The notes under the pieces were generated by a model, which did no database searches, was not told where the DNA came from, and saw nothing but the letters and a program-made list of their open reading frames with translations. The translations under genes were made by a program, and so were the position numbers. 59,936 bases of DNA from Lachnospiraceae bacterium (lineage in GTDB: Bacteria; Bacillota; Clostridia; Lachnospirales; Lachnospiraceae). The stretch spans positions 1 through 59,936 of the forward strand of contig JAFUPV010000061.1 of NCBI GenBank assembly GCA_017472605.1, given 5' to 3'. Numbering within the stretch: the stretch's first letter is position 1; every line of letters starts with the position of its first letter. Of this stretch, positions 1 through 59,936 are shown in pieces.

Positions 1-2
1 AG

Positions 3-3000
3 GAAGTCATGCAGAACGTTCCGGCAGGGGGAATGATGCAGGAAACCATGCAGAACGTTCCGGAAGAAGGAACGACTCAGGAAGTCATGCAGAACGTTCC
101 GGCAGGGGGAATGATGCAGGAGACCATGCAGAACGTTCCGGCAGCGGCAGCGATGACTTTGGAACTCAGAAAGAAACTTCCCGCTGCGGTGACGGATCAC
201 TCTGCCTGGGCAGTCTGTGCCGTCACTGTGACTGCGCCCCGTCTCTGGTCGCTGGAAGATCCTGCTCTCTATGATTGTGTGCTGGAGCTGATTCAAAGGG
301 ACGAAGAGGGCAGGGAGACAATCCTTGACCGGGCAGAGCTTCGAATTGGATTCCGGACGATCTCCTTCGACACCAGTCACGGATTTTTCCTCAATGGCAT
401 CCATGTGAAGATCAACGGTGTCTGTGAGCACCATGACCTGGGCTGCATCGGCGCTGCGTTTTCAAAGACGGCCATGAGACGGAAAATCCGGATCCTGAAG
501 GAGATGGGTGTAAACAGCATCCGCTGTGCCCACAACATGCCTGCACCAGAACTTCTGGACCTGGCGGACGAAGAAGGTGTTCTGATCATGAACGAAGCCT
601 TTGATATGTGGGAACGTCAGAAAACAACCTATGATTATGCGAGATTTTTCCCGGACTGGTATCAGAAGGACATTGCCAGTTTTGTCCGCCGTGACCGCAA
701 TCACCCCAGCATCATCCTCTGGAGTGTCGGAAACGAAGTAAGCGATACCCATGCAAATGAGCAGCGCGGACAGGAGCTGACCCGTCTGCTGATGGGGGAG
801 ACAAGAAAACATGATCCGCTGTTCCATGCGCCCATTACCATCGGTTCCAATTACATGCCCTGGGAAAATACAAGAAAGTGCGCGGATATTCTGAAATATA
901 TCGGTTATAACTACGCGGAAAAGTATTATGACGCCCACCATGCGGAGCATCCCGACTGGTACATCTTTGGCAGTGAGACGGCTTCTACGGTACAGAGCCG
1001 CGGCATTTACCACTTCCCATTCCGTCAGTCTGTACTGGCAGATGTGGATGAGCAGTGCTCCGCTCTGGGAAATTCCACCACAAGCTGGGGCGCAAAATCG
1101 TCGGAAGCCTGTGTTCTGGCGGAGCGGGATCATCCGTTTTCCATGGGACAGTATCTCTGGACCGGCTTTGACTATATCGGTGAGCCAACACCATACCACA
1201 CAAGAAATTCTTACTTCGGCCAGATTGACACGGCAGGCTTCCCAAAGGATTCCTACTATATTTATCAGGCCGAGTGGACCGATTATAAAAAGAAGCCCAT
1301 GGTACATGTATTCCCATACTGGGATTTCAATGAAGGACAGGAGGTTGATGTGCGTGTCTGCTCCAACGCGCCCCTCATTGAGCTTTTTGTCAATGGAAGA
1401 TCCATGGGTGAGTATGCGATCGATCATGCAAAGGGAACGCAGCTGGTGGGCCACTGGCTGATCCCCTATGAAACAGGAGAGATCACGGCAGTTGCCTATA
1501 ATGAAAATCATCAGGAAATCGCACGGGAATCCAGACATTCTTACGGCGAACCGGCACGGATTACCGTTCGCTGTGATCGTCCGACGCTGTATGCGGGCTG
1601 CAATGACCTGGCGTTTGTGGAGATTGGTGCGGAAGATGAAAACGGGTACCCGGTGGAGAATGCGGTAAACTTCATGGAAGTAAACGTGGAAGGCGCCGGC
1701 TGGCTGACCGGTCTGGATAACGGTGACAGTACGGATGAGGAGGAATACAAAGGCTGTGGAAAACGTCTGTTTTCCGGAAAGTTGCTGGCTGTTGTTGCTG
1801 CCGGTCCCGCTGCGGGAACCATTTCTGTGACAGTTTCCTCCAGAGGGCTGGATCCGGTAATGCTGACGCTGAATGCAGAAAGCGGTCATGAACTGGCCGG
1901 AAGCAGTCAGATTCCGGTGAAATTCGGCCAGAGAACGGCTGAGAGATTGGCAGATCGGCCGGTATGGGCAAGAAAAATTGAACTTTCCTGCCCGGCTGGC
2001 AACCGTTTTGACGACAGCTGCCGGGAAAAGATTGTGACCGCTTCCATTCTTCCGGCAGATGCAATGGAGCAGGAGCTGTTTTTTGAAGTGGTAAATGATG
2101 CCGGTATCAAAAGCCATCTGGCATCGGTGGAGTCGTTCGGAAAAACAGCGAAGATCACGGCTCTTGGTGACGGAAGCTTCCGCCTTCGCTGCTATGTGAA
2201 AAACGGAACCGGCCGGGCAAAGGTGATTTCCCAGCTGGAGTTTACGGCGGAAGGTCTGGGCGCAGCCTATTTCAATCCCTATCAGCTGATTGCCGGAGGC
2301 ATGTACACCTGGCATGAAGGGGAGGCGGGAAATGGAAATGAGCATGGTGTTTCCACAGCCAGAGACGGAAGAACGGTGGTAAGCTATGAAGGAATCGATT
2401 TTGGTTCCTTTGGCTCGGACCGGATCACGCTTCCTGTCTTTGAACTGGGAAGCGCAGTCTGCCCCATCGAAATCTGGGAGGGAATTCCGGGGCGGGAGGG
2501 AAGTGAGCTGCTTTTGCGGGCAATCTACCATAAGAAATCCATCTGGAATACCTATCAGGAGGAAAGCTACCAGCTGCCCCGCCGGGTAAAGGGAATCACC
2601 GCCATCTCCTTTGTGCTGAATCAGAAGATTCATCTGAAGGGCTTTGTCTTTGATGAGCCGGATAAGGCGCACTCGAAAATCCAGGCAAAGGAGGCAGACA
2701 GCATTTACGGTGATCAGTATGTGATCGATGCAGACTGTGTTCGGGACATCGGAAACAATGTGACACTGGAGTTCCATGACATGGACTTTGGCGCAGAAGG
2801 AATCAGCCGGATTGTTCTCTGCGGAAAAACGGCCAACGATGTCAATTCCATCCGCATCAGCTTCATTGATGAAGAGGGCGAGAAGCTGCAGATGGTAGAG
2901 TTCCCTCATTCAGAGGAAACAATCGAGGCTGCTTTTGATCTGGAACCGGTGACCGGAATGAAAAAGGTTCAGTTTGTATTCCTGCCGGGATGCCAGTTTG

Positions 3001-3026
3001 ATTTCAGCTGGTTTCAGTTTGAGTGA
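3..3026 (+). CDS. GH2-family glycoside hydrolase, 5' end outside window
   Basis: Hydrolase of the beta-galactosidase/beta-glucuronidase superfamily. The frame is open to the left edge, so the N-terminal sugar-binding domain and true start lie upstream. What is seen, numbering from the first Met at base 9: a tandem repeat (1-52), the GH2 immunoglobulin-like domain with the APRLWSLEDPALY motif (about 76-120), then the TIM barrel. The acid/base is E243 in SVGNEVSD and the nucleophile E323 in FGSETAS. A long C-terminal part (about 450-1005) looks like the beta-sandwich domains (DUF4982-type and later) of large GH2 enzymes. No signal peptide can be judged. The substrate is not readable; a beta-galactosidase or beta-glucuronidase-type exo-enzyme is likely. 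It precedes GH127 in the same direction. Confidence 0.88.
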   Translation, partial: EVMQNVPAGGMMQETMQNVPEEGTTQEVMQNVPAGGMMQETMQNVPAAAAMTLELRKKLPAAVTDHSAWAVCAVTVTAPRLWSLEDPALYDCVLELIQRDEEGRETILDRAELRIGFRTISFDTSHGFFLNGIHVKINGVCEHHDLGCIGAAFSKTAMRRKIRILKEMGVNSIRCAHNMPAPELLDLADEEGVLIMNEAFDMWERQKTTYDYARFFPDWYQKDIASFVRRDRNHPSIILWSVGNEVSDTHANEQRGQELTRLLMGETRKHDPLFHAPITIGSNYMPWENTRKCADILKYIGYNYAEKYYDAHHAEHPDWYIFGSETASTVQSRGIYHFPFRQSVLADVDEQCSALGNSTTSWGAKSSEACVLAERDHPFSMGQYLWTGFDYIGEPTPYHTRNSYFGQIDTAGFPKDSYYIYQAEWTDYKKKPMVHVFPYWDFNEGQEVDVRVCSNAPLIELFVNGRSMGEYAIDHAKGTQLVGHWLIPYETGEITAVAYNENHQEIARESRHSYGEPARITVRCDRPTLYAGCNDLAFVEIGAEDENGYPVENAVNFMEVNVEGAGWLTGLDNGDSTDEEEYKGCGKRLFSGKLLAVVAAGPAAGTISVTVSSRGLDPVMLTLNAESGHELAGSSQIPVKFGQRTAERLADRPVWARKIELSCPAGNRFDDSCREKIVTASILPADAMEQELFFEVVNDAGIKSHLASVESFGKTAKITALGDGSFRLRCYVKNGTGRAKVISQLEFTAEGLGAAYFNPYQLIAGGMYTWHEGEAGNGNEHGVSTARDGRTVVSYEGIDFGSFGSDRITLPVFELGSAVCPIEIWEGIPGREGSELLLRAIYHKKSIWNTYQEESYQLPRRVKGITAISFVLNQKIHLKGFVFDEPDKAHSKIQAKEADSIYGDQYVIDADCVRDIGNNVTLEFHDMDFGAEGISRIVLCGKTANDVNSIRISFIDEEGEKLQMVEFPHSEETIEAAFDLEPVTGMKKVQFVFLPGCQFDFSWFQFE
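9..164 (+). repeat. 39-bp in-frame tandem repeat in GH2
   Basis: Four 13-codon units, each opening with MQNVP (units at 9, 48, 87 and 126), are nearly identical. They continue leftward: the codons before base 9 read EV, matching the end of unit 2. The repeat sits just before the immunoglobulin-like domain of the GH2 enzyme, where family members normally have a short loop, so it is a low-complexity insertion rather than a domain. Confidence 0.9.
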
Positions 3027-3051
3027 GGAGCCTCGGAGGGGAATTCTACGA

Positions 3052-3146
3052 CTGGAACAGCAGGAATTTGATTGTCAACCGGAACAGAGAACCTGTAATT
3101 GGCAAATCGGAACAGCTAATCTGTGAATTCAGGACTGGGACTACGA
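3052..3146. repeat. imperfect 27/28-bp repeat between GH2 and GH127
   Basis: GGAACAG recurs at 3054, 3081 and 3109 with partly matching text between, giving a degenerate repeat of about 28 bp. Part of it resembles the reverse complement of the 14-bp repeat at 6132-6257. The stretch from 3027 to 3301 otherwise holds only a possible promoter. Confidence 0.45.
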
Positions 3147-3209
3147 AGCAGCATGCTCCCAGGTACGGAAAGAATCAAAGAAATTTCCACCTCTCATCTG
3201 CTTTGTCTA

Positions 3210-3238
3210 CCGACAAAAAGAGCGCATTATGGTAGAAT
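3210..3238 (+). promoter_or_regulatory. candidate promoter for GH127
   Basis: CCGACA (-35), 17 bp, TAGAAT (-10), about 60 bp before the GH127 start. The -35 is only a 4/6 match. Confidence 0.4.
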
Positions 3239-3301
3239 GGAAGCAATCACATGAGTCGTCCGAAGGTAAAACAAAGGGCGCACGAAAGAGGGAGGAAGCA
3301 A

Positions 3302-5119
3302 ATGCTTAGACAGGTAACGATGGAACAGGTACATCTGCTGCCGGGTCTGTTCAACGAACGGGCGCAGGTGAACCGGGCATATTTGATGGAACTGAACAAA
3401 CAGGGGCTGCTTCAGAATTTCTATCTGGAGGCCGGGATTGTCATGCCCGGACTTCAGGTAGTGGATGATCCGGCAGCAGCCGATCTTCATTGGGGCTGGG
3501 AGGCGCCGCTGTGTCAGCTGAGAGGACATTTTCTCGGTCACTGGCTTTCCGCAGCTTCCATGCTGGTTGCCACCAACAGGGACAGAGAGCTGAAAGCAAA
3601 GCTGGATGTAATCGTTGATGAGCTTGACCGCTGCCGCGTGTTAAACGGAGGAAAATGGATTGGCTCCATACCGGAAAAATATTTTCAAAAGCTGGAAAAG
3701 AATGAATATGTCTGGTCTCCTCAATATGTCATGCACAAGACGCACCTTGGTCTTCTGCATGCATATGTATATGCAAAAAATGAAACAGCGCTGGAACTGA
3801 TCAGTCATTCGGCAGACTGGTATCTGGACTGGACGGCAGAAATGGAGAAAAAAAATCCCCATGCTGTTTATGGCGGTGAGGAAGGCGGCATGCTGGAAGT
3901 GTGGGCTTCCCTGTATCAGATCACAGGAGAAGAAAAATACCGGATTCTGGCAGAACGCTACAGTCATCCGTCGATTTTCCGGAAACTGGAGAATGGAATG
4001 GATCCGCTGACCAACTGCCATGAAAACGCAAGCATTCCCTGGGCTCACGGAGCAGCAAAGATGTATGAGGCGACGGGAGATGTCCGCTGGCGTTCTCTTG
4101 CGGAAAAATTCTGGAAGAGTGCGGTTCTGGATCGTGAATCCTATTGCACCGGAGGCCAGGGATCCGGTGAATATTGGGTCGGACCGGGGCTTCTTGGACA
4201 GTTTCTCGGGGAACGAAACCAGGAATTCTGCACGGTCTACAACATGGTTCGTCTTGCGGATTATCTGTACCGGTTCACCGGAGATTCGGTCTATGCGGAG
4301 TATATTGAGAAGAATCTGTATAATGGTTTCCTGGCTCAGCAGAACCAGTATACCGGAATGCCGACCTATTTTCTGCCGATGAAACCGGGAAGCAAAAAGA
4401 AATGGGGAACAAAAACCCGCGATTTCTGGTGCTGCTACGGAACGATGGTACAGGCGCAGACGATTTACCCGTCTCTCTGCTATTATGAAGATGAGACAAG
4501 AAACCGTCTGGTGGTGGGACAGTATATTTCATGTGAATATAAGCGCAGTGAAAATATAACCGTCAGCCAGAGTGTTGACATGAAATATTACAATGACGGC
4601 GCATTTTTCGACGAGCATGATGACAGCCGGATGTCACGCTGGTTCATTAAGTTTACGGTACAGGCGCAGAGGACGGAGAAATTTGTCCTGTCTCTGAGAA
4701 TCCCACAGTGGGTGAAGGGAAAGCCACTGATTTTCATCAATGATGAGGAAGTGGCTGAGCCCGTCATCAAAGACGGCTATTTTGATGTGGATCGGGAATG
4801 GTCCAATGATGTGATTCGAATCTGCTTCCCTGTTTCGCTGACCACTTCATCTCTGCCGGACATGCCAGAGAAGACTGCGTTTCTGGAAGGTCCCATTGTG
4901 CTGGCAGGTCTTTGCGACCGGGACTGCGGCATCTTCATGGAGGAAGGAAAGCCGGACAGCGCGCTGACCGGCGTGACGGAGCATACCTACAGTACGTTCC
5001 CATGGCTGCAAAGCACCTACCGCACTGTGAATCAGCAGGAAGAAATTACATTTGTGCCGCTTTATGACATCACGGACGAAGCCTACACGGTTTATTTCAC
5101 CAGGAGGGAAAGGGAATAA
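3302..5119 (+). CDS. GH127 beta-L-arabinofuranosidase (DUF1680)
   Basis: Removes beta-L-arabinofuranosyl residues, probably from imported arabino-oligosaccharides; there is no signal peptide, so it should be cytoplasmic. The 605-residue protein has the (alpha/alpha)6-barrel GH127 pattern. Known GH127 enzymes use a cysteine nucleophile in a Zn site of one Glu and three Cys; here the matching residues are E308 and C310 (QEFC) and C377/C378 (DFWCCYG). The start at 3302 is chosen over 3251 because GGGAGGAAGC lies just upstream and homology begins near it. The 3' end overlaps the convergent AraC gene by 28 bp. Confidence 0.9.
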   Translation: MLRQVTMEQVHLLPGLFNERAQVNRAYLMELNKQGLLQNFYLEAGIVMPGLQVVDDPAAADLHWGWEAPLCQLRGHFLGHWLSAASMLVATNRDRELKAKLDVIVDELDRCRVLNGGKWIGSIPEKYFQKLEKNEYVWSPQYVMHKTHLGLLHAYVYAKNETALELISHSADWYLDWTAEMEKKNPHAVYGGEEGGMLEVWASLYQITGEEKYRILAERYSHPSIFRKLENGMDPLTNCHENASIPWAHGAAKMYEATGDVRWRSLAEKFWKSAVLDRESYCTGGQGSGEYWVGPGLLGQFLGERNQEFCTVYNMVRLADYLYRFTGDSVYAEYIEKNLYNGFLAQQNQYTGMPTYFLPMKPGSKKKWGTKTRDFWCCYGTMVQAQTIYPSLCYYEDETRNRLVVGQYISCEYKRSENITVSQSVDMKYYNDGAFFDEHDDSRMSRWFIKFTVQAQRTEKFVLSLRIPQWVKGKPLIFINDEEVAEPVIKDGYFDVDREWSNDVIRICFPVSLTTSSLPDMPEKTAFLEGPIVLAGLCDRDCGIFMEEGKPDSALTGVTEHTYSTFPWLQSTYRTVNQQEEITFVPLYDITDEAYTVYFTRRERE

Positions 5120-6018
5120 AAGGCCGTTTTATACTGGGTGGGAGTAATCCCTTCTGATTGCTTAAACACCTTCATAAAATATTTTTCATCCGAGAAGCCG
5201 CAGGAATATGCGGCTTCTTTGATTGTCAGATCATAGTTGGTAAGAAGTGTTTTTGCAGCGCGGATGCGAAGCCGGTTTGTATATCGTGTGATCGAGATTC
5301 CCGTTGACTTTCTAAACAGGGAAGACAGGTAGTCTGCCTGATAACCGAAGGTTTCGGCCAGCAGGGAAACGGAAAAGGGCTGGTAATAATTTGCCTTGAT
5401 CCATTCCATAACGGAGGCGACCACAGCAGGAAGACAGCCGGAGCCGATTTTCTGGTGCTGCGTTTTCTCTCTGGATAATTCCATCAGCAGCAGACTGAGC
5501 GCGCAGTTTAACATGGGAGTGGGAACGGGCGGATCTTCGAAAGAAAGATCCATCAGCTGGCGAAACAGAAGTGAGACTCTTCCGGAGGAAACAATCGAAC
5601 CGAATTCCGGAAAACAGCAGGTGAAAGAGCCGGAAACCGGAGTGAGATTCGCCTTGGTTTGTGACTTTGCGGAGTCCTGAATGCAGTCTGCTTCGGTCTG
5701 CTCAGGGTTACCGGCAGAAGGGAGAGCGGGCACTGCCGAAAAGTGTACCCACAGATATGAGAGTCTGCCCTCTGATTCACGGTGACCATAGTGTTCTTCT
5801 CCGGCTTTCAGCAGAAGATACTGTCCTGCAGAGACGGAATGAGGGACATGATTTGCCGTCAGGTGCAGTGTTCCTTCTGTAACAAGGATCAGAACATCAA
5901 AGGCAAAGGTGCGGCGATGATGGAGAAATCCTCCAAGACTGATCAGCTGACCGCAGACATCGAAGCGGAGCGGCTGTTCCGTCTGCCAGGTAAATGTTCG
6001 TGGTGCATGTTCCTTCAT
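5092..6018 (-). CDS. AraC-family transcriptional regulator
   Basis: A 308-residue one-component sugar-responsive regulator. The N-terminal cupin-like sensor is at about 20-100 (FDVLILVTEGTLHLTA, then a GEEHYGH motif). The C-terminal double helix-turn-helix is at about 205-300, ending in CGFSDEKYFMKVFKQSEGIT, the usual AraC signature. The start at 6018 follows AGAAAGGA at good spacing. The longer open frame upstream reads through a 14-bp tandem repeat and is not coding. It is convergent with GH127 and divergent from the phosphohexomutase, so it probably controls the arabinoside genes. Confidence 0.87.
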   Translation of the reverse strand: MKEHAPRTFTWQTEQPLRFDVCGQLISLGGFLHHRRTFAFDVLILVTEGTLHLTANHVPHSVSAGQYLLLKAGEEHYGHRESEGRLSYLWVHFSAVPALPSAGNPEQTEADCIQDSAKSQTKANLTPVSGSFTCCFPEFGSIVSSGRVSLLFRQLMDLSFEDPPVPTPMLNCALSLLLMELSREKTQHQKIGSGCLPAVVASVMEWIKANYYQPFSVSLLAETFGYQADYLSSLFRKSTGISITRYTNRLRIRAAKTLLTNYDLTIKEAAYSCGFSDEKYFMKVFKQSEGITPTQYKTAFYSLSLLVK

Positions 6019-6131
6019 GGTTTGAAATCCTTTCTGGAAACGGGTCTGAAATCCGCTCCCTGCGTGGGGGAAGAGGTTGGATTTATGTCTATCATACAAC
6101 AGATTGGGATTCGATTCAATCCTGATTCCTG

Positions 6132-6257
6132 TATTGTCCGTTGCCGATTGTCTGTTTCGGATTGTCTGTTTCGGATTGTCTGTTTCGAATTGGACGTTGC
6201 AGATTGTCTGTTGTGAATTGCCTGCCTCGGGTTGTCTGCTGCGGATTGCCAGCGGAT
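6132..6257. repeat. 14-bp tandem repeat, about 9 copies
   Basis: GATTGTCTGTTTCG is repeated exactly at 6146, 6160 and 6174. Diverged copies follow at 6188, 6202, 6216, 6230 and 6244, with one before at 6132. It lies between the divergent AraC gene and the phosphohexomutase promoter. A 14-bp period is not a multiple of three, so it is not a coding repeat. Confidence 0.92.
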
Positions 6258-6323
6258 GATTGTTTTTCCGGAATGTAAAAACAGGAATGGGGGGAGAAAA
6301 GAATATCTGTCGTGGAATATGAG

Positions 6324-6352
6324 TTGACAAGTGGAACTAAATTGTTTATAGT
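6324..6352 (+). promoter_or_regulatory. sigma-A promoter of phosphohexomutase
   Basis: TTGACA, 17 bp, TATAGT. It gives a leader of about 155 nt before the ATG at 6516. Confidence 0.8.
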
Positions 6353-6515
6353 GTAATTAGGATAAGAAATGGAAAAAATGGACGGACTGTTTGGTAAAAG
6401 TGAACGAAAAGCAGACGTCTTGTTTGGCATGTCTGCGGGAGAACTGCGGCCGGTACCGGATCCATCGCTCCATCCATTATCAAATCTATCGAATATAAAA
6501 GGACAGGTGATCAAC

Positions 6516-8198
6516 ATGTACATGGAAGACTATAAGCGCTGGTTGGAAGCGGATCTGGAAGACGCGGATTTAAAGGCTGAGCTGGAAACGGTTGCCGGAA
6601 ACGAGGAGGAGATCAAAGATCGTTTCGCAGTTGCCCTGAAGTTTGGTACGGCTGGTCTGCGCGGCGTTCTGGGCGCAGGTTCCAACCGCATGAATATTTA
6701 TGTTGTTCGTCAGGCAACTCAGGGTCTGGCTAACTGGGTAAAGACTCAGGGCGGAAATCAGCTGGTAGCGATCAGCTACGACAGCCGCATCAAGAGTGAT
6801 GTGTTTGCAAAGACTGCTGCCTGCGTTCTGGCGGCAAACGGAATCAAGGTTCGCATCTACGATGCGCTGATGCCGGTTCCGGCACTGAGCTTTGCAACCC
6901 GTTACTACGAGGCAAATGCAGGAATCATGGTTACCGCGTCCCACAACCCGGCCAAGTACAATGGTTACAAGGCTTACGGTCCGGACGGATGCCAGATGAC
7001 CGATGAGGCAGCTGATATCGTGTACGCGGAGATCCAGAAGACGGATATTCTGACCGGCGCGAAGATGATGAGTTTTGAAGAGGGTATGGAAGCTGGTCTG
7101 ATCCAGTATGTCGGCGATGACTGTAAGGAAGCGCTTTATGCAGCAATTGAGTCACGCAGCGTTCGTCCTGGTCTGTGCAAGACCGCTGGTCTGAAGCTGG
7201 TTTACTCTCCGTTAAACGGAAGTGGTCTGGTACCGGTTACCCGTGTGCTCAAAGATATCGGTGTGGATGACGTTACCATCGTTCCGGAGCAGCAGTATCC
7301 GGACGGCAACTTCCCGACCTGTCCATATCCGAACCCGGAGATTTTTGAGGCACTGCGCCTTGGCCTGGAGCTGGCAAAATCCTCCGGTGCTGATCTGATG
7401 CTGGCGACTGACCCGGATGCTGACCGTGTTGGTATTGCCGTGAAATGCAAGGATGGCTCCTATGAGCTGTTAACAGGAAATGAGGTTGGTGTTCTTCTTC
7501 TGGATTATATCTGTGCAGGCCGCATCGAGAATGGAACGATGCCGGCAAATCCGGTTGCAGTGAAGTCCATCGTTTCCACGCCTCTGGCAGACGCGGTTGC
7601 TGCAAACTATGGCGTTGAGCTGCGCAGCGTTCTGACTGGATTCAAGTGGATCGGCGATCAGATCGCAGGACTGGAGGCAGCCGGTGAGGTGGAGCGCTTC
7701 ATCTTCGGTTTCGAGGAGAGCTACGGATACCTGGCAGGCTCCTATGTGCGCGATAAGGATGCTGTAATCGGTTCCATGCTGATCTGCGAGATGGCAGCAT
7801 ATTATCGCAGCATCGGTTCTTCCATCAAGGAGCGTCTGGAAGAAATCTATGCAAAATATGGCCGTTACCTGAACAAGGTAGACAGCTTTGAGTTCCCTGG
7901 TCTGTCCGGAATGGATAAAATGACCGCAATTATGAACGATCTGCGCTCCAATCCTCCGAAGGAAATCGGCGGATTTGCAGTCGTTAAGGTAACGGACTAT
8001 AAGAAGCCGGAAGAGACCGGTCTGCCGGCAGCAAATGTTCTGATCTACTCCCTTGAGGGTGGAGCAACCGTTGTTGTTCGTCCGTCCGGCACCGAGCCGA
8101 AGATCAAGACCTACTTTACTACTCTTGGTAAGGATCTGGCTGAGGCAGAGGCGCAGAAGGCGGTGCTGGCTGAGGCGCTGAAGCCGATTCTGGCATAA
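6516..8198 (+). CDS. phospho-sugar mutase (phosphoglucomutase/phosphomannomutase)
   Basis: Interconverts hexose-1- and hexose-6-phosphates, linking sugar catabolism with nucleotide-sugar and polysaccharide synthesis. The 560-residue protein has all four domains of the alpha-D-phosphohexomutase family: the phosphoserine loop TASHNPAKYNG (S142), the metal loop DPDADR (299-304), a GFKWIGDQI/GFEESYGY sugar-binding region, and the C-terminal phosphate-binding RPSGTEPK. The start at 6516 follows AGGACAGGTGA; an in-frame ATG at 6369 lacks a ribosome site and belongs to the leader. It is single-gene transcribed: strong promoter upstream, hairpin downstream. Confidence 0.94.
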   Translation: MYMEDYKRWLEADLEDADLKAELETVAGNEEEIKDRFAVALKFGTAGLRGVLGAGSNRMNIYVVRQATQGLANWVKTQGGNQLVAISYDSRIKSDVFAKTAACVLAANGIKVRIYDALMPVPALSFATRYYEANAGIMVTASHNPAKYNGYKAYGPDGCQMTDEAADIVYAEIQKTDILTGAKMMSFEEGMEAGLIQYVGDDCKEALYAAIESRSVRPGLCKTAGLKLVYSPLNGSGLVPVTRVLKDIGVDDVTIVPEQQYPDGNFPTCPYPNPEIFEALRLGLELAKSSGADLMLATDPDADRVGIAVKCKDGSYELLTGNEVGVLLLDYICAGRIENGTMPANPVAVKSIVSTPLADAVAANYGVELRSVLTGFKWIGDQIAGLEAAGEVERFIFGFEESYGYLAGSYVRDKDAVIGSMLICEMAAYYRSIGSSIKERLEEIYAKYGRYLNKVDSFEFPGLSGMDKMTAIMNDLRSNPPKEIGGFAVVKVTDYKKPEETGLPAANVLIYSLEGGATVVVRPSGTEPKIKTYFTTLGKDLAEAEAQKAVLAEALKPILA

Positions 8199-8226
8199 AA
8201 TAATTGACCCCGGTAAAAACGATTGG

Positions 8227-8268
8227 ATTGCCCCCAATGTCAGGTGATGAGTCTGCGTTGGGGGCAAT
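8227..8268 (+). terminator. hairpin after phosphohexomutase
   Basis: Perfect 11-bp stem ATTGCCCCCAA/TTGGGGGCAAT with a 20-nt loop, about 30 bp after the stop. The T-tract is short, so termination may be partial. Confidence 0.6.
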
Positions 8269-8295
8269 TTCTGACAGCCGGACAGGAGGTATCAA

Positions 8296-11037
8296 ATGGA
8301 AACAAAACAGGTTGGAAAAGAATACAGACCCATCCCATTCTGGAGCTGGAATGAAAAACTGGAAACCGAAGAAACAAAACGCCAGATCCGGGAAATGAAC
8401 CAGGCTGGCATGGGCGGTTTTTTCATGCATGCAAGAGGCGGCCTGCAGACGCCTTACATGGGGGAAGAGTGGTTTGCGCAGGTAACGGCATCCGTGGAAG
8501 AGGCGGACATCTGCGGAATGGATGCCTGGGCCTATGATGAAAACGGTTGGCCCAGCGGGTTCGGAGGCGGCATGGTAAACGGACTGGGGATCGAGTATCA
8601 GCAGAAATATCTCCGGATGGAATCCGAATTTTGTCATGAGGAAACTGCCATCTGCAAAACCGGTGACCACTATTTCTACTATGATGTGAACCCGTTCTAT
8701 GTCGATACGCTGGATGAAAAGGTAATCGCCAGATTTATTGCGTGTACGTATCAGCCGTACTATGAGCGCTATGGAATTAAGATCAAAGGATTTTTTACGG
8801 ACGAACCTCAGATTTCAAGAGATGGAATTCCGTGGAGTTTCGTGTTTGAGGAGGAATATCAGAAGCGGTATCAGGAGAACATTTTTGATATTCTGGAACA
8901 GCTGTTTCTGCCGGTTGGTGATTACAAAGCAGCCAGAGTGAAATTCTGGAAGATGGTAACGGATCTGTTTTCTTCCGCCTACATGAAGCAGATCCACGAC
9001 TGGTGCAGCGCACATCAGGTAAAGCTGACCGGACATCTGGTTCTGGAGGAGACTCTGTTAAGCCAGCTGACCTCCAACGGTGCCTGCATGCCCCACTACG
9101 AATATTTTGACATTCCCGGTGTGGACTGGCTGGGAAGACCGATTTTTACCTGTTTGACTTCCATTCAGGCGGCATCCGTGGCAGAGCAGATGGGAAAAGA
9201 AGCCGTTTTGACGGAATCCTTTGCTCTTTGCGGCCACAATGTAAGTTTTGCGGAACTGAAGGGTATTTATGAATGGCAGATGGTTCAGGGAATTAATCTG
9301 CTCTGCCAGCATCTGGAGGGATATTCTCTTCGCGGAATCCGCAAGCGTGATTATCCGCCGGCAATGTATCTTCAGCAGCCGTGGTGGGGGGAATATTCCC
9401 GTTTTAATGAGGCCATGTCAAGAGAGGGAATGATCCTGCGCAATGGCATTCATGCGGTAGATGTCCTTGTTCTTCATCCGCAGACCACTGCATGGACGCT
9501 GTTTGATAACGATACGAATGAGGGAATGGACGAACTCAATGACCGGCTTCTGCACGTCATCCGGACGCTGGAGCAGAAACATGTGGAATACCATCTGGGG
9601 GATGAAACGATGATGGAACGCCATGGAGCGGTGGAAGAAGGAAAACTGGTTATCGGAGTGCAGCGGTATTCCTGCGTGATCGACCCGGGCTGCGAGGTTC
9701 TTCTGGATTCGACAAAGGCGCTTCTGGATGAATATGTCCGGGCTGGCGGAACGATTCTGACGGCAGATCAGCTGGAGCAGATTCCCGCCAACGGGAAAAT
9801 CTGCAATGAGGAGCTTCTTTACACAAAGCGGATCTGCGACGGACAGACAGTCCATTTCCTGGTGAATCCGACTCCATCTGCTCAGGATTGTGAAATTCAA
9901 ATCGCGGGAAAGCAGATCGATTTGTACAGCGGAGAACTGCTGGCGTTTGCAGGAAGCCACCGGTTTGAGCCGTGGGGGAGTCTGATGATTGTGGAAGAGG
10001 TATGCGGCACAGAGAACAGTGGGATCGATGCGGTTTCCGTCGAGGGAGTTTCTGCAGATGAGACGAGGATTTTCCCAACTGGCAAATGGAAGGTTGTCGG
10101 TGATGTGGTGAACAGTCTGCTTCTGGATACCTGTGATTATTATTTTGACGGCGAGCTGCAGGAGAGGAGCGGATATGTTCTGAACATCTGTGAGCGGGCA
10201 AACCGTCTGCAAAAGCCGGTTGTCATTCATCAGGATTATTTTGTCGAAATCCATGCAGTGCCCCAATCCATTCATCTTGTCTGTGAGACACCGGAAAAGT
10301 TCCGGATTTCCGTAAATGGAAAGGAAATCGGGCAGAAGGTGGACGGGCATTTCAGAGATCAGAGTTTTCAGACCATTGAGATTGCAGATTATCTGAAATG
10401 CGGAACGAATACGATTCCCTTTGACTGTCAGTTTTGCCAGTCGGAAGTCTTTTATGAGAATCTGGAAAAGGCGTCCCGGTTTGAAAGTGAGCGGAACAAA
10501 CTGGCATATGACATGGAAATAGAAGCAGTCTATCTGATCGGTAATTTTTCTGTGAAGACAGACGGAGAATGGTACAGCGAAGAACGGGATGCTTCCCGCT
10601 ATCAGGGTAGATTTGTGATTGACGAGCCAGTGCATGAAATCCGTCTGCAGCAGATCGAGCGTCAGGGTTATCCATTTTTCTGTGGAAGCCTGACTGTTGA
10701 AGGTGAGCTTGCGATCACCGGAGAGAACCCGGTTCTTGCATGCAGACGAAAAGGAGTCAATGCACTGAAAGTCGAAATCAACGGAATCGAGCAGGTTATG
10801 TTGACGGATGAGAAGCTTCCGCTGAAACAATTTGGAACAAACGGGAAGACGAAGGTTCGACTGACGCTGATCAATAACCTGAGAAATCTTCTTGGTCCTC
10901 ATCACCTGCCGGAGGGCGAAAGTCATGTTGTTTCGCCAAGAGCGTTCTATCGCGAAGCCTGTGTATGGAACTGGTATCAGGAGGCACCGTGGAACGAAGG
11001 GTATTGCCTGGTGGAGACGGGAATTTATAAAGAGTAA
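8296..11037 (+). CDS. GH106-like TIM-barrel glycoside hydrolase (putative alpha-L-rhamnosidase)
   Basis: A 913-residue cytoplasmic protein without signal peptide. The N-terminus has FWSWNEKL and GGFFMHARGGLQTPYM, then WAYDENGWPSGFGGG, typical of large Clostridial hydrolases related to GH106. Two conserved acidic positions stand out: E170 in FFTDEPQI and E307 in VLTESF; both recur in the paralogue at 31623-35186 and are candidate catalytic residues (inference). The C-terminal 450 residues look like beta-sandwich, galactose-binding-like domains. AGGAGGT lies 6 nt before the ATG. Rhamnosidase activity is the family guess; other deoxy-sugar or uronide substrates are possible. Confidence 0.7.
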   Translation: METKQVGKEYRPIPFWSWNEKLETEETKRQIREMNQAGMGGFFMHARGGLQTPYMGEEWFAQVTASVEEADICGMDAWAYDENGWPSGFGGGMVNGLGIEYQQKYLRMESEFCHEETAICKTGDHYFYYDVNPFYVDTLDEKVIARFIACTYQPYYERYGIKIKGFFTDEPQISRDGIPWSFVFEEEYQKRYQENIFDILEQLFLPVGDYKAARVKFWKMVTDLFSSAYMKQIHDWCSAHQVKLTGHLVLEETLLSQLTSNGACMPHYEYFDIPGVDWLGRPIFTCLTSIQAASVAEQMGKEAVLTESFALCGHNVSFAELKGIYEWQMVQGINLLCQHLEGYSLRGIRKRDYPPAMYLQQPWWGEYSRFNEAMSREGMILRNGIHAVDVLVLHPQTTAWTLFDNDTNEGMDELNDRLLHVIRTLEQKHVEYHLGDETMMERHGAVEEGKLVIGVQRYSCVIDPGCEVLLDSTKALLDEYVRAGGTILTADQLEQIPANGKICNEELLYTKRICDGQTVHFLVNPTPSAQDCEIQIAGKQIDLYSGELLAFAGSHRFEPWGSLMIVEEVCGTENSGIDAVSVEGVSADETRIFPTGKWKVVGDVVNSLLLDTCDYYFDGELQERSGYVLNICERANRLQKPVVIHQDYFVEIHAVPQSIHLVCETPEKFRISVNGKEIGQKVDGHFRDQSFQTIEIADYLKCGTNTIPFDCQFCQSEVFYENLEKASRFESERNKLAYDMEIEAVYLIGNFSVKTDGEWYSEERDASRYQGRFVIDEPVHEIRLQQIERQGYPFFCGSLTVEGELAITGENPVLACRRKGVNALKVEINGIEQVMLTDEKLPLKQFGTNGKTKVRLTLINNLRNLLGPHHLPEGESHVVSPRAFYREACVWNWYQEAPWNEGYCLVETGIYKE

Positions 11038-11207
11038 ATAGCTTTTACCTTCTCAGCGTAATACTGTTCATTTTCCCACTTTGCGTCCACAGGAATCCGG
11101 TGGTCCGGGCAGGGTATGTAGCCAAGCTGCTTTGCCATGGGAGCAAGCCGCTTTAGTTCTTCATCAATCGCGGCATAGTCTTTGGCAAAGAGTGCTTTGG
11201 AGGCATT
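11025..11207 (-). pseudogene. remnant of URO-D/MtaA-family methyltransferase, C-terminus only
   Basis: The reverse strand reads 60 codons resembling the last part of uroporphyrinogen-decarboxylase-like methyltransferases, including GYIPCPDHRIPVDAKWENEQ, and ends with a stop at 11025. Upstream it runs straight into an in-frame TGA, with no start and no catalytic barrel. It overlaps the convergent GH106-like gene end by 13 bp and abuts the start of the broken AraC gene, so this is a deletion junction. Confidence 0.7.
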
Positions 11208-11209
11208 TC

Positions 11210-12069
11210 ATGAAGCTACAATATCACATGGCATTGGCCAGTAACTCGGCAAGCGTCCGCCATACATCGGGAATTACGAATAATCCGTTGAATTTTTACA
11301 TGGACAGCATCGGTCATTCCTATGCATATGCGAATTATTATACGGAGCGGGAGGGGGCTTGATACCTATCTTCTTTTCTATACCATGTCAGGCAGCGGAT
11401 ATCTGAAATACCGGGAGGAGGAGTATGCGCTGACAAAAGGAACACTGGCAATTATCCAGTGCAGGGAATATCAGTATTATCGGACGGATGAAGAACTGTG
11501 GGAGTTCTATTTCGTTCATTTCTATGGAAGATCCGCAGATAACTATTACCAGATGCTGAAGGAGAGAAGCGCTGTGTTTCTGAAAATTTCCAATCCAATC
11601 CGGATGCTGGAACTGTTTCAGGAACTGGAACATTGGGGGCGGAGAGCGGTCTGATTGCTGACATCCGCATTTCCAACAGTCTGGAAAATCTGTTTACCGA
11701 GTTTTTGGTGAACAGCTCAGTCCGTGGAAAGAGGAAAATCTGTTGGTACACAGAGATGCGATTCTTGGAATGCAGCAGTATCTGAAGTCAAATTACCAGA
11801 AAAACATTACCGTTGACGAGATGGCTGCACAATGTTCCATGAGCAAGTACCATTTTCTTCGGATTTTTAAGAAAATTGTTGGAATGCCTCCCTGCGAATA
11901 TCTGAAATACTGCCGGATTAATGAAGCAAAACGTCTGCTGAAAGAGACTGCCTGTCCGGTCAGTCAGATCGCGGATCTAGTCGGGTATGGAAACGTGAAT
12001 CTGCTGATTCAGAATTTCAGGCAGTGTGTGGGAATGACACCGTTGAAATATCGGAAAAGTGCAGTTTGA
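11210..12069 (+). pseudogene. frameshifted AraC-family regulator
   Basis: Three reading-frame pieces together make one AraC protein. The N-terminus is in frame 2 (from ATG 11210, GGAGG upstream, through YANYYTEREG). The cupin sensor is in frame 3 (DTYLLFYTMSGSGYLKYREE to about 11635). A short piece in frame 2 (IADIRISNSLENLFTEFLV) is followed by the HTH part in frame 1 (11743-12069; MAAQCSMSKYHFLRIFKKIVG and a second HTH). Breaks fall at a G5 tract near 11352, a G5 tract at 11635-11639, and near 11718. Either the gene is dead or G-tract slippage or sequencing error is involved. Confidence 0.8.
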
Positions 12070-12180
12070 TTTATTGGTGACAGATCTGCAATTAAATCGC
12101 CATTCACTGCAGCAGGAAGCAGAGTTCCGATGGAAGCGGACTGGAAATCTGCTTTCTGCTTTTCCATAGAGATGGGTTTA

Positions 12181-12560
12181 TCACTTCATTTCAGATATAA
12201 GCTGCTTTCGCAACTGTTCGTCAGTCAGGCGCTTGATATCCTCAGAGCGACCGGAAGCGTTCAGGTAAGAGACAAGTTTTACTATGTTTCTTTCTCCGTC
12301 GCGCTGTCCTTTCCGCCAACCGTCGCGCTGTCCTTTCAACCAACCAATACGCTGCCCCTCTTTCATAGCAGCTGCACGAATTCCTATACTTAAATTACAC
12401 ATTGCATTCACCTCTTTTTCAAAATGGCCCTTTCTGGCAAAGTGCTAGCATTGTAACGACTTCAGTTTTTCACCAGCAGATTAATTTGTCTGACAGCAGA
12501 ACTGCAAGTGTTCAATGCAGCGGATGGTTCTTTTCGCGGAAACATGGTTGAAGGCGGGAG
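12181..12560 (-). pseudogene. decayed partial copy of the Rpn-type nuclease gene
   Basis: The reverse frame 12411-12181 encodes 76 residues almost matching the last 80 residues of the neighbouring nuclease (MCNLSIGIR, AMKEGQR, KGQRDG, YLNASGRSED). Similarity continues to about 12560 but with broken frames, and the catalytic core is missing. It lies just downstream of the intact copy, as expected of a tandem duplication in decay. Confidence 0.75.
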
Positions 12561-12614
12561 TGCAGGGGGTCAGAATTGAAATCGTTTGCAATCACGCAAT
12601 CTTTACCGGAGAAT

Positions 12615-13616
12615 TCAGAGGTTCAATTCCTTCATCAGCTCTTTTCGGAAAACAGAATCCGTTAATGCGCGATTTAAATCTTCCGAGCGTCCGGCATCGT
12701 TCAGGTAAGCGATAAGCTTTATTATTTTGCTCTCTGCATCACGCTGTCCCTTTTGCCAACCATCGCGCTGTCCCTCTTTCATAGCATTTGTACGAATTCC
12801 TACACTTAAATTACACATCGCATTCACCTCTTTCTCAAAATGGCCATTTGTGGCAAAGCCAAATTTTGTCTGTAACAGTTTTAATTTTTCGTCAGCAGAT
12901 AGATCGCCTGACAACAGTATGGCGAGCATTCGGTGCAGGGAAGTTTCCTCTGCTGTGTTCGGATCTTTCGGGAGAATGATAAACTTCAGGTCAGCAAGAT
13001 CGTAGCGCTGCTGAAAATCGGTAGAGTCCCGTAGTGTGTTACGCTGGAAGGAATATTGAATCATCTCATTCTGCAGCTTTTTGGGGCCATTGGGACAGAT
13101 CCAGATCGAATACACTTTCTTGATTGCGTTGTAGTTGACAGGTGTAAATTCACGGTCCATTTGTGAAGAAAGCATACGTGCAAGATAATAGATGCCGCGT
13201 GGAACCAGTTCATAGCCGGGATAGAAGTTATTTTGTGCTTCTACGTTGATGATCAGTTTGACTCGCTTTCGACGACCAGGCGGAGTGAAGGCATGGAAAT
13301 AGATATCAAAACGGATTTCACCCTCGTTTTCAATATGGTCGATTCGGTCAACTCCGGTAATTCTCGGTGCGGAAGCAGCAGCGGCATCACTGTTAATAAA
13401 TTCATTCGATTTTCCGGGACGAATCGGAACAATCCCTGTTTTTACATCTTCGATGCAGCTGATGATTTTTTTGATAGAAGCATGTTTGAATTCGGGAATG
13501 CAGGTTTTCAGAATCCGAGCCAGAACCTGTTTATTGCTTAGAATTTCTTTCACTTTCTGGTCATATCTGGCATCTGGACCTGCATCTTTGATAGAAGTGG
13601 TCAGATGGCTATCCAT
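12615..13616 (-). CDS. Rpn-family PD-(D/E)XK nuclease / putative transposase
   Basis: A 333-residue protein of the recombination-promoting nuclease/PDDEXK_2 family: single-strand-exchange-promoting DNases, often annotated as transposases. The core is D104 (RFDIYF), then E126 and Q128 (INVEAQ), followed by YPGYELVPRGIYYLARM, the usual family block. The C-terminus has a charged EGQRDGWQKGQRD stretch repeated in the decayed copy. ATG 13616 is chosen where similarity to the family begins; the ribosome site is weak and an upstream start is possible. These genes multiply and decay quickly, as the remnant next door shows. Confidence 0.8.
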   Translation of the reverse strand: MDSHLTTSIKDAGPDARYDQKVKEILSNKQVLARILKTCIPEFKHASIKKIISCIEDVKTGIVPIRPGKSNEFINSDAAAASAPRITGVDRIDHIENEGEIRFDIYFHAFTPPGRRKRVKLIINVEAQNNFYPGYELVPRGIYYLARMLSSQMDREFTPVNYNAIKKVYSIWICPNGPKKLQNEMIQYSFQRNTLRDSTDFQQRYDLADLKFIILPKDPNTAEETSLHRMLAILLSGDLSADEKLKLLQTKFGFATNGHFEKEVNAMCNLSVGIRTNAMKEGQRDGWQKGQRDAESKIIKLIAYLNDAGRSEDLNRALTDSVFRKELMKELNL

Positions 13617-13764
13617 TTTCACATCACGATTCCCCCATTTCCCTGCAATGCGCAGTATTATGACATTTGTTTGGGAAACGTTCTCCCGGTCTCGTGAAGT
13701 AGGGTTCAATTATTTTCGTTCGTAATGGATCATCTTTCGTAAGAGACGAATTTAGAAAAGCTGT

Positions 13765-13783
13765 CCACAGATCGAATCTGTGG
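13765..13783. promoter_or_regulatory. inverted repeat in the Rpn leader
   Basis: CCACAGAT-CGA-ATCTGTGG, a perfect 8-bp inverted repeat 150 bp upstream of the nuclease start and downstream of its candidate promoter. It could be an operator or leader hairpin. Confidence 0.45.
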
Positions 13784-13811
13784 AAGTTTAAAAGAATTCT
13801 GTCATAGAAAA

Positions 13812-13840
13812 AGAATATCAGATTGAAGAAGAGAAGTCAA
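13812..13840 (-). promoter_or_regulatory. candidate promoter for the Rpn nuclease
   Basis: On the minus strand: TTGACT, 17 bp, TATTCT. It lies 30 bp downstream of the tandem 0A boxes at 13871-13888. Confidence 0.4.
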
Positions 13841-13870
13841 TGGTTTTGAGGAAGAAATTTTTCGGGAAAA

Positions 13871-13888
13871 TTCGACACGTTTCGACAT
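13871..13888. promoter_or_regulatory. tandem Spo0A boxes
   Basis: TTCGACA-N3-TTCGACAT: two perfect 0A boxes (TGTCGAA on the other strand) in direct repeat with 10-bp period, the arrangement bound by a Spo0A dimer. It points toward the Rpn promoter. Confidence 0.6.
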
Positions 13889-13910
13889 TTTGATGTGGGA
13901 GAGGGCGAAA

Positions 13911-13941
13911 GAAAAAGCCCGGTATGCGGAGGCATACCGGG
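13911..13941 (-). terminator. intrinsic terminator of the PadR operon
   Basis: On the minus strand: stem CCCGGTATGC/GCATACCGGG with a 4-nt loop, followed by CTTTTTC. It lies 57 bp past the last gene of the operon. Confidence 0.85.
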
Positions 13942-13997
13942 GAGGGAAGAAAGAGGGAACAGGGAATTAACTATGTGGGGAAAAAAACTATCTTGGG

Positions 13998-14447
13998 TTA
14001 TGCTTGATATAAATCTCCATAAATATTGCAAGATAATTGAATTTTCATTGGAACCTCAAAAGTATTGTAACGGATTACAGCTTCTGCATATGCATTATTA
14101 ACAGATGTATAAGCCTTTTTACTTATGAATGAAGCATCCGTTGAATAAATCTGAACTGTTGCGGTTGCACTGGTCGCATAAGCAGAGACTCCGTAAGTGT
14201 AATAAAATGCAGCATCAAGAATCAAAGCAAATTTTGCTACATTGTCACTGGAGTAATAAGTTTCTTTAATAACACCTCCTGTCGTTTCTCTGGCAAGAGG
14301 GTTGCTAAATGTATATTCAGTAACTATATAATCTCCATTATCTAAATATGTAGTTGTTGATTCAACGGCATATGTTGGAATTAGAGTTATATGATAAATA
14401 AATGAGAGTATAAGAATAAGTGTTAAGATTTTCTTCATTCTTTTCAT
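13998..14447 (-). CDS. small secreted protein (DUF6147-like)
   Basis: A 149-residue protein with a clear signal peptide: positive MKRMKK, a hydrophobic core (7-22), and a likely cut near TYA-VES. The mature part is rich in Thr, Tyr, Ser and Ala and predicted mostly beta, with no catalytic motif. TAGGAGAT lies upstream of ATG 14447. It is the last gene of a PadR/membrane protein/secreted protein operon seen in Lachnospiraceae; function unknown. The DUF name is from memory of such neighbourhoods. Confidence 0.75.
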   Translation of the reverse strand: MKRMKKILTLILILSFIYHITLIPTYAVESTTTYLDNGDYIVTEYTFSNPLARETTGGVIKETYYSSDNVAKFALILDAAFYYTYGVSAYATSATATVQIYSTDASFISKKAYTSVNNAYAEAVIRYNTFEVPMKIQLSCNIYGDLYQA

Positions 14448-14476
14448 GTGTTATCTCCTAATATAATTTCGAATCT

Positions 14477-14902
14477 TTAATGTTCTTCAAGATATTCGCC
14501 GGTGTAGGATGGCATATTCAGTGTACTATTGTAATAGGTCCTTATTTTAGATCCATTAATCGTATCCTGTGCCAAATACCTGGTATAAGCAACCACAGCG
14601 ATTGCGACAATAAGCAATACTGCCGTCACCACCAAACATACCCTTTTCTTCACCATCGCGCCACTCACCATATCCCGGATTGTACGCGACTCACTCTGCT
14701 GGAGAAAACAAGTTGCGATGTCTTTTGGCTCACCAAACTGACTGACCAGAACCTCATAGCTGACTTCGGAATCCTGCGTGTCCGCGAATTCCTCGATCTG
14801 TTGCTGGAGCGATGAGAGGAAACGCTTCTTACTGGATAAGGGACATACCAGATAAGAAGAGACTTCGCTCAGATACTGTCTGATTGGATTTTCATAGTTC
14901 AT
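14477..14902 (-). CDS. membrane protein with N-terminal HAAS-like domain (DUF6120-like)
   Basis: 141 residues. The N-terminal part (1-75; RQYLSEV, ELVSQFGEPKDIA-like text) resembles the helical HAAS/DUF1700 domain that binds PadR-like regulators. One transmembrane helix follows (about 88-107, VCLVVTAVLLIVAIAVVAY), then a short outside tail. It overlaps the PadR gene by 11 bp, so the two are translationally coupled. A likely role is membrane partner or sensor for the PadR regulator (inference). Confidence 0.75.
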   Translation of the reverse strand: MNYENPIRQYLSEVSSYLVCPLSSKKRFLSSLQQQIEEFADTQDSEVSYEVLVSQFGEPKDIATCFLQQSESRTIRDMVSGAMVKKRVCLVVTAVLLIVAIAVVAYTRYLAQDTINGSKIRTYYNSTLNMPSYTGEYLEEH

Positions 14903-15251
14903 CGATGTTCACCTCACTGTTCAAAAAGAAATCATTGATTGTAGTCTGCACCTGATCATAATCCTTTTTCATATGCTTCAGGTGCTGACGGCCGTTCTCC
15001 GTAATCGTGTAGATCACACGGATTTTACTTCGGCCGGTACTGGTTTTGATGATTTCTTCCCGATTGGTAACATAGTGGTTTTCTGTCAGGCGGTACAGCA
15101 GAGGGTAAAGAGCACCGTCCTGAATTGTGAGTATGCCATGGCTTCGGATACGAAGTGCCTGAGCAATCTGATAGCCGTATGCATCTGCTTCACAAAGGAT
15201 AAGCAGAATAATCATTTCCAGCGTTCCCCGTTTAAATACATCAATATACAT
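14892..15251 (-). CDS. PadR-family transcriptional regulator
   Basis: A 119-residue winged-helix repressor. The motif FKRGTLEMIILLILCEADAY and the following GALYPLLYRLTENHYV are characteristic of PadR; the C-terminal helix (TENGRQHLKHMKKDY) would form the dimer. ATG 15251 follows GAGGTGG; a longer frame to 15299 runs into the promoter. First gene of a three-gene operon, probably autoregulated through the palindrome overlapping its -35. Confidence 0.9.
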   Translation of the reverse strand: MYIDVFKRGTLEMIILLILCEADAYGYQIAQALRIRSHGILTIQDGALYPLLYRLTENHYVTNREEIIKTSTGRSKIRVIYTITENGRQHLKHMKKDYDQVQTTINDFFLNSEVNIDEL

Positions 15252-15277
15252 AATATAATCCACCTCTTTCCGTATTG

Positions 15278-15314
15278 ATTTTAAAACACCATAATACAAA
15301 TGTCAATAGTGTAT
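15278..15314 (-). promoter_or_regulatory. PadR operon promoter with overlapping palindromic operator
   Basis: On the minus strand: TTGACA (15306-15301), 17 bp, TAAAAT (15283-15278). An inverted repeat ATACA-N11-TGTAT (15294-15314) covers the -35, a fitting position for repression by PadR. Confidence 0.7.
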
Positions 15315-15485
15315 TTTGAAAAATGGAATATAATTCAGGCAGATTCTGGTAAATGTATCTCTGCATACAAGATGGGAGATATCAAAAGTACATAGGCAGA
15401 ATGGCTATTGATTAGTTACATATATAGTGTTAAAGTATTGGTGAACATATCTTGTTTATGACATATAGAAAGAAAGGTGGAATTC

Positions 15486-15812
15486 ATGAAAAGAACATGG
15501 AAGATACTGGAAGCAGAGAAATTGATTCTGTCAGATGTTCAGTTTTGTGTAATGGAGAGCTTGTGGAATACAATGGAATGGATACCGCTGAAAGAACTTG
15601 GTTTGTTTCGTAAAAAGAAAAGGAAGGAACAACATGCAGTCCGGCGGCTGAGAAAGAATATGCTGGTCGAGACAGAGGAACAGGGCGGAATCCTTGTACT
15701 CCGTGCCAAAATGAGCAGAAACGAATATTTCGAACGGCTGAGACATGTAATAGCCGGGTGGGATGGCGCATGCGGCTGCATAGTATGCCAGCTGGATCGA
15801 AACGGCAGCTAA
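15486..15812 (+). CDS. BlaI/MecI-like winged-helix protein
   Basis: 108 residues. LSDVQFCVMESLWNT, then RRLRKNMLVETEEQGG and MSRNEYF, follow the BlaI/CopY pattern of a winged helix with a short C-terminal dimer helix. It lacks the usual clear protease-cut motif and no BlaR1-like partner is near, so the assignment is tentative. ATG 15486 follows AAGAAAGGTGG. It converges on the isomerase gene with a shared terminator. Confidence 0.5.
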   Translation: MKRTWKILEAEKLILSDVQFCVMESLWNTMEWIPLKELGLFRKKKRKEQHAVRRLRKNMLVETEEQGGILVLRAKMSRNEYFERLRHVIAGWDGACGCIVCQLDRNGS

Positions 15813-15830
15813 AAAGAAGCGCACAGGAAG

Positions 15831-15868
15831 AAAGAGTGGATCAGGTTTTGTTACCCGATCCACTCTTT
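15831..15868. terminator. bidirectional terminator containing a stop codon in its loop
   Basis: Perfect 12-bp stem AAAGAGTGGATC/GATCCACTCTTT with a 14-nt loop. The loop holds the stop codon (15851-15853) of the minus-strand isomerase, so the end of that ORF forms one arm of the stem. Confidence 0.8.
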
Positions 15869-16654
15869 CAGCCATTTGGCAGAGTTCAGCATGTACTCCA
15901 TCTGATTTGCAGCTCCAAAATGTTCAATTACCAGATAGTCATCATAACCGATTTCTTTCAGCCGTTTCATGATTTCACCGGTTTTGATCACGCCGGATCC
16001 GAAGGGGGACGGATAGATGCGGGCACCGGTAGGACAGAGCAGCGGCGCTTCCCCATGAAGCGGAGCAAGTGCCCGATCCTTGCAGTGTACATGAAGGATT
16101 TTGTCTCGCAGGACATCGAAAGCGGAAAGTTCTTCTTCTCCGCTGTAATAGAAATTGCCGCAGTCAAAGGTGTAGAAAAGCCCGGGGATTCGGTCGGCAA
16201 ACCATTTCATTCCTTTTGAAGTGGCAATGGGGCTTTCTGTGGAGTCAAAATCTTCCATCACAACAGAAATTCCCTTCTGTGCGGCACAGGCAACAAGGTG
16301 CGTGAGCGGCTGCACCATCCGCTGGCAGACTGTTTCTCGATCCACATCCGGCAGGTAAAAGCCGGGGATTGGCATGATTTTTCTGCATCCAAGCGCAGCG
16401 GCTTCTTCCACCAGCTCCCGGCCGGCTGCCGGATCAGGATCTGTTTCATAATGAAAGAAACGATAGATGCTGGAAACCTCCATGCCGCATTCTGCCAGTT
16501 CCTGACGGAATTCTGCCAATGGAGGATATTCCTGATAGCCCAGTTCCACACCGTCGATTCCGGCAGCTTTCAGCTCCTTCATAATGTCAATTCTGCTTCT
16601 TCCAGTCTGCTTTTCAGCTTCCTGAATGTGATTGTAAAAAACGGAAATCTTCAT
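15851..16654 (-). CDS. sugar phosphate isomerase/epimerase (xylose-isomerase-like TIM barrel)
   Basis: A 267-residue cytoplasmic protein of the AP-endonuclease-2/xylose-isomerase-like family that isomerises or epimerises sugars and inositols. Visible are GIDGVELGYQE (strand 2), a metal-binding VVMEDFDST glutamate, TFDCGNFYYSGE, HVHCKDRAL and a final DDYLVIEHFG; these E/D/H residues form the usual divalent-metal site. ATG 16654 follows ATGGAGTG. It is divergent from the propeller/URO-D genes. The substrate is unknown. Confidence 0.85.
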   Translation of the reverse strand: MKISVFYNHIQEAEKQTGRSRIDIMKELKAAGIDGVELGYQEYPPLAEFRQELAECGMEVSSIYRFFHYETDPDPAAGRELVEEAAALGCRKIMPIPGFYLPDVDRETVCQRMVQPLTHLVACAAQKGISVVMEDFDSTESPIATSKGMKWFADRIPGLFYTFDCGNFYYSGEEELSAFDVLRDKILHVHCKDRALAPLHGEAPLLCPTGARIYPSPFGSGVIKTGEIMKRLKEIGYDDYLVIEHFGAANQMEYMLNSAKWLKEWIG

Positions 16655-16692
16655 AGGTACACTCCATTTCTGACTGATATAAATCTGATATG

Positions 16693-16721
16693 AGTATACC
16701 GTACCACAGACGGAAAAACAA
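16693..16721 (-). promoter_or_regulatory. promoter of the isomerase
   Basis: On the minus strand: TTGTTT, 17 bp, TATACT, 40 bp before the ATG. Confidence 0.55.
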
Positions 16722-16835
16722 GTGCAGTTCGATTCTTTTGATAAATTTTGTATGGATGATTCACTGGGAACGGGAAAATGGGTCATGGGGAATAACGGTA
16801 GTGGAGTACAGATTGGATGTTTCTGGGATTGTCCA

Positions 16836-16864
16836 TTTACAGGTTAGAAAACTTTCGATATAAT
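16836..16864 (+). promoter_or_regulatory. promoter of propeller/URO-D genes
   Basis: TTTACA, 17 bp, TATAAT. The leader is about 185 nt and holds no convincing ORF or riboswitch. Confidence 0.7.
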
Positions 16865-17056
16865 AAAAGAAAATGACATCAGGGGTACAGCGTGCGGAAT
16901 AATCGGCGCAGGTGGAACCACAACGGTTTGCTTTTGCCATATGTTTCCGGAACCATATATTTATCTCCGGAATCGATGCGGGCAGATCTGTATGTCGGAA
17001 AAAGAAAAGCCAGAAAAGAAATCGAAAAAAGATAGAAAAGAAATGGAGCAATCATT

Positions 17057-18310
17057 ATGGAAGCATTGGAAATCGGAAGAATTGACATAACAGCCGGAGG
17101 CGGCGGAAAAGGTCTTCTCGGTGACATCGACGGAGACGGCCGCATGGAGCTGGTCATTGTGCAGGCGGACTGGGACATTGATGACCGCTATGTTCCGCAC
17201 CAGATCACCTGCGTGACCGCCTTCCGCCTGACCGGCGAACAGCTGTGGCAGGTGGGGACATGCAATGAAAAATCGGGAAACTTCGGCTCGGATTTTCCTG
17301 CACAGATCTGTGATATTGACGGAGACGGAAATCTGGAGATCCTCTGTGTCATGGACAAGAAATTCCTGATTTTGAACGGAAAAGACGGAAGTATCAAAGC
17401 GACCCGTGAGCTGCCGGATGAGGTGGCCCATGACTGTATCATCGTTGCAAATCTCAGCGGAAAAACCTGGCCATCGGATGTCATTCTGAAAGACCGCTAC
17501 CGCCGCATGTGGGCATTCAATGACCAGTGGGAGCTTCTGTGGACCCATGAGGGAAATGTGGGACATTTTCCGTGGGCCTATGACGTCAACGGCGACGGAT
17601 ATGACGAGGTGATGGCAGGCTATGATCTGCTGGATCACAATGGAAAGCTGCTCTGGTCCTGCAGGGATCTGGAGGATCATGCGGACTGTCTCTGGGTTGG
17701 TGATGTGAACGGAGACGGCAGAATGGAGATTGCCGTCGGCGGCAGCGTGACCTGTCTCTATGACGTGGACGGAAATGAGCTCTGGCGCTATGACGGCTCC
17801 ATTGAATCCCAGCACATCGCGCTTGGAAAGTTCTGTCCGGAGCAGCCGGGGCTGCAGATGGCCGGACTGGACCGAATCCGCCGTGGAGACGGATATAAGG
17901 GCCAGTGGGACGGAAAAGATGGAATGTTCCTGCTTGACTGTCACGGAAAGGAAATCTGGAAGGAAGACCGTCAGACGAAGGGATGGCTGACTATTGTCGA
18001 TGCGATTTATAACTGGAATGGAGAAGGCAGGGACTACATTCTTGCATACCGCAGAGGCGGCGGAGTCACACCGGGACTGTATGACGGAGAAATGAACCGG
18101 GTGGTCAGCTTTGCGAACGACGGTTATGTGCTTCATGGAGATCTGTTCGGAAGAGGAAAAGAGGATGTGATCATTTACAGTAAGGATACGGCGTGGATTT
18201 ACAGCGGAACGGCATATGATGTGAGCCAGGAGCCGTCCGGGAAGCCGATTCCTCAGACAAAGAGACTGATTGCATCGACGCTGTATCCGGGCGGTGTCTG
18301 TGAGCAGTGA
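17057..18310 (+). CDS. FG-GAP/PL11-like beta-propeller protein
   Basis: 417 residues with repeated calcium loops DIDGDGRMEL (24-33), DIDGDGNLEI, DVNGDGYDEV and DVNGDGRMEI, each at the end of a propeller blade, plus DVDGNELWRYD repeats. This pattern is shared by integrin-like FG-GAP proteins and rhamnogalacturonan lyases of family PL11. There is no signal peptide and no N-terminal carbohydrate domain, so it would act in the cytoplasm. A lyase or hydrolase on rhamnose/uronate oligosaccharides is plausible but unproven. GGAG lies 9 nt before the ATG. The URO-D-like gene follows 150 bp downstream. Confidence 0.65.
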   Translation: MEALEIGRIDITAGGGGKGLLGDIDGDGRMELVIVQADWDIDDRYVPHQITCVTAFRLTGEQLWQVGTCNEKSGNFGSDFPAQICDIDGDGNLEILCVMDKKFLILNGKDGSIKATRELPDEVAHDCIIVANLSGKTWPSDVILKDRYRRMWAFNDQWELLWTHEGNVGHFPWAYDVNGDGYDEVMAGYDLLDHNGKLLWSCRDLEDHADCLWVGDVNGDGRMEIAVGGSVTCLYDVDGNELWRYDGSIESQHIALGKFCPEQPGLQMAGLDRIRRGDGYKGQWDGKDGMFLLDCHGKEIWKEDRQTKGWLTIVDAIYNWNGEGRDYILAYRRGGGVTPGLYDGEMNRVVSFANDGYVLHGDLFGRGKEDVIIYSKDTAWIYSGTAYDVSQEPSGKPIPQTKRLIASTLYPGGVCEQ

Positions 18311-18461
18311 GCGGGCGGCAGAGGAGAATGTCAGAGAAAAATGGAAAAGGATACAGAAAACATGCGATTCGGCTCCGCAGAGGAGAAATGCCAGACCTGT
18401 CCGGGGTATAAGGACGGAATGATTAGTATCCTATAAAAATAGAAAAAAAGAGGGGACGAAG

Positions 18462-19481
18462 ATGTATAAAAAAGACATAACATTCCATCCGAGCTGGTGG
18501 AACAAAAACTGCGGAGTGGATTTTGACAGACGTTTTTTTGACGATCCGGAATACCGGATCGCCTGTGACATGAAAATGAGAAAAACGCTCTATGAGAAAT
18601 TTGGCGATTACGGAATCGGAGAGAAGAATCCGGCACCGCGGCCGATCATCGGTTCCGATCTGATTGCGTCCGGCTATCTGTATTCGGAGCTTCTCGGATG
18701 TGACATCCGATACGGAGAAGACGCACCGCCGGAAGTCATTTCGAAGGAAGCCGTTCTGGAAGAGATGGTTGACTGGAAGAATCATCCGACCTGGAAAAAG
18801 CTGGAGGAGCAGGTGGAGTGGCTGAAAAAGAACTATGGTCATGTGGTTCCGTGCGTCAACCTGCAGGGTGTGCAGAATCTTGCCATTGATGTCAGAGGCA
18901 GCGAGTTTATGATGGATTACTATGAAGAACCGGAGCAGTGCGAGACGCTTCTGGAGATCTGTACGAAACTGTCCATTGAAATAGGAAACTATTTTTATCG
19001 ACTTACGGAACAGATTTCCGGCGGTGTGACGGCAATCGTGAACCAGACTGTCCCGAAGGCATATGTAACCTCCAACTGTACCGTTGACATGATTTCTCCA
19101 AACCTTTACGAGGAATTCCTGCTTCCCTGTGATCAGAGACTGGCGGAAGTCTTTCCTGTGTTTGGCGTGCATCACTGCGGTACGGCCATGGAACGCTATG
19201 CAAAGAGCTATGCAAAGATCAAGCCGCACCTGGAATTTGCGGAAGTAGGTGCCGGATCCGACATCGCAGCTGTGAGGGAAGCTCTCCCGGATACCTTCCT
19301 GAATCTTCGATACAGCCCGGTGAAACTGAAAACAGCGTCTGTAGATGAAATCCGCTATGAGCTGGAGCAGGCAAAGAAAGCGGGAGGAGACAGGGACCTG
19401 GTTTCGCTTTCCTGTGTGGGAATTGATTCCGGGGTCAGTGATGAGCAGGTGAAAGCGTATCTGACTTATGCGGAGAAATAA
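18462..19481 (+). CDS. URO-D-family protein, MtaA/CmuA-like methyltransferase
   Basis: 339 residues of the uroporphyrinogen-decarboxylase fold. The arginine-rich heme-pathway signature (RQAGR) is missing. Instead it has H237-x-C239 (GVHHCGTAM) and C318 (SLSCVG), the pattern of the Zn site that binds the thiol in corrinoid-dependent methyltransferases such as MtaA. It is therefore more likely a methyl-transfer enzyme than HemE. GAGGGG lies upstream. It is co-directional with the propeller protein in a glycan region containing a GH115, so demethylation of methylated sugars can be proposed, but no corrinoid protein is present here. Confidence 0.75.
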   Translation: MYKKDITFHPSWWNKNCGVDFDRRFFDDPEYRIACDMKMRKTLYEKFGDYGIGEKNPAPRPIIGSDLIASGYLYSELLGCDIRYGEDAPPEVISKEAVLEEMVDWKNHPTWKKLEEQVEWLKKNYGHVVPCVNLQGVQNLAIDVRGSEFMMDYYEEPEQCETLLEICTKLSIEIGNYFYRLTEQISGGVTAIVNQTVPKAYVTSNCTVDMISPNLYEEFLLPCDQRLAEVFPVFGVHHCGTAMERYAKSYAKIKPHLEFAEVGAGSDIAAVREALPDTFLNLRYSPVKLKTASVDEIRYELEQAKKAGGDRDLVSLSCVGIDSGVSDEQVKAYLTYAEK

Positions 19482-19503
19482 CCGGTTGCCTGACTGTGTA
19501 GAA

Positions 19504-19520
19504 TGTCGAATTTTGTCGAA
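19504..19520. promoter_or_regulatory. tandem Spo0A boxes upstream of antisense RNA promoter
   Basis: TGTCGAA-TTT-TGTCGAA, two perfect 0A boxes in 10-bp direct repeat, ending 20 bp before the -35 at 19541. Confidence 0.65.
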
Positions 19521-19540
19521 AACTTTTTCCTGAAACGGTA

Positions 19541-19569
19541 TTGCAAATGCGAGATTGTTGTGATATACT
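19541..19569 (+). promoter_or_regulatory. promoter of antisense RNA
   Basis: TTGCAA, 17 bp, TATACT; the predicted start is near 19576. Confidence 0.65.
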
Positions 19570-19575
19570 TTAAGT

Positions 19576-19650
19576 GTAAATGAGATTATGTATAAATCCA
19601 ATTCAATCCAAAACGAAAACCCCGGAGCTGCTATCTCCGGGGTTTTCACT
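19576..19650 (+). ncRNA. candidate type I antitoxin RNA
   Basis: A transcript of about 75 nt is predicted between a good promoter (19541-19569) and a strong terminator (19616-19646). It holds no ORF and is complementary to the 3' end of the small minus-strand hydrophobic ORF. Tail-to-tail overlap of a short RNA with a toxin mRNA is the layout of TxpA/RatA and BsrG/SR4 in Bacillus. Confidence 0.55.
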
Positions 19651-19752
19651 TGGGCTTTCGTTGCCGCTGTCGCTTCCATCAAGCCACTTGCAGATATAAT
19701 ACGATATGATACCTGCCATAATGGAAATCAATAATGAAATTATGTATTCCAA
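19603..19752 (-). CDS. small hydrophobic peptide, candidate type I toxin
   Basis: 49 codons starting at TTG 19752, with AAGGGGGGA five bases upstream. The peptide has one membrane segment (about 3-20; YIISLLISIMAGIISYYI), then CKWLDGSD and a polar tail, the plan of type I membrane toxins. The last 15 codons are encoded by the terminator hairpin at 19616-19646. A stop TGA in another frame lies right before that hairpin, so the tail may be a frameshift product. A minus-strand promoter at 19879-19907 and tandem 0A boxes lie upstream. Confidence 0.6.
   Translation of the reverse strand: MEYIISLLISIMAGIISYYICKWLDGSDSGNESPSENPGDSSSGVFVLD
19616..19646. terminator. symmetric intrinsic terminator inside toxin ORF
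   Basis: AAAACCCCGGAG/CTCCGGGGTTTT with a 7-nt loop; a T-run follows on both strands. It ends the antisense RNA and probably also the toxin mRNA. Confidence 0.9.
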
Positions 19753-19878
19753 TTAAATCCCCCCTTTCTGTTGTCAGTCTGGGAGCGGCAACTGAAATCC
19801 GTGCTCAGAAAAGCAGGGATTAGACAGCGTATTTCAGACCGATGCCGCAGGGACAGGAGAAATGGCTGTTCCAAAAGA

Positions 19879-19907
19879 ATTATAACAGATAACTGCAGGA
19901 AATGCCA
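19879..19907 (-). promoter_or_regulatory. candidate toxin promoter
   Basis: On the minus strand: TATAAT (19884-19879) with a weak -35 (CTGGCA) 17-18 bp upstream; about 120 nt of leader before the TTG start. Confidence 0.5.
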
Positions 19908-19916
19908 GTAAAAACG

Positions 19917-19934
19917 TTCGACAATATTCGACAT
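19917..19934. promoter_or_regulatory. tandem Spo0A boxes upstream of toxin promoter
   Basis: TTCGACA-ATA-TTCGACAT, two perfect 0A boxes about 10 bp upstream of the toxin -35, at a distance typical of Spo0A-activated promoters. Confidence 0.65.
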
Positions 19935-20151
19935 AACTGTCTGAAATCAGGATACAACGAACCGTTGATATCAGCTATCCATCCAGTCGCTGTTACTTTT
20001 TTATGCTTTGTATATAATGATGTAGAGGTCAAAAGGTATTTTGACCCTGTGACACACGGATTTTTGCATCGGCCGTGCAAATACAGTCCGAACTACATGG
20101 AATTCGCGATAACATGGAATGAAAAAAGACAAAGAAAGGGAGCATCGAAAG

Positions 20152-21189
20152 ATGGAACATCAAATTGGAAAACAGATCCGTACATTTCGTCTGCGCAGTA
20201 ATTTAACACAGGAAAAGCTGGCTGAGAAGCTGAATGTAACTGCACAGACCATCTCAAAGTGGGAGAATTCACTCAGCTATCCGGATATCATGCTGCTGCC
20301 GGAGCTGACAGCGATTCTTGGAATTACGATGGATGAGCTGTTTGAAAGCAGCATGGAGACACATTTGCGGCGGATTGAGCAGATGCTGTGCGGGTGCCGG
20401 ATCAGTGACGAGGATTTTGCCTATGCGGAAAATCAGCTGAAGAAAGGCTGTCTGGACATGGAGACACGCGGCCGCTGCCTGACACTGCTGGCGGATCTGT
20501 ACAATGAGAAAGCGCAGGGACTGCTGAAGCAGTCAGCGGAATATGCGAAGCAGGCATTGGAAATTGAGCCGGAGAAGAAAGCAAATCATTCCATTTTGAA
20601 CATGGCATCAAAAGCCAATGTCTGGGACTGGTGCTGCACCAATCACAATGAAATTATCGATTATTATAAGCGATTTGTGAAAGAACATCCGACCTATCGT
20701 TCCGGCTATCTGTGGCTGCTGGACAATCTGATTGCAGACGGACGGCTCAAGGAGGCAGAGGAGGCGCTGGAAGCGATGAAAGCGGTGGAAGAAACGTACC
20801 ACTATCTGCTTTACAAGGGCTGGATCGCTCAGGCCGGCGGTGATCATCCGGCAGCGGAGGCATGCTGGGATCAGATGGTTGAAACCTTCCGTGACAGCTG
20901 GTTTGCCTGGAGTTCCCGTGCCGATGCCTATGCAAAGCGTGCGGACTATGACCGGGCAATCGAGAACTATAAAAAGGCGATTGAACTGGAACAGGCTCCG
21001 CGCTATACAGACAATTATGAGAGCATTGGACAGATCTGTGTGCTCAAAGGGGACTGGGCAGGTGCAGTTGATGCCTATGAACATGTCATTGAGATTCTGC
21101 GCAGCGACTGGAATCAGAAGGAAGGGGACTATATCACCGGAATTCAGCAGAAGATCAGTCAGCTGAAGCTGCGGATGAAGGAGGCATGA
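20152..21189 (+). CDS. XRE-family regulator with TPR sensor domain
   Basis: 345 residues. The N-terminal helix-turn-helix (about 5-60; LTQEKLAEKLNVTAQTISKW) is followed by tetratricopeptide-type repeats, clearest at 250-300 (WFAWSSRADAYAKRADYDRA, then YESIGQICVLKGDWAGAVDA). Such proteins often bind a peptide or partner with the TPR part. ATG 20152 follows AAAGGGAGC; the upstream in-frame ATG at 20119 lacks a site. A likely -10 (TATAAT) is at 20013-20018. It is convergent with the AraC gene, with a 35-bp overlap. Confidence 0.85.
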   Translation: MEHQIGKQIRTFRLRSNLTQEKLAEKLNVTAQTISKWENSLSYPDIMLLPELTAILGITMDELFESSMETHLRRIEQMLCGCRISDEDFAYAENQLKKGCLDMETRGRCLTLLADLYNEKAQGLLKQSAEYAKQALEIEPEKKANHSILNMASKANVWDWCCTNHNEIIDYYKRFVKEHPTYRSGYLWLLDNLIADGRLKEAEEALEAMKAVEETYHYLLYKGWIAQAGGDHPAAEACWDQMVETFRDSWFAWSSRADAYAKRADYDRAIENYKKAIELEQAPRYTDNYESIGQICVLKGDWAGAVDAYEHVIEILRSDWNQKEGDYITGIQQKISQLKLRMKEA

Positions 21190-22252
21190 AAGCTGGGTTC
21201 TGATAATTCATCTGATATTGTTTCGGTGAAACGCCGGTCTTCTGGGAAAAGGTGCGGGAGAAATTGGAATAGTTGTTGAACCCGGTCATATAACAGACAT
21301 CACAGGGCGCATGGCCTTCACGCAGATATTTCTGTGCGAGGGCGATGCGCTTTTCGATGATGTACTGCTGGAGCGAAATGCCGGTGATCCGGCAAAAACG
21401 ACGGCTCAGATAGGTACCATTGTGATGAAACTGCCGGGAAAGGGAATCCAGGGTCAGGTCATCTGCCAGGTGGTCATCGATGTAGGAGAACAGCTGAGAG
21501 ATCAGCGGAGGCATGATGCTCTGGTGACGGATCGGTTCCTGATTCATGGTATGGCGATTAATCAGGACGAGGATCTGCTGCAGCCAGGCGCGGGCAAGAA
21601 GATCACTGCCGAACTCATTCTGAGTCAACACCAGAGAAAGCTGTTTTGCCATGTGAATGAAATCATGCACTTCCTGTTCACCCAGATGTGCAAAGTTTAT
21701 TTTAATAGATGGATTGCGGTAAAAACAGCCGGAGAGATCGCTTTGGGGGCTGCACAGAGATGGCAGCAGTGTTTCCCGGATGTTGATCACAATGCGGTTG
21801 TACAGGTTGGGAGACTGCAGCTCGGCGCGGTGAAATTCGTAGGGACGGATGCAGATCAGGTCGCCTGCTTCCAGCTCTTTGCCGTCGCCTTCCGTGAAGA
21901 AATTCAGCCGCCCGTCCAGAAGGAGAAGAAGCTCGTAGCCATCGTGGTTATGGAAGCTTTTTGTCGGTGAGGAAGCCGGCCTGGAGCCGGAGGCCAGTGT
22001 GGAGCCGGAGGCTGGTCTGGAGCCGGAGGCCAGTGTGGAGCCGGAAGCCGGCCTGGAGCCGGAAACCAGTGTGGAGCTGGAAGCCAGTGTGGAGTCGGAA
22101 ACTGGTCTGGAGCCGGAGGCCAGTGTAGAGCCGGAAGCCGGTTCGCAGCCGGAGTCCGGTGCCTGAAAGCTGTAGTGGTCGGCTGGTGAGTAGGATTTTG
22201 TTTCGCACATGATATCGGCATCCAGATTAACAAGGTGAAAGGCATAGGGCAT
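21155..22252 (-). CDS. AraC-family regulator with Ser/Gly repeat insertion
   Basis: 365 residues. A short N-terminus is followed by a low-complexity repeat (about 33-95), then a cupin sensor (HNHDGYELLLLLDGRL, IRPYEFHRAEL) and the C-terminal double HTH ending MTGFNNYSNFSRTFSQKTG. ATG 22252 follows GGAGGTTTCC; the longer frame to 22387 has no site. It is divergent from GH115, which it probably controls. Confidence 0.87.
   Translation of the reverse strand: MPYAFHLVNLDADIMCETKSYSPADHYSFQAPDSGCEPASGSTLASGSRPVSDSTLASSSTLVSGSRPASGSTLASGSRPASGSTLASGSRPASSPTKSFHNHDGYELLLLLDGRLNFFTEGDGKELEAGDLICIRPYEFHRAELQSPNLYNRIVINIRETLLPSLCSPQSDLSGCFYRNPSIKINFAHLGEQEVHDFIHMAKQLSLVLTQNEFGSDLLARAWLQQILVLINRHTMNQEPIRHQSIMPPLISQLFSYIDDHLADDLTLDSLSRQFHHNGTYLSRRFCRITGISLQQYIIEKRIALAQKYLREGHAPCDVCYMTGFNNYSNFSRTFSQKTGVSPKQYQMNYQNPAFMPPSSAASAD
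21976..22146 (-). repeat. 18-bp in-frame tandem repeat in AraC gene
   Basis: About nine or ten 6-codon units, mostly alternating ASGSTL and ASGSRP in the protein. They are nearly identical at DNA level, implying recent slippage expansion. They sit just before the sensor domain. Confidence 0.9.
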
Positions 22253-22521
22253 AGGAAACCTCCAATGGTATCGGATGAAAGCGGGAATGGAATCAAGTCC
22301 GCATGGATAGTTTAGCACATCGAACGGATATGGGAAAGAAGAAAAGTCACATTTCGCAAAAAAAGTAGTCATATTTTGTGTATGCATTCCTTTTTATTCA
22401 TGCTATGATTAAGATACGGGATATCTGCAGTGAATGGGAATTCGGGATGGAATTCGAGATCAGGGTACCTGCGGTATGGGAAGAGGACAAAACAGAGGTT
22501 TGAAACGAGGGAGGAAAGGGA

Positions 22522-25500
22522 ATGAAGATCCGAAAACATGAATATATCAGGCTTATCTACAGTGAGAAGGAAAGCGAAGCGGTCCGCCTGGCGCTGACCA
22601 ATCTGCGAAGAGATCTGATCCGAGTGCTGGACTGCCGGGTGAACGGGGATACCTGTCCGCAGGCAGTTACGATCCGGGTTGGAACGATTGGCATTTCCGG
22701 CGGTGATGCTGCGGCCGAGGCGGATTTGGCGGGCGGTCGTCTGGAAAAAAAGGAAGCGGATTCGATGGAAACGCTGGCGGATACCGGGCTGCTGAAGGAT
22801 GAATGGGGCATGTACCGGAAGGAAGCGTTTCTGATTCAGGAGAAAAACGGAGAGATTTTAATCGCCGGAACGGACCGTCGCGGAACCATCTATGGAATCT
22901 ACGATTTCTGTCAGACGCTTGGCGTGTCTCCATGGCATTTTTTCGCGGATGTGCCGGTGAAGGTTCGCAAAGAAGTTGAGATGGAAGATGGGCTGTGCAA
23001 GGTGGATTATCCGTCTGTGGAATACCGTGGAATTTTCATTAATGATGAAGAGGAACTGGAGCACTGGGTTCAGCGGTACATGGGTGAGGAGACCATTGGC
23101 GTCAAAACCTATGAAAAGATTTTTGAGCTGATGCTTCGCCTGAAAATGAACTATATCTGGCCTGCCATGCATGTGAATTCGTTTAACTTAAAGCAGGAAA
23201 ACGGTGCGCTGGCTGACCGCATGGGAATTGTGGTTGGTACGTCTCACTGTGACATGCTGATGCGCAGCAATAACAGAGAGTGGAAGCCCTGGATTGCGAA
23301 AAAGGGCTATGCGGATGCTGCATATGACTATTCCATTCCGGGTCGAAACAGGGAGATTCTGGAGGAATACTGGCGGGAGAGCATTGAGCAGAACCGAGAG
23401 TTTGAAGTATGCTATACCATGGGCATGAGAGGAATTCATGATTCCGGGTTTGAAACAAAGACACTGGAAGGTCTGACCGGAGAGGCGCTTCTGAAGGCAA
23501 AGATGGAGCTTCTGGATTCTGTTATCCGCGCCCAGGAACGGCTGCTGGAGGAAACGCTGGGAAGAAAGACGCTGAAAACCTTTATTCCCTATAAAGAGGT
23601 GCTGGAATTATATGATAACGGCCTGGAGATTCCGGAGGATCTGACGATGATCTGGGTCAATGATAACTATGGTTATATCCGCCGCTATCCGGGTGAGCGG
23701 GAGAAGAAACGGTCCGGCGGACACGGAATCTATTATCATAATTCCTACTGGGCAAATCCCACCAGCTCGGCATCGTATCTATTTATTACGACAATTCCAA
23801 TGACTCATACCAGAAATGAGCTGAAGAAAGCATGGGCTGAGGGAATCCGCAAAATCTGGGTTACCAATTTCGGCGCGCTGAAACCGCTGGAACAGCAGAT
23901 GTCCTTCTATGCCCAGCTGGCATGGGATGTGGGAAAGGAGAATCCGCTGTCGGATCGGGAGGAGGAGTTCCTTGTTCAGTGGATTGACGGCATGTTTTCC
24001 GGCTGCCATGGAAAGGAGCTGGCGCCGCTGCTGCTGGAGTTTGATCAGCTGACCAATGTGCGAAAGCTGGAGCATATGGACTGTGATGCCTTTTCCCAGA
24101 CTGCCTATGGCGATGAGGCGGCAGCAAGAATTCATCACTATGAGTCCATGTTCCATCAGGTGAATGCAGTTTATGAAAAGCTGCCGAAACAGGAGAAGGA
24201 TGCCTTCTTCCAGTTGATTCTGATGAAGATTCATGCGGCGTATTTTACCAACTGCATGTATTACTATGCGGATCGCAGCAATCTCTGCGTGGCTCAGGGG
24301 AAGATGCGCGCGGCGAAGGAATACACAAAATGTTCCCTTGCGTTTGACCATGCAAGAAGGAAGATGATCGATTATTATAATCATGTGATGAGCAATGGAA
24401 AGTGGAACGGAATCCTGACGCCGGAGGATTTTCCGCCGCCCCGCACTGCCATGTATCCGGCATGCATGCCTCCGCTGGCGATTGGTGAGACGAAGCCGGT
24501 GGTGACGGTCTGGAATGAGGGAGATTCGCTGGAGTTCGTGAAGGAGAGCACCAAGTGGATTGAAATTGCCAATGCCGGTGTAGGAAGTCTGACCTATGAT
24601 GTGACCGGACCGAAGTGGCTTTCCATTGAAAGCGGCAGCGGAATTGTCAGCAGTGAATGCCGGATTCTGGTTCGTCCGGACTGGGAGCTGGTGCGTAAGC
24701 TGGATTCTGCCGGTGTTTCCGGGGAACTTGTTGTTTGCTGTGACGGCGCAGAGGTTCGTCGGATTCCGGTAACATGCACGGTGATGCCAAAGCTGTCGCA
24801 GACGGGATATTCCGATCATTATTATATGGAAAGAATGCTTCCGATGGAAGAGGATGGAATGATTTCCGTAGAGGCCGATGCATTTGAGCGTTGTGGCAAC
24901 GGAGCGGATTGTGGCAAAAATGGCGGCAAAAATGGCGGCCAGCGAAACGGTGATTGCCGAACGGATGGACAGATCTGTGAAGCAGGAGGAACCGGCTGGA
25001 AATCGATTGCCCATCTGGGACGGGGCACCGGCTGCCTGGTGGAAGCAGAGGAAGAGGGCGCTGTGATCAGCTATCCGGTTCGCTTTACTTCCGCCGGAAC
25101 CTTCCGCCTTGAAATTCACCGGTTCCCAACATTGAATTCAGTTGGCCGGATTCGTGTCGGTGTGTCTGTGGATGCAGTGGAGGATGAGGATTCGGAACGC
25201 TGCGGAAATCTGTCAGGAAAAGAGGATTCCGTGTACCGCAAAACCTGCGCGGAAGATGAAGATTGGGTATGTGATGGAAACGCGGCATGCACAGGAGACC
25301 GAGTACAGATGCTGGAAACACAGTCTAACGATGCAGGTCGGGCAGACTGGCTGGAAAACATCCGCAACAATGTGGATAAACTGTATGGAGAGCTTGTGAT
25401 CGATCAGCCGGGTGTGTATCGAATCACATTCCATGCGGTAGACCGCTATTTTGCATTCAGCCGTTTTGTGGTATATACAAAGGAACGGAAGGAGAACAGC

Positions 25501-26217
25501 CTTGGAATGACCGGCGGCGACCAGCGATTGCCGGAGGATTTTGAGGTGGGCATGTTTGCAGACAGTTTTTATGGTCTGGCAGAGCCGCCGCTTCGTCCGG
25601 CACTCTATCTTCCGGCGAAATCTGAGGGCGATATGCTGATGTCGGCGGATCTCTATGTCAATCAGGAACGGTTGGGAGAACCGGTGGAGCCGTCTGTGAT
25701 TCTGGCTGCGGCGCAGAAGCCGTTTGCGGAAACGGATGGAACCATCCGCGTGGATGCGGCGGCTGCGCTGGCGCAGACGGTCAACGCATACGCGGAAGGA
25801 GACTGCTGGAAATACTGCAACAGCCCGTCCCACGGGGAGACCGGACTGGCGATGTATGTTCGTGACGGTTCGCTGTCATGGAAGAATCCGGAGGAAGCGC
25901 CGACGCTGAACTACCGGATCCGCACCGGAAAGGGAACATACCGGATCTGGATCCTTGCGCAGATGTGGGGCATGACAACGTCTCACTTTACCGTCGGAAT
26001 TGACGGACGTGTGGTTCCGGAGAACGAGCTATATGGAGGAGAGCCGATCTGGCGTTATTCCAATGAGCAGGTCTGGAAGTGGATTCCGGCATGGGAAGAG
26101 GAAATGGAGGACGGGGAGCATGTGCTGACCATTTACTCCATGAGCTCCCATCTGCGGTTTGACCGGATTTATCTGACGACCGGCGAGGAATTGCCGCCGG
26201 TGGATTGTGAGTGGTAA
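22522..26217 (+). CDS. GH115 alpha-glucuronidase
   Basis: A 1231-residue enzyme that removes (4-O-methyl)-glucuronic acid side chains from xylan fragments. The family blocks are present: ILIAGTDRRGTIYGIYDF, YRGIFINDEEELEHW, FELMLRLKMNYIWPAMH, GIVVGTSHCDMLMRSNNREW, then VCYTMGMRGIHDSGF and WVNDNYGYIRRYP. There is no signal peptide. Two inserts are unusual: a Gly/Asn-rich stretch at about 790-815 (KNGGKNGGQ) and a Cys-rich acidic stretch at about 888-950. GGAGGAAAGGGA precedes the ATG; an extended -10 (TGCTATGAT) lies near 22400. It is divergent from an AraC regulator, which suggests control by it. Confidence 0.92.
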   Translation: MKIRKHEYIRLIYSEKESEAVRLALTNLRRDLIRVLDCRVNGDTCPQAVTIRVGTIGISGGDAAAEADLAGGRLEKKEADSMETLADTGLLKDEWGMYRKEAFLIQEKNGEILIAGTDRRGTIYGIYDFCQTLGVSPWHFFADVPVKVRKEVEMEDGLCKVDYPSVEYRGIFINDEEELEHWVQRYMGEETIGVKTYEKIFELMLRLKMNYIWPAMHVNSFNLKQENGALADRMGIVVGTSHCDMLMRSNNREWKPWIAKKGYADAAYDYSIPGRNREILEEYWRESIEQNREFEVCYTMGMRGIHDSGFETKTLEGLTGEALLKAKMELLDSVIRAQERLLEETLGRKTLKTFIPYKEVLELYDNGLEIPEDLTMIWVNDNYGYIRRYPGEREKKRSGGHGIYYHNSYWANPTSSASYLFITTIPMTHTRNELKKAWAEGIRKIWVTNFGALKPLEQQMSFYAQLAWDVGKENPLSDREEEFLVQWIDGMFSGCHGKELAPLLLEFDQLTNVRKLEHMDCDAFSQTAYGDEAAARIHHYESMFHQVNAVYEKLPKQEKDAFFQLILMKIHAAYFTNCMYYYADRSNLCVAQGKMRAAKEYTKCSLAFDHARRKMIDYYNHVMSNGKWNGILTPEDFPPPRTAMYPACMPPLAIGETKPVVTVWNEGDSLEFVKESTKWIEIANAGVGSLTYDVTGPKWLSIESGSGIVSSECRILVRPDWELVRKLDSAGVSGELVVCCDGAEVRRIPVTCTVMPKLSQTGYSDHYYMERMLPMEEDGMISVEADAFERCGNGADCGKNGGKNGGQRNGDCRTDGQICEAGGTGWKSIAHLGRGTGCLVEAEEEGAVISYPVRFTSAGTFRLEIHRFPTLNSVGRIRVGVSVDAVEDEDSERCGNLSGKEDSVYRKTCAEDEDWVCDGNAACTGDRVQMLETQSNDAGRADWLENIRNNVDKLYGELVIDQPGVYRITFHAVDRYFAFSRFVVYTKERKENSLGMTGGDQRLPEDFEVGMFADSFYGLAEPPLRPALYLPAKSEGDMLMSADLYVNQERLGEPVEPSVILAAAQKPFAETDGTIRVDAAAALAQTVNAYAEGDCWKYCNSPSHGETGLAMYVRDGSLSWKNPEEAPTLNYRIRTGKGTYRIWILAQMWGMTTSHFTVGIDGRVVPENELYGGEPIWRYSNEQVWKWIPAWEEEMEDGEHVLTIYSMSSHLRFDRIYLTTGEELPPVDCEW

Positions 26218-26273
26218 AACGGATTTGCGCAGGAAATGATTGAAAGCAGAGCAGAGAATGGAAAGGAGCAGAC

Positions 26274-27143
26274 ATGCACGAGATACAGGCAAAAGCAATT
26301 TTGTCCGCACAGAACGGAATGAACATTTACAGAGGCTGTACTCACGGCTGCATTTACTGTGATGCCAGAAGCACATGTTATCAGATGGATCATGTGTTTG
26401 AGGACATTGCGGTAAAGGCGAATGCTCCGTTCCTTCTGGAGCAGGCACTGCGGAAAAAGAGAAAAAAATGCATGATTGGTACGGGTGCGATGAGCGACCC
26501 GTATCTTCATCTGGAGGAAGATCTGCAGCTGACGAGGCGTTGTCTGGAGCTGATTGAGGAATATGGATTCGGACTTGCGATTCAGACGAAGTCGGATCGG
26601 ATTCTGCGAGACCTGGATCTGCTCAAACGGATTAACCGGAAGACAAAGTGTGTCGTGCAGATGACGCTGACCACGTATGATGAGGATCTGTGCCGGATTG
26701 TGGAGCCCAATGTGTGCACAACGAAACGGCGCGCAGAAGTGCTGAATATCATGAGGGACGAGGGTATCCCAACAATCTGCTGGATGACGCCGATTCTGCC
26801 GTTTTTGAATGATTCCAGAGAAAATATCGAGGGAATCCTGTCTTACTGCAGGGAAGCGAAGGTATATGGAATTGTGACCTTCGGAATCGGACTGACGCTG
26901 CGTGACGGAGACCGGCAGTATTTTTACCGGAAGCTGGATCAGCATTTTCCCGGACTGAAGGATCGGTATATCCGGACGTATGGAAATGTATATGAGCTGC
27001 CGGTGCCTGACGAGCGGAATTTGATGGAGCTGGTGAAAAAAGAATGCGCGGCGGCGGGAATGGAGCATCGGACGGAGAAGCTGTTTGCCTATATGCATGA
27101 ATTTGAGGATAAGATGGCGGGGGAGCAGCTGAGTTTGTTTTGA
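26274..27143 (+). CDS. SPL-family radical SAM protein with C-terminal clamp-like motif
   Basis: 289 residues. The radical SAM cluster motif CTHGCIYC is at about 22-29 and the SPL-like (spore photoproduct lyase-related, Rv2578c-type) blocks follow: GAMSDPYLHLEE, LAIQTKSDRILRDLDLL, WMTPILPFLND. The chemistry is a 5'-deoxyadenosyl radical reaction; the substrate is unknown. The protein ends in QLSLF, identical to the consensus peptide that binds the replication sliding clamp. GAAAGGAG lies upstream. It follows GH115 by 56 bp and precedes recQ. Confidence 0.87.
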   Translation: MHEIQAKAILSAQNGMNIYRGCTHGCIYCDARSTCYQMDHVFEDIAVKANAPFLLEQALRKKRKKCMIGTGAMSDPYLHLEEDLQLTRRCLELIEEYGFGLAIQTKSDRILRDLDLLKRINRKTKCVVQMTLTTYDEDLCRIVEPNVCTTKRRAEVLNIMRDEGIPTICWMTPILPFLNDSRENIEGILSYCREAKVYGIVTFGIGLTLRDGDRQYFYRKLDQHFPGLKDRYIRTYGNVYELPVPDERNLMELVKKECAAAGMEHRTEKLFAYMHEFEDKMAGEQLSLF

Positions 27144-27254
27144 AATGGGAAGAGAGGTCGGGGAGAAATAACGCGGGCAGGTAAGGCTGTCGAATGCCGT
27201 CGGAGAATGGCAGAATTTGACGATGAGATTTGATTGCGCAGAACGACATTATGA

Positions 27255-27325
27255 AGTAAAATAAAAGGAACCGAGTACCCGCTTAGCCAGATGAAAATCT
27301 GCGTACGGTAAAAACCGGTTCCTTA
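27255..27325 (-). ncRNA. candidate small RNA, one long hairpin
   Basis: On the minus strand a TATAAT (27337-27332) directly precedes a 9-bp outer stem AAGGAACCG/CGGTTCCTT with inner stems (AGAT-GAAA-ATCT and GTAC/GTAC) and a trailing TTTTATTTT. Promoter, stem and terminator within about 85 bp suggest a discrete RNA of about 70 nt. The -35 (TTGCCA) is spaced only 15 bp. It may instead be just a terminator for the plus-strand radical SAM gene. Confidence 0.4.
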
Positions 27326-27404
27326 TTTTCTATTATAACAAAACAAGCGAAATGGCAAGAATTTTCTGCATTTATCTGGATAGAATTGTTGCCGGGAGGC
27401 AAAT

Positions 27405-29270
27405 TTGAACAAATACGAAATCTTAAAACATTACTTCGGCTACGCTGAGTTTCGTGAAGGGCAGGAGCGGATGATTGACAGCATCCTTGCGGGAAAGGAT
27501 ACACTGGGGATCATGCCGACCGGAGCCGGAAAGTCGCTGTGCTATCAGATTCCGGCGCTGATGATGGACGGAATTACACTGGTGATCTCGCCGCTGATTT
27601 CACTGATGAAGGATCAGGTAGGAGCGCTGAATCAGGCGGGAATCCATGCCGCCTATCTGAACAGCTCCCTGACGGTTGGGCAGTACTACAAAGCGCTTGC
27701 GTTTGCGAAAGAAGGACGCTATCCGATCATCTATGTGGCGCCGGAGCGGCTGGTGACGGAGGAATTTCTGGATTTTGCTCTCCATGCAAAGATTTCCATG
27801 GTGGCTGTGGATGAAGCACACTGTGTTTCCCAGTGGGGACAGGATTTCCGCCCAAGCTACCTGAAAATCGTCGAATTCATCGAAAAATTGCCTGTACGCC
27901 CTGTCATCAGCGCGTTCACCGCAACGGCAACGCAGGAGGTAAAAGAGGATATCATTGACATCCTGATGCTGCAGAACCCGACGGTTACGACGACCGGATT
28001 TAACCGTCCGAACCTCTATTTTTCTGTTCAGTCACCGAAGGACAAATACGAAACCGTAAAAACCTGTCTTTTGCAGCATCCCAATGACAGCGGAATCATT
28101 TACTGCCTGACGAGAAAGCTGACGGAAGAGGTCTGTGAAAAGCTGATTCGGGACGGTTTTTCCGCAACCAGATACCATGCCGGCCTGCGGGATGAGGAGC
28201 GGCAGAACAATCAGGATGACTTTATCTATGACCGCTGTCGGATCATGGTGGCCACAAATGCCTTTGGCATGGGAATTGACAAGTCCAATGTCCGCTATGT
28301 TATTCACTATAACATGCCGAAAAACATGGAAAGCTACTATCAGGAGGCAGGACGCGCCGGCCGTGATGGAGAACCGGCAGAGTGTGTGCTGCTTTATGCC
28401 GGACAGGATGTGATCACTAATCAGTTTTTCATCGATAATAATCAGGATAACGAGGAGCTGGATGAGATCACAAGACAGATGGTCATGGAACGCGACAGGG
28501 AGCGGCTGAAGAAGATGACGTTTTACTGTTTTACCAATGACTGTCTGCGGGATTACATATTGCGCTATTTTGGAGAGTATGGTTCCGGTTACTGCGGAAA
28601 CTGCTCCAATTGCCTGACTCAGTTTGAAACGGTTGACGTGACAGAGGAAGCGAAAGCGATCATCGGCTGTGTGGCTGGATGCCGTCAGCGTTATGGAGTA
28701 ACTGTGATCATTGACACGGTTCACGGGGCAAACACGGCAAAGATCCGCAACTACCGGATGAATGAAAATCCGTTTTATGGTTCGCTGGCGAAGACACCGA
28801 CCCATCGGCTGCGCCGGATTTTCAACGAGCTGCAGCTGCAGGAATATCTGACGGTTACAAATGATGAATATGCAATTGTGCGTCTGACTGAAAAATCAGG
28901 GAATGGTCTGCCGGATGACTGGACGATGCAGATGAAAATGGCGAAGGAAGCGGAAAAGCAGGAGAAGGTATCTGCTGCGAAGAAATCAGGCAGGGGAAAA
29001 GCCTCTGCGGCAGGAGAACTGACAGCGGGACAGCAGACGTTGTTTGAAGCGCTGCGGAGCCTGCGGGCGGAGCTGGCAAGGGCGGAGAAAGTACCTCCCT
29101 ACATTGTCTTTTCCGATAAGACACTGACTCATATGTGCCTGGTGAAGCCGAAAACGAAGGAACAGATGCTGACGGTGACCGGAGTTGGTGAGTTTAAATT
29201 TGAGAAGTATGGGGAGCGGTTTCTGCAGGTACTGGAGGAATATGCGTTGGCGGTATCGGAGAGCAGATAA
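27405..29270 (+). CDS. recQ: ATP-dependent DNA helicase RecQ
   Basis: A 621-residue 3'-5' helicase of recombination and fork repair. Walker A is in MPTGAGKSLCYQIPAL and the DEAH box in VDEAHCVSQWGQDFRPSY; motif VI is in YYQEAGRAGRDG. The RQC zinc cysteines are in FTNDCLRDYIL and GYCGNCSNC. The HRDC domain is at about 535-610. The start is TTG 27405 with GGGAGG six bases upstream; no ATG fits. Lys-rich text (about 510-530) links RQC and HRDC. Confidence 0.95.
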   Translation: MNKYEILKHYFGYAEFREGQERMIDSILAGKDTLGIMPTGAGKSLCYQIPALMMDGITLVISPLISLMKDQVGALNQAGIHAAYLNSSLTVGQYYKALAFAKEGRYPIIYVAPERLVTEEFLDFALHAKISMVAVDEAHCVSQWGQDFRPSYLKIVEFIEKLPVRPVISAFTATATQEVKEDIIDILMLQNPTVTTTGFNRPNLYFSVQSPKDKYETVKTCLLQHPNDSGIIYCLTRKLTEEVCEKLIRDGFSATRYHAGLRDEERQNNQDDFIYDRCRIMVATNAFGMGIDKSNVRYVIHYNMPKNMESYYQEAGRAGRDGEPAECVLLYAGQDVITNQFFIDNNQDNEELDEITRQMVMERDRERLKKMTFYCFTNDCLRDYILRYFGEYGSGYCGNCSNCLTQFETVDVTEEAKAIIGCVAGCRQRYGVTVIIDTVHGANTAKIRNYRMNENPFYGSLAKTPTHRLRRIFNELQLQEYLTVTNDEYAIVRLTEKSGNGLPDDWTMQMKMAKEAEKQEKVSAAKKSGRGKASAAGELTAGQQTLFEALRSLRAELARAEKVPPYIVFSDKTLTHMCLVKPKTKEQMLTVTGVGEFKFEKYGERFLQVLEEYALAVSESR

Positions 29271-29284
29271 AAAGGAGATGTGAA

Positions 29285-29539
29285 ATGAGAAGAAAAATAA
29301 CAGCGATTCAGCTGAATGAGGAACAGAAGAAACAAATTAAAGAGGAAATCAGGGCTTTTTATCTGGATGTACGCGGTGACGAGATTGGCATCATTGAGCA
29401 GCAGCAGATTCTGGATCTGTTTGTGGAAAATCTGGCACCGATTGTCTATAACAAAGCTCTGGATGATGCGCAGCGATGGTATCGTCAGCAGCAGGAAAAT
29501 CTGGAATCGGATTTTTATCTGCTTTATAAAGACATGTAA
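29285..29539 (+). CDS. DUF2164 family protein
   Basis: An 84-residue acidic helical protein with the family text KEEIRAFYLDVRGDEIGII and LAPIVYNKALDDAQRWY. Function unknown. AAAAGGAGAT precedes ATG 29285, 15 bp after recQ, so it is probably cotranscribed. Confidence 0.8.
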   Translation: MRRKITAIQLNEEQKKQIKEEIRAFYLDVRGDEIGIIEQQQILDLFVENLAPIVYNKALDDAQRWYRQQQENLESDFYLLYKDM

Positions 29540-29619
29540 ATCTGGAAGTTGTCTTCGCTGTGTCAGACGAAAGGAAGACGGTCGAAGATAGCTCGTGGGA
29601 AGAAAGGGGAATCAGGAAG

Positions 29620-31422
29620 ATGGAATTGATCCGATGCAGTCATGAACAGCTGGCAGACATTCGTTTTCATGACGGGGCACTGCCTCATGTAATCGGGGCC
29701 TGCTGCTACCAGGTTACAAGAGCCAGCGCAGATTTGGAGCAGGCGCCGGAGAAACGGGGATTTACCTATAACCATGCGCCGATGCTGGCTTACTGGAACG
29801 GATTTTTCTGGTATGAATATCTGGCCGGTCCCAAGGGAGAGCATGAGACGCCTTCTGCCGTGTATCTGTGCAGGTCTGCGGATGGAATTCACTGGGAAGC
29901 TCCGATGGAGGTGTTTGGTCCCTGCGAGATCAGTAAGGAGCCTTACCGGGGACCGGGCAGGGAACAGATCACAGGAGACAGGGTTGGTCTTGTGGCCCAT
30001 CACCGGATGGGATTCTTCACATCTTCTGCCGGGCGCCTTCTTGTTATGAGTTTCTACGGGATCTGCCCCAATGCTCACATTGCTCCCAACAACGGATATG
30101 GTGTCGGAAGAGTGGTGCGGGAGGTTTATCCGGATGGAACGCTGTCTGATGTTTATTTTCTGCGATATAATGCCGCAGCCGGCTATGACAGGGACCATGT
30201 GGATCTGTTTGCTCCATATGAGGAAAGTCTGGATGCAGGCTTTGTGGAGGCATGCCGGGAGCTGCTGGCGGACCGGGTGGTTACGCAGCAGTGGTGGGAG
30301 GAAGAACAGCTGGATCGGGAGTTTTTCACCTGCACCGGAGCAAAAGCGCTGTCCTATTATACGCTTCCTGATGGGCGCATTATGGGCGTTTTCAAGAATT
30401 CGCTGACCAGTATCAGCGAAGATCATGGAAAAACATGGAGCAGACCGGAAAAGTCGCCGGACATCATTACATCAACGGGAAAAGTCTGGGGACAACGGAT
30501 CCCGGACGGCAGATATGCGCTGGTTTACAATCCGTCCCCGGATGGTGCCCACCGCTGGCCATTGGCAATTACCGTCGGTGAAAACGGACGTGAGTTTACA
30601 GGGTTGGCGGCAATTGTACCGGAGATTGCTCCCTGTCGTTATGAGGGTGCGCTGAAAAACCTGGGTGCCCAGTACATGAGAGGAATTACAGAGGCGAATC
30701 AGAAGCCGGAGGACGATGGAATCTGGATTGCCTACAGTGTAAATAAAGAGGACATGTGGATTGCGCGGGTTCCGGGAGCGGTCAGTACCAGGTGGAAGGG
30801 ACCGGTCTGCGACAACATGGAGACAATCAGTGACCGTCAGCTGCGCGATACCTGGAATCTGTATGTTCCGGTCTGGGGAGGAGCAGGGCTGGAGAATGGA
30901 ACGATGGGAAAACGGCTCCATCTTTGGGATTGTGATCCATGTAACAGGGCGCGGGCGGAGCGTGTGTTTGAGGCGGCTGAGACGATAGAAGTGAAGGCTG
31001 TGCTTGAAATCGAATCGGTAAAACAGGATTCAGCTGCAGCTCTGATACAGTCGCGGGATGGACAGAATTTGCTGGCTGTTGTGTTCACCGGTGATGGAGA
31101 TGTGGCTGTGCGTGTCGGAGGCCGCAGTGTGAAATTCGGTTTCTGGCAGAAAAACTGTGTATTGGAGCTGACGGTCCGCGTGAATTGCAGGACCTGCAGC
31201 TATGAGGTGCGACTGGAACAGAACGGACAGACGGCAAGTCAGCGGGGAGCCGTTGGTGCGGCGGTCCGCTGCGGGGAGCGGGTGATTTTTGCAACAAAAT
31301 ACAGTCTGCCGTTTCAGGGACTGGAAGTAAACGGCAAAGACGGAGACATTGGAAATCTGCCCGGGGCAGACAGGCCGGTGGAGGTGAATTCCGTTTTTAT
31401 CCACCGATTGAATGTCTGTTAA
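29620..31422 (+). CDS. sialidase-fold glycoside hydrolase-like protein
   Basis: 600 residues, no signal peptide. Beta-propeller text with an Asp-box (SEDHGKTWS at about 264-272) and repeated VYLCRSADGIHWEAP, GRIMGVFKNSLT and GRYALVYNPSPDG strands points to a six-bladed sialidase superfamily propeller. The last 150 residues form a separate beta domain (VKAVLEIESVKQDSAAALIQ). The substrate need not be sialic acid; related folds act on rhamnose, glucuronate or arabinose glycans. ATG 29620 follows GAAAGGGG; the longer frame starts at a GTG without a site. Confidence 0.65.
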   Translation: MELIRCSHEQLADIRFHDGALPHVIGACCYQVTRASADLEQAPEKRGFTYNHAPMLAYWNGFFWYEYLAGPKGEHETPSAVYLCRSADGIHWEAPMEVFGPCEISKEPYRGPGREQITGDRVGLVAHHRMGFFTSSAGRLLVMSFYGICPNAHIAPNNGYGVGRVVREVYPDGTLSDVYFLRYNAAAGYDRDHVDLFAPYEESLDAGFVEACRELLADRVVTQQWWEEEQLDREFFTCTGAKALSYYTLPDGRIMGVFKNSLTSISEDHGKTWSRPEKSPDIITSTGKVWGQRIPDGRYALVYNPSPDGAHRWPLAITVGENGREFTGLAAIVPEIAPCRYEGALKNLGAQYMRGITEANQKPEDDGIWIAYSVNKEDMWIARVPGAVSTRWKGPVCDNMETISDRQLRDTWNLYVPVWGGAGLENGTMGKRLHLWDCDPCNRARAERVFEAAETIEVKAVLEIESVKQDSAAALIQSRDGQNLLAVVFTGDGDVAVRVGGRSVKFGFWQKNCVLELTVRVNCRTCSYEVRLEQNGQTASQRGAVGAAVRCGERVIFATKYSLPFQGLEVNGKDGDIGNLPGADRPVEVNSVFIHRLNVC

Positions 31423-31570
31423 TGGTGATAACCGGAGCCGAAAATCCATTTAATGGGGACAACCAGAGCCGAAAATCCATTTAATGGGGATAACCGGAGC
31501 CGGAAATCCGTTCAATGGTGACAACTGGAAGCGGAAATTCTGGTGCTGGTAATAACCGGAAACGGAGACA
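31421..31570. repeat. 31-bp tandem repeat, four copies plus part
   Basis: Units begin AATGG at 31421, 31452, 31483 and 31514, with the first three nearly identical; a truncated fifth follows. The first unit overlaps the stop codon of the upstream gene. It lies in the leader of the GH106-like gene. Confidence 0.9.
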
Positions 31571-31622
31571 CAGTCGATGATGACAGCAGAAAACAGAAAT
31601 GCATGAGGTGGGGACGAGACAT

Positions 31623-34600
31623 ATGGAGGAAGAAAGAAGAGAACGACACGGGGCTGCCGAATGGGCTGCCCGCTTTCGCAGTCCGGAACGAAAGTACCGT
31701 TCCAGACCGTTCTGGTCGTGGAACGATGACCTGTCAGTAGATGAAATTGTCCGTCAGGTAAGGGAAATGGCGGACAAGGGAATGGGTGGATTTTTCATGC
31801 ATTCCCGCGAAGGACTGGAAACGCCTTACATGGGGGAACAGTGGTTTTCATGCATTCTGGCTGCTGTCAGGGAGGCTGAAAAGCATCAGATGACGGCGTG
31901 GCTTTACGATGAAGACCGGTGGCCGTCCGGTACAGCAGCCGGTCAGGTGCCTGCCATGGGTGATCGAAACCGGTTAAAGGGATTGACCATGGAAATTGTG
32001 GACTGGAACGATGGGACATGGGATGCGATTTGGGAAGAGATTTTCGACGGAAATATCGCTTGGGAAGAAAGTGCTGCATGCAGGAAAGACGGTACGGAAG
32101 TTGGAACCTGGAAGTTTTGCGAGGATGCGGCAAAAGAGGAACTGCCGGAAGACGGTTTGCTTCTTGCTGCCTATGCGGCTGAAATTGACGGGATGGAGAT
32201 CTGTAGTTTCCGGAGGCTGTACGCAAAAGAGGATGGATATTCCAACGGGGAGGAGAGGAAACCGGGAAGCTGCAGTAAAGCGCGGGAGTTGGGCAGCTGC
32301 GGTACGGAGAAACAAATGGAGGAAGGAAAGAAGAAAGGGCAGGTGCTTCTTCTTGTCCGCCTGGAACGCTCCGGTCCGTCTGCCTGGTTTCAGAATGAAA
32401 CGCCGCCGGACAACCTGAATCCGGATACGGTGCGGGAATTTCTCAAAAAGACTCATGATGTATATTTTGAAAAGGCGGGAGATTATTTTGGACAGGTGAT
32501 TCCGGGAATTTTTACCGATGAGCCGAGTCTGGCAGACAGGCACGCCGCTTTTTCGCCAAACCGCGGCTGGATTCCGTGGACCTTTGGATTTTCCGGTTAC
32601 TATCAGGCGAAATGGGGGCAGGATGTCTATGAGACACTTCCCTATATCTATTTCAATGGAGAAGGAAGCCGGATGGCCCGCTATCGGTACTGGGAAACGG
32701 TTTCCGACCGGTTTTCGGAGAGCTACAGCAAAACCATTGCTGACTGGTGCCATGCCCATGGAATCGCCTATACCGGTCATTTTCTTCAGGAATTCCGTCT
32801 GGGACTCTGTGCCAGAGTCAATGGTTCTGTCATGCCCCATTACCGGTATCAGGATGTGCCGGGAATTGACATGCTGGGGGAGGACACCTGCGAATATGTG
32901 ACAGTAAAACAGTGTACCAGCGTGGCCCATCAGTATGGAAAGCAGGAAGTACTGACGGAGACCTATGGATGTACCGGATGGGATTTCACCTTTGAGGGAA
33001 TGAAGTGGATCGGTGACTGGCAGTATGTGCTGGGCGTGAACGCCCGCTGTCCGCATCTGGCATGGTATTCTATGCGCGGGATGCGCAAGCGGGACTATCC
33101 GCCATGCTTCAGTCATCAGAATACATGGTGGGAGAAATATGCCGTAACGGAAGACTATTTTGCCCGGTTGGGAATGACCCTGCAGGAAGGGGAACCGGTG
33201 AGAAAGCTGCTGGTGATTCATCCGATGGGAACGGCATGGACCAGACTTGGATGCAGCCCCTATGGCAATCCGGTACGAAGCCGGGAGCGGGATGTTCCGG
33301 CAATCGATCAATATGGAATGGCTTTTAACCGCATGATCGAAGAACTGTCCAGAATGCAGATCGACTATGATCTGGGAGACGAGACGCTGATGGAAGCGGA
33401 CGGAGCGGTGCTGGATGGACGGCTGCGTGTGGGATTGGCGGCATATCAGGCTGTGCTTGTTCCGCCGGTGGATACGCTTTGCGCCTCAACGGTTTCGCTG
33501 CTGTCAGCATTTGCGGCACAGGGCGGTTCGATTTTCTTGGTGCGTCCTGTGCCCTGTCTGGTAGCCGGAGCTGCCGATGAGAGCGGAATGCTGGAAAAAC
33601 TGCTGGCTCATCCGGCGTGCTGCAAATATGATGATCTGCAGCAGGCGGCTGCGGCAATGAAACGCGCCGGTCTTGCGACTGTGGGTGTGGAAGGCGCAGA
33701 CGGGGAACCGGTCAGACAGGTTCTGGTACAGCTGCGAAAAACAGTGGATGGCGGAATTCTGTTCCTGGTGAACAATGACCGGGAACGGGGATACCGTTTC
33801 CGCGTTACGGTTCCGATTGATGAGCTGATACCGGAAGCGCACGCGGCCGCTATTGAAGCGTGTACGGCGGCATCTGGAGCGTGTACGGCTGCTTTTGAAA
33901 CGTGTGGGGCAGTTTCTGGCTCATGTACGGCAGGTTTTGAAGGAAATGGATGGGAACAGAATCTTTATCTGCTGGAGGCGCAGCTGCTGACCGGTAAGAC
34001 CGTGCGGCGCGAAGCGGAACTTGTCTGCGCGGAGGAAACCGGTCAGGCGCTGGTTTTTGACTGCGAATTGAGCGGGTGCGGTTCTGCGCTGTATCGGATT
34101 GTGTGGGAAAGCGGCGGATCGGCTGGATGCGGCAGTGTGAATGGGCGGCTGGATAAGTGGGCCGCAGAGAATGTGATAACTGCAGGGAAAATGGCGCCTG
34201 CAGGAAGAAGGATCATCTACGATACAGAGGCGTTTCAGACGCTGCAGCACGGGGAAAACGCATATGTGCTGGATACCTGTCGGTGGAGGTTTGCCGGGGA
34301 AACCCACTGGTCGCAGGAGATGGAAATCTGGCAGGCACAGCGGGAAATACGGCGCTCGCTTGAAATGCGTGTGAATGATTCCAGTGAGGAGATTCAGCGG
34401 TACAGCTGGGTCTGGAGGAATGATTTAAAGCAGGGAAGACGCGTAGAACTGAAACTGGATGTTTTTATACAGGAACTGCCCAAGGCCGTTCTATGGTTTG
34501 CCGGTGAAGGACTGCAGGATCCGGAAAATGACGGATATGCGATTTTTGTGAATGGAAGAAGGCAGGAAATAAAGGCAGAAGTGTGGAAGACAGACCGCTG

Positions 34601-35186
34601 TTTTGGCAAAACTGCGCTGAATTCGGCGGATTGGATCCGGAAAGAAAATGAAATTCTTGTTTCGCTGGATTACCGGGAAACAACCGAGCTGGAGAATTTC
34701 TTCCTGTTGGGAGCGTTTGGCGTGTATCGGACGGAGGACCAGGGACGTGTCATCCGGAAACAGCAGGAAACGATCGGATATGGAGACTGGACAAAGCAGG
34801 GACTGCTTCACTATGCGGATTGCGTGACCTATGTGTATCGGATCTGTGTACCGCAGGAACAGCAGACGGGCAGGTATCTGCTGAAAGTGGGCAGATTCGA
34901 GGGTACCTGTGCTGAGGTGAAATGGAACGGAAACGTATATCCGGTGCCGTGGAAAGCAGCGGCAGAGATTGTGCTGGAGGACGGAGAACTGCGGGCGGAA
35001 AATCAGCTGGAGATCACCGTCTGCTCCAGTCTGAGAAATCTGTTTGGCCCCTTTCATCTGGCGGGAAAGAAGCCGAAAGCGATCAATGGCGCCTGCTTCA
35101 TGGTCTGTGGAGCGAATCATACAAGTGCTTATCAGACAGTACCCTATGGTCTGATGGAGCCACCGGAAATCTGGACGTGTGAATAG
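31623..35186 (+). CDS. GH106-like TIM-barrel glycoside hydrolase, paralogue
   Basis: A 1187-residue cytoplasmic enzyme. It shares with the gene at 8296 the blocks FWSWNDDLS, GGFFMHSREGLETPYMGEQW, WLYDEDRWPSG, IFTDEPSLADRH, VLTETYGCTGW and MRGMRKRDYPP. The Glu residues in TDEP and LTE are the likely catalytic pair (inference). It is longer than the first copy by about 270 residues, partly through a charged insert at about 210-245 and a Cys/Ala repeat at about 743-770. The C-terminal 150 residues (LRNLFGPFHLAGKKPK) match the end of the paralogue. ATG 31623 follows GAGGTGGGG. Confidence 0.7.
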   Translation: MEEERRERHGAAEWAARFRSPERKYRSRPFWSWNDDLSVDEIVRQVREMADKGMGGFFMHSREGLETPYMGEQWFSCILAAVREAEKHQMTAWLYDEDRWPSGTAAGQVPAMGDRNRLKGLTMEIVDWNDGTWDAIWEEIFDGNIAWEESAACRKDGTEVGTWKFCEDAAKEELPEDGLLLAAYAAEIDGMEICSFRRLYAKEDGYSNGEERKPGSCSKARELGSCGTEKQMEEGKKKGQVLLLVRLERSGPSAWFQNETPPDNLNPDTVREFLKKTHDVYFEKAGDYFGQVIPGIFTDEPSLADRHAAFSPNRGWIPWTFGFSGYYQAKWGQDVYETLPYIYFNGEGSRMARYRYWETVSDRFSESYSKTIADWCHAHGIAYTGHFLQEFRLGLCARVNGSVMPHYRYQDVPGIDMLGEDTCEYVTVKQCTSVAHQYGKQEVLTETYGCTGWDFTFEGMKWIGDWQYVLGVNARCPHLAWYSMRGMRKRDYPPCFSHQNTWWEKYAVTEDYFARLGMTLQEGEPVRKLLVIHPMGTAWTRLGCSPYGNPVRSRERDVPAIDQYGMAFNRMIEELSRMQIDYDLGDETLMEADGAVLDGRLRVGLAAYQAVLVPPVDTLCASTVSLLSAFAAQGGSIFLVRPVPCLVAGAADESGMLEKLLAHPACCKYDDLQQAAAAMKRAGLATVGVEGADGEPVRQVLVQLRKTVDGGILFLVNNDRERGYRFRVTVPIDELIPEAHAAAIEACTAASGACTAAFETCGAVSGSCTAGFEGNGWEQNLYLLEAQLLTGKTVRREAELVCAEETGQALVFDCELSGCGSALYRIVWESGGSAGCGSVNGRLDKWAAENVITAGKMAPAGRRIIYDTEAFQTLQHGENAYVLDTCRWRFAGETHWSQEMEIWQAQREIRRSLEMRVNDSSEEIQRYSWVWRNDLKQGRRVELKLDVFIQELPKAVLWFAGEGLQDPENDGYAIFVNGRRQEIKAEVWKTDRCFGKTALNSADWIRKENEILVSLDYRETTELENFFLLGAFGVYRTEDQGRVIRKQQETIGYGDWTKQGLLHYADCVTYVYRICVPQEQQTGRYLLKVGRFEGTCAEVKWNGNVYPVPWKAAAEIVLEDGELRAENQLEITVCSSLRNLFGPFHLAGKKPKAINGACFMVCGANHTSAYQTVPYGLMEPPEIWTCE
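33849..33932 (+). repeat. 21-bp in-frame tandem repeat
   Basis: Four 7-codon units (AIEACTA, ASGACTA, AFETCGA, VSGSCTA) in the GH106-like gene, each with one Cys. Confidence 0.85.
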
Positions 35187-35326
35187 ACAAAAAATTGTGC
35201 GTGTCGATGTAGAAAAAGTCTGCATGTGACTGGTATTGTGAAGCTGCAGGTGTAATTGAACTGTATGCGGGAGGAAGAGCCGCCTTTTGCGTGGCGAGTG
35301 CATGAATAAGATATGGAGGAGATTGA

Positions 35327-36346
35327 ATGAGCATGATAGTGGAAAAAAGTCTGATCACAGGAGAAAACCGCAGGTTTGAAAGTGCCCATGCATCGACACT
35401 TCTGGAACTGAGTGATGGGAGAATTCTTGCTGCATGGTTTGGCGGAAGCTGGGAAGGAGCGCCGGATGTGGCAGTCTGGACGGCGATCCTGTGTGACGGC
35501 GTCTGGTCAGAGCCGGTGATTGCGGCGGACTGCCGCGGTGTTGCCTGCTGGAACCCGGTTCTGTTTCGCGGCGAAGATGGACGGATTGTTTTGTACTATA
35601 AGGTGGGTGCAAGGATTCCGGAGTGGAAGACGTGGTATGTGGAATCGGTTGATGAGGGACTTCATTTTACAGAACCGAAGGAGCTGGTGGAGGGAGACGG
35701 CAGCGGCGGCAGAGGTCCGGTGAAGAATAAGCCGATTCGCTTGAAGGATCGGACGATTCTGGCTCCGGCATCGGTGGAAGGCGCTCTGTGGGATGCGTTT
35801 GTAGACATTTCCCATGACGATGGAAGAACGTGGAAAAAAAGTGGTCTGGTTCCGCTGCGCCGGGTTGGCTATCAGGATCAGGCGCTTCATGTGCCGTACA
35901 GCCGGCATGCATGTTATGGGCTGGGCATCATTCAGCCGACGCTGTGGCAGGATGAAACAGGCGCGGTGCACATGCTTTGCCGAAGCACAAGCTCCCGGAT
36001 TTTCCGTTCCGATTCCACGGATGGAGGAGAAACCTGGTCCCTTGCCTATGACTGTGGAATGCCGAACAATAACAGCGGAATTGATCTGGCGCAGATGCCG
36101 GACGGAAGACTGGTTCTGGCATGCAATCCCAGAGAAAATGCGCCGAATTATCACAAGGGAGCAAGAACGCCGCTGGCTTTGTTTTTGTCGGAGGATAATG
36201 GAGACAGCTGGAAGGAGATTGCGGTGATTGAGGATGGACCGGGCGGATTTTCCTATCCGTCGGTAATCTGCTGCAAAAATGGTGACATCTGCATGACTTA
36301 CACATGGAAGCGGATGACGATTGGATTCTGCAGGATCAGACTCTGA
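35327..36346 (+). CDS. sialidase-family (BNR) exo-hydrolase-like protein
   Basis: 339 residues, no signal peptide. Three Asp-box-like motifs are seen (SHDDGRTWK, STDGGETWS, SEDNGDSWK), each on a propeller blade, with the GRILAAWFGGSWEGAPDV and CWNPVLFRGEDGRIVLYY blocks of bacterial exo-alpha-sialidase-like proteins. The sugar is unknown; in such loci these proteins can act on plant glycans. GGAGGAGATTGA precedes ATG 35327. It sits between GH106-like and GH3 genes in one direction, probably one operon. Confidence 0.75.
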   Translation: MSMIVEKSLITGENRRFESAHASTLLELSDGRILAAWFGGSWEGAPDVAVWTAILCDGVWSEPVIAADCRGVACWNPVLFRGEDGRIVLYYKVGARIPEWKTWYVESVDEGLHFTEPKELVEGDGSGGRGPVKNKPIRLKDRTILAPASVEGALWDAFVDISHDDGRTWKKSGLVPLRRVGYQDQALHVPYSRHACYGLGIIQPTLWQDETGAVHMLCRSTSSRIFRSDSTDGGETWSLAYDCGMPNNNSGIDLAQMPDGRLVLACNPRENAPNYHKGARTPLALFLSEDNGDSWKEIAVIEDGPGGFSYPSVICCKNGDICMTYTWKRMTIGFCRIRL

Positions 36347-36384
36347 CCGGCAGAGAATGAATCATGGATGGAGGAACGTTTCGA

Positions 36385-38724
36385 ATGAAACAGATGGTAA
36401 AGGAAGAACGAATCAGGGAGCTGGTGGAGCAGCTGACACTGGAGGAAAAGATTGGGATGATCCACGGAGACGGATTGTTCCGGACAAAGGGAGTGGAGCG
36501 GATTGGAATTCCGCCGTTAAAGATGTCCGATGGACCGATGGGTGTCCGCGCTGAATTTGAAAACAGTCACTGGATTCCGGTGGGAAACAGCGATGATTAT
36601 GTGACATACATGCCCTGCAGCAGTGCGCTTGCGGCTACCTGGAACCGGGAGCTGGCGAAACAGGCCGGAACGGTACTGGGAGAAGAAGCGAGAGGCCGCG
36701 GGAAGGATGTGATCTTGGCACCGGGAATCAATATCAAGAGAAGTCCTCTTTGCGGACGGAACTTTGAATATCTCAGTGAAGATCCCTATCTGGCCGGCGA
36801 GATGGCTGTTCCCTTTATTCAGGGAATCCAGACAGCCGATGTGGCTGCATGTCTGAAGCATTTTGCTTTGAATAACCAGGAGACGGACCGTCTCTGGGTT
36901 GACGTGAAGGTGAGCCCGCGGGCGCTGCGAGAAATTTATCTTCCCGCGTTTGAAAAGGCGGTGGAAGAGGCAAATCCCTATTCCATGATGGGAGCCTATA
37001 ATCTGTATTTGGGGGAGCACTGCTGCGAGAGTGATGTGCTGCTGAACCAGATTCTGCGCCAGGAGTGGGGCTATGACGGAGCGGTGATTTCTGACTGGGG
37101 AGCAGTTCACAACACAGAAAAGGCGGCATGCAGTGAGCTGGATCTGGAAATGTCCGTTTTCGACAATTTCGACGATTACTGCCTGGCAAAACCGCTGGAA
37201 AAGGAAGTGGAAGCGGGACGGATTGATGAAGCGGTAATTGACAGGAAGGTTGCAAATCTGCTTCGACTGATGATGCGCCTGAAGATGATTCCGGGGCTGG
37301 TTGAGGAGGAAGGCTCCGAGATGAAGAATCCAGGTCATGTGCTGCCTGCGGGAGAAGGCGAATGCCCGACAGGGGAAGCGGATTTGGAGCAGCTCGAGCG
37401 AAAAGCAGGCGAATACAACACGCCGCAGCATCGGCAGGCGGTGCTTGATGTGGCAAGAGAATCAATCGTGCTTCTGAAAAATGAGGAAAAGCAGCTGCCG
37501 CTTTGTCCGAAGAAACAGAAAAAAATCCTTGTAATCGGGGATAATGCCGACCGGCAGCACTCCAATGGCGGCGGCAGCGCGGAAATTAAAGCGCTGTATG
37601 AGATTACACCGCTGATGGGCATCCGAAAGCTGCTGGGAGGAAACTGCGAAGTAACTTACGTTCCTGGATACTATGCGGATGACATGGAGAAGGAAGAGGC
37701 GCAGATCAACTGGCAGGCGGCGAGTCTGAATGGTGAGGACACGGCAGCCGGGTTGGAGATGTCGGCGGATGAAGAGTCGGGATTGAAGGCGTCCGGGATC
37801 ACAGAGCCTGGAATGGAGGCGTCCGAGGAAGCGGAAAAGAATGCGGCAATCAGGAAGGAGTATTACCGCAGGGAGCGGGCAGCAAAACTGCGCGAACAGG
37901 CACTGGAGCTGGCGCAGAAATCGGATTATGATACGGTTCTTTTCATCGGCGGCCAGAACCACAATCAGGATCTTGAGGGGCATGACCGTCCGGATATGAA
38001 ACTGCCTTATGACCAGGATTGCCTGATTGAAGGTCTTTTGAGCGTCAGACCGGATACGGTTGTTGTGATTGTTTCCGGCTCTCCGGTTGAAATGCCGTGG
38101 ATTGCAGATGTCAGGTCACTGATCTGGCACTGGTATGCCGGAATGGAGGGCGGTACTGCGCTGGCGGAGGTACTGTTTGGCAGGGTGAATCCGTCCGGAC
38201 GGCTGACAGAAAGCTTCCCGATTTTCCACAAAGACTGTTCTGCCCATGCTGTTGGCGAATTTGGCCTGAATTCTTCGGTTGCCTATAAAGAAGGAATTTT
38301 TGTGGGCTACCGTTACTATGACACCTGCGGCAGGGATGTACTGTTTCCGTTTGGCTACGGACTCTCCTACACGGAATTTGTCATGGAGAATCTGGAGATC
38401 ACAGAAACCGAAGATGCGATCCATGTAGCGGTTCAGGTAACAAATGTGGGCGAGACTGCCGGAAAGGAAACGGTTCAGGTCTATGTTGGAAAGAAGGAAT
38501 CCGCTGTGGAGCGGGCTTTGAAGGAACTGAAAGGCTTCGAAAAGACAGAGCTGATGCCGGGAGAGACAAAGAAGGTTTCTATCGCAGTGAAGAAGCGGGA
38601 GCTTCGATATTATGATGAGCAGACGCAGGCATACCGGATTGAAAACGGTGCGTACCAGATTTATGTAGGACGCTCGGCTGCGGACATTGCTGTTACGGGA
38701 ACCGTGGATATTTCCGGCTGCTGA
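36385..38724 (+). CDS. GH3 beta-glycosidase (beta-glucosidase/beta-xylosidase type)
   Basis: A 779-residue cytoplasmic exo-enzyme. The catalytic barrel starts LTLEEKIGMIHGDGLF and contains KHFALNNQETDR and the nucleophile D237 in VISDWGA. The second alpha/beta sandwich domain (about 365-600) has SIVLLKNEEKQLPL and a GGGSAE loop; the fibronectin-type III end starts near GLSYTEF. A 30-residue repeat insert at about 456-485 lies in the second domain. GGAGG lies 10 nt before ATG 36385. Substrate specificity is not readable. Confidence 0.92.
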   Translation: MKQMVKEERIRELVEQLTLEEKIGMIHGDGLFRTKGVERIGIPPLKMSDGPMGVRAEFENSHWIPVGNSDDYVTYMPCSSALAATWNRELAKQAGTVLGEEARGRGKDVILAPGINIKRSPLCGRNFEYLSEDPYLAGEMAVPFIQGIQTADVAACLKHFALNNQETDRLWVDVKVSPRALREIYLPAFEKAVEEANPYSMMGAYNLYLGEHCCESDVLLNQILRQEWGYDGAVISDWGAVHNTEKAACSELDLEMSVFDNFDDYCLAKPLEKEVEAGRIDEAVIDRKVANLLRLMMRLKMIPGLVEEEGSEMKNPGHVLPAGEGECPTGEADLEQLERKAGEYNTPQHRQAVLDVARESIVLLKNEEKQLPLCPKKQKKILVIGDNADRQHSNGGGSAEIKALYEITPLMGIRKLLGGNCEVTYVPGYYADDMEKEEAQINWQAASLNGEDTAAGLEMSADEESGLKASGITEPGMEASEEAEKNAAIRKEYYRRERAAKLREQALELAQKSDYDTVLFIGGQNHNQDLEGHDRPDMKLPYDQDCLIEGLLSVRPDTVVVIVSGSPVEMPWIADVRSLIWHWYAGMEGGTALAEVLFGRVNPSGRLTESFPIFHKDCSAHAVGEFGLNSSVAYKEGIFVGYRYYDTCGRDVLFPFGYGLSYTEFVMENLEITETEDAIHVAVQVTNVGETAGKETVQVYVGKKESAVERALKELKGFEKTELMPGETKKVSIAVKKRELRYYDEQTQAYRIENGAYQIYVGRSAADIAVTGTVDISGC
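37750..37839 (+). repeat. 30-bp in-frame tandem repeat in GH3
   Basis: Three 10-codon units beginning GLEMS, GLKAS and GMEAS. Low-complexity acidic insert. Confidence 0.8.
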
Positions 38725-38771
38725 TTAGACGGCTGTGTAGGGAAAGGAAACGAATAGCGGGTGCGGCGAGA

Positions 38772-39431
38772 ATGAGCAGAAAAGAGTCGGAAGTGTTGTT
38801 GGAACAATTTCAGCGCTTTTGTGAGGAAAATCCATTGCGATTCGATCCGGAACAGCTGGATCGGATTGCATGTGACATCAGAGAGCCAAGAAACGGAATT
38901 GTGTTTGATGAATATGTGGAATTTATACTCTGGACAAAAGGTCTGAAGTCGAGACAGGAATATTTTGCCGATTTCATAGAACGGATTTTTTCACGGGAAC
39001 GGTATCGAAAGCTGCTGGAAGTCGGAGCAGGAAAACATGCGAGGATGTCAGTTCTTCTGTCTGAAAAGGGCTATGAGATGACGGCAATGGATCCGGAACT
39101 GATGCCGGAAACGGTGGAATCCGAAGCAGTCCGCTGCATCAAGGACTGTTTTCACTATGGACAGACCGATGTGACCGGCTATGACGCAGTTGTGGCCCAG
39201 GAACCGTGCGAGGCAACGGAGCATATTGTAAGAGCATGTACTGCAGAACGGAAGGACTTCCTCATCAGTCTTTGCGGCACCCCGCACAGGCTGATGAACG
39301 GGGAGATGCCGGCCGATTTGACAGAATGGTATGAATATCTGCAGGAGACTGGCGGAAGCAACTGCTTTCTGATCGAACCGCAGCTGATTCCGGGGTATGT
39401 TTCGTATGTGCTGATTGGGGTGTTTCGGTGA
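38772..39431 (+). CDS. SAM-methyltransferase-like protein of unknown role
   Basis: 219 residues. LLEVGAGKHARMSVLLSEKG followed by AMDPELMP looks like motif I and the acidic loop of a Rossmann methyltransferase, similar to UPF0146-type proteins. The N-terminal 70 residues are helical and not recognised. No clear motif for a target. The ribosome site is weak (GGCGAG). It follows GH3 by 47 bp. Confidence 0.5.
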   Translation: MSRKESEVLLEQFQRFCEENPLRFDPEQLDRIACDIREPRNGIVFDEYVEFILWTKGLKSRQEYFADFIERIFSRERYRKLLEVGAGKHARMSVLLSEKGYEMTAMDPELMPETVESEAVRCIKDCFHYGQTDVTGYDAVVAQEPCEATEHIVRACTAERKDFLISLCGTPHRLMNGEMPADLTEWYEYLQETGGSNCFLIEPQLIPGYVSYVLIGVFR

Positions 39432-39464
39432 AGAACATCGACTGTGCAGGGAAGGCGGCGTAGT

Positions 39465-39538
39465 TTTGAAAAAATGCAGACTGTTCGAGCATCGGCGGTG
39501 CTTTGAGAAAATGCAGGCTGTTCGAGCATCAGTGGAGC
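39465..39538. repeat. 37-bp tandem repeat, two copies plus decayed ends
   Basis: Units at 39465-39501 and 39502-39538 differ at a few positions; both carry GCTGTTCGAGCATC or a one-base variant. A shortened TTTGAT... unit follows. It lies upstream of the xylanase gene. Confidence 0.85.
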
Positions 39539-39634
39539 TTTGATTTGGCGATGCCTGGATGGCGCTTCGATGGGAGCGGTGCGTGTTCCAGCTGCATGAG
39601 AAATTTTGATAGAAGAGACGGGGAGTGACAGGTG

Positions 39635-41578
39635 ATGGAAGAAATCGAAAGAACGAAGTGCCCTGGCAAGAGGAAAAAGGGAAATCGAACAGCCGGGTTG
39701 TTTGTTTCAGCAGTGATCAGTCTGCTGGTTGCTGGAATCACGGTTTCTGCGGGGCAGACAGATTCGGAAAGGATGAACTCAACGGTGGTGAATGCGAATG
39801 TGATTCAAAACGGTGACTTTTCAGAAGCAGACATGTCGATGTGGTCGGCTGCAGCGGGCGGTGCTGTGATGGAACGAAGAGAAAGTGAGACTGCGATCTA
39901 TGGTGATGTGACAACCTATGGAGTGATTTCGAACCGAACCTCTCCCTATCAGTGTTTTGCCCAGGACATCACATCGTCTGTGGCAAACGGTGCTTCCTAT
40001 GAATACGAGTTTTACTGCATGCTGTCCGATGATTATGAAGGCGCTCCGGAAGAGCAGCGGATGGTGGAATTCGCACCGTACATCACCGTGGACGGCAAAA
40101 CAACATACCTTGGTTCCTGGTCTTCGGAGATTACCGGAACGGCAAGTCAGACCCTGGAGCCGGGGGTATGGACGAAGTATTCCGGAACGTTTCAGGTGAA
40201 TGGTTCCGGGAACCTGGAACAGGTGGTGATCCGTCTTCTGGAGCAGGGGACGGAATATGGCCAGGGAGACTGCGTGAAAGGTGAATACTGTGTGACTGGA
40301 GTTGCGTTAAGAGAGATTGCGAAAGAGGAAATCGTTCTGGAGGATGTGCCTGCGCTGAAGGATGCAGTTGCAGAGGATCTTGGATCGGATGCAGTTGTCG
40401 GCGCTGCCGTTACCGTCGGAGAACTTTCGGATGAGGGCGTGAAAGCGCTTGTGGAGAAGCATTTCAATGCTGTCACGCCCGGAAACGAGCTGAAGCCGGA
40501 TGCCCTGTTTGGTTACAGCAACCGCACCTGTCCCGGAACAGAAACAGTGGAATTTCAGGGAACCATGATTACGGTACCGAAGCTGGATTTTAGCAGAGCG
40601 GAACAGATTCTGGATGTGATTTACGCGTGGAATCAGGAAAATCCGGATGCGGCAATTCAGGTAAGGGGACATGTTCTGGTATGGCATTCCCAGACACCGG
40701 AATGGTTTTTCCATGTGGACTATGATAAAAAGAAGCCGTATGTGACGGCGGAAGAAATGGATGTACGCCTGGAGTGGTATATCAAAATGGTTCTGGAGCA
40801 TTTCACCGGGGAAACCAGCAAATATCAGGGCATGTTTTACGGCTGGGATGTGGTGAATGAGGCGGTCAGTGACGCGTCCGGCACGTATCGTTCCGATGCA
40901 GAAAACGAATCGGAGCCGCTGGATCAGGACACCCATGGCAGCAACTCCAGCTGGTGGCATGTCTACCAGAGCAATGCGTATATCATCCATGCCTTTCAAT
41001 ATGCCAATCAATATGCGCCGGAATCGGTAAAGCTGTTTTACAACGATTACAATGAGTGCTCTCCCGACAAAATGGAAGGAATTCTCCAATTGATCGAAGC
41101 AGTCAGGCAGGCAGAGGGAACCAGGATCGACGGCATGGGAATGCAGGGGCATTACATGATTGCGACGCCCAGCCTGTCCAATTTTAAGAATGCAATGAGG
41201 GCATACTGCGAAGCTGCCGGCTCTGTCATGATCACCGAGTGGGACATGAGAGCCAGCGCTTCATATGACGGAATCGGGGAAACGCAGGCAGATGAATATG
41301 CAAAGCAGGCGTACCGCTATCGGAATCTGTATCAGGCAATGGTGGAGCTGAAGCAGGAAGGATATGACATCGACGGCTTTACCATGTGGGGAACGGTTGA
41401 CAAATATTCATGGCTCCAGTCCAGTTCCGGCGTGGGCGGCGGTGCGGACGGCACCAGACGGCAGTGTCCGCTGCTGTTTGATGATGCGTACCGGGTGAAA
41501 CCGGCGTACTGGGGAATCGTGGACGGGGAACGGATGGAAGAGGAGATTGCGGCGCGAAAGCGTGATCTGCGCAAGTAA
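39635..41578 (+). CDS. secreted GH10 endo-beta-1,4-xylanase with CBM
   Basis: 647 residues and the only CAZyme here with a signal peptide (about 20-40; LFVSAVISLLVAGITVSA). A CBM4/9/22-like beta-sandwich (about 50-225; NVIQNGDFSEADMSMWS, VWTKYSGTFQV) precedes the GH10 barrel (about 240-640). The acid/base is E409 in WDVVNEAV and the nucleophile E535 in MITEWDMR; W replaces the more common L in ITELD. No SLH, sortase or lipobox motif is seen, so it is secreted free. GGGGAG precedes ATG 39635. It makes the xylo-oligosaccharides that GH115, GH3 and GH127 could finish. Confidence 0.93.
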   Translation: MEEIERTKCPGKRKKGNRTAGLFVSAVISLLVAGITVSAGQTDSERMNSTVVNANVIQNGDFSEADMSMWSAAAGGAVMERRESETAIYGDVTTYGVISNRTSPYQCFAQDITSSVANGASYEYEFYCMLSDDYEGAPEEQRMVEFAPYITVDGKTTYLGSWSSEITGTASQTLEPGVWTKYSGTFQVNGSGNLEQVVIRLLEQGTEYGQGDCVKGEYCVTGVALREIAKEEIVLEDVPALKDAVAEDLGSDAVVGAAVTVGELSDEGVKALVEKHFNAVTPGNELKPDALFGYSNRTCPGTETVEFQGTMITVPKLDFSRAEQILDVIYAWNQENPDAAIQVRGHVLVWHSQTPEWFFHVDYDKKKPYVTAEEMDVRLEWYIKMVLEHFTGETSKYQGMFYGWDVVNEAVSDASGTYRSDAENESEPLDQDTHGSNSSWWHVYQSNAYIIHAFQYANQYAPESVKLFYNDYNECSPDKMEGILQLIEAVRQAEGTRIDGMGMQGHYMIATPSLSNFKNAMRAYCEAAGSVMITEWDMRASASYDGIGETQADEYAKQAYRYRNLYQAMVELKQEGYDIDGFTMWGTVDKYSWLQSSSGVGGGADGTRRQCPLLFDDAYRVKPAYWGIVDGERMEEEIAARKRDLRK

Positions 41579-41644
41579 AATCAAGAAATCTGCGCTCTGA
41601 TTCGATAGAATGCAAGTACAGACCAGGCAGGAGGAGCAGAAGCG

Positions 41645-42625
41645 ATGAACGAATGGCACAGATATGTTCAGATAATTGTAGATGAGATTGACGCATGCAT
41701 TAAAAATCACAAGGATGAAGCCCTGACTTTAAAGAGCCTTTCCCATAAGCTGGGCTATTCGGAATTCTACATTTCGCGGAAATTCAAAGAGATTTCAGGC
41801 ATGCAGTTCAGAGATTATTTGCGATACAGAAGGCTTGCCTTCGCGCTGAAACAGATTCGCGACACGGATGAGGGAATTCTGGAGATTGCTTTGGACTATG
41901 GCTTTTCTTCCAACGAAGCCTTTACCCGGGCCTTCCGGGAAGCGTATGGCGTGACGCCCAGCGAATATCGCCAGAACCCGGTGCCGGTTGTGCTTCGCAC
42001 CATCCTCAAGCCCTTTGACTGTTATTTATTGGGAATCGGAGGAAGCGGTATGGGAAAATCAGCAGCAGATGTAAAGACTTATTTTGTAACAATTCCGGCA
42101 CACAAATTCTTACATATCAGAAACTATGAAAGCATTGGCTATTGGGATTTCTGGCAGAAGCAGAGTCTCATCCCGGGGCAGGACTGTGAGACAATCTGCG
42201 GACTGCTTGACAGCATCAAGGGAAAACTGGATGACGCTGGCGGAAGCGCCGCAAACAGTGGCAGCGGTCAGATCATGGCATACATCAACGAACCGACCGG
42301 ACGAATCTGCAGTTGGGGAATCCCCCTTGCGGAATGCTACGGTGTCCGTTTTCCTCTGGATTATAACGGCGAAATCCCTTCCCAGATGCAGTTGATGGAG
42401 GTTCCGGAAAGCGAGTATCTTGTTTTTGAACATGGACCGTTTGACTTTGAGAAGGAAAACAGTTGTGTGGAGCAGGAGATTGAACTGGCAATGAAGGAGT
42501 TTGACTATGAGGCTTTTGGCTATTGCCTTGACATGACTCCGGGCAGAGTGTTTTACTTTTACCATGATCCGGAACGGTTTTGGAAGTATGTCAGACCGGT
42601 GAGGAAGGCTTCTGTGTTACTGTAA
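41645..42625 (+). CDS. AraC regulator with GyrI-like effector domain
   Basis: 326 residues in the reverse order to sugar AraC proteins: double HTH first (1-110; LSHKLGYSEFYISRKFKEIS and DYGFSSNEAFTRAFREAYG), then a GyrI/BmrR-like small-molecule domain (about 140-320). Relatives (Rob/SoxS-type with GyrI) answer drugs or metabolites. GGAGGAG precedes ATG 41645. It follows the xylanase by 66 bp. Confidence 0.87.
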   Translation: MNEWHRYVQIIVDEIDACIKNHKDEALTLKSLSHKLGYSEFYISRKFKEISGMQFRDYLRYRRLAFALKQIRDTDEGILEIALDYGFSSNEAFTRAFREAYGVTPSEYRQNPVPVVLRTILKPFDCYLLGIGGSGMGKSAADVKTYFVTIPAHKFLHIRNYESIGYWDFWQKQSLIPGQDCETICGLLDSIKGKLDDAGGSAANSGSGQIMAYINEPTGRICSWGIPLAECYGVRFPLDYNGEIPSQMQLMEVPESEYLVFEHGPFDFEKENSCVEQEIELAMKEFDYEAFGYCLDMTPGRVFYFYHDPERFWKYVRPVRKASVLL

Positions 42626-42767
42626 TTTTCACCTGATTTTCAACCACAGGTTCACTTCCATTTTCGAAAAAACTGTGATACAATTAGAAGCAGTTATTGT
42701 GTGAGGGATGGATTGGATGCAGGTTTTGTTTGAGCTGCAGATGCAGCGCGGAGAGGAGCGTGTTTCG

Positions 42768-43058
42768 ATGGAACGTCCACATTTCGATCTTGCTGCCAGC
42801 GGACGCAAAATGCGGGATATTCGCAGGGCAAGAAACATTTCGGTCAAACAGGTCATGGAGTATATGGGATTTGAGTCAACTCAGGCCGTGTACAAATGGG
42901 AAAGCGGGAAATGTTATCCCCAGGCAGACAATCTGCTGGCACTGGCAATGTTATATCGGGTAAGCCCAATGGAGCTTTTGGTGGAAGAGGATAGTTTGTC
43001 CTCTTCTTGTTCTTTTTTTAGATGGAGAAATGGCGGAATTTCTTCCGCCATCGCCTAA
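42768..43058 (+). CDS. XRE-family regulator, tail encoded by a terminator
   Basis: 96 residues from ATG 42768 (GGAGAGGAG upstream); ATG 42708 in the same frame is possible but poorly served. One helix-turn-helix domain (SGRKMRDIRRARNIS, QAVYKWESGKCYPQADNLLA, MELLVEED). It is a relative of the xre gene next to rtcB (56721). After LVEED the codons run through an intrinsic terminator (42985-43019) before the stop at 43056. A -10 TACAAT is at 42679-42684. It is probably the regulator of the downstream TROVE gene. Confidence 0.75.
   Translation: MERPHFDLAASGRKMRDIRRARNISVKQVMEYMGFESTQAVYKWESGKCYPQADNLLALAMLYRVSPMELLVEEDSLSSSCSFFRWRNGGISSAIA
42985..43019 (+). terminator. intrinsic terminator inside the xre ORF
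   Basis: Stem AAGAGGA/TCCTCTT, 7-nt loop, then a T-rich run ending in seven T. It lies 37 bp before the stop codon. A second hairpin (ATGGCGGAA/TTCCGCCAT, 43030-43051) follows. Confidence 0.7.
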
Positions 43059-43061
43059 ATT

Positions 43062-43160
43062 GAAAATTTTTTCACTTCTTCCTGTGTCAGATCAACCAGT
43101 TTTTTTCAATCGTAACTGTCTGATATCCTTTGTTGATATACCGATTGCCGCACAGCATGT
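43062..43160 (-). pseudogene. short decayed ORF remnant
   Basis: The minus strand reads RYINKGYQTVTIEK, then, after a one-base shift in a run of A, LVDLTQEEVKKF and a stop. Protein-like but not recognised. The rest of 43059-43350 shows no gene. Confidence 0.35.
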
Positions 43161-43350
43161 TTATGAACTACCGGTTGCTCGACAAACCATCAAAACGATG
43201 CTAAAGTAATCACACAGGGATGGGCAGACGCATCCAGCAAATTATGATTGATATGATTGGTCTTCGAATATAATCCGCAGCCGGAAGATTCCGCGCTGCA
43301 TTCACCCGCGTCTGGTAAGATCCCTGTACAGAGACCAGAAGGAGGAGACG

Positions 43351-45051
43351 ATGAAACGGGCATTTCGATATGACGGAGAAGAGATGGATCAGCAGATTGC
43401 AGCCTTTGTCGGCACATCCAGTCATGGAAGCCGCCGCATGAGCAGGAATGGAAATCGCAGCACATGCAGTTCAGTAAGCAGGTATGTGAAGCAGCATCAG
43501 AACCGTTTGGTCACGGAGAACGGAGCGTTTGGTTACCGAACCACCATGCATCCGCTGGCGGATTTGAATTTTATGGTCTCTTCTCTTCGCGGCCGTGACG
43601 GAGAATTTATCGTTAAAAAGTTTGTTCAGGCATACTATCAGTCACCGAAATATGCGGTGAAATGGCTGTTTTACCTGCGGGATATCGCAGAGGGGCTGGG
43701 CGAGCGAAGGACCTTCCGGATCTGCCTGAAATATCTGGCCGATTCCCATCCGGAAATGGCAAAAGCAGTCATAGAACTGATTCCGGAATATGGACGGTTT
43801 GATGATTTGCTGGTGCTTCTGGACACAGAGCTGCGGGAAGAGACCGGCCGTTTTCTGAAAGCGCAGCTGGACCGGGATTTGGCAGCAAGGAAGGAAAACA
43901 GACCGGTTTCGCTTCTGGCAAAGTGGCTTCCCAGCACCAACACCTCTTCGCGGGAGACAAGAGCGCGTGCACAGATGCTTGCAGATCAGTTCGGCATGAA
44001 GACGAGTGAATACCGGAAACATCTGTCCGCCCTCAGAGCCTGTGAACACGTAACCGAAGTGTACATGTCTTCCTCCAGATGGAGTGAAATTGACTACGAA
44101 AAGGTACCGGCGAAAGCAAACCTGAACTACGACGCTGCGTTTGCGAAGCATGACAGGGAGCGCCGCAGTGCCTGGCTTCGCAAGGTCTTTCTGGGCGAGA
44201 GCCGATTGAATGGAAAGGGAATCATGCCCTACGAGGTCGTTCATCGCTTTTGGAAGAACGGATATGGGGGATGTGCCTTAAAGGATGATCTTCTTGCGGA
44301 ACTGATGTGGAAGCAGATTCTGGAGGATGGATTTGTAAACGACTGGGGAATTGATGACTGCATTGTGGTTGCAGACGGCTCCGGAAGTATGTATGCAAAC
44401 GCAGGCGGGTCGACCAGTGTGCGTGCAATCGAAATCTGCAACGCGCTGGCGATTTATTTCGCGGAACAGCTGAACGGTCCGTTTCATAACAAGGCGATTA
44501 CCTTCAGCTCCCGTCCGCAGTTCATTGATCTGGACAGGGGAACCAGCCTGAAGGAGAAGCTGGAAATCATGCTCTCCCACAACGAGTTCGCAAACACCAA
44601 CATCGAAGCCGTGTTTGATCTGCTGCTGGATCTGGCAGTCAGCCACGAGGTACCGACAGACGAGATTCCCCGGCAGGTGCTGATCATTTCCGATATGGAA
44701 TTTGACGAGGCAAATGCCCTGCCTGTCTGGACTGGCCGCAGCATGAAGACGAACCGATTTACACCGGCGCTTTTTGAGACCATCGAAAACCGGTACCATC
44801 AGGCCGGATATCCGATGCCGCGGCTGATCTTCTGGAATGTATGCGGACGCACGGACACCATTCCGAAAGTGGAAAACGGGCAGGGGATCTGCCTGCTGTC
44901 CGGTTTCTCGCAGAACGCAATGAAAATTGCAGCGGACAGAAGCAAAAAGGATCCCTATGAAAGCCTGATTCAGGTGCTGGACGGGGAGCGGTATGCGCGA
45001 GTCGAGAGAGCGATTGAAGGAGTGATGAGTCGGGAACGGTTGGTGGAATGA
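43351..45051 (+). CDS. TROVE/DUF2828 Ro60-like RNA-binding protein
   Basis: 566 residues. The N-terminal HEAT-like TROVE region (about 50-330; HPLADLNFMVSSLRGRDGEF, FYLRDIAEGLGERRTFR) is followed by a von Willebrand A domain with the MIDAS motif DGSGSM (D342-S346) and a later VLIISDMEFD. Ro60 relatives bind misfolded RNA and Y RNAs and can steer exonucleases; DUF2828 is the bacterial variant. AAGGAGGAG precedes the ATG. It follows the small XRE gene, and rtcB is 10 kb further on, a pairing known from other RNA-repair loci. Confidence 0.85.
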   Translation: MKRAFRYDGEEMDQQIAAFVGTSSHGSRRMSRNGNRSTCSSVSRYVKQHQNRLVTENGAFGYRTTMHPLADLNFMVSSLRGRDGEFIVKKFVQAYYQSPKYAVKWLFYLRDIAEGLGERRTFRICLKYLADSHPEMAKAVIELIPEYGRFDDLLVLLDTELREETGRFLKAQLDRDLAARKENRPVSLLAKWLPSTNTSSRETRARAQMLADQFGMKTSEYRKHLSALRACEHVTEVYMSSSRWSEIDYEKVPAKANLNYDAAFAKHDRERRSAWLRKVFLGESRLNGKGIMPYEVVHRFWKNGYGGCALKDDLLAELMWKQILEDGFVNDWGIDDCIVVADGSGSMYANAGGSTSVRAIEICNALAIYFAEQLNGPFHNKAITFSSRPQFIDLDRGTSLKEKLEIMLSHNEFANTNIEAVFDLLLDLAVSHEVPTDEIPRQVLIISDMEFDEANALPVWTGRSMKTNRFTPALFETIENRYHQAGYPMPRLIFWNVCGRTDTIPKVENGQGICLLSGFSQNAMKIAADRSKKDPYESLIQVLDGERYARVERAIEGVMSRERLVE

Positions 45052-45057
45052 CTGGTT

Positions 45058-45153
45058 GTGAGAGTGTGCGGATGTGAGAATGTGTGGATGTGAGATTGCG
45101 TGAATGTGTAGTTGTGGTAATGTGCGGCTGCGGGAATGAGTAGCTGGCATGTA
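45058..45153. repeat. 16-bp tandem repeat, five to six copies
   Basis: Units at 45058, 45074, 45090, 45106 and 45122 follow GTGAGANTGTGTGGAT with drift. They start six bases after the TROVE stop. The rest of 45154-45354 has a weak -10 (TAGAAT near 45210) and a GC-rich foldable stretch at 45275-45305. Confidence 0.9.
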
Positions 45154-45354
45154 TGCTTTCTTTGCATTTTATATTTCGAGTTGTATGCATATGTAAGGGG
45201 AATGTGGTAGAATGGTTCTGATGGAACTGTGATTGGGTAATTGCAGCTTGATTTGATTTTATGCGGGCAGCAAGCCTGGTGCGGGCACGCGCCAGGACAG
45301 CGCCGCAATAACGGAAGATATGTGCAGAAGAAAACATGCAGAAGGAGAACGGAT

Positions 45355-46110
45355 ATGATCTATGTAACAGGTGACTGCCACGGTGATTTTGAGCGGCTGA
45401 ATCAAACGATATTTCCGGAGCAGAAGGAGATGACGAAGGATGACTATGTAATCATCTGCGGGGACGTTGGCGGTGTCTGGAATCGGGGAGCGGAAAGCAG
45501 AAGAGAGAAATGGTGGATGGACTGGCTGCAGGAGAGGTCATTTACGACGCTGTTTGTGGATGGCAACCATGAGAACTTCGACCGGCTCGATGCATATCCG
45601 GCAGAGGAGTGGCATGGCGGACTGGTTCATAAAATACGTCCCAGTATGATCCATCTGATGAGAGGACAGGTTTTTGATCTGGACGGCAGCAAAATCTTTG
45701 CGTTCGGAGGAGCCAGAAGCCATGACATCGACGGCGGCATCCTGGAACTGGATGATCCCCAATTTGAGTTGAAGAAGAAACAGTTGGATCGAGGATGGCG
45801 CCCCTATCGGATCAATCATCTGAGCTGGTGGGAGCGGGAATTGCCGTCAGAGGCGGAGATGGAAGAAGGACGAAAGAATCTGGAACGAAATGGAAACCAG
45901 GTGGATTTCATCATTTCCCACTGCTGTGCTTCCAGCACGCAGGTGCTGCTTAGCCATGGAATGTTCAAACCGGACATCCTGACGGCTTATCTGGAGGAGA
46001 TTCGGCAGACGGTGCAGTTTAAAAAGTGGTTCTTCGGGCATTATCATGAGAATCGAAATGTGAATAGGGAAGAGATTCTGATTTACGAGCAGATTATTCG
46101 GATTTCGTAG
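45355..46110 (+). CDS. calcineurin-like metallophosphoesterase
   Basis: 251 residues with the complete two-metal motif set: GDCHGD (6-11), GDVGGVWN, GNHENFDR, SHCCAS and a final GHYHENRN. Family members cleave phosphodiesters or phosphomonoesters; the target here is unknown, but its place between a Ro-like protein and ADP-ribose enzymes makes RNA ends or nucleotides plausible. AAGGAGAAC precedes ATG 45355; upstream in-frame ATGs have no site. A terminator follows, so it ends the TROVE transcription unit. Confidence 0.9.
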   Translation: MIYVTGDCHGDFERLNQTIFPEQKEMTKDDYVIICGDVGGVWNRGAESRREKWWMDWLQERSFTTLFVDGNHENFDRLDAYPAEEWHGGLVHKIRPSMIHLMRGQVFDLDGSKIFAFGGARSHDIDGGILELDDPQFELKKKQLDRGWRPYRINHLSWWERELPSEAEMEEGRKNLERNGNQVDFIISHCCASSTQVLLSHGMFKPDILTAYLEEIRQTVQFKKWFFGHYHENRNVNREEILIYEQIIRIS

Positions 46111-46175
46111 GTATGAGGCGTGAGATGACAGGGAAGTGTGTCAGTGAGTGGAGTGCAGGGAACAGATGGAGTTTG

Positions 46176-46209
46176 GATCGCTTATCTTTACGAGATGAGC
46201 GGTCTTTTT
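46176..46209 (+). terminator. intrinsic terminator after phosphoesterase
   Basis: 12-bp stem GATCGCTTATCT/AGATGAGCGGTC (two G-T pairs), 5-nt loop, then TTTTTC. Confidence 0.9.
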
Positions 46210-46214
46210 CTGTG

Positions 46215-46243
46215 TCCACAACTGTTCAAATCTTTGATATAAT
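46215..46243 (+). promoter_or_regulatory. promoter of macrodomain/PARG operon
   Basis: TCCACA, 17 bp, TATAAT. Confidence 0.6.
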
Positions 46244-46328
46244 TGAGTGGGAATAGTTGGAAAATGTTTGAACTCTGTTGTATGGAAATTAAACATTGTG
46301 ATTAACATGAATAGAATGGAGGATGGAT

Positions 46329-47045
46329 ATGGAATTCAAAATACGAAAGGGAAATATTGTTGATGCAAAAGTAGATGCAATTGTATTACCTGCAAACTCA
46401 GAACTAAAAGAAGGCAGTGGAGCTTCCGAAACGATCTTTAAGGCGGCAGGACGCAAGTTTCTTGCAAAGGCTTGTAAAGAGATTGGTTTCTGTGAAATGG
46501 GTTCTGCAGTGCCCACATTGGGATATGAACTGAATTCCAATTACATTATTCATGCAGTAGTTCCAAAATGGATCGATGGAGAGCATGGAGAGTATCATAT
46601 GCTGTGTGCTGCATATGCGGCAGCTTTAGAAGTGGCAGATGCGATGGAATGCACAAGCATGGCTTTTCCGTTGCTTGCATCCGGTAATAATGGATTTGAT
46701 GTAGATTTGGCTTTTGAAATAGCTATTAAGAGTATAGAAAAGTATCAGACAAAAAATCTGAAGGATATTCAAATTATTGTTTTCGGTAATGCTACATCAG
46801 AAAAAGTTAAGGATAAAGGCTACGAAGTTACATTGCTCCCAGTTGATTTAGCACGTGAAAAAGAGAAATATGAAATTGCAAAAAGAAAACAGAAAGCAGC
46901 TGATGAGGCAAAGGATGCTGCACAGCAATTCCTGGAAGATAGGATTAAGAAAGGGATTGATTACTTCAAGATTCCTGAAAACAGGGAAAAGGCATTTCAA
47001 TTTGGTGTTGAAATTGTAAAGACAGTCATGTCGGGTAAGAATTAG
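46329..47045 (+). CDS. macrodomain protein (ADP-ribose binding/hydrolysing)
   Basis: 238 residues. The macrodomain (1-155) has GNIVDAKVDAIVLPANSEL, an EGSGASETIFKAAG loop, and AFPLLASGNNGFD, the pieces that hold ADP-ribose. A charged, coiled-coil-like tail (about 165-220; KEKYEIAKRKQKAADEAKDA) follows, rare in plain MacroD enzymes. ATG 46329 is chosen because GGAGG is too close to ATG 46323. It is markedly richer in A and T than the CAZyme genes, which suggests separate origin. It is 14 bp from the PARG-like gene. Confidence 0.87.
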   Translation: MEFKIRKGNIVDAKVDAIVLPANSELKEGSGASETIFKAAGRKFLAKACKEIGFCEMGSAVPTLGYELNSNYIIHAVVPKWIDGEHGEYHMLCAAYAAALEVADAMECTSMAFPLLASGNNGFDVDLAFEIAIKSIEKYQTKNLKDIQIIVFGNATSEKVKDKGYEVTLLPVDLAREKEKYEIAKRKQKAADEAKDAAQQFLEDRIKKGIDYFKIPENREKAFQFGVEIVKTVMSGKN

Positions 47046-47059
47046 AAGTGGTGATATAG

Positions 47060-47905
47060 ATGTCAACGGCGATAGAGAGAATAGAAGTTTTTAGAGATAC
47101 CATAGATTGGATTGATCATGATTCGGTTTTATCAGATTCTGTAAAAAAGGCAAAGAAAAATACGGTTGTTTATTATGAAGATGACTATCCGGATTTTGAC
47201 GATTCAAAACTTGTTGAAACAGAAGTGACTGTGACAACGGAGCGAAGCTATGAGGCGGCAATGAGGCTTTCTAAAGAATGTAAGGGAAGTAAAATTGCAG
47301 TGATGAATTTTGCAAATGCGTTCCATGCAGGCGGGGGAGTGACGAAGGGAAGCAGTGCACAGGAGGAGTGTTTGTGCAGGACTTCTACGCTATATCCTTT
47401 GCTGTATAGAAGGACTTTGAGAGATTCTTTTTATAAGCATCATCATGATTTGAATACTGCCAGGGCATCGGATTCGCTGATTTATACAGAAGGTGTGATA
47501 ATTTGCAAGACGGATGAAGATTTGCCAAAGCGAATGCCAAAAGAGGAGTGGGTTACAGTGGATGTAATCACGATTGCAGCTCCGGATCTTCGTAAAAAAT
47601 CCAATGTTCATGCCGCACTTGTGGGGAATGGTACCTATATGAATCATGCGGAATTGTTCGGATACCATGTGAAAAGAGCGATTCATATGCTTACCTGTGC
47701 AGCTGCCAGAGGAGCCGATAGCCTGGTTCTCGGTGCATTTGGGTGTGGTGCGTTTCAAAATGATCCGGAGGTAGTTGCCAGAGCCTATAAAGTGGCGCTG
47801 CAGGAATTTCCCAATGTGTTTACAAAGATTGTGTTTGCGGTATATTGCCCTCCCGGAGGAAGCCGGAACTATGATGTGTTTAAGAAGATTCTCGGAAATA
47901 TATAG
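47060..47905 (+). CDS. TIGR02452 family, microbial PARG-like poly(ADP-ribose) glycohydrolase
   Basis: 281 residues. The PARG signature GGG-x(7)-QEE is present: G91-G93 (HAGGGVTKGSS) and Q101-E103, where the glutamates are catalytic in known enzymes. AIHMLTCAAARGADSLVLGA and FGCGAFQNDPEVVA are typical of the family. It should remove ADP-ribose chains from proteins or nucleic acids. It forms a two-gene operon with the macrodomain. The ribosome site is weak (GTGGTGAT). Confidence 0.9.
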   Translation: MSTAIERIEVFRDTIDWIDHDSVLSDSVKKAKKNTVVYYEDDYPDFDDSKLVETEVTVTTERSYEAAMRLSKECKGSKIAVMNFANAFHAGGGVTKGSSAQEECLCRTSTLYPLLYRRTLRDSFYKHHHDLNTARASDSLIYTEGVIICKTDEDLPKRMPKEEWVTVDVITIAAPDLRKKSNVHAALVGNGTYMNHAELFGYHVKRAIHMLTCAAARGADSLVLGAFGCGAFQNDPEVVARAYKVALQEFPNVFTKIVFAVYCPPGGSRNYDVFKKILGNI

Positions 47906-47915
47906 TATGCTGTGA

Positions 47916-48375
47916 CAGAGGCTTCTTCATTTGCAGGAGAGGAAGTTCCGGGTTTGCGAGCACTGCAAACCAGGTCTGAACTTGCCAAAGGATCAAAAGA
48001 GGCTGGATAAGTATACAGCCGAGTTTCATTCATTGGTGGAACAATATCGTGAGCAGCTTCTTGCTGCCGGTATGCTGGAGCCAACGAAGAGCAAATCTTC
48101 TTAATATTTATATCGGTAAAAATCAGACAAACAAGTCCGGTGACTGTTACTATACCAGAGTCACGCCAGGTGATAGGAGTCCTATGGACTGGCAGGCACT
48201 GAGCAGTGGTGTGTTCGATTGCTTTTTGCAGGAGACGGTTGTCCCTGCATTGGAACAGATCATCAGCACGCCTTTGCAGCAGCTCGGAAAAATGCCGGCG
48301 ACGTGGGTCCGATGTTCCTGTAATCATCAAAAATGCGAACAATGTTGGGTTGAAAAGAATCGCTGGGGAGAATGA
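47916..48375 (+). pseudogene. decayed ORF remnants between PARG and DHH genes
   Basis: One open piece without start (47916-48104) reads FRVCEHCKPGLNLPKDQ and EFHSLVEQYREQLLAAGM. A second frame (to 48375) reads CYYTRVTPGDRSPMDWQALS and ends CNHQKCEQCW. They look like leftovers of one or two Cys-containing proteins; not recognised. Confidence 0.35.
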
Positions 48376-48444
48376 TGCTGTTTTGAAGAAAAATTGGATA
48401 GACGGATCGATGGGGGAGGAATGGTGACAGAGGCATAATTACAC

Positions 48445-48473
48445 TTCACAGGTTTCGTTTCCTGTGATATGAT
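48445..48473 (+). promoter_or_regulatory. promoter of DHH gene
   Basis: TTCACA, 17 bp, TATGAT. A leader of about 140 nt with possible pairing (GGTC at 48495, GACC at 48536) follows; no known riboswitch is recognised. Confidence 0.65.
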
Positions 48474-48621
48474 AACATCATACCAGGTTTAAAAGGTCGG
48501 AAATTCGATGTAAGCCTGCCTGTGAGAGGATTTTTGACCGTGGAACCCGCTAAAAGCGTGAATAAACAGCTATTTTCAAAGAAAAATGAGCGGATTAAGA
48601 AAAAACGGAGGCATCGCCATC

Positions 48622-49596
48622 ATGTGTGATTTTATGGATTTGGCAGAACTCTGCCGGAATCAGAAGGTATATATTCAAACTCATAATTTTCCGGACCCGG
48701 ATGCCATTGCATCGGCTTATGCTCTGCAGAAGCTTCTGAAGCATTTTGATGTTTCGACGGAGCTTTGTTATGCGGGCCGTATTGATAAATTAAGTGCGGC
48801 AAAAATGCTGAACGCGTTTCATATCGAAATGCATTCCTATGATCAGCTGCGCAGAAAAATGAGCAAATCTGACTATATCATCTGCGTGGACAGTCAGAAA
48901 AATGCCGGCAATATAACGGATTTTATCGGCGATGAGGTGGCATGTATCGACCACCACCCTACGTTTGCCAGGATCCAGTATCGATACTCGGACATCCGCA
49001 TTACCGGTGCCTGTTCCAGCATTATTGCGGAATATTATTTCAGGCTTGGCATTGAGCCGGACAGCGACACGGCGGCTGCTTTGCTTTATGGAATGAAAAT
49101 GGATACGCTGCAGTTCAGCCGGGGAGTAACGCCTCTGGACATTGAGATGTTTGGTTTCCTGTATTCGCGTTGTGATCATGAAAAGCTGAATCATCTGGAG
49201 CGGAATAACATGGAACTTACCGATCTGAAAGCCTATGGAGCCGCCATTAACAGCATTCGTTTGTACGGTAAGGAGGGGATTTCGTTCATTCCATTTTTCT
49301 GCCCGGATGCGCTGATTGCTTCGATTTCTGATTTTATTCTTGCGTTGGATGAGGTGGATGTTGCTGTTGTCTGTGCGATTCGGCCGGATGGGATTAAAAT
49401 TTCCGTCCGCTCCGAGGTGGAGTGGGTGCATGCGGGGAAGCTGATCCGTAATGCATTGGAAGGAATCGGAGATGGAGGCGGTCATGCGGTGATGGCGGGC
49501 GGTCTGATTCCTCAAGAGAATGTTCCGCGGTTGGGAAATTCGTTGGAGAATCAGGTGGGGCATTTGTTTTTGGAGGCGCTGGAACGCTGTGGGTGA
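48622..49596 (+). CDS. DHH-family phosphoesterase (NrnA-like)
   Basis: 324 residues. DHH motifs: FPDPDAIASAYAL (metal site), CVDSQKN, DHHPTFA, and the DHHA1 end GDGGGHAVMAGG. Relatives degrade short RNAs (nanoRNase), pAp or cyclic dinucleotides; which one cannot be read. ATG 48622 with GGAGG 10 nt upstream is preferred to ATG 48586. Confidence 0.88.
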   Translation: MCDFMDLAELCRNQKVYIQTHNFPDPDAIASAYALQKLLKHFDVSTELCYAGRIDKLSAAKMLNAFHIEMHSYDQLRRKMSKSDYIICVDSQKNAGNITDFIGDEVACIDHHPTFARIQYRYSDIRITGACSSIIAEYYFRLGIEPDSDTAAALLYGMKMDTLQFSRGVTPLDIEMFGFLYSRCDHEKLNHLERNNMELTDLKAYGAAINSIRLYGKEGISFIPFFCPDALIASISDFILALDEVDVAVVCAIRPDGIKISVRSEVEWVHAGKLIRNALEGIGDGGGHAVMAGGLIPQENVPRLGNSLENQVGHLFLEALERCG

Positions 49597-49752
49597 AATT
49601 TTGAAATACATTGCCAATGGACGCATTTGTAAAAGTTAAGTTGGTTTACACAGCATATTACTTTCAACAATGAAAGAGAAAACCGGCTGTTTATGGCTGG
49701 GTAAAGAAAACGTCATGCTGCCATGGCAGACATGGAGAAGGAGTGAAGCACA

Positions 49753-51117
49753 ATGTCGGATAAGAGAAAACTGCTGTATGGGGATTTTCATGTGAATTCC
49801 GAAGAGGAACCCGCAAAAGAGGGCGCGGAAAAAATATTGGAGAAAGCGGAACAAAGCAGGGATACGCAGCCGGAAGCATTAACGGCAGAGCAGCTGTATC
49901 AGGAGCACATGCAGAAGCAGCCAAGCGTACTGAAGCTTCGTCTGTCGCTGGATATGGAAGGGCTGGAGCCGGAAGATTATGAAGTGCTTCAAACGTACGG
50001 AAAAGTAGAAAGGGGTATCACCCGAGAAGTGCTGGTACCGGCAGATATTACCCTGCATGCGTTAAATTATGTGATTCTGCGTGCGTTTGGCTGGCAGAAC
50101 AGTCACCTGCATCAGTTCCGCCTGCCGTCTGACGTTTTCCAGAAACTGACTGGTGGAAAGAATCGGGCGGATGAGTATGGGTATGTGGAACATGACGGAT
50201 TGTACACGGATTGGGTGAAACTCTGCGGATTGTATTTCCGTTTCCCGTGTAATGATTTTGAGGATTTGTATTGGGACGATGATTACGAGGATGGCGAGAA
50301 CATAAAGTCGTGGTTTCGAAGAAAATATACAGGCCCGTATCGTTATGATGGAAAATGGGAGCATTATCATGTCGCGAATAAAGCTGCAAAAAGCGTGATA
50401 ACAGAGAATCCTGTTATCCGGGAACGATTGTCCTTTGCGAAGTGGTCAGAACTGAAGAAAGCGGGTAATGAGAAGGCGTTACGTGAGGAGCGGTTCAAGC
50501 CGATTGAAAAAGCAACGCTGCGTGATCTGGAGATGGGATTTGAGGGCAGGATGGATGAGCTTTTGGAACGAATTCCGCTGATTGAGCTTTTAATTCCCCA
50601 GGGGATTTCAGAAGAGAAGGAACTGATGCGTGGGCTGCGGTTTTTGCAGAAATACCAGGAGCGAAGCACCGAGGAGCTCCCTGTCATACCGGTGGCATAT
50701 GAGCTGATTTATGCATATGATTACGGCGATGGCTGGGAAGTTCGCATCCGGTTGGAAGAGGTTTATTACACCAGGGATCGCGAGGAAGCTGCAGAGGAAA
50801 ATGATGTAAGCGGATTCGTAACTGCAGCTGGGGAAGAAAAAGAAGTACCTGTGGAGAAGGAAGCATTTGATCGGAACAACCAGGCGGTGGACAAGATGCT
50901 TGCACTGCAAATAGCGGACGCAGAAATGCGGAGAAGACCGGTTTGTCTGTCGCTGGATGGACTGCCGCTTATGGATGATGTGGGAGGAATTCATGGATAT
51001 GTTGGATTTTTGAAAGTGATCCATGGCAGCAATTCGATTGAGAAAAAAGAAATGCGCGAATGGGCGAAAGGAATGGGATGGACAGGAAGGATGAGTAAAC
51101 CGGAAACCGTATTATGA
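49753..51117 (+). CDS. plasmid pRiA4b ORF-3-like protein
   Basis: 454 residues. The family domain appears twice in part: VLKLRLSLDMEG...VPADITLHALNYVILRAFGW at about 55-120 and YAYDYGDGWEVRIRLEEVY at about 320-340. Function is unknown; the family is common on plasmids and in mobile regions. AGAAGGAG precedes the ATG. It is upstream of the RibD-UPF0158 gene in the same direction. Confidence 0.8.
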   Translation: MSDKRKLLYGDFHVNSEEEPAKEGAEKILEKAEQSRDTQPEALTAEQLYQEHMQKQPSVLKLRLSLDMEGLEPEDYEVLQTYGKVERGITREVLVPADITLHALNYVILRAFGWQNSHLHQFRLPSDVFQKLTGGKNRADEYGYVEHDGLYTDWVKLCGLYFRFPCNDFEDLYWDDDYEDGENIKSWFRRKYTGPYRYDGKWEHYHVANKAAKSVITENPVIRERLSFAKWSELKKAGNEKALREERFKPIEKATLRDLEMGFEGRMDELLERIPLIELLIPQGISEEKELMRGLRFLQKYQERSTEELPVIPVAYELIYAYDYGDGWEVRIRLEEVYYTRDREEAAEENDVSGFVTAAGEEKEVPVEKEAFDRNNQAVDKMLALQIADAEMRRRPVCLSLDGLPLMDDVGGIHGYVGFLKVIHGSNSIEKKEMREWAKGMGWTGRMSKPETVL

Positions 51118-51216
51118 TACCTTTTGAGGATTTCCTGGAAAATGCTGCAGCGCAGGCAGGGAAAGCCGGCGGAAGTAATTTGTATGATTGACAGAACTGG
51201 AGGAGGAACAGGGGTT

Positions 51217-52353
51217 ATGCGGCCACATATCATTTGCCATATGGTGATATCGATTGACGGAAAAGTAACGGGAACGTTTCTGGGCAGAGAGGAGTGCGTT
51301 CCGGCAACCGAAGAATATTACCGATTAAACCGTGAGATTCCGGCAGAAGCGTTTGCCTGTGGCCGGATTACGATGGAGGAGAGCTTTACCGGCGGCTGGT
51401 ACCCGGATTTAAGTGAATTCGCAAAGGAAAAAATGGATCGGGAAGATTTTATTGCGGATTCGAATGCATCCAGATACGCGATTGCGTTTGACAGAAGAGG
51501 AAAACTGGGATGGAAAACATCAACGATCGAAGATGAAGATCCGGGATATGGCGGCGCACATATCGTGGAAGTGCTCTGCGAGGATGTGGATGATGCATAT
51601 CTGGCATATTTGAGGCGCATTGGTGTTTCCTACTTGTTTGCCGGAAAATCAGAAATGGATTTGGAAGTAGCTTTAGAAAAACTGTGGAGTAAATTCTCCA
51701 TTAATGATCTGTTGTTGGAAGGCGGAAGTGAAATCAACGGTGCATTTGAACGGGCTGGTCTGATTGACGAGCTGAGTCTGGTCCAGACATCGGTGATTGC
51801 GGATGCGGACAGTAAGCCGTTATTTGAAAGAGGTAATCTTGGAGATTTCCTGTTAAAGGAAGCGAAAATGGTATCCGGGTATGTGCTTTATCTGCGTTAT
51901 TTGAAGAAGAATCATCGTACGGATCGTGTGATAAAAATGTCAGTGTTGATGGAGGCAATGGAACTGGCATCGGATGCAGGCACATATTATTATGATTTTG
52001 ATAAACAGGAGAGCATCTATCTTTCGGAAGACTCCTGGAACTGGGATGAAGAAGATAAGGAAATTGCGGAACAGATTGAGTTGGAGTGGGATCGATTTAT
52101 TCGTTTGCCCGGCCAATATGAAATTCATGGATATCGTATGATGGAAGAATTTATTGAGGAGCTGGACGATCTGAAAATGCAGTCCGAATTGTACCGTGCA
52201 ATTCAGGGGCGTGGAGCGTTTCGAAGATTCAAAGATAGGATCCGGCGCGAAGGAATGGAACAGCGGTGGTATGATTTTCAAAATGAGTCGTATCGAAGGT
52301 TTGCGCTTCGGTGGTGCAGGGATCGGGAGATTCGATGTGAGATGGATGGGTGA
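51217..52353 (+). CDS. RibD C-terminal/dihydrofolate-reductase-like domain fused to UPF0158
   Basis: 378 residues. The first part (1-230) has the RibD-C reductase pattern: HIICHMVISIDGKVTG, FACGRITMEESFTGG, LLLEGGSEINGAF. The second (about 235-375) matches UPF0158: MEAMELASDAGTYYYDF and FRRFKDRIRREGMEQRWYDF. The fusion is unusual; frame and spacing look intact. Either a single-domain gene pair was joined or the sensor-like UPF0158 module modifies a reductase. AGGGG precedes ATG 51217. Confidence 0.8.
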   Translation: MRPHIICHMVISIDGKVTGTFLGREECVPATEEYYRLNREIPAEAFACGRITMEESFTGGWYPDLSEFAKEKMDREDFIADSNASRYAIAFDRRGKLGWKTSTIEDEDPGYGGAHIVEVLCEDVDDAYLAYLRRIGVSYLFAGKSEMDLEVALEKLWSKFSINDLLLEGGSEINGAFERAGLIDELSLVQTSVIADADSKPLFERGNLGDFLLKEAKMVSGYVLYLRYLKKNHRTDRVIKMSVLMEAMELASDAGTYYYDFDKQESIYLSEDSWNWDEEDKEIAEQIELEWDRFIRLPGQYEIHGYRMMEEFIEELDDLKMQSELYRAIQGRGAFRRFKDRIRREGMEQRWYDFQNESYRRFALRWCRDREIRCEMDG

Positions 52354-52481
52354 CAGGGAGTTTTTTATGGACTTTGAATACTGTTCAAAGTGCAACAGAA
52401 GGTATTTCAAAGGGCAAAAGAAATGGTAAGTGGGAAGTTTTGATAGATTTTAATTATATTTGGGAATGAGGATACTGTTTT

Positions 52482-53066
52482 ATGGTGAACACAATAGACT
52501 ACTATAATAGAAATGCACAGAATTTTATCGACGGAACAGTATCTGTTGATTTTACACAGAACCAGAATGTTTTTCTGGAATTATTGCCGAATGGCGCACA
52601 TATTCTTGATTTTGGCTGCGGTTCTGGACGTGATACGAAATACTTTCTGGACCGTGGATATCAGGTAGATGCAGTGGATGGTTCCATGGAATTATGCAGA
52701 GCAGCAAGTGAATACACGGGTATTCCTGTAAAGCAGATGCTTTTTCAGGAATTGGCTGAAGTAGAAAAATATGATGGTATTTGGGCTTGTGCATCCATAT
52801 TGCATGTGAAGAAAACAGAGCTGCCGGATATTATTCGTAAAATGAGTTTGGCAACGAAAGAAAATGGAATCATCTATGTTTCTTTTAAGTACGGAGAGTA
52901 CGAAGGTGAAAGAAACGGAAGATATTTTACGGATATGACAGAAACTTCGATGAAAGAATTGCTGGCTGATTTTCCGGAACTAGAGGTGGAAAAGCAATGG
53001 ATTACCGGTGATGTCAGAGTCGGTCGAGGAGACGAAAGATGGTTAAATATGATTCTCAGAAAATAG
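52482..53066 (+). CDS. class I SAM-dependent methyltransferase
   Basis: 194 residues. Motif I HILDFGCGSGRDTKYFLDRG, the acidic VDAVDGS, and GIWACASILHVKK (motif IV) are standard; the type resembles tellurite-resistance/TehB-like or ubiquinone-type small methyltransferases. The substrate is unknown. It is AT-rich like the following genes. The ribosome site is weak. Confidence 0.85.
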   Translation: MVNTIDYYNRNAQNFIDGTVSVDFTQNQNVFLELLPNGAHILDFGCGSGRDTKYFLDRGYQVDAVDGSMELCRAASEYTGIPVKQMLFQELAEVEKYDGIWACASILHVKKTELPDIIRKMSLATKENGIIYVSFKYGEYEGERNGRYFTDMTETSMKELLADFPELEVEKQWITGDVRVGRGDERWLNMILRK

Positions 53067-53122
53067 ATTATCAGCTTCATATTGATTCCGAATATTATAA
53101 TACGTTGGATATTGAAGACAAC

Positions 53123-53343
53123 ATGAAAACAATTCGAGTAGTAGCAGCGATTATCCGAAGTTCCATCTGTCCATGGATTGCTTTATTTGCAGGATGAAAG
53201 CGGGTGATTTGGTTCTTAAGGAACATGAAGCGGCTGCGTGGTTGACGAAAGAGACACTGGATAGCGTGGAGTGGCTGCCGGCGGATCAGGGGTTAATAGA
53301 AGGAATTAAGCAGTATTTGAAGGGACTTATGGACAACGATTGA
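53123..53343 (+). pseudogene. NUDIX hydrolase with internal deletion
   Basis: The start reads MKTIRVVAAIIR, the N-terminus of MutT-like NUDIX enzymes. Ten bases later, in another frame, comes YPKFHLSMDCFICRMK to a stop at 53341, the C-terminal third of the same family. The Nudix box in between is missing. The join lies in GATTATCCG, a sequence that would code in both flanks, so deletion between short repeats is likely. Confidence 0.75.
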
Positions 53344-53417
53344 ATATTGCAATCAAAGAGCTGAACAAGTTGATGCTATAAAGAATGAAATTTTGCAGAA
53401 AAACGACGAATAAAATC

Positions 53418-53464
53418 TTGAAGAAATGCATATTTTATACTATGATAATTTTGAAGAAATGCAT
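53418..53464. promoter_or_regulatory. 14-bp direct repeats around a -10 element
   Basis: TTGAAGAAATGCAT occurs exactly at 53418-53431 and 53451-53464, flanking TATACTATGATAAT. It lies 27 bp before the ATPase gene; possible operator. Confidence 0.55.
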
Positions 53465-53490
53465 AGCCGGTGGCAGACAGGAGGTAAAAT

Positions 53491-54822
53491 ATGTTTTTTA
53501 AGAGAAAAGTATATGATCAGTTGTTGGACTGGAAAGAAAAATATGCTGATAAATATGCAGTATTACTTGAAGGAGCAAGACGAGTTGGCAAATCTACGAT
53601 TGCTGAACAATTCGCTATTAGCGAATATAAATCATATATATTAATTGATTTTTCAAAGGCATCGGCTGAAGAAATGGCATGCTTTGACGATATTAATGAT
53701 TTAGATATGTTTTTTTTGCGTTTGCAGGCAGTGAGAAGGATTGACTTATATGAACATGAATCTGTTATCATTTTTGATGAGGTACAGTTATTTCCGAAAG
53801 CAAGACAGGCAATTAAGCATCTGGTGAAGGATGGAAGATATCATTATATTGAAACAGGTTCTCTAATATCCATTAAGAGGAATGTGAAAAATATATTGAT
53901 TCCATCGGAGGAAATGAAAATTCAAGTGTATCCTATGGATTATGAAGAGTTTTGTGCTGCAACGGGAAATAGCTACTCTTTGTTAGAAAAGATTTATGGG
54001 ATGAAAAAAGGGGTTGGTCAGCAGGTGAACCGTAAACTTATGCGCGACATCAGAATTTATATGGCGGTCGGCGGTATGCCTCAGGCTGTAGAAAGCTATG
54101 TGAATGGTGATAACTTCTCCATGATTGACCAGGTAAAACGACAAATTATTCAATTGTATGAGGACGATTTTAAGAAATTAGATCCGTCGGGAAAGTTGTC
54201 TGCAATTTATCATTCGATTCCAGCACAACTTTCAAAAAACGGAAAGCGATATCGCTTGTCATCTGCAGTTGGAAAAAGAAAAACATCCAAAGATGAAAAA
54301 TTGGTATATGAATTAATTGATTCGAAAACTGTGTTGCCGTCTTACAACTCTACGGATCCAAGAGTAAGTTTATCTCTTTCAAAGGATTTGGATAGCTACA
54401 AATTATATATTGCAGATACCGGTTTATTTATTACTTTAATGTTTATTGACAGACCGGTTGCAGACAATGAAATATATGCGAAGCTTTTATCGGATAAGCT
54501 GCCAGCTAATCTTGGATATTTATATGAAAATTTAATTGCGCAGATGATTACAGCATCCGGGCGAGAATTGTATTATCATACCTGGGAAAAGGAAGGAAGC
54601 ACACATTATTATGAAATTGATTTCCTGATATCTCAGGGAACCAAAGTATCTGCCATTGAAGTAAAATCTTCTGGAACCGGAAAGCATGAATCGCTGACCG
54701 AATTTAGCAAAAAGTATGCGAAACATATCAAAGAAAGTTGTATTCTTTCACAAAAAGATATCGGTAACGAGGGAACGATTAAGAATATCCCTGTTTACTT
54801 AACTCCATTTTTGTGCAAATAG
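53491..54822 (+). CDS. AAA ATPase with DUF4143 nuclease-like domain
   Basis: 443 residues of the common AAA_14/DUF4143 family. Walker A GARRVGKST (about 28-36), Walker B SVIIFDEVQLFP, the family text VYPMDYEEFC and GGMPQAVESYV. The C-terminal part has a PD-(D/E)XK-like core: YEIDFLIS and AIEVKSS. Biological role unknown; such genes are linked with mobile and conflict regions. AGGAGGT precedes the ATG. Confidence 0.9.
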   Translation: MFFKRKVYDQLLDWKEKYADKYAVLLEGARRVGKSTIAEQFAISEYKSYILIDFSKASAEEMACFDDINDLDMFFLRLQAVRRIDLYEHESVIIFDEVQLFPKARQAIKHLVKDGRYHYIETGSLISIKRNVKNILIPSEEMKIQVYPMDYEEFCAATGNSYSLLEKIYGMKKGVGQQVNRKLMRDIRIYMAVGGMPQAVESYVNGDNFSMIDQVKRQIIQLYEDDFKKLDPSGKLSAIYHSIPAQLSKNGKRYRLSSAVGKRKTSKDEKLVYELIDSKTVLPSYNSTDPRVSLSLSKDLDSYKLYIADTGLFITLMFIDRPVADNEIYAKLLSDKLPANLGYLYENLIAQMITASGRELYYHTWEKEGSTHYYEIDFLISQGTKVSAIEVKSSGTGKHESLTEFSKKYAKHIKESCILSQKDIGNEGTIKNIPVYLTPFLCK

Positions 54823-54966
54823 AAAGTATAGATATGTTCTGTTATCGTATATTTATTCATTGACTGGGATGTTGAGTTTTGTTGTAAGGCGCTTACACTG
54901 TTTCTGCTAAACTTATAAGGATTTCTGATATGGAATTTGATTGTCGGCGGCAAATTGTCACCGTAT

Positions 54967-54983
54967 ACTTTCATGATGAAAGT
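54967..54983. promoter_or_regulatory. inverted repeat upstream of the rtcB-unit promoter
   Basis: ACTTTCAT-G-ATGAAAGT, perfect 8-bp arms, 29 bp before the -35 at 55012. Candidate operator. The rest of 54823-55011 shows no gene. Confidence 0.5.
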
Positions 54984-55011
54984 TTTTATATGGTTTATAC
55001 CACAAGTATAA

Positions 55012-55040
55012 TTTACAATCTCAACTTTTTATGCTATGAT
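55012..55040 (+). promoter_or_regulatory. promoter of small ORF / tRNA-rtcB unit
   Basis: TTTACA, 17 bp, TATGAT; a second possible -10 (TATAAT) lies a few bases further. Confidence 0.7.
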
Positions 55041-55095
55041 GACGATATAATTAAGAGAAAAGCGGAACGACACAGGTTCCAGAAAGGAAAAAGAC

Positions 55096-55245
55096 ATGAC
55101 TGCAATGAATCGTTGGTATTGCCTCTATAGTGAAAGTTGTAAATCAGCACATCTCGATGAAAGCGAGCTGGGCTTATGTGTCATGCACTCATCCATAGAT
55201 AAGCATAAACGGGGAAATTGTAGGATTGATACCGGATTGCAGTGA
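55096..55245 (+). CDS. 49-residue Cys/His/Ser-rich small protein or leader peptide
   Basis: AGAAAGGA lies seven bases before ATG 55096. The peptide has five Cys and three His spaced as in small zinc proteins (YCLYSESCKSAH, LCVMH). Residues 8-24 hold 11 Tyr, Ser, Glu, Lys or His, the amino acids carried by the six tRNAs of this unit. It ends 38 bp before a strong terminator that precedes tRNA-Ser. It could be a zinc-binding peptide or a leader peptide for attenuation; neither is proven. Confidence 0.5.
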   Translation: MTAMNRWYCLYSESCKSAHLDESELGLCVMHSSIDKHKRGNCRIDTGLQ

Positions 55246-55283
55246 CAGGACTGCGCGGAAGATCGATGAACATGTTCTTAGCG

Positions 55284-55320
55284 TACCGCTTACCTTGATG
55301 ATGGGTAGGCGGTATTTTTT
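55284..55320 (+). terminator. intrinsic terminator directly before tRNA-Ser/rtcB
   Basis: Stem TACCGCTTACC with GGTAGGCGGTA (one G-T pair), loop of about 9 nt, then TTTTTT. The tRNA gene begins two bases after the T-run and no promoter fits between, so expression must pass this terminator. Confidence 0.85.
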
Positions 55321-55322
55321 AT

Positions 55323-55406
55323 GCAGAGTTGGCTCAACTGGTACAGCATCGGTCTTGAAAACCGACATTCCGAAAGGATATCAGGGTTCGAATCCCTGGC
55401 TTTGCG
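55323..55406 (+). tRNA. tRNA-Ser (anticodon TGA), CCA not encoded
   Basis: 84 nt. Acceptor GCAGAGT/GCTTTGC (7 pairs with two G-T), anticodon stem TCGGT/ACCGA with loop CTTGAAA, a 16-nt variable arm, T stem CAGGG/CCCTG with loop TTCGAAT, discriminator G. The D stem has one C-C mismatch. No CCA follows. It lies 44 bp before rtcB. Confidence 0.85.
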
Positions 55407-55449
55407 CTGTCTGATGCATTTTTATTGATTGGAAGAAAGGAAACAAACC

Positions 55450-56685
55450 ATGTTAGAAATCAAGGGAAAAGTAAATATAGCAATATGCTATGCCTCCGTA
55501 ATCGAGGAGGAAGCAATCGGGCAAATCCGCCGGATGTGCGATTACGAATTTACTGCCGGTTCCAGGGTTAGAATTATGCCGGACGTTCATGCCGGTAAAG
55601 GCTGCACCATCGGAACAACCATGACGGTTATTGATAAGGCGGTTCCAAACGTAGTAGGCGTCGATATTGGCTGTGGAATGTATACGGTGAATCTTGGTAA
55701 TATCGAGATTGATTTTGAGAAACTGGATGAAGCATGCCACTTTGTTCCTTCGGGAATGAATGTATGGCAGGGCAGACAGGAGCATTTTGACCTGCAGCAG
55801 CTTCGTTGTTTCAGGGAACTGAAGGACAGTAAGAGGTTAGAAAGAAGCCTGGGAACCCTGGGCGGTGGTAATCACTTCATCGAAGTGGATCAGGCTGCAG
55901 ACGGCACAAAATATCTTGTTATTCATACCGGCAGCCGTAACCTTGGAAAACAGGTGGCAGAAATCTATCAGAGACTTGCCGTTGATTTGAACCGTGGCAT
56001 GGAAGACTACTTTGAACAGAGGGATGAAATCATCCGCACCTACAAGGAGCAGGGGAGACGAAGTGAAATCCAGGCTGCACTGAAAGAAATTGCAGTGAAA
56101 AAGGCAAATGGCCCCACATCCATTCCGGAAGATCTGTGTTATCTCCATGGTAAATATTTTGAGGACTACCTGGCTGATGTAGAAATCTGCCAGCAGTTTG
56201 CGAAAAGAAACCGTGAAATGATTGCAGAAATCATTCTTGGCAGATGTGGCTTAACAGCGGCAGATGCATTTCATACCATTCATAATTATATTGATACCGG
56301 TGAAATGATATTGAGAAAGGGCGCAATTGCGGCTCACAAAGGAGAAAAAGTGCTGATTCCAATTAACATGAGGGATGGAAGCGTGCTTGCTGTTGGCAAA
56401 GGAAATCCGGAATGGAATTATTCTGCGCCTCATGGTGCCGGAAGAGTGATGTCCAGATCTGGAGCCCGTAAGTCATTGTCATTAGAGGAATACAAAAAGG
56501 AAATGGAGGGAATCTATACAACCTCCGTCAATGAAGATACATTGGACGAAGCTCCTATGGCATATAAGTCTCTGAGCGACATCATTGATGTCATCGGGGA
56601 TTCGGTAGAAGTAATTGAAGTGTTAAAACCTGTTTATAATTTTAAGGCATCTGAGCCGGCGAAGTTTGGAAAAAACATGAGATAA
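55450..56685 (+). CDS. rtcB: RNA-splicing/repair ligase RtcB
   Basis: A 411-residue GTP- and Mn-dependent ligase joining 2',3'-cyclic-phosphate or 3'-phosphate RNA ends to 5'-OH ends, the ends left by anticodon nucleases and RNase toxins. Motifs: MPDVHAGKGCTIGTTM, GVDIGCGMY (Cys and Asp metal ligands), TLGGGNHFIEV, IHTGSRNLG, and SAPHGAGRVMSR, whose H328 should carry GMP. AAAGGAAAC precedes ATG 55450; the frame to 55429 starts without a site. It lies between tRNA-Ser and xre plus five tRNAs in one direction. Confidence 0.95.
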   Translation: MLEIKGKVNIAICYASVIEEEAIGQIRRMCDYEFTAGSRVRIMPDVHAGKGCTIGTTMTVIDKAVPNVVGVDIGCGMYTVNLGNIEIDFEKLDEACHFVPSGMNVWQGRQEHFDLQQLRCFRELKDSKRLERSLGTLGGGNHFIEVDQAADGTKYLVIHTGSRNLGKQVAEIYQRLAVDLNRGMEDYFEQRDEIIRTYKEQGRRSEIQAALKEIAVKKANGPTSIPEDLCYLHGKYFEDYLADVEICQQFAKRNREMIAEIILGRCGLTAADAFHTIHNYIDTGEMILRKGAIAAHKGEKVLIPINMRDGSVLAVGKGNPEWNYSAPHGAGRVMSRSGARKSLSLEEYKKEMEGIYTTSVNEDTLDEAPMAYKSLSDIIDVIGDSVEVIEVLKPVYNFKASEPAKFGKNMR

Positions 56686-56692
56686 TTCCACG

Positions 56693-56708
56693 CCCGGCCT
56701 GTGCCGGG
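56693..56708. other. hairpin between rtcB and xre
   Basis: CCCGGC-CTGT-GCCGGG without T-run, eight bases after the rtcB stop. A possible mRNA processing or stability element. Confidence 0.5.
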
Positions 56709-56720
56709 AAGGAGGAAGTC

Positions 56721-56969
56721 ATGGCGATTCCAACCATAGACATGGTAAGAACAGGCCAGAATATCAATCGCTTAAGAAAGCTGGCAGGGATATCAGTAAA
56801 GGACCTGCAGGATGTGTTTGGCTTTGCGACACCGCAGGCGATTTACAAGTGGCAGCACGGAACCGCATTGCCGACAATCGACAATCTGGTCGTGCTGGCA
56901 TCTGTGCTGGGTGTCAGAATCGATGATATTTTGGTCATGACAGATGTGCAGATCTCTATATCTGCATAA
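56721..56969 (+). CDS. small XRE-family regulator linked to rtcB
   Basis: 82 residues, one helix-turn-helix domain (about 12-70): RLRKLAGISVKDLQDVFG, QAIYKWQHGTALPTIDNLV, DDILVMTD. It resembles the XRE protein next to the TROVE gene (42768). GGAGGAAGTC precedes the ATG. It is cotranscribed with rtcB (35 bp gap) and probably regulates the unit. Confidence 0.88.
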   Translation: MAIPTIDMVRTGQNINRLRKLAGISVKDLQDVFGFATPQAIYKWQHGTALPTIDNLVVLASVLGVRIDDILVMTDVQISISA

Positions 56970-56979
56970 AAATGAATCA

Positions 56980-57001
56980 TGCGGGTCAGCGCTGGCCCGC
57001 A
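56980..57001. other. long hairpin between xre and tRNA array
   Basis: Arms TGCGGG/CCCGCA closing inner arms CAGC/GCTG, almost no loop, no T-run. It lies six bases before tRNA-Lys; a plausible RNase processing site separating mRNA from tRNAs. Confidence 0.55.
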
Positions 57002-57007
57002 GAACAG

Positions 57008-57079
57008 GCTCCATTCACTCAATGGCAGAGTAACCGGCTTTTAACCGGTAGGTTGTGGGTTCGAATCCCATGTGGAGCA
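57008..57079 (+). tRNA. tRNA-Lys (anticodon TTT), CCA not encoded
   Basis: 72 nt. Acceptor GCTCCAT/GTGGAGC, D stem ACTC/GAGT with GG in the loop, anticodon stem ACCGG/CCGGT with loop CTTTTAA, T loop TTCGAAT, discriminator A. Complete fold, though position 9 is C. No CCA. Confidence 0.87.
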
Positions 57080-57082
57080 TAT

Positions 57083-57155
57083 GGCCCCGTAGTCTAAAGG
57101 CCAGGACATCGCCCTTTCAAGGCGAAAGTGCCGGGTTCAAGTCCCGCCGGGGGCA
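57083..57155 (+). tRNA. tRNA-Glu (anticodon TTC), mismatched stems
   Basis: 73 nt. Anticodon stem TCGCC/GGCGA with loop CTTTCAA. The acceptor GGCCCCG/CGGGGGC has a G-G mismatch at pair 2-71, and the T stem CCGGG/CCCGC a C-C mismatch. T loop TTCAAGT. No CCA. Confidence 0.82.
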
Positions 57156-57159
57156 CTAT

Positions 57160-57233
57160 GGTGACGGCAGCTCAAGCAACAGAGCGGTGGATTGTGATTC
57201 CACCGGCTGCGCGCTCGAGTCGCGTTGGGCACC
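57160..57233 (+). tRNA. tRNA-His (anticodon GTG), degenerate
   Basis: The His identity pair G-1:C73 is kept and the anticodon arm GTGGA/TCCAC with loop TTGTGAT is intact. But two acceptor pairs are mismatched (4-69, 6-67), the D loop lacks the usual GG, base 8 is C, and the T loop starts C (CTCGAGT) instead of T. No CCA. Confidence 0.78.
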
Positions 57234-57237
57234 CTAT

Positions 57238-57321
57238 GAGTAGGTAAACCGTAATTGGCAGCGGGCCAGACTGTAAATCTGGTGCCTTCGGGTTCTGTTG
57301 GTTCAAGTCCAATCCTGCCCA
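57238..57321 (+). tRNA. tRNA-Tyr (anticodon GTA)
   Basis: 84 nt. Anticodon stem CCAGA/TCTGG with loop CTGTAAA, long variable arm, T stem GTTGG/CCAAT with loop TTCAAGT, discriminator A. The acceptor has one mismatch (A2-C71) and the D stem is only about 3 bp. No CCA. Confidence 0.82.
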
Positions 57322-57326
57322 CTTTT

Positions 57327-57410
57327 GTTTGCGTGTCGAGAGGTCGATGGTGCTTCCCTGCTAAGGAAGTGTGCCAAAAGGCACCGAAGGTTCGAATCCT
57401 TCCGCAAACG
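57327..57410 (+). tRNA. tRNA-Ser (anticodon GCT)
   Basis: 84 nt. Perfect acceptor GTTTGCG/CGCAAAC, anticodon stem CTTCC/GGAAG with loop CTGCTAA, variable arm GTGCC-AAAA-GGCAC, T loop TTCGAAT, discriminator G. The D arm is weak. No CCA. Confidence 0.85.
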
Positions 57411-57469
57411 TTGTAGAAGCGTACGAATTGAACGTGGTATTGTGTCAAGATTTAGTAGAAAATAAAATG

Positions 57470-57505
57470 AGAGGTTATGCCAGCTAGCTGCCGGCAGTTT
57501 CTCTT
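57470..57505 (+). terminator. possible terminator after tRNA array
   Basis: Nested GAGA/TCTC and TGCC/GGCA pairings followed by CTTCC and a later T-rich stretch. Weak. Confidence 0.3.
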
Positions 57506-57547
57506 CCTCCATATATAATTTTTTGTAAGTTATTTTTCTTCATACAC

Positions 57548-57576
57548 TTGTAATATGATGAAAAATCGTATACAAT
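57548..57576 (+). promoter_or_regulatory. promoter of GIY-YIG/DUF2075 gene
   Basis: TTGTAA, 17 bp, TACAAT. A small hairpin CGGG-AATG-CCCG with ATTTTCTTT after it (57597-57620) may attenuate. Confidence 0.6.
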
Positions 57577-57666
57577 TGGTGATAGAAGCTGCAAAGACGG
57601 GAATGCCCGGATTTTCTTTAAATAAAAGAACCGGTATCGTGATAGAATCATAAGGATGGATAAGAG

Positions 57667-59247
57667 ATGTTTGAAATTCGCAGGGAAAAATTTTGGCAGG
57701 ATACATACGGAAACGCAGAATATCTGAATAATTGGCCAATGGTATATATTCTGGAAAACGGAAAGAAGGCATATGTAGGTCAGAGCAATAATGTCCAGCG
57801 ACGAATGGCACAACATAAAATGGCAACAGGGAAGCAGGAATTTACGGATGTTCATTTTATTTATTCGGACAAATTCAATCAGTCTGCCACGTTTGACTAC
57901 GAATCGAGGCTTATTAGCTTAATGGCTGCGGATGAGAAATTTTGTATCACCAATGCGAATGCTGGCGTTGTTGGAGCAAATTATTATAAGAAAAATGAGT
58001 ATGATAATGATTTTCGAGAGCTTTGGAGGCGGTTGCAGGAACAGCAGCTGGTAAAGCATTCCATTGAGGAATTGGAGCACTCCGATTTGTTTAAATATTC
58101 TCCATTCAAGAAGCTCAGTGATGATCAAAGGAATGTTGTCAGGATGATTATGCAAAGTTTACGAATCAGTAAAGAGCAGAGAATCATAATCAATGGCATG
58201 CCTGGAAGTGGAAAGACAGTAATTGCAGTCTATTTATTTAAGCTGTTCCGTGATACGCCGGAGTATGCAGATAAAAAAATTGCGTTGGTGATTCCGCAAA
58301 CATCATTAAGAAAGACAATAAAGGATTTATTTAAAAATCTGCATGGCCTGGCAGTCGGTGATGTGATTGGCCCCAACGAAGTAGCGCAGCAAACGTATGA
58401 TATTCTGTTGGTGGATGAGGCTCATAGGCTAAAGCAGCGGAAGAATCTTTCCAGCTACATGTTTTATGATGAATGCTGCAGGAAAATGGGGCTGCCAAAA
58501 GATGCAACGCAATTGGATTGGGTCATGGAACAATCGAAATGTACAATTCTATTCTATGATCAGAACCAGGTAGTTGGTCCATCCGGAATCGAAATGGAAC
58601 AGCTGAATGCAAGCATTTTGCAATCAAGATATTCCAGGATGTATACCTATTACCAGCTGTTGTCACAGATGCGCTGTAAGGGCGGAACCGAATATATCAA
58701 TTATGTGAAAGATTTGCTGCATAACAATGTGAAGAATCGAGTACGTTTCGAGGCTTATGAATTCAGGCTGGTTGATGCATTTGGTAAGTTTGAGGAACTA
58801 TATCGCCGAAAGCTAATGAGTGATTGTTTAACAAGAATGGTTTCGGGATACGCCTGGGAATGGAAGAGTAAGAATGATTCCTTAGCGACAGATATCGTGA
58901 TTGATAACGTAGGGAAAAGATGGAATTCGACGTTGGCAAACTGGGTGCATTCGCCCAAGGCGACAGAGGAAGTTGGCTGTATCCATTCGATCCAGGGGTA
59001 TGACTTGGATTATGGATTTGTTATCTTGGGGAATGATATTAAGTACGACAAAGATCGTAACGAAGTGATTGTTGATAGAGTTTCTTATTTTGATCGCTAT
59101 GGGAAAATTGGGGCGAGTGATAGCCAGCTAAAGGAATTTATCCTTAATGTCTATTATGTACTTATGACGCGCGGAATCAAGGGAACCTATGTCTATGTTT
59201 GTGATGATAATTTGAGAGAATATATGCGGAAATATATGGATTCGTGA
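57667..59247 (+). CDS. GIY-YIG nuclease fused to DUF2075 P-loop helicase/ATPase
   Basis: 526 residues. The N-terminal GIY-YIG-like domain (about 18-105) shows WPMVYILENGKKAYVGQSNN and later ESRLISLM. The DUF2075/superfamily 1-like part has Walker A INGMPGSGKTV (about 177-187), Walker B ILLVDEAHRL, and QGYDLDYGFVILGNDI and LMTRGIKGTYVY near the end. This fusion occurs in defence and mobile regions and would cut and translocate nucleic acid. It starts after its own promoter, 256 bp behind the tRNA array. Confidence 0.88.
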   Translation: MFEIRREKFWQDTYGNAEYLNNWPMVYILENGKKAYVGQSNNVQRRMAQHKMATGKQEFTDVHFIYSDKFNQSATFDYESRLISLMAADEKFCITNANAGVVGANYYKKNEYDNDFRELWRRLQEQQLVKHSIEELEHSDLFKYSPFKKLSDDQRNVVRMIMQSLRISKEQRIIINGMPGSGKTVIAVYLFKLFRDTPEYADKKIALVIPQTSLRKTIKDLFKNLHGLAVGDVIGPNEVAQQTYDILLVDEAHRLKQRKNLSSYMFYDECCRKMGLPKDATQLDWVMEQSKCTILFYDQNQVVGPSGIEMEQLNASILQSRYSRMYTYYQLLSQMRCKGGTEYINYVKDLLHNNVKNRVRFEAYEFRLVDAFGKFEELYRRKLMSDCLTRMVSGYAWEWKSKNDSLATDIVIDNVGKRWNSTLANWVHSPKATEEVGCIHSIQGYDLDYGFVILGNDIKYDKDRNEVIVDRVSYFDRYGKIGASDSQLKEFILNVYYVLMTRGIKGTYVYVCDDNLREYMRKYMDS

Positions 59248-59414
59248 TGATGCAGTTGCTTGATTAGGTTGTGTCAGGGGTATGAGCTTTTCTGTATATG
59301 ATAAATAACAAGGCTGGAAAGGATGCGGACGCGATGTATGAAGCGGGAATAGTGGAATTCAAGGAAAGAGGATAAATAACATGATTAAGATGCTTTGGTC
59401 TGTTACAGCAGCAA

Positions 59415-59830
59415 GTTGCTTTTCTGGAAAACGCTCGGAAATAGAGAGTTCTATGAGATTTTAAAGAGCTCATTGAATTTGGCATCAGCCGCTATGAACG
59501 TGACTTTTCTGATACATATGAGGGAATAGATTTTGTACTATATGAGAAGTATACCTATGAAGATGTATGCCGATTGCTTAACTGGGAAACAGACGAAGTC
59601 CCGTTAAATAGTGGCGAACATAAGTATGATTAAAAATAGACTTTTCCGTTTTTATCGACTATGATAAGTCAGAGGATATTAGTGACACGACTAAATACGA
59701 AGACCACTTTACAAGCAGTAATAGCCTGATTGCAATATCAAAATCAGGAAGAAGTATTGCTTCTGAAGATGTACATAACTTTTACATGCTACCGAAAGAG
59801 ACCTGCTATGAAAAGTCAAGTATGAATTGA
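59415..59830 (+). pseudogene. C-terminal remnant of DUF3427 DEAD/DEAH helicase
   Basis: Frame pieces read FWKTLGNREFYEILK, then after a one-base loss ELIEFGISRYERDFSDTYEG and CRLLNWETDEVPLN to a stop at 59631, then in another frame YDKSEDISDTTKYEDHF and SLIAISKSGRS to 59828. This is the DUF3427 end of a type III restriction-like helicase; the motor part is gone. The stretch 59248-59414 shows only a 25-codon open piece. Confidence 0.7.
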
Positions 59831-59889
59831 GAAAGATTTTACCGAAAATTCCAATCCGCTATCGTAGGCAAAAAAGGGTAACCTTAATA

Positions 59890-59915
59890 AAGCTCCCTAC
59901 AGGTGCTTTTTTAAA
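59890..59915 (+). terminator. intrinsic terminator near window end
   Basis: AAAGCTCC-CTACA-GGTGCTTT (one mismatch), followed by TTTT. Confidence 0.6.
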
Positions 59916-59936
59916 AGCTATCGATTGTGGATATCC

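Follow-up and report, generated by a model that had tools for sequence, protein, structure and literature searches.

The window, i.e., the whole stretch of 59,936 nucleotides of Lachnospiraceae DNA that was analysed, contains an array in the order tRNA-Ser(UGA)–rtcB–xre–tRNA-Lys/Glu/His/Tyr/Ser(GCU), all on the same strand and closely spaced, the intergenic gaps being 3 to about 42 nt (Table 1). This arrangement, described in an earlier note on the DNA, was borne out by ARAGORN, which called five of the tRNAs, and by Rfam RF00005, which found those five and tRNA-His(GTG); the tRNA-His gene is marginal. A CCA tail is encoded in 0/6 array tRNAs, as had been stated, and likewise in none of the genome's 48 other tRNAs (printed sequences); a CCA-less array is therefore ordinary. 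Genes with the same anticodon exist elsewhere in the genome for 5/6 array tRNAs; these are thus not the sole chromosomal copies, except perhaps Ser-GCT, for which a second gene was not found in the assembly (75 contigs, 95% complete). Comparison by eye showed that the anticodon loops of array Lys, Tyr and Ser-TGA are identical to those of the host's own genes, while those of Glu and His differ and Ser-GCT has no host counterpart. The altered loops of nuclease-evading, phage-type tRNAs are thus absent from Lys, Tyr and Ser-TGA, and the proposal that the array supplies decoys escaping cleavage was not supported in that form.

Table 1. Features of the array and its leader region, with positions in the window
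Feature	Position	Strand	Evidence or remark
Inverted repeat TTATAC-N5-GTATAA, candidate Xre operator	54995..55011	+	adjoins 5' side of -35 hexamer
Promoter TTTACA, 17 nt, TATGAT	55012..55040	+	10/12 matches; TG before second hexamer; leader alignment
5' hairpin	55064..55080	+	upstream of Shine-Dalgarno
Leader ORF, 49 codons	55096..55245	+	MTAMNRWYCLYSESCKSAHLDESELGLCVMHSSIDKHKRGNCRIDTGLQ
Putative antiterminator segment AGATAAGC, inside leader ORF	55197..55204	+	pairs 7/8 with terminator 5' arm
Intrinsic terminator, after leader ORF and ahead of first tRNA	55283..55320	+	13 pairs, T tail
tRNA-Ser(TGA)	55323..55407	+	ARAGORN; Rfam RF00005
rtcB, RNA ligase, 411 aa	55450..56685	+	Pfam RtcB domain
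xre, HTH protein, 82 aa	56721..56969	+	HTH_3
tRNA-Lys(TTT)	57008..57079	+	ARAGORN; RF00005 63.2 bits
tRNA-Glu(TTC)	57083..57156	+	ARAGORN; RF00005 51.6 bits
tRNA-His(GTG), divergent, may be decayed	57161..57233	+	RF00005 29.3 bits (gathering 29); ARAGORN none
tRNA-Tyr(GTA)	57238..57322	+	ARAGORN; RF00005 32.1 bits
tRNA-Ser(GCT)	57326..57411	+	ARAGORN; RF00005 43.7 bits

The RtcB domain scored 194 bits against a Pfam cut-off of 27, and the protein stayed below the NCBIfam equivalog cut-offs. Alignment with the RtcB chains 4dwr_B and 1uc2_A (PH1602) located the active-site stretch HGAGRVxSR, whose histidine has a role in RtcB activity. Directly upstream of the unit lies a gene with a match (E 1.5e-90) to the defence candidate PDC-S01.

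Codons 8-24 of the leader ORF contain cognates of all six array tRNAs. In the stem of the 5' hairpin, bases change and pairing is kept in many homologues (by eye). The half-sites of the inverted repeat are mostly invariant or nearly so across 49 aligned leaders, and a repeat of this type also precedes asnS-xre in the same genome. Control of the operon by a T-box was considered and rejected: an Rfam scan of positions 54000-58500 contained no T-box among matches up to E 1, and only the tRNA family scored above gathering there.

For comparison, 81 rtcB loci (the window and 80 relatives) were assembled. Leaders were called in 57; L126 and L136 lacked a terminator arm and were dropped, and 55 were kept, the arm pattern having been widened by hand in order to keep L072. 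A T-tailed hairpin downstream of the ORF was present in 54/55 kept leaders vs 8/165 control segments within rtcB, and the two dropped calls also fail this rule. Co-occurrence was counted at 75 of the 81 loci, window included, with 500 nt on both sides. An xre gene was found at 54/55 leader loci vs 1/20 leaderless ones (p=1.4e-15), L115 being the one locus with a leader and without this xre; tRNAs were found at 38/55 vs 1/20 (p=5e-7). The leader is thus tied to xre and tRNAs more closely than rtcB is. Several units consist of leader, xre and tRNAs, with no relative of the window's rtcB in the 3-8 kb fetched. The earlier note's reading is borne out in that the arrangement recurs (tRNAs or tRNA remnants lie beside rtcB or xre at 40/81 loci); calling the unit self-contained, as stated there, overlooks the leader upstream and is not supported. 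Homologous loci do in part lack the array, as 17/55 leader loci and 19/20 leaderless loci had no detectable tRNA; the sets that are present are not random draws.

Among 142 tRNAs in rtcB-linked arrays, Glu-TTC, Lys-TTT, Tyr-GTA, Ser-GCT and His-GTG account for 89, and Ala, Gly, Val, Pro, Thr and Ile for none, a class that was defined post hoc. The rule that the latter never occur in arrays was rejected, since xre-linked arrays without rtcB hold Pro-TGG, Ile-GAT, Ile-TAT and Gly. The claim that the arrays copy the usual victims of anticodon nucleases thus fits those linked to rtcB but not the others. The table of 142 tRNAs was assigned by hand and includes truncated and insertion-bearing tRNAs; it excludes any tRNA lying beyond about 1 kb on the upstream side of rtcB or 2 kb on the downstream side, and with these the displaced arrays of L061 and L062. 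One ARAGORN Arg(ccg) was relabelled Ser-GCT by its loop and long variable arm.

Codons 2-32 of the own leader contained a cognate codon for 96.4% of 138 array tRNAs, vs 81.7±2.7% with swapped leaders (0/2000 permutations). With ARAGORN-called tRNAs only, the values were 113/119 vs 81.6±2.9% (0/5000). Leaders and arrays share descent, and permutation by cluster lessens, but does not abolish, the effect of that kinship: with one leader per rtcB cluster, coverage was 0.961 of 77 tRNAs vs 0.799 in 18 clusters, and 0.942 of 52 vs 0.762 in 11 clusters (0/5000 each). Controls gave 0.72 for rtcB segments of equal size (highest 0.81), 0.59 and 0.66 for the other reading frames of the leaders, and 0.57 for all 59 of the non-array tRNAs found in one complete relative. 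In the long ORFs of the window, codons for all six array tRNAs occurred together in 109/4000 segments of 31 codons and in 24/6870 segments of 17 codons. A further set, drawn from ten other members of the family and comprising 13 leader/array pairs, had a cognate codon in the own leader for 49/50 tRNAs vs 0.722±0.056 swapped, and a cognate-codon density of 0.280 vs 0.166 (0/20000 for both).

From this further set were excluded L406 (a duplicate of L086), the tRNA-less leaders L402, L404, L413, L414, L416, L419 and L420, L415, for which the script found neither leader nor tRNA, unassigned weak hits in L409 and L417, and, for want of an identified leader, the Asn/Ile/Gly/Met group of L418 together with one Pro tRNA from L421. 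In pair G015, leader and array lie on two contigs and were joined by inference; the leaders of G063 and of unit d in G001 were placed by visual inspection.

For single tRNAs, 13/14 codon associations were not significant alone; a His codon was present in 8/9 leaders with a His tRNA vs 15/42 without (p=0.005, uncorrected for 14 tests). Sensing at the level of isoacceptors, for which Ser and Arg first looked significant and Leu was not enriched, was dropped: the Ser bias is common to these leaders generally, and the AGY share of Ser codons was 0.55 with Ser-GCT in the array, 0.55 in arrays without Ser-GCT and 0.50 with no array.

Three different units occur in one congener of the window: a leader containing LSSSYVLYLSLLLYGS followed by tRNAs for Tyr, Leu (four) and Ser (two); a leader containing KQHRHEQKRFWFCQERQ before xre, Trp and Gln; and a leader before xre, Asp, Pro and Ile. 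When its leaders were swapped on one array, one swapped leader covered 7/7 tRNAs and beat the true one (6/7), and the other covered 3/7. The genome of the window also has a paralogous leader, placed ahead of asnS, with 6 Asn in codons 2-32, vs a mean of 1.36 and a maximum of 3 in 55 other leaders.

Pairing between leader ORF and terminator 5' arm was scanned in 20 segments at 31 deduplicated loci. The own arm paired better than swapped arms only at about codons 29-38 (two overlapping segments, z -5.2 and -4.5); the remaining 18/20 were within |z| 2.3, and two segments farther upstream had nominal p values of 0.014 and 0.023. Codons around 32–38 thus covary with the terminator arm, as expected of an antiterminator. 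The window's own putative antiterminator is weak (-6.7 kcal/mol), weaker than in most relatives. Duplex energies over the whole ORF gave no signal against shuffles (mean z -0.4; 3/54 loci under 0.05). Before position was resolved, own arms outdid swapped ones in the rtcB and reversed-ORF controls as well (p=0.004 and 0.008), probably owing to shared base composition. Pairing of a 5' AAGCGG with the terminator arm was rejected; AGCGG is missing in 20/55 leaders, with no strong covariation there.

The region has the parts of an attenuator: a leader ORF with ribosome site ahead of an intrinsic terminator, an apparent antiterminator inside the ORF competing with that terminator (by covariation at one position, and weak in the window), and regulatory codons that correspond to what the operon encodes. 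Taking leader, terminator, covarying antiterminator, codon/tRNA correspondence and co-occurrence with xre as present at the level of sequence, we consider it quite probable that a ribosome-mediated transcription attenuator controls a tRNA restoration operon; we infer stalling, antitermination, Xre binding and action of RtcB on cut tRNAs. RNA polymerase would start at the promoter and transcribe the short leader ORF, then the terminator. If the early codons are read freely, ribosomes would cover codons ~32-38, the terminator would be freed and transcription would stop before the first tRNA. If intact charged tRNA for a sampled codon is scarce, a ribosome would stall early, codons ~32-38 could pair with the terminator 5' arm, and read-through into tRNA-Ser, rtcB, xre and the array would follow. 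Since the sampled codons are those of the downstream tRNAs, a tRNA shortage would induce its own supply, together with a ligase able to mend cut copies. Xre is probably a regulator that binds the promoter's inverted repeat and tunes expression of the operon.

The attenuators would thus sense shortage of specific tRNAs and restore them. Repair and replacement, as the earlier note had proposed, survive insofar as a ligase is joined with extra tRNA genes under an apparent tRNA-shortage sensor; but repair would be one cargo and not the core, since units of leader, xre and tRNAs occur without a relative of this rtcB. More broadly, we lean towards a Lachnospiraceae family of tRNA-sensing operons, in which each leader would call the roll of its own downstream tRNAs codon by codon via ribosome stalling and refill them; the cargo would be RtcB, AsnRS or another translation gene, and a dedicated Xre would sit at the promoter.

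RtcB seals breaks left by anticodon nucleases, and the locus could instead be a response island against phages or toxins, which repairs or replaces cut tRNAs and whose set is chosen by toxin targets. This reading is possible, if less than even in our estimate. It would account for the ligase family and for the five tRNAs that dominate rtcB-linked arrays, and the adjoining match to PDC-S01 would suit it; phage tRNAs have been proposed to offset host tRNases (PMC10264068). Against it are the Pro, Ile and Asp tRNAs in units without rtcB and the host-like loops of Lys, Tyr and Ser-TGA; furthermore, starvation for amino acids, or antibiotics, would stall the leader too. The leader's own codons predict the tRNA set better than a rule of toxin victims. 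A general attenuator for translation stress, induced by any slow translation and with the codon match a matter of composition, is unlikely, although bmrB of Bacillus subtilis is a precedent in that bmrCD is induced by ribosome-targeting antibiotics (PMC4191407); own leaders outdo swapped ones in both sets, the asnS leader is rich in Asn, and the units within a single genome for the most part diverge as expected. Truncated and insertion-bearing tRNAs in relatives, and the sequence 3' of the array, which varies between printed loci, would suit tRNAs that are accumulated debris or that serve a mobile element as codon-supply genes; this is very improbable, given tRNA sets that are non-random and linked to leader codons, and 19/20 leaderless rtcB loci without tRNA. 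Least probable of all is a toxin-antitoxin pair, or a functional peptide, with the tRNAs as passengers: Xre proteins are common as antitoxins and the small ORF and Xre are nearly always together, but the peptide is strongly variable while its codon identity tracks the array, terminator and covarying antiterminator are left unexplained, and the leader at L115 occurs without this xre.

Other readings were tried and rejected. Inserts of ~50 nt in the anticodon loop, variable arm or T-arm of relatives' array tRNAs had suggested introns spliced by RtcB. The sequence CGAAGCGGAGCGNAG occurs in them in both orientations (forward in L058, L105 and L134, reverse in L089, L104 and L114) and 18 times in one relative; inserts carrying it are therefore read as a dispersed palindromic element, a reading that does not extend to the inserts of L130 and L061. 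Phage origin was dropped, as the three closest RtcB matches in the phage collection are unverified faecal scaffolds, with one leader peptide the same as that of bacterial locus L105 and another as that of L419; of the rtcB loci on viral contigs, one group was scanned for tRNAs, and they were left out of later analyses. A link to TROVE proteins (PF05731, Rsr) was also discarded (0/41 genomes, the window's own included); the gene that adjoins the array of the congener is DUF2828.

Such a family of tRNA-sensing operons, if real, would be a homeostatic system that works tRNA gene by tRNA gene. The common view is that tRNA genes in bacteria are constitutive or controlled by growth rate; a leader reading the codons of the very tRNAs under its control would be a direct, multiplexed feedback on tRNA availability, tied to RNA repair. 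Two questions would become testable, namely recovery after tRNA cleavage and the role of RtcB in bacteria without spliced tRNAs, and the leaders could act as reporters of the depletion of particular tRNAs in gut bacteria.

Among known systems, bmrB of B. subtilis, which encodes a leader of 53 residues ahead of the multidrug transporter genes bmrCD and for which a terminator and an anti-terminator are predicted, resembles the window in its leader ORF of ~50 codons, terminator, anti-terminator and Gram-positive host; unlike in the window, its terminator lies inside the ORF, and it responds to antibiotics and controls a transporter (PMC4191407). The trn operon of Anabaena is likewise a tRNA array induced by stress, and rtcB belongs to the same TrcR regulon; its 26 tRNAs are on a plasmid with rtcB at a separate chromosomal locus, and TrcR is a DNA-binding repressor, apparently degraded, the accessible portion of the report mentioning no leader ORF (PMC10272220). 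Phage tRNA arrays (T4, mycobacteriophages) share tRNAs and, in T4, a ligase against tRNA loss (PMC10264068). Unlike these, the window is bacterial, and the anticodon loops of 3/5 comparable tRNAs are unaltered. The RtcB-Rsr-Y RNA repair operon of Salmonella and Deinococcus, which is induced by damaged tRNA, shares rtcB as repair ligase, whereas the window's family has tRNA genes and an apparent attenuator. The attenuators of amino-acid operons, such as E. coli trp and the his and pheST leaders, are alike in a leader ORF with regulatory codons, antiterminator and intrinsic terminator; by comparison, the window's leader would sample several amino acids at once and control tRNAs together with an RNA ligase.

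The array of six tRNA genes, rtcB and xre described in the earlier note was found as stated; five of the tRNAs are clear and tRNA-His(GTG) is borderline, with 29.3 bits at a gathering threshold of 29 for the Rfam tRNA model. No CCA tail is encoded in the array tRNAs, and the same apparently applies to the host's 48 other tRNAs. The possibility, raised in the same place, that these are simply the genome's sole genes for such tRNAs does not hold for five of the anticodons, which have another gene elsewhere; it may hold for Ser-GCT, which was found in the array alone within an assembly of 75 contigs and 95% completeness.

The leaders of such units, i.e., the promoter region, short ORF and terminator 5' of the first tRNA gene or of rtcB, carry codons which correspond to the tRNAs encoded downstream. 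With leader codons 2–32 taken as the sensor and anticodons read by simple wobble rules, the own leader contained a cognate codon for 96.4% of 138 array tRNAs, compared to 81.7 ± 2.7% when leaders were swapped among loci, the observed share being reached in 0 of 2000 permutations. ARAGORN-called tRNAs alone gave 113 of 119, versus 81.6 ± 2.9% for swapped leaders (0/5000). Using one locus per rtcB cluster, the fractions were 0.961 of 77 tRNAs versus 0.799 (18 clusters) and 0.942 of 52 tRNAs versus 0.762 (11 clusters; 0/5000 in both cases). Controls yielded 0.72 for equal-sized windows of rtcB, and 0.59 and 0.66 for the leader read in its other two frames. Taken singly, 13 of the 14 tRNA associations fell short of significance, since codons for Glu, Ser, Tyr and Lys occur in nearly all leaders; a His codon was present in 8 of 9 leaders with a His tRNA versus 15 of 42 without (p = 0.005, uncorrected). 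Within the window's long ORFs, codons for all six tRNAs, as in its leader (see table), occurred in 109 of 4000 stretches of 31 codons, and in 24 of 6870 stretches of 17 codons, a span length picked post hoc. The preference for Ser AGY is a general trait of these leaders rather than evidence of discrimination between isoacceptors.

A further set comprised 13 leader/array pairs from ten genomes of the same family, retrieved via xre or a model of the promoter region; several of its leaders were known beforehand, so that scoring was not blind, and some rows were left out. Here, 49 of 50 tRNAs had a cognate codon, versus 0.722 ± 0.056 for swapped leaders, and the density of cognate codons was 0.280 versus 0.166 ± 0.020 (0/20000 permutations for each). 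Most telling are differing units inside one genome. In a congener of the window's bacterium, a leader rich in Leu, Ser and Tyr precedes Tyr, four Leu and two Ser tRNAs; a second leader, with three CAG codons and one Trp codon, is followed by xre, Trp and Gln, and a third by xre, Asp, Pro and Ile. When these leaders were exchanged, the match dropped in five of six cases, and one foreign leader outscored the true one (7/7 versus 6/7). In another genome, an Arg/His-rich leader precedes xre, two Arg tRNAs and one His tRNA, and a leader rich in Phe, Gln, Ser, Cys and Lys, with an ATA codon, precedes Phe, Ile-TAT, Ser, Lys, Cys, xre and two Gln tRNAs. No rtcB relative of the window's type was present in the fetched stretch of several of these units. 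A tRNA island of a congener (L418, G001:C175) contains 18 tRNAs (ARAGORN), some Leu tRNAs of only about 75 nt, three leaders, two xre and a DUF2828 gene.

The window's genome also harbors a paralogous unit whose cargo is asnS, the product being an asparagine-tRNA ligase equivalog. Its leader contains 6 Asn in codons 2–32; across 55 other leaders, the number averages 1.36 and never exceeds 3.

Positions of features (in the window unless a homologous locus, L, or a genome, G, or contig, C, is named)
Feature	Position	Remarks
Inverted repeat	54995-55011	
Promoter	55012-55040	
Small hairpin	55064-55080	
Leader ORF	55096-55245	Codons: Tyr 8, 11; Ser AGY 12, 14, 23; Glu 13, 22, 24; Lys 16; Ser TCA 17; His 19
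Terminator	55283-55320	
asnS unit (L315, L344)	Window's genome, C72:49877-52077	Paralogous promoter, leader, terminator, then asnS and a second xre
AAA_14/DUF4143 ATPase	53491-54822	Upstream of unit
GIY-YIG/Schlafen gene	57667-59247	Downstream of array
Xre-like ORF	42768-42992	
Second rtcB	L084:7554-8663; L088:7778-8905; L097:7799-8920	3' of first rtcB
Insertions in tRNA genes	L105:7560-7683; L058:~5820-5960; L134:3232-3416; L059:3097-3217; L089:5839-5960; L104:5844-5960 and 7547-7660	
Repeat and promoter at tRNA-Arg(ACG)	L378 (G115:C6:131667-131721)	

The typical order in these units is an inverted repeat like TTATAC-N5-GTATAA, which abuts the -35 region and is not recognizable in a minority of leaders, then promoter, small hairpin, strong ribosome site, an ORF of 37–55 codons, and terminator. 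Of 55 kept leaders, 54 have a hairpin with T tail 3' of the ORF, versus 8 of 165 control windows within rtcB, an arm-like sequence (5' arm of the terminator) being a precondition for keeping a leader; the two of 57 ORF calls without an arm also fail the hairpin rule. Pairing of leader segments with their own arm was compared to pairing with arms of other loci, using 20 sliding windows and 31 deduplicated loci. The only outliers were two overlapping windows at about codons 29–38 (z -5.2 and -4.5), the best (about codons 32–38) giving -9.82 kcal/mol with the own arm versus -8.19 with others; in the remaining 18, |z| did not exceed 2.3, and nominal p was 0.014 and 0.023 for two of these. Two-sided changes were seen, for example, in L064 (ACCAGAU pairs AUCUGGU), L111 (UCAGGAU pairs AUCCUGA) and L096 (UAUAAGGCAA pairs UUGCCUUGUA). 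In the window itself, the putative antiterminator helix is a short one, with 7 of 8 positions paired and -6.7 kcal/mol, and cruder leader/arm pairing tests gave absent or mixed signals. The window's leader matches no Rfam family.

In the 75 loci flanked by 500 nt or more on each side, xre was present in 54 of 55 leader loci versus 1 of 20 leaderless ones, and tRNAs in 38 of 55 versus 1 of 20. This co-occurrence and the inverted repeat suggest a regulatory role of Xre; a site beside -35 would allow either repression or activation. In L378, a similar repeat and promoter stand directly 5' of tRNA-Arg(ACG) (by eye), with no leader ORF between. The 17 of 55 leader loci without a detected tRNA fit turnover, some array tRNAs being decayed, and imply as well that a leader can occur with rtcB alone.

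The locus set consisted of the best 80 of 359 loci encoding a relative of the window's RtcB in the genome contig collection, plus the window. In 40 of these 81, tRNAs adjoin rtcB or xre; the 142 tRNAs, remnants included, were assigned by hand. Glu-TTC (26), Lys-TTT (19), Tyr-GTA (19), Ser-GCT (16) and Leu (12) were commonest, followed by His-GTG (9), Glu-CTC (9) and Arg-ACG (8); Gln, Trp, Asp, other Ser, Cys, Asn, Met, Phe and others were rarer. None of the 142 was for Ala, Gly, Val, Pro, Thr or Ile, which account for 20 of the 59 non-array tRNAs detected in one relative's complete genome; the tiny binomial p-values are not to be read literally, since the class was set post hoc and loci share descent. 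As a general rule for arrays, this exclusion is broken by units without rtcB.

Palindromic insertions of about 50 nt interrupt several array tRNA genes in the anticodon loop, variable arm or T-arm, both tRNA ends being retained; several contain CGAAGCGGAGCGNAG or its reverse, with 18 exact genome-wide copies in one relative. Three loci have a second rtcB, 41–42% identical to the window's, which is placed after xre in L084 and L097. Of the window's other genes, the ATPase matches the defence candidate PDC-S01 (E 1.5e-90), the gene beyond the array encodes a fusion of GIY-YIG and Schlafen group 3 helicase domains, and an Xre-like ORF has 36% identity to the unit's Xre.

We read these comparative data, which constitute all the evidence, as ribosome-mediated attenuation that would sample the tRNAs encoded downstream. 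Since extra tRNA is no remedy for lack of an amino acid, the sensible trigger would be loss or damage of tRNA, and rtcB as cargo would fit. Neither a T-box (Rfam, 54000-58500) nor the TROVE protein (PF05731) of Rsr/Y-RNA operons (0 of 41 genomes, including the window's) was found. The literature covered, with few subscription journals and preprints, yielded no description of leader peptides matching downstream tRNA sets, or of an rtcB-xre-tRNA unit. The component parts are of known kinds, i.e., attenuator, RtcB repair operon and stress-induced tRNA array: the leader would be the same kind of part as a trp-type attenuator; bmrB of B. subtilis is an attenuator (PMC4191407), and the trn operon of Anabaena is a stress-induced tRNA array, with rtcB under TrcR (PMC10272220).
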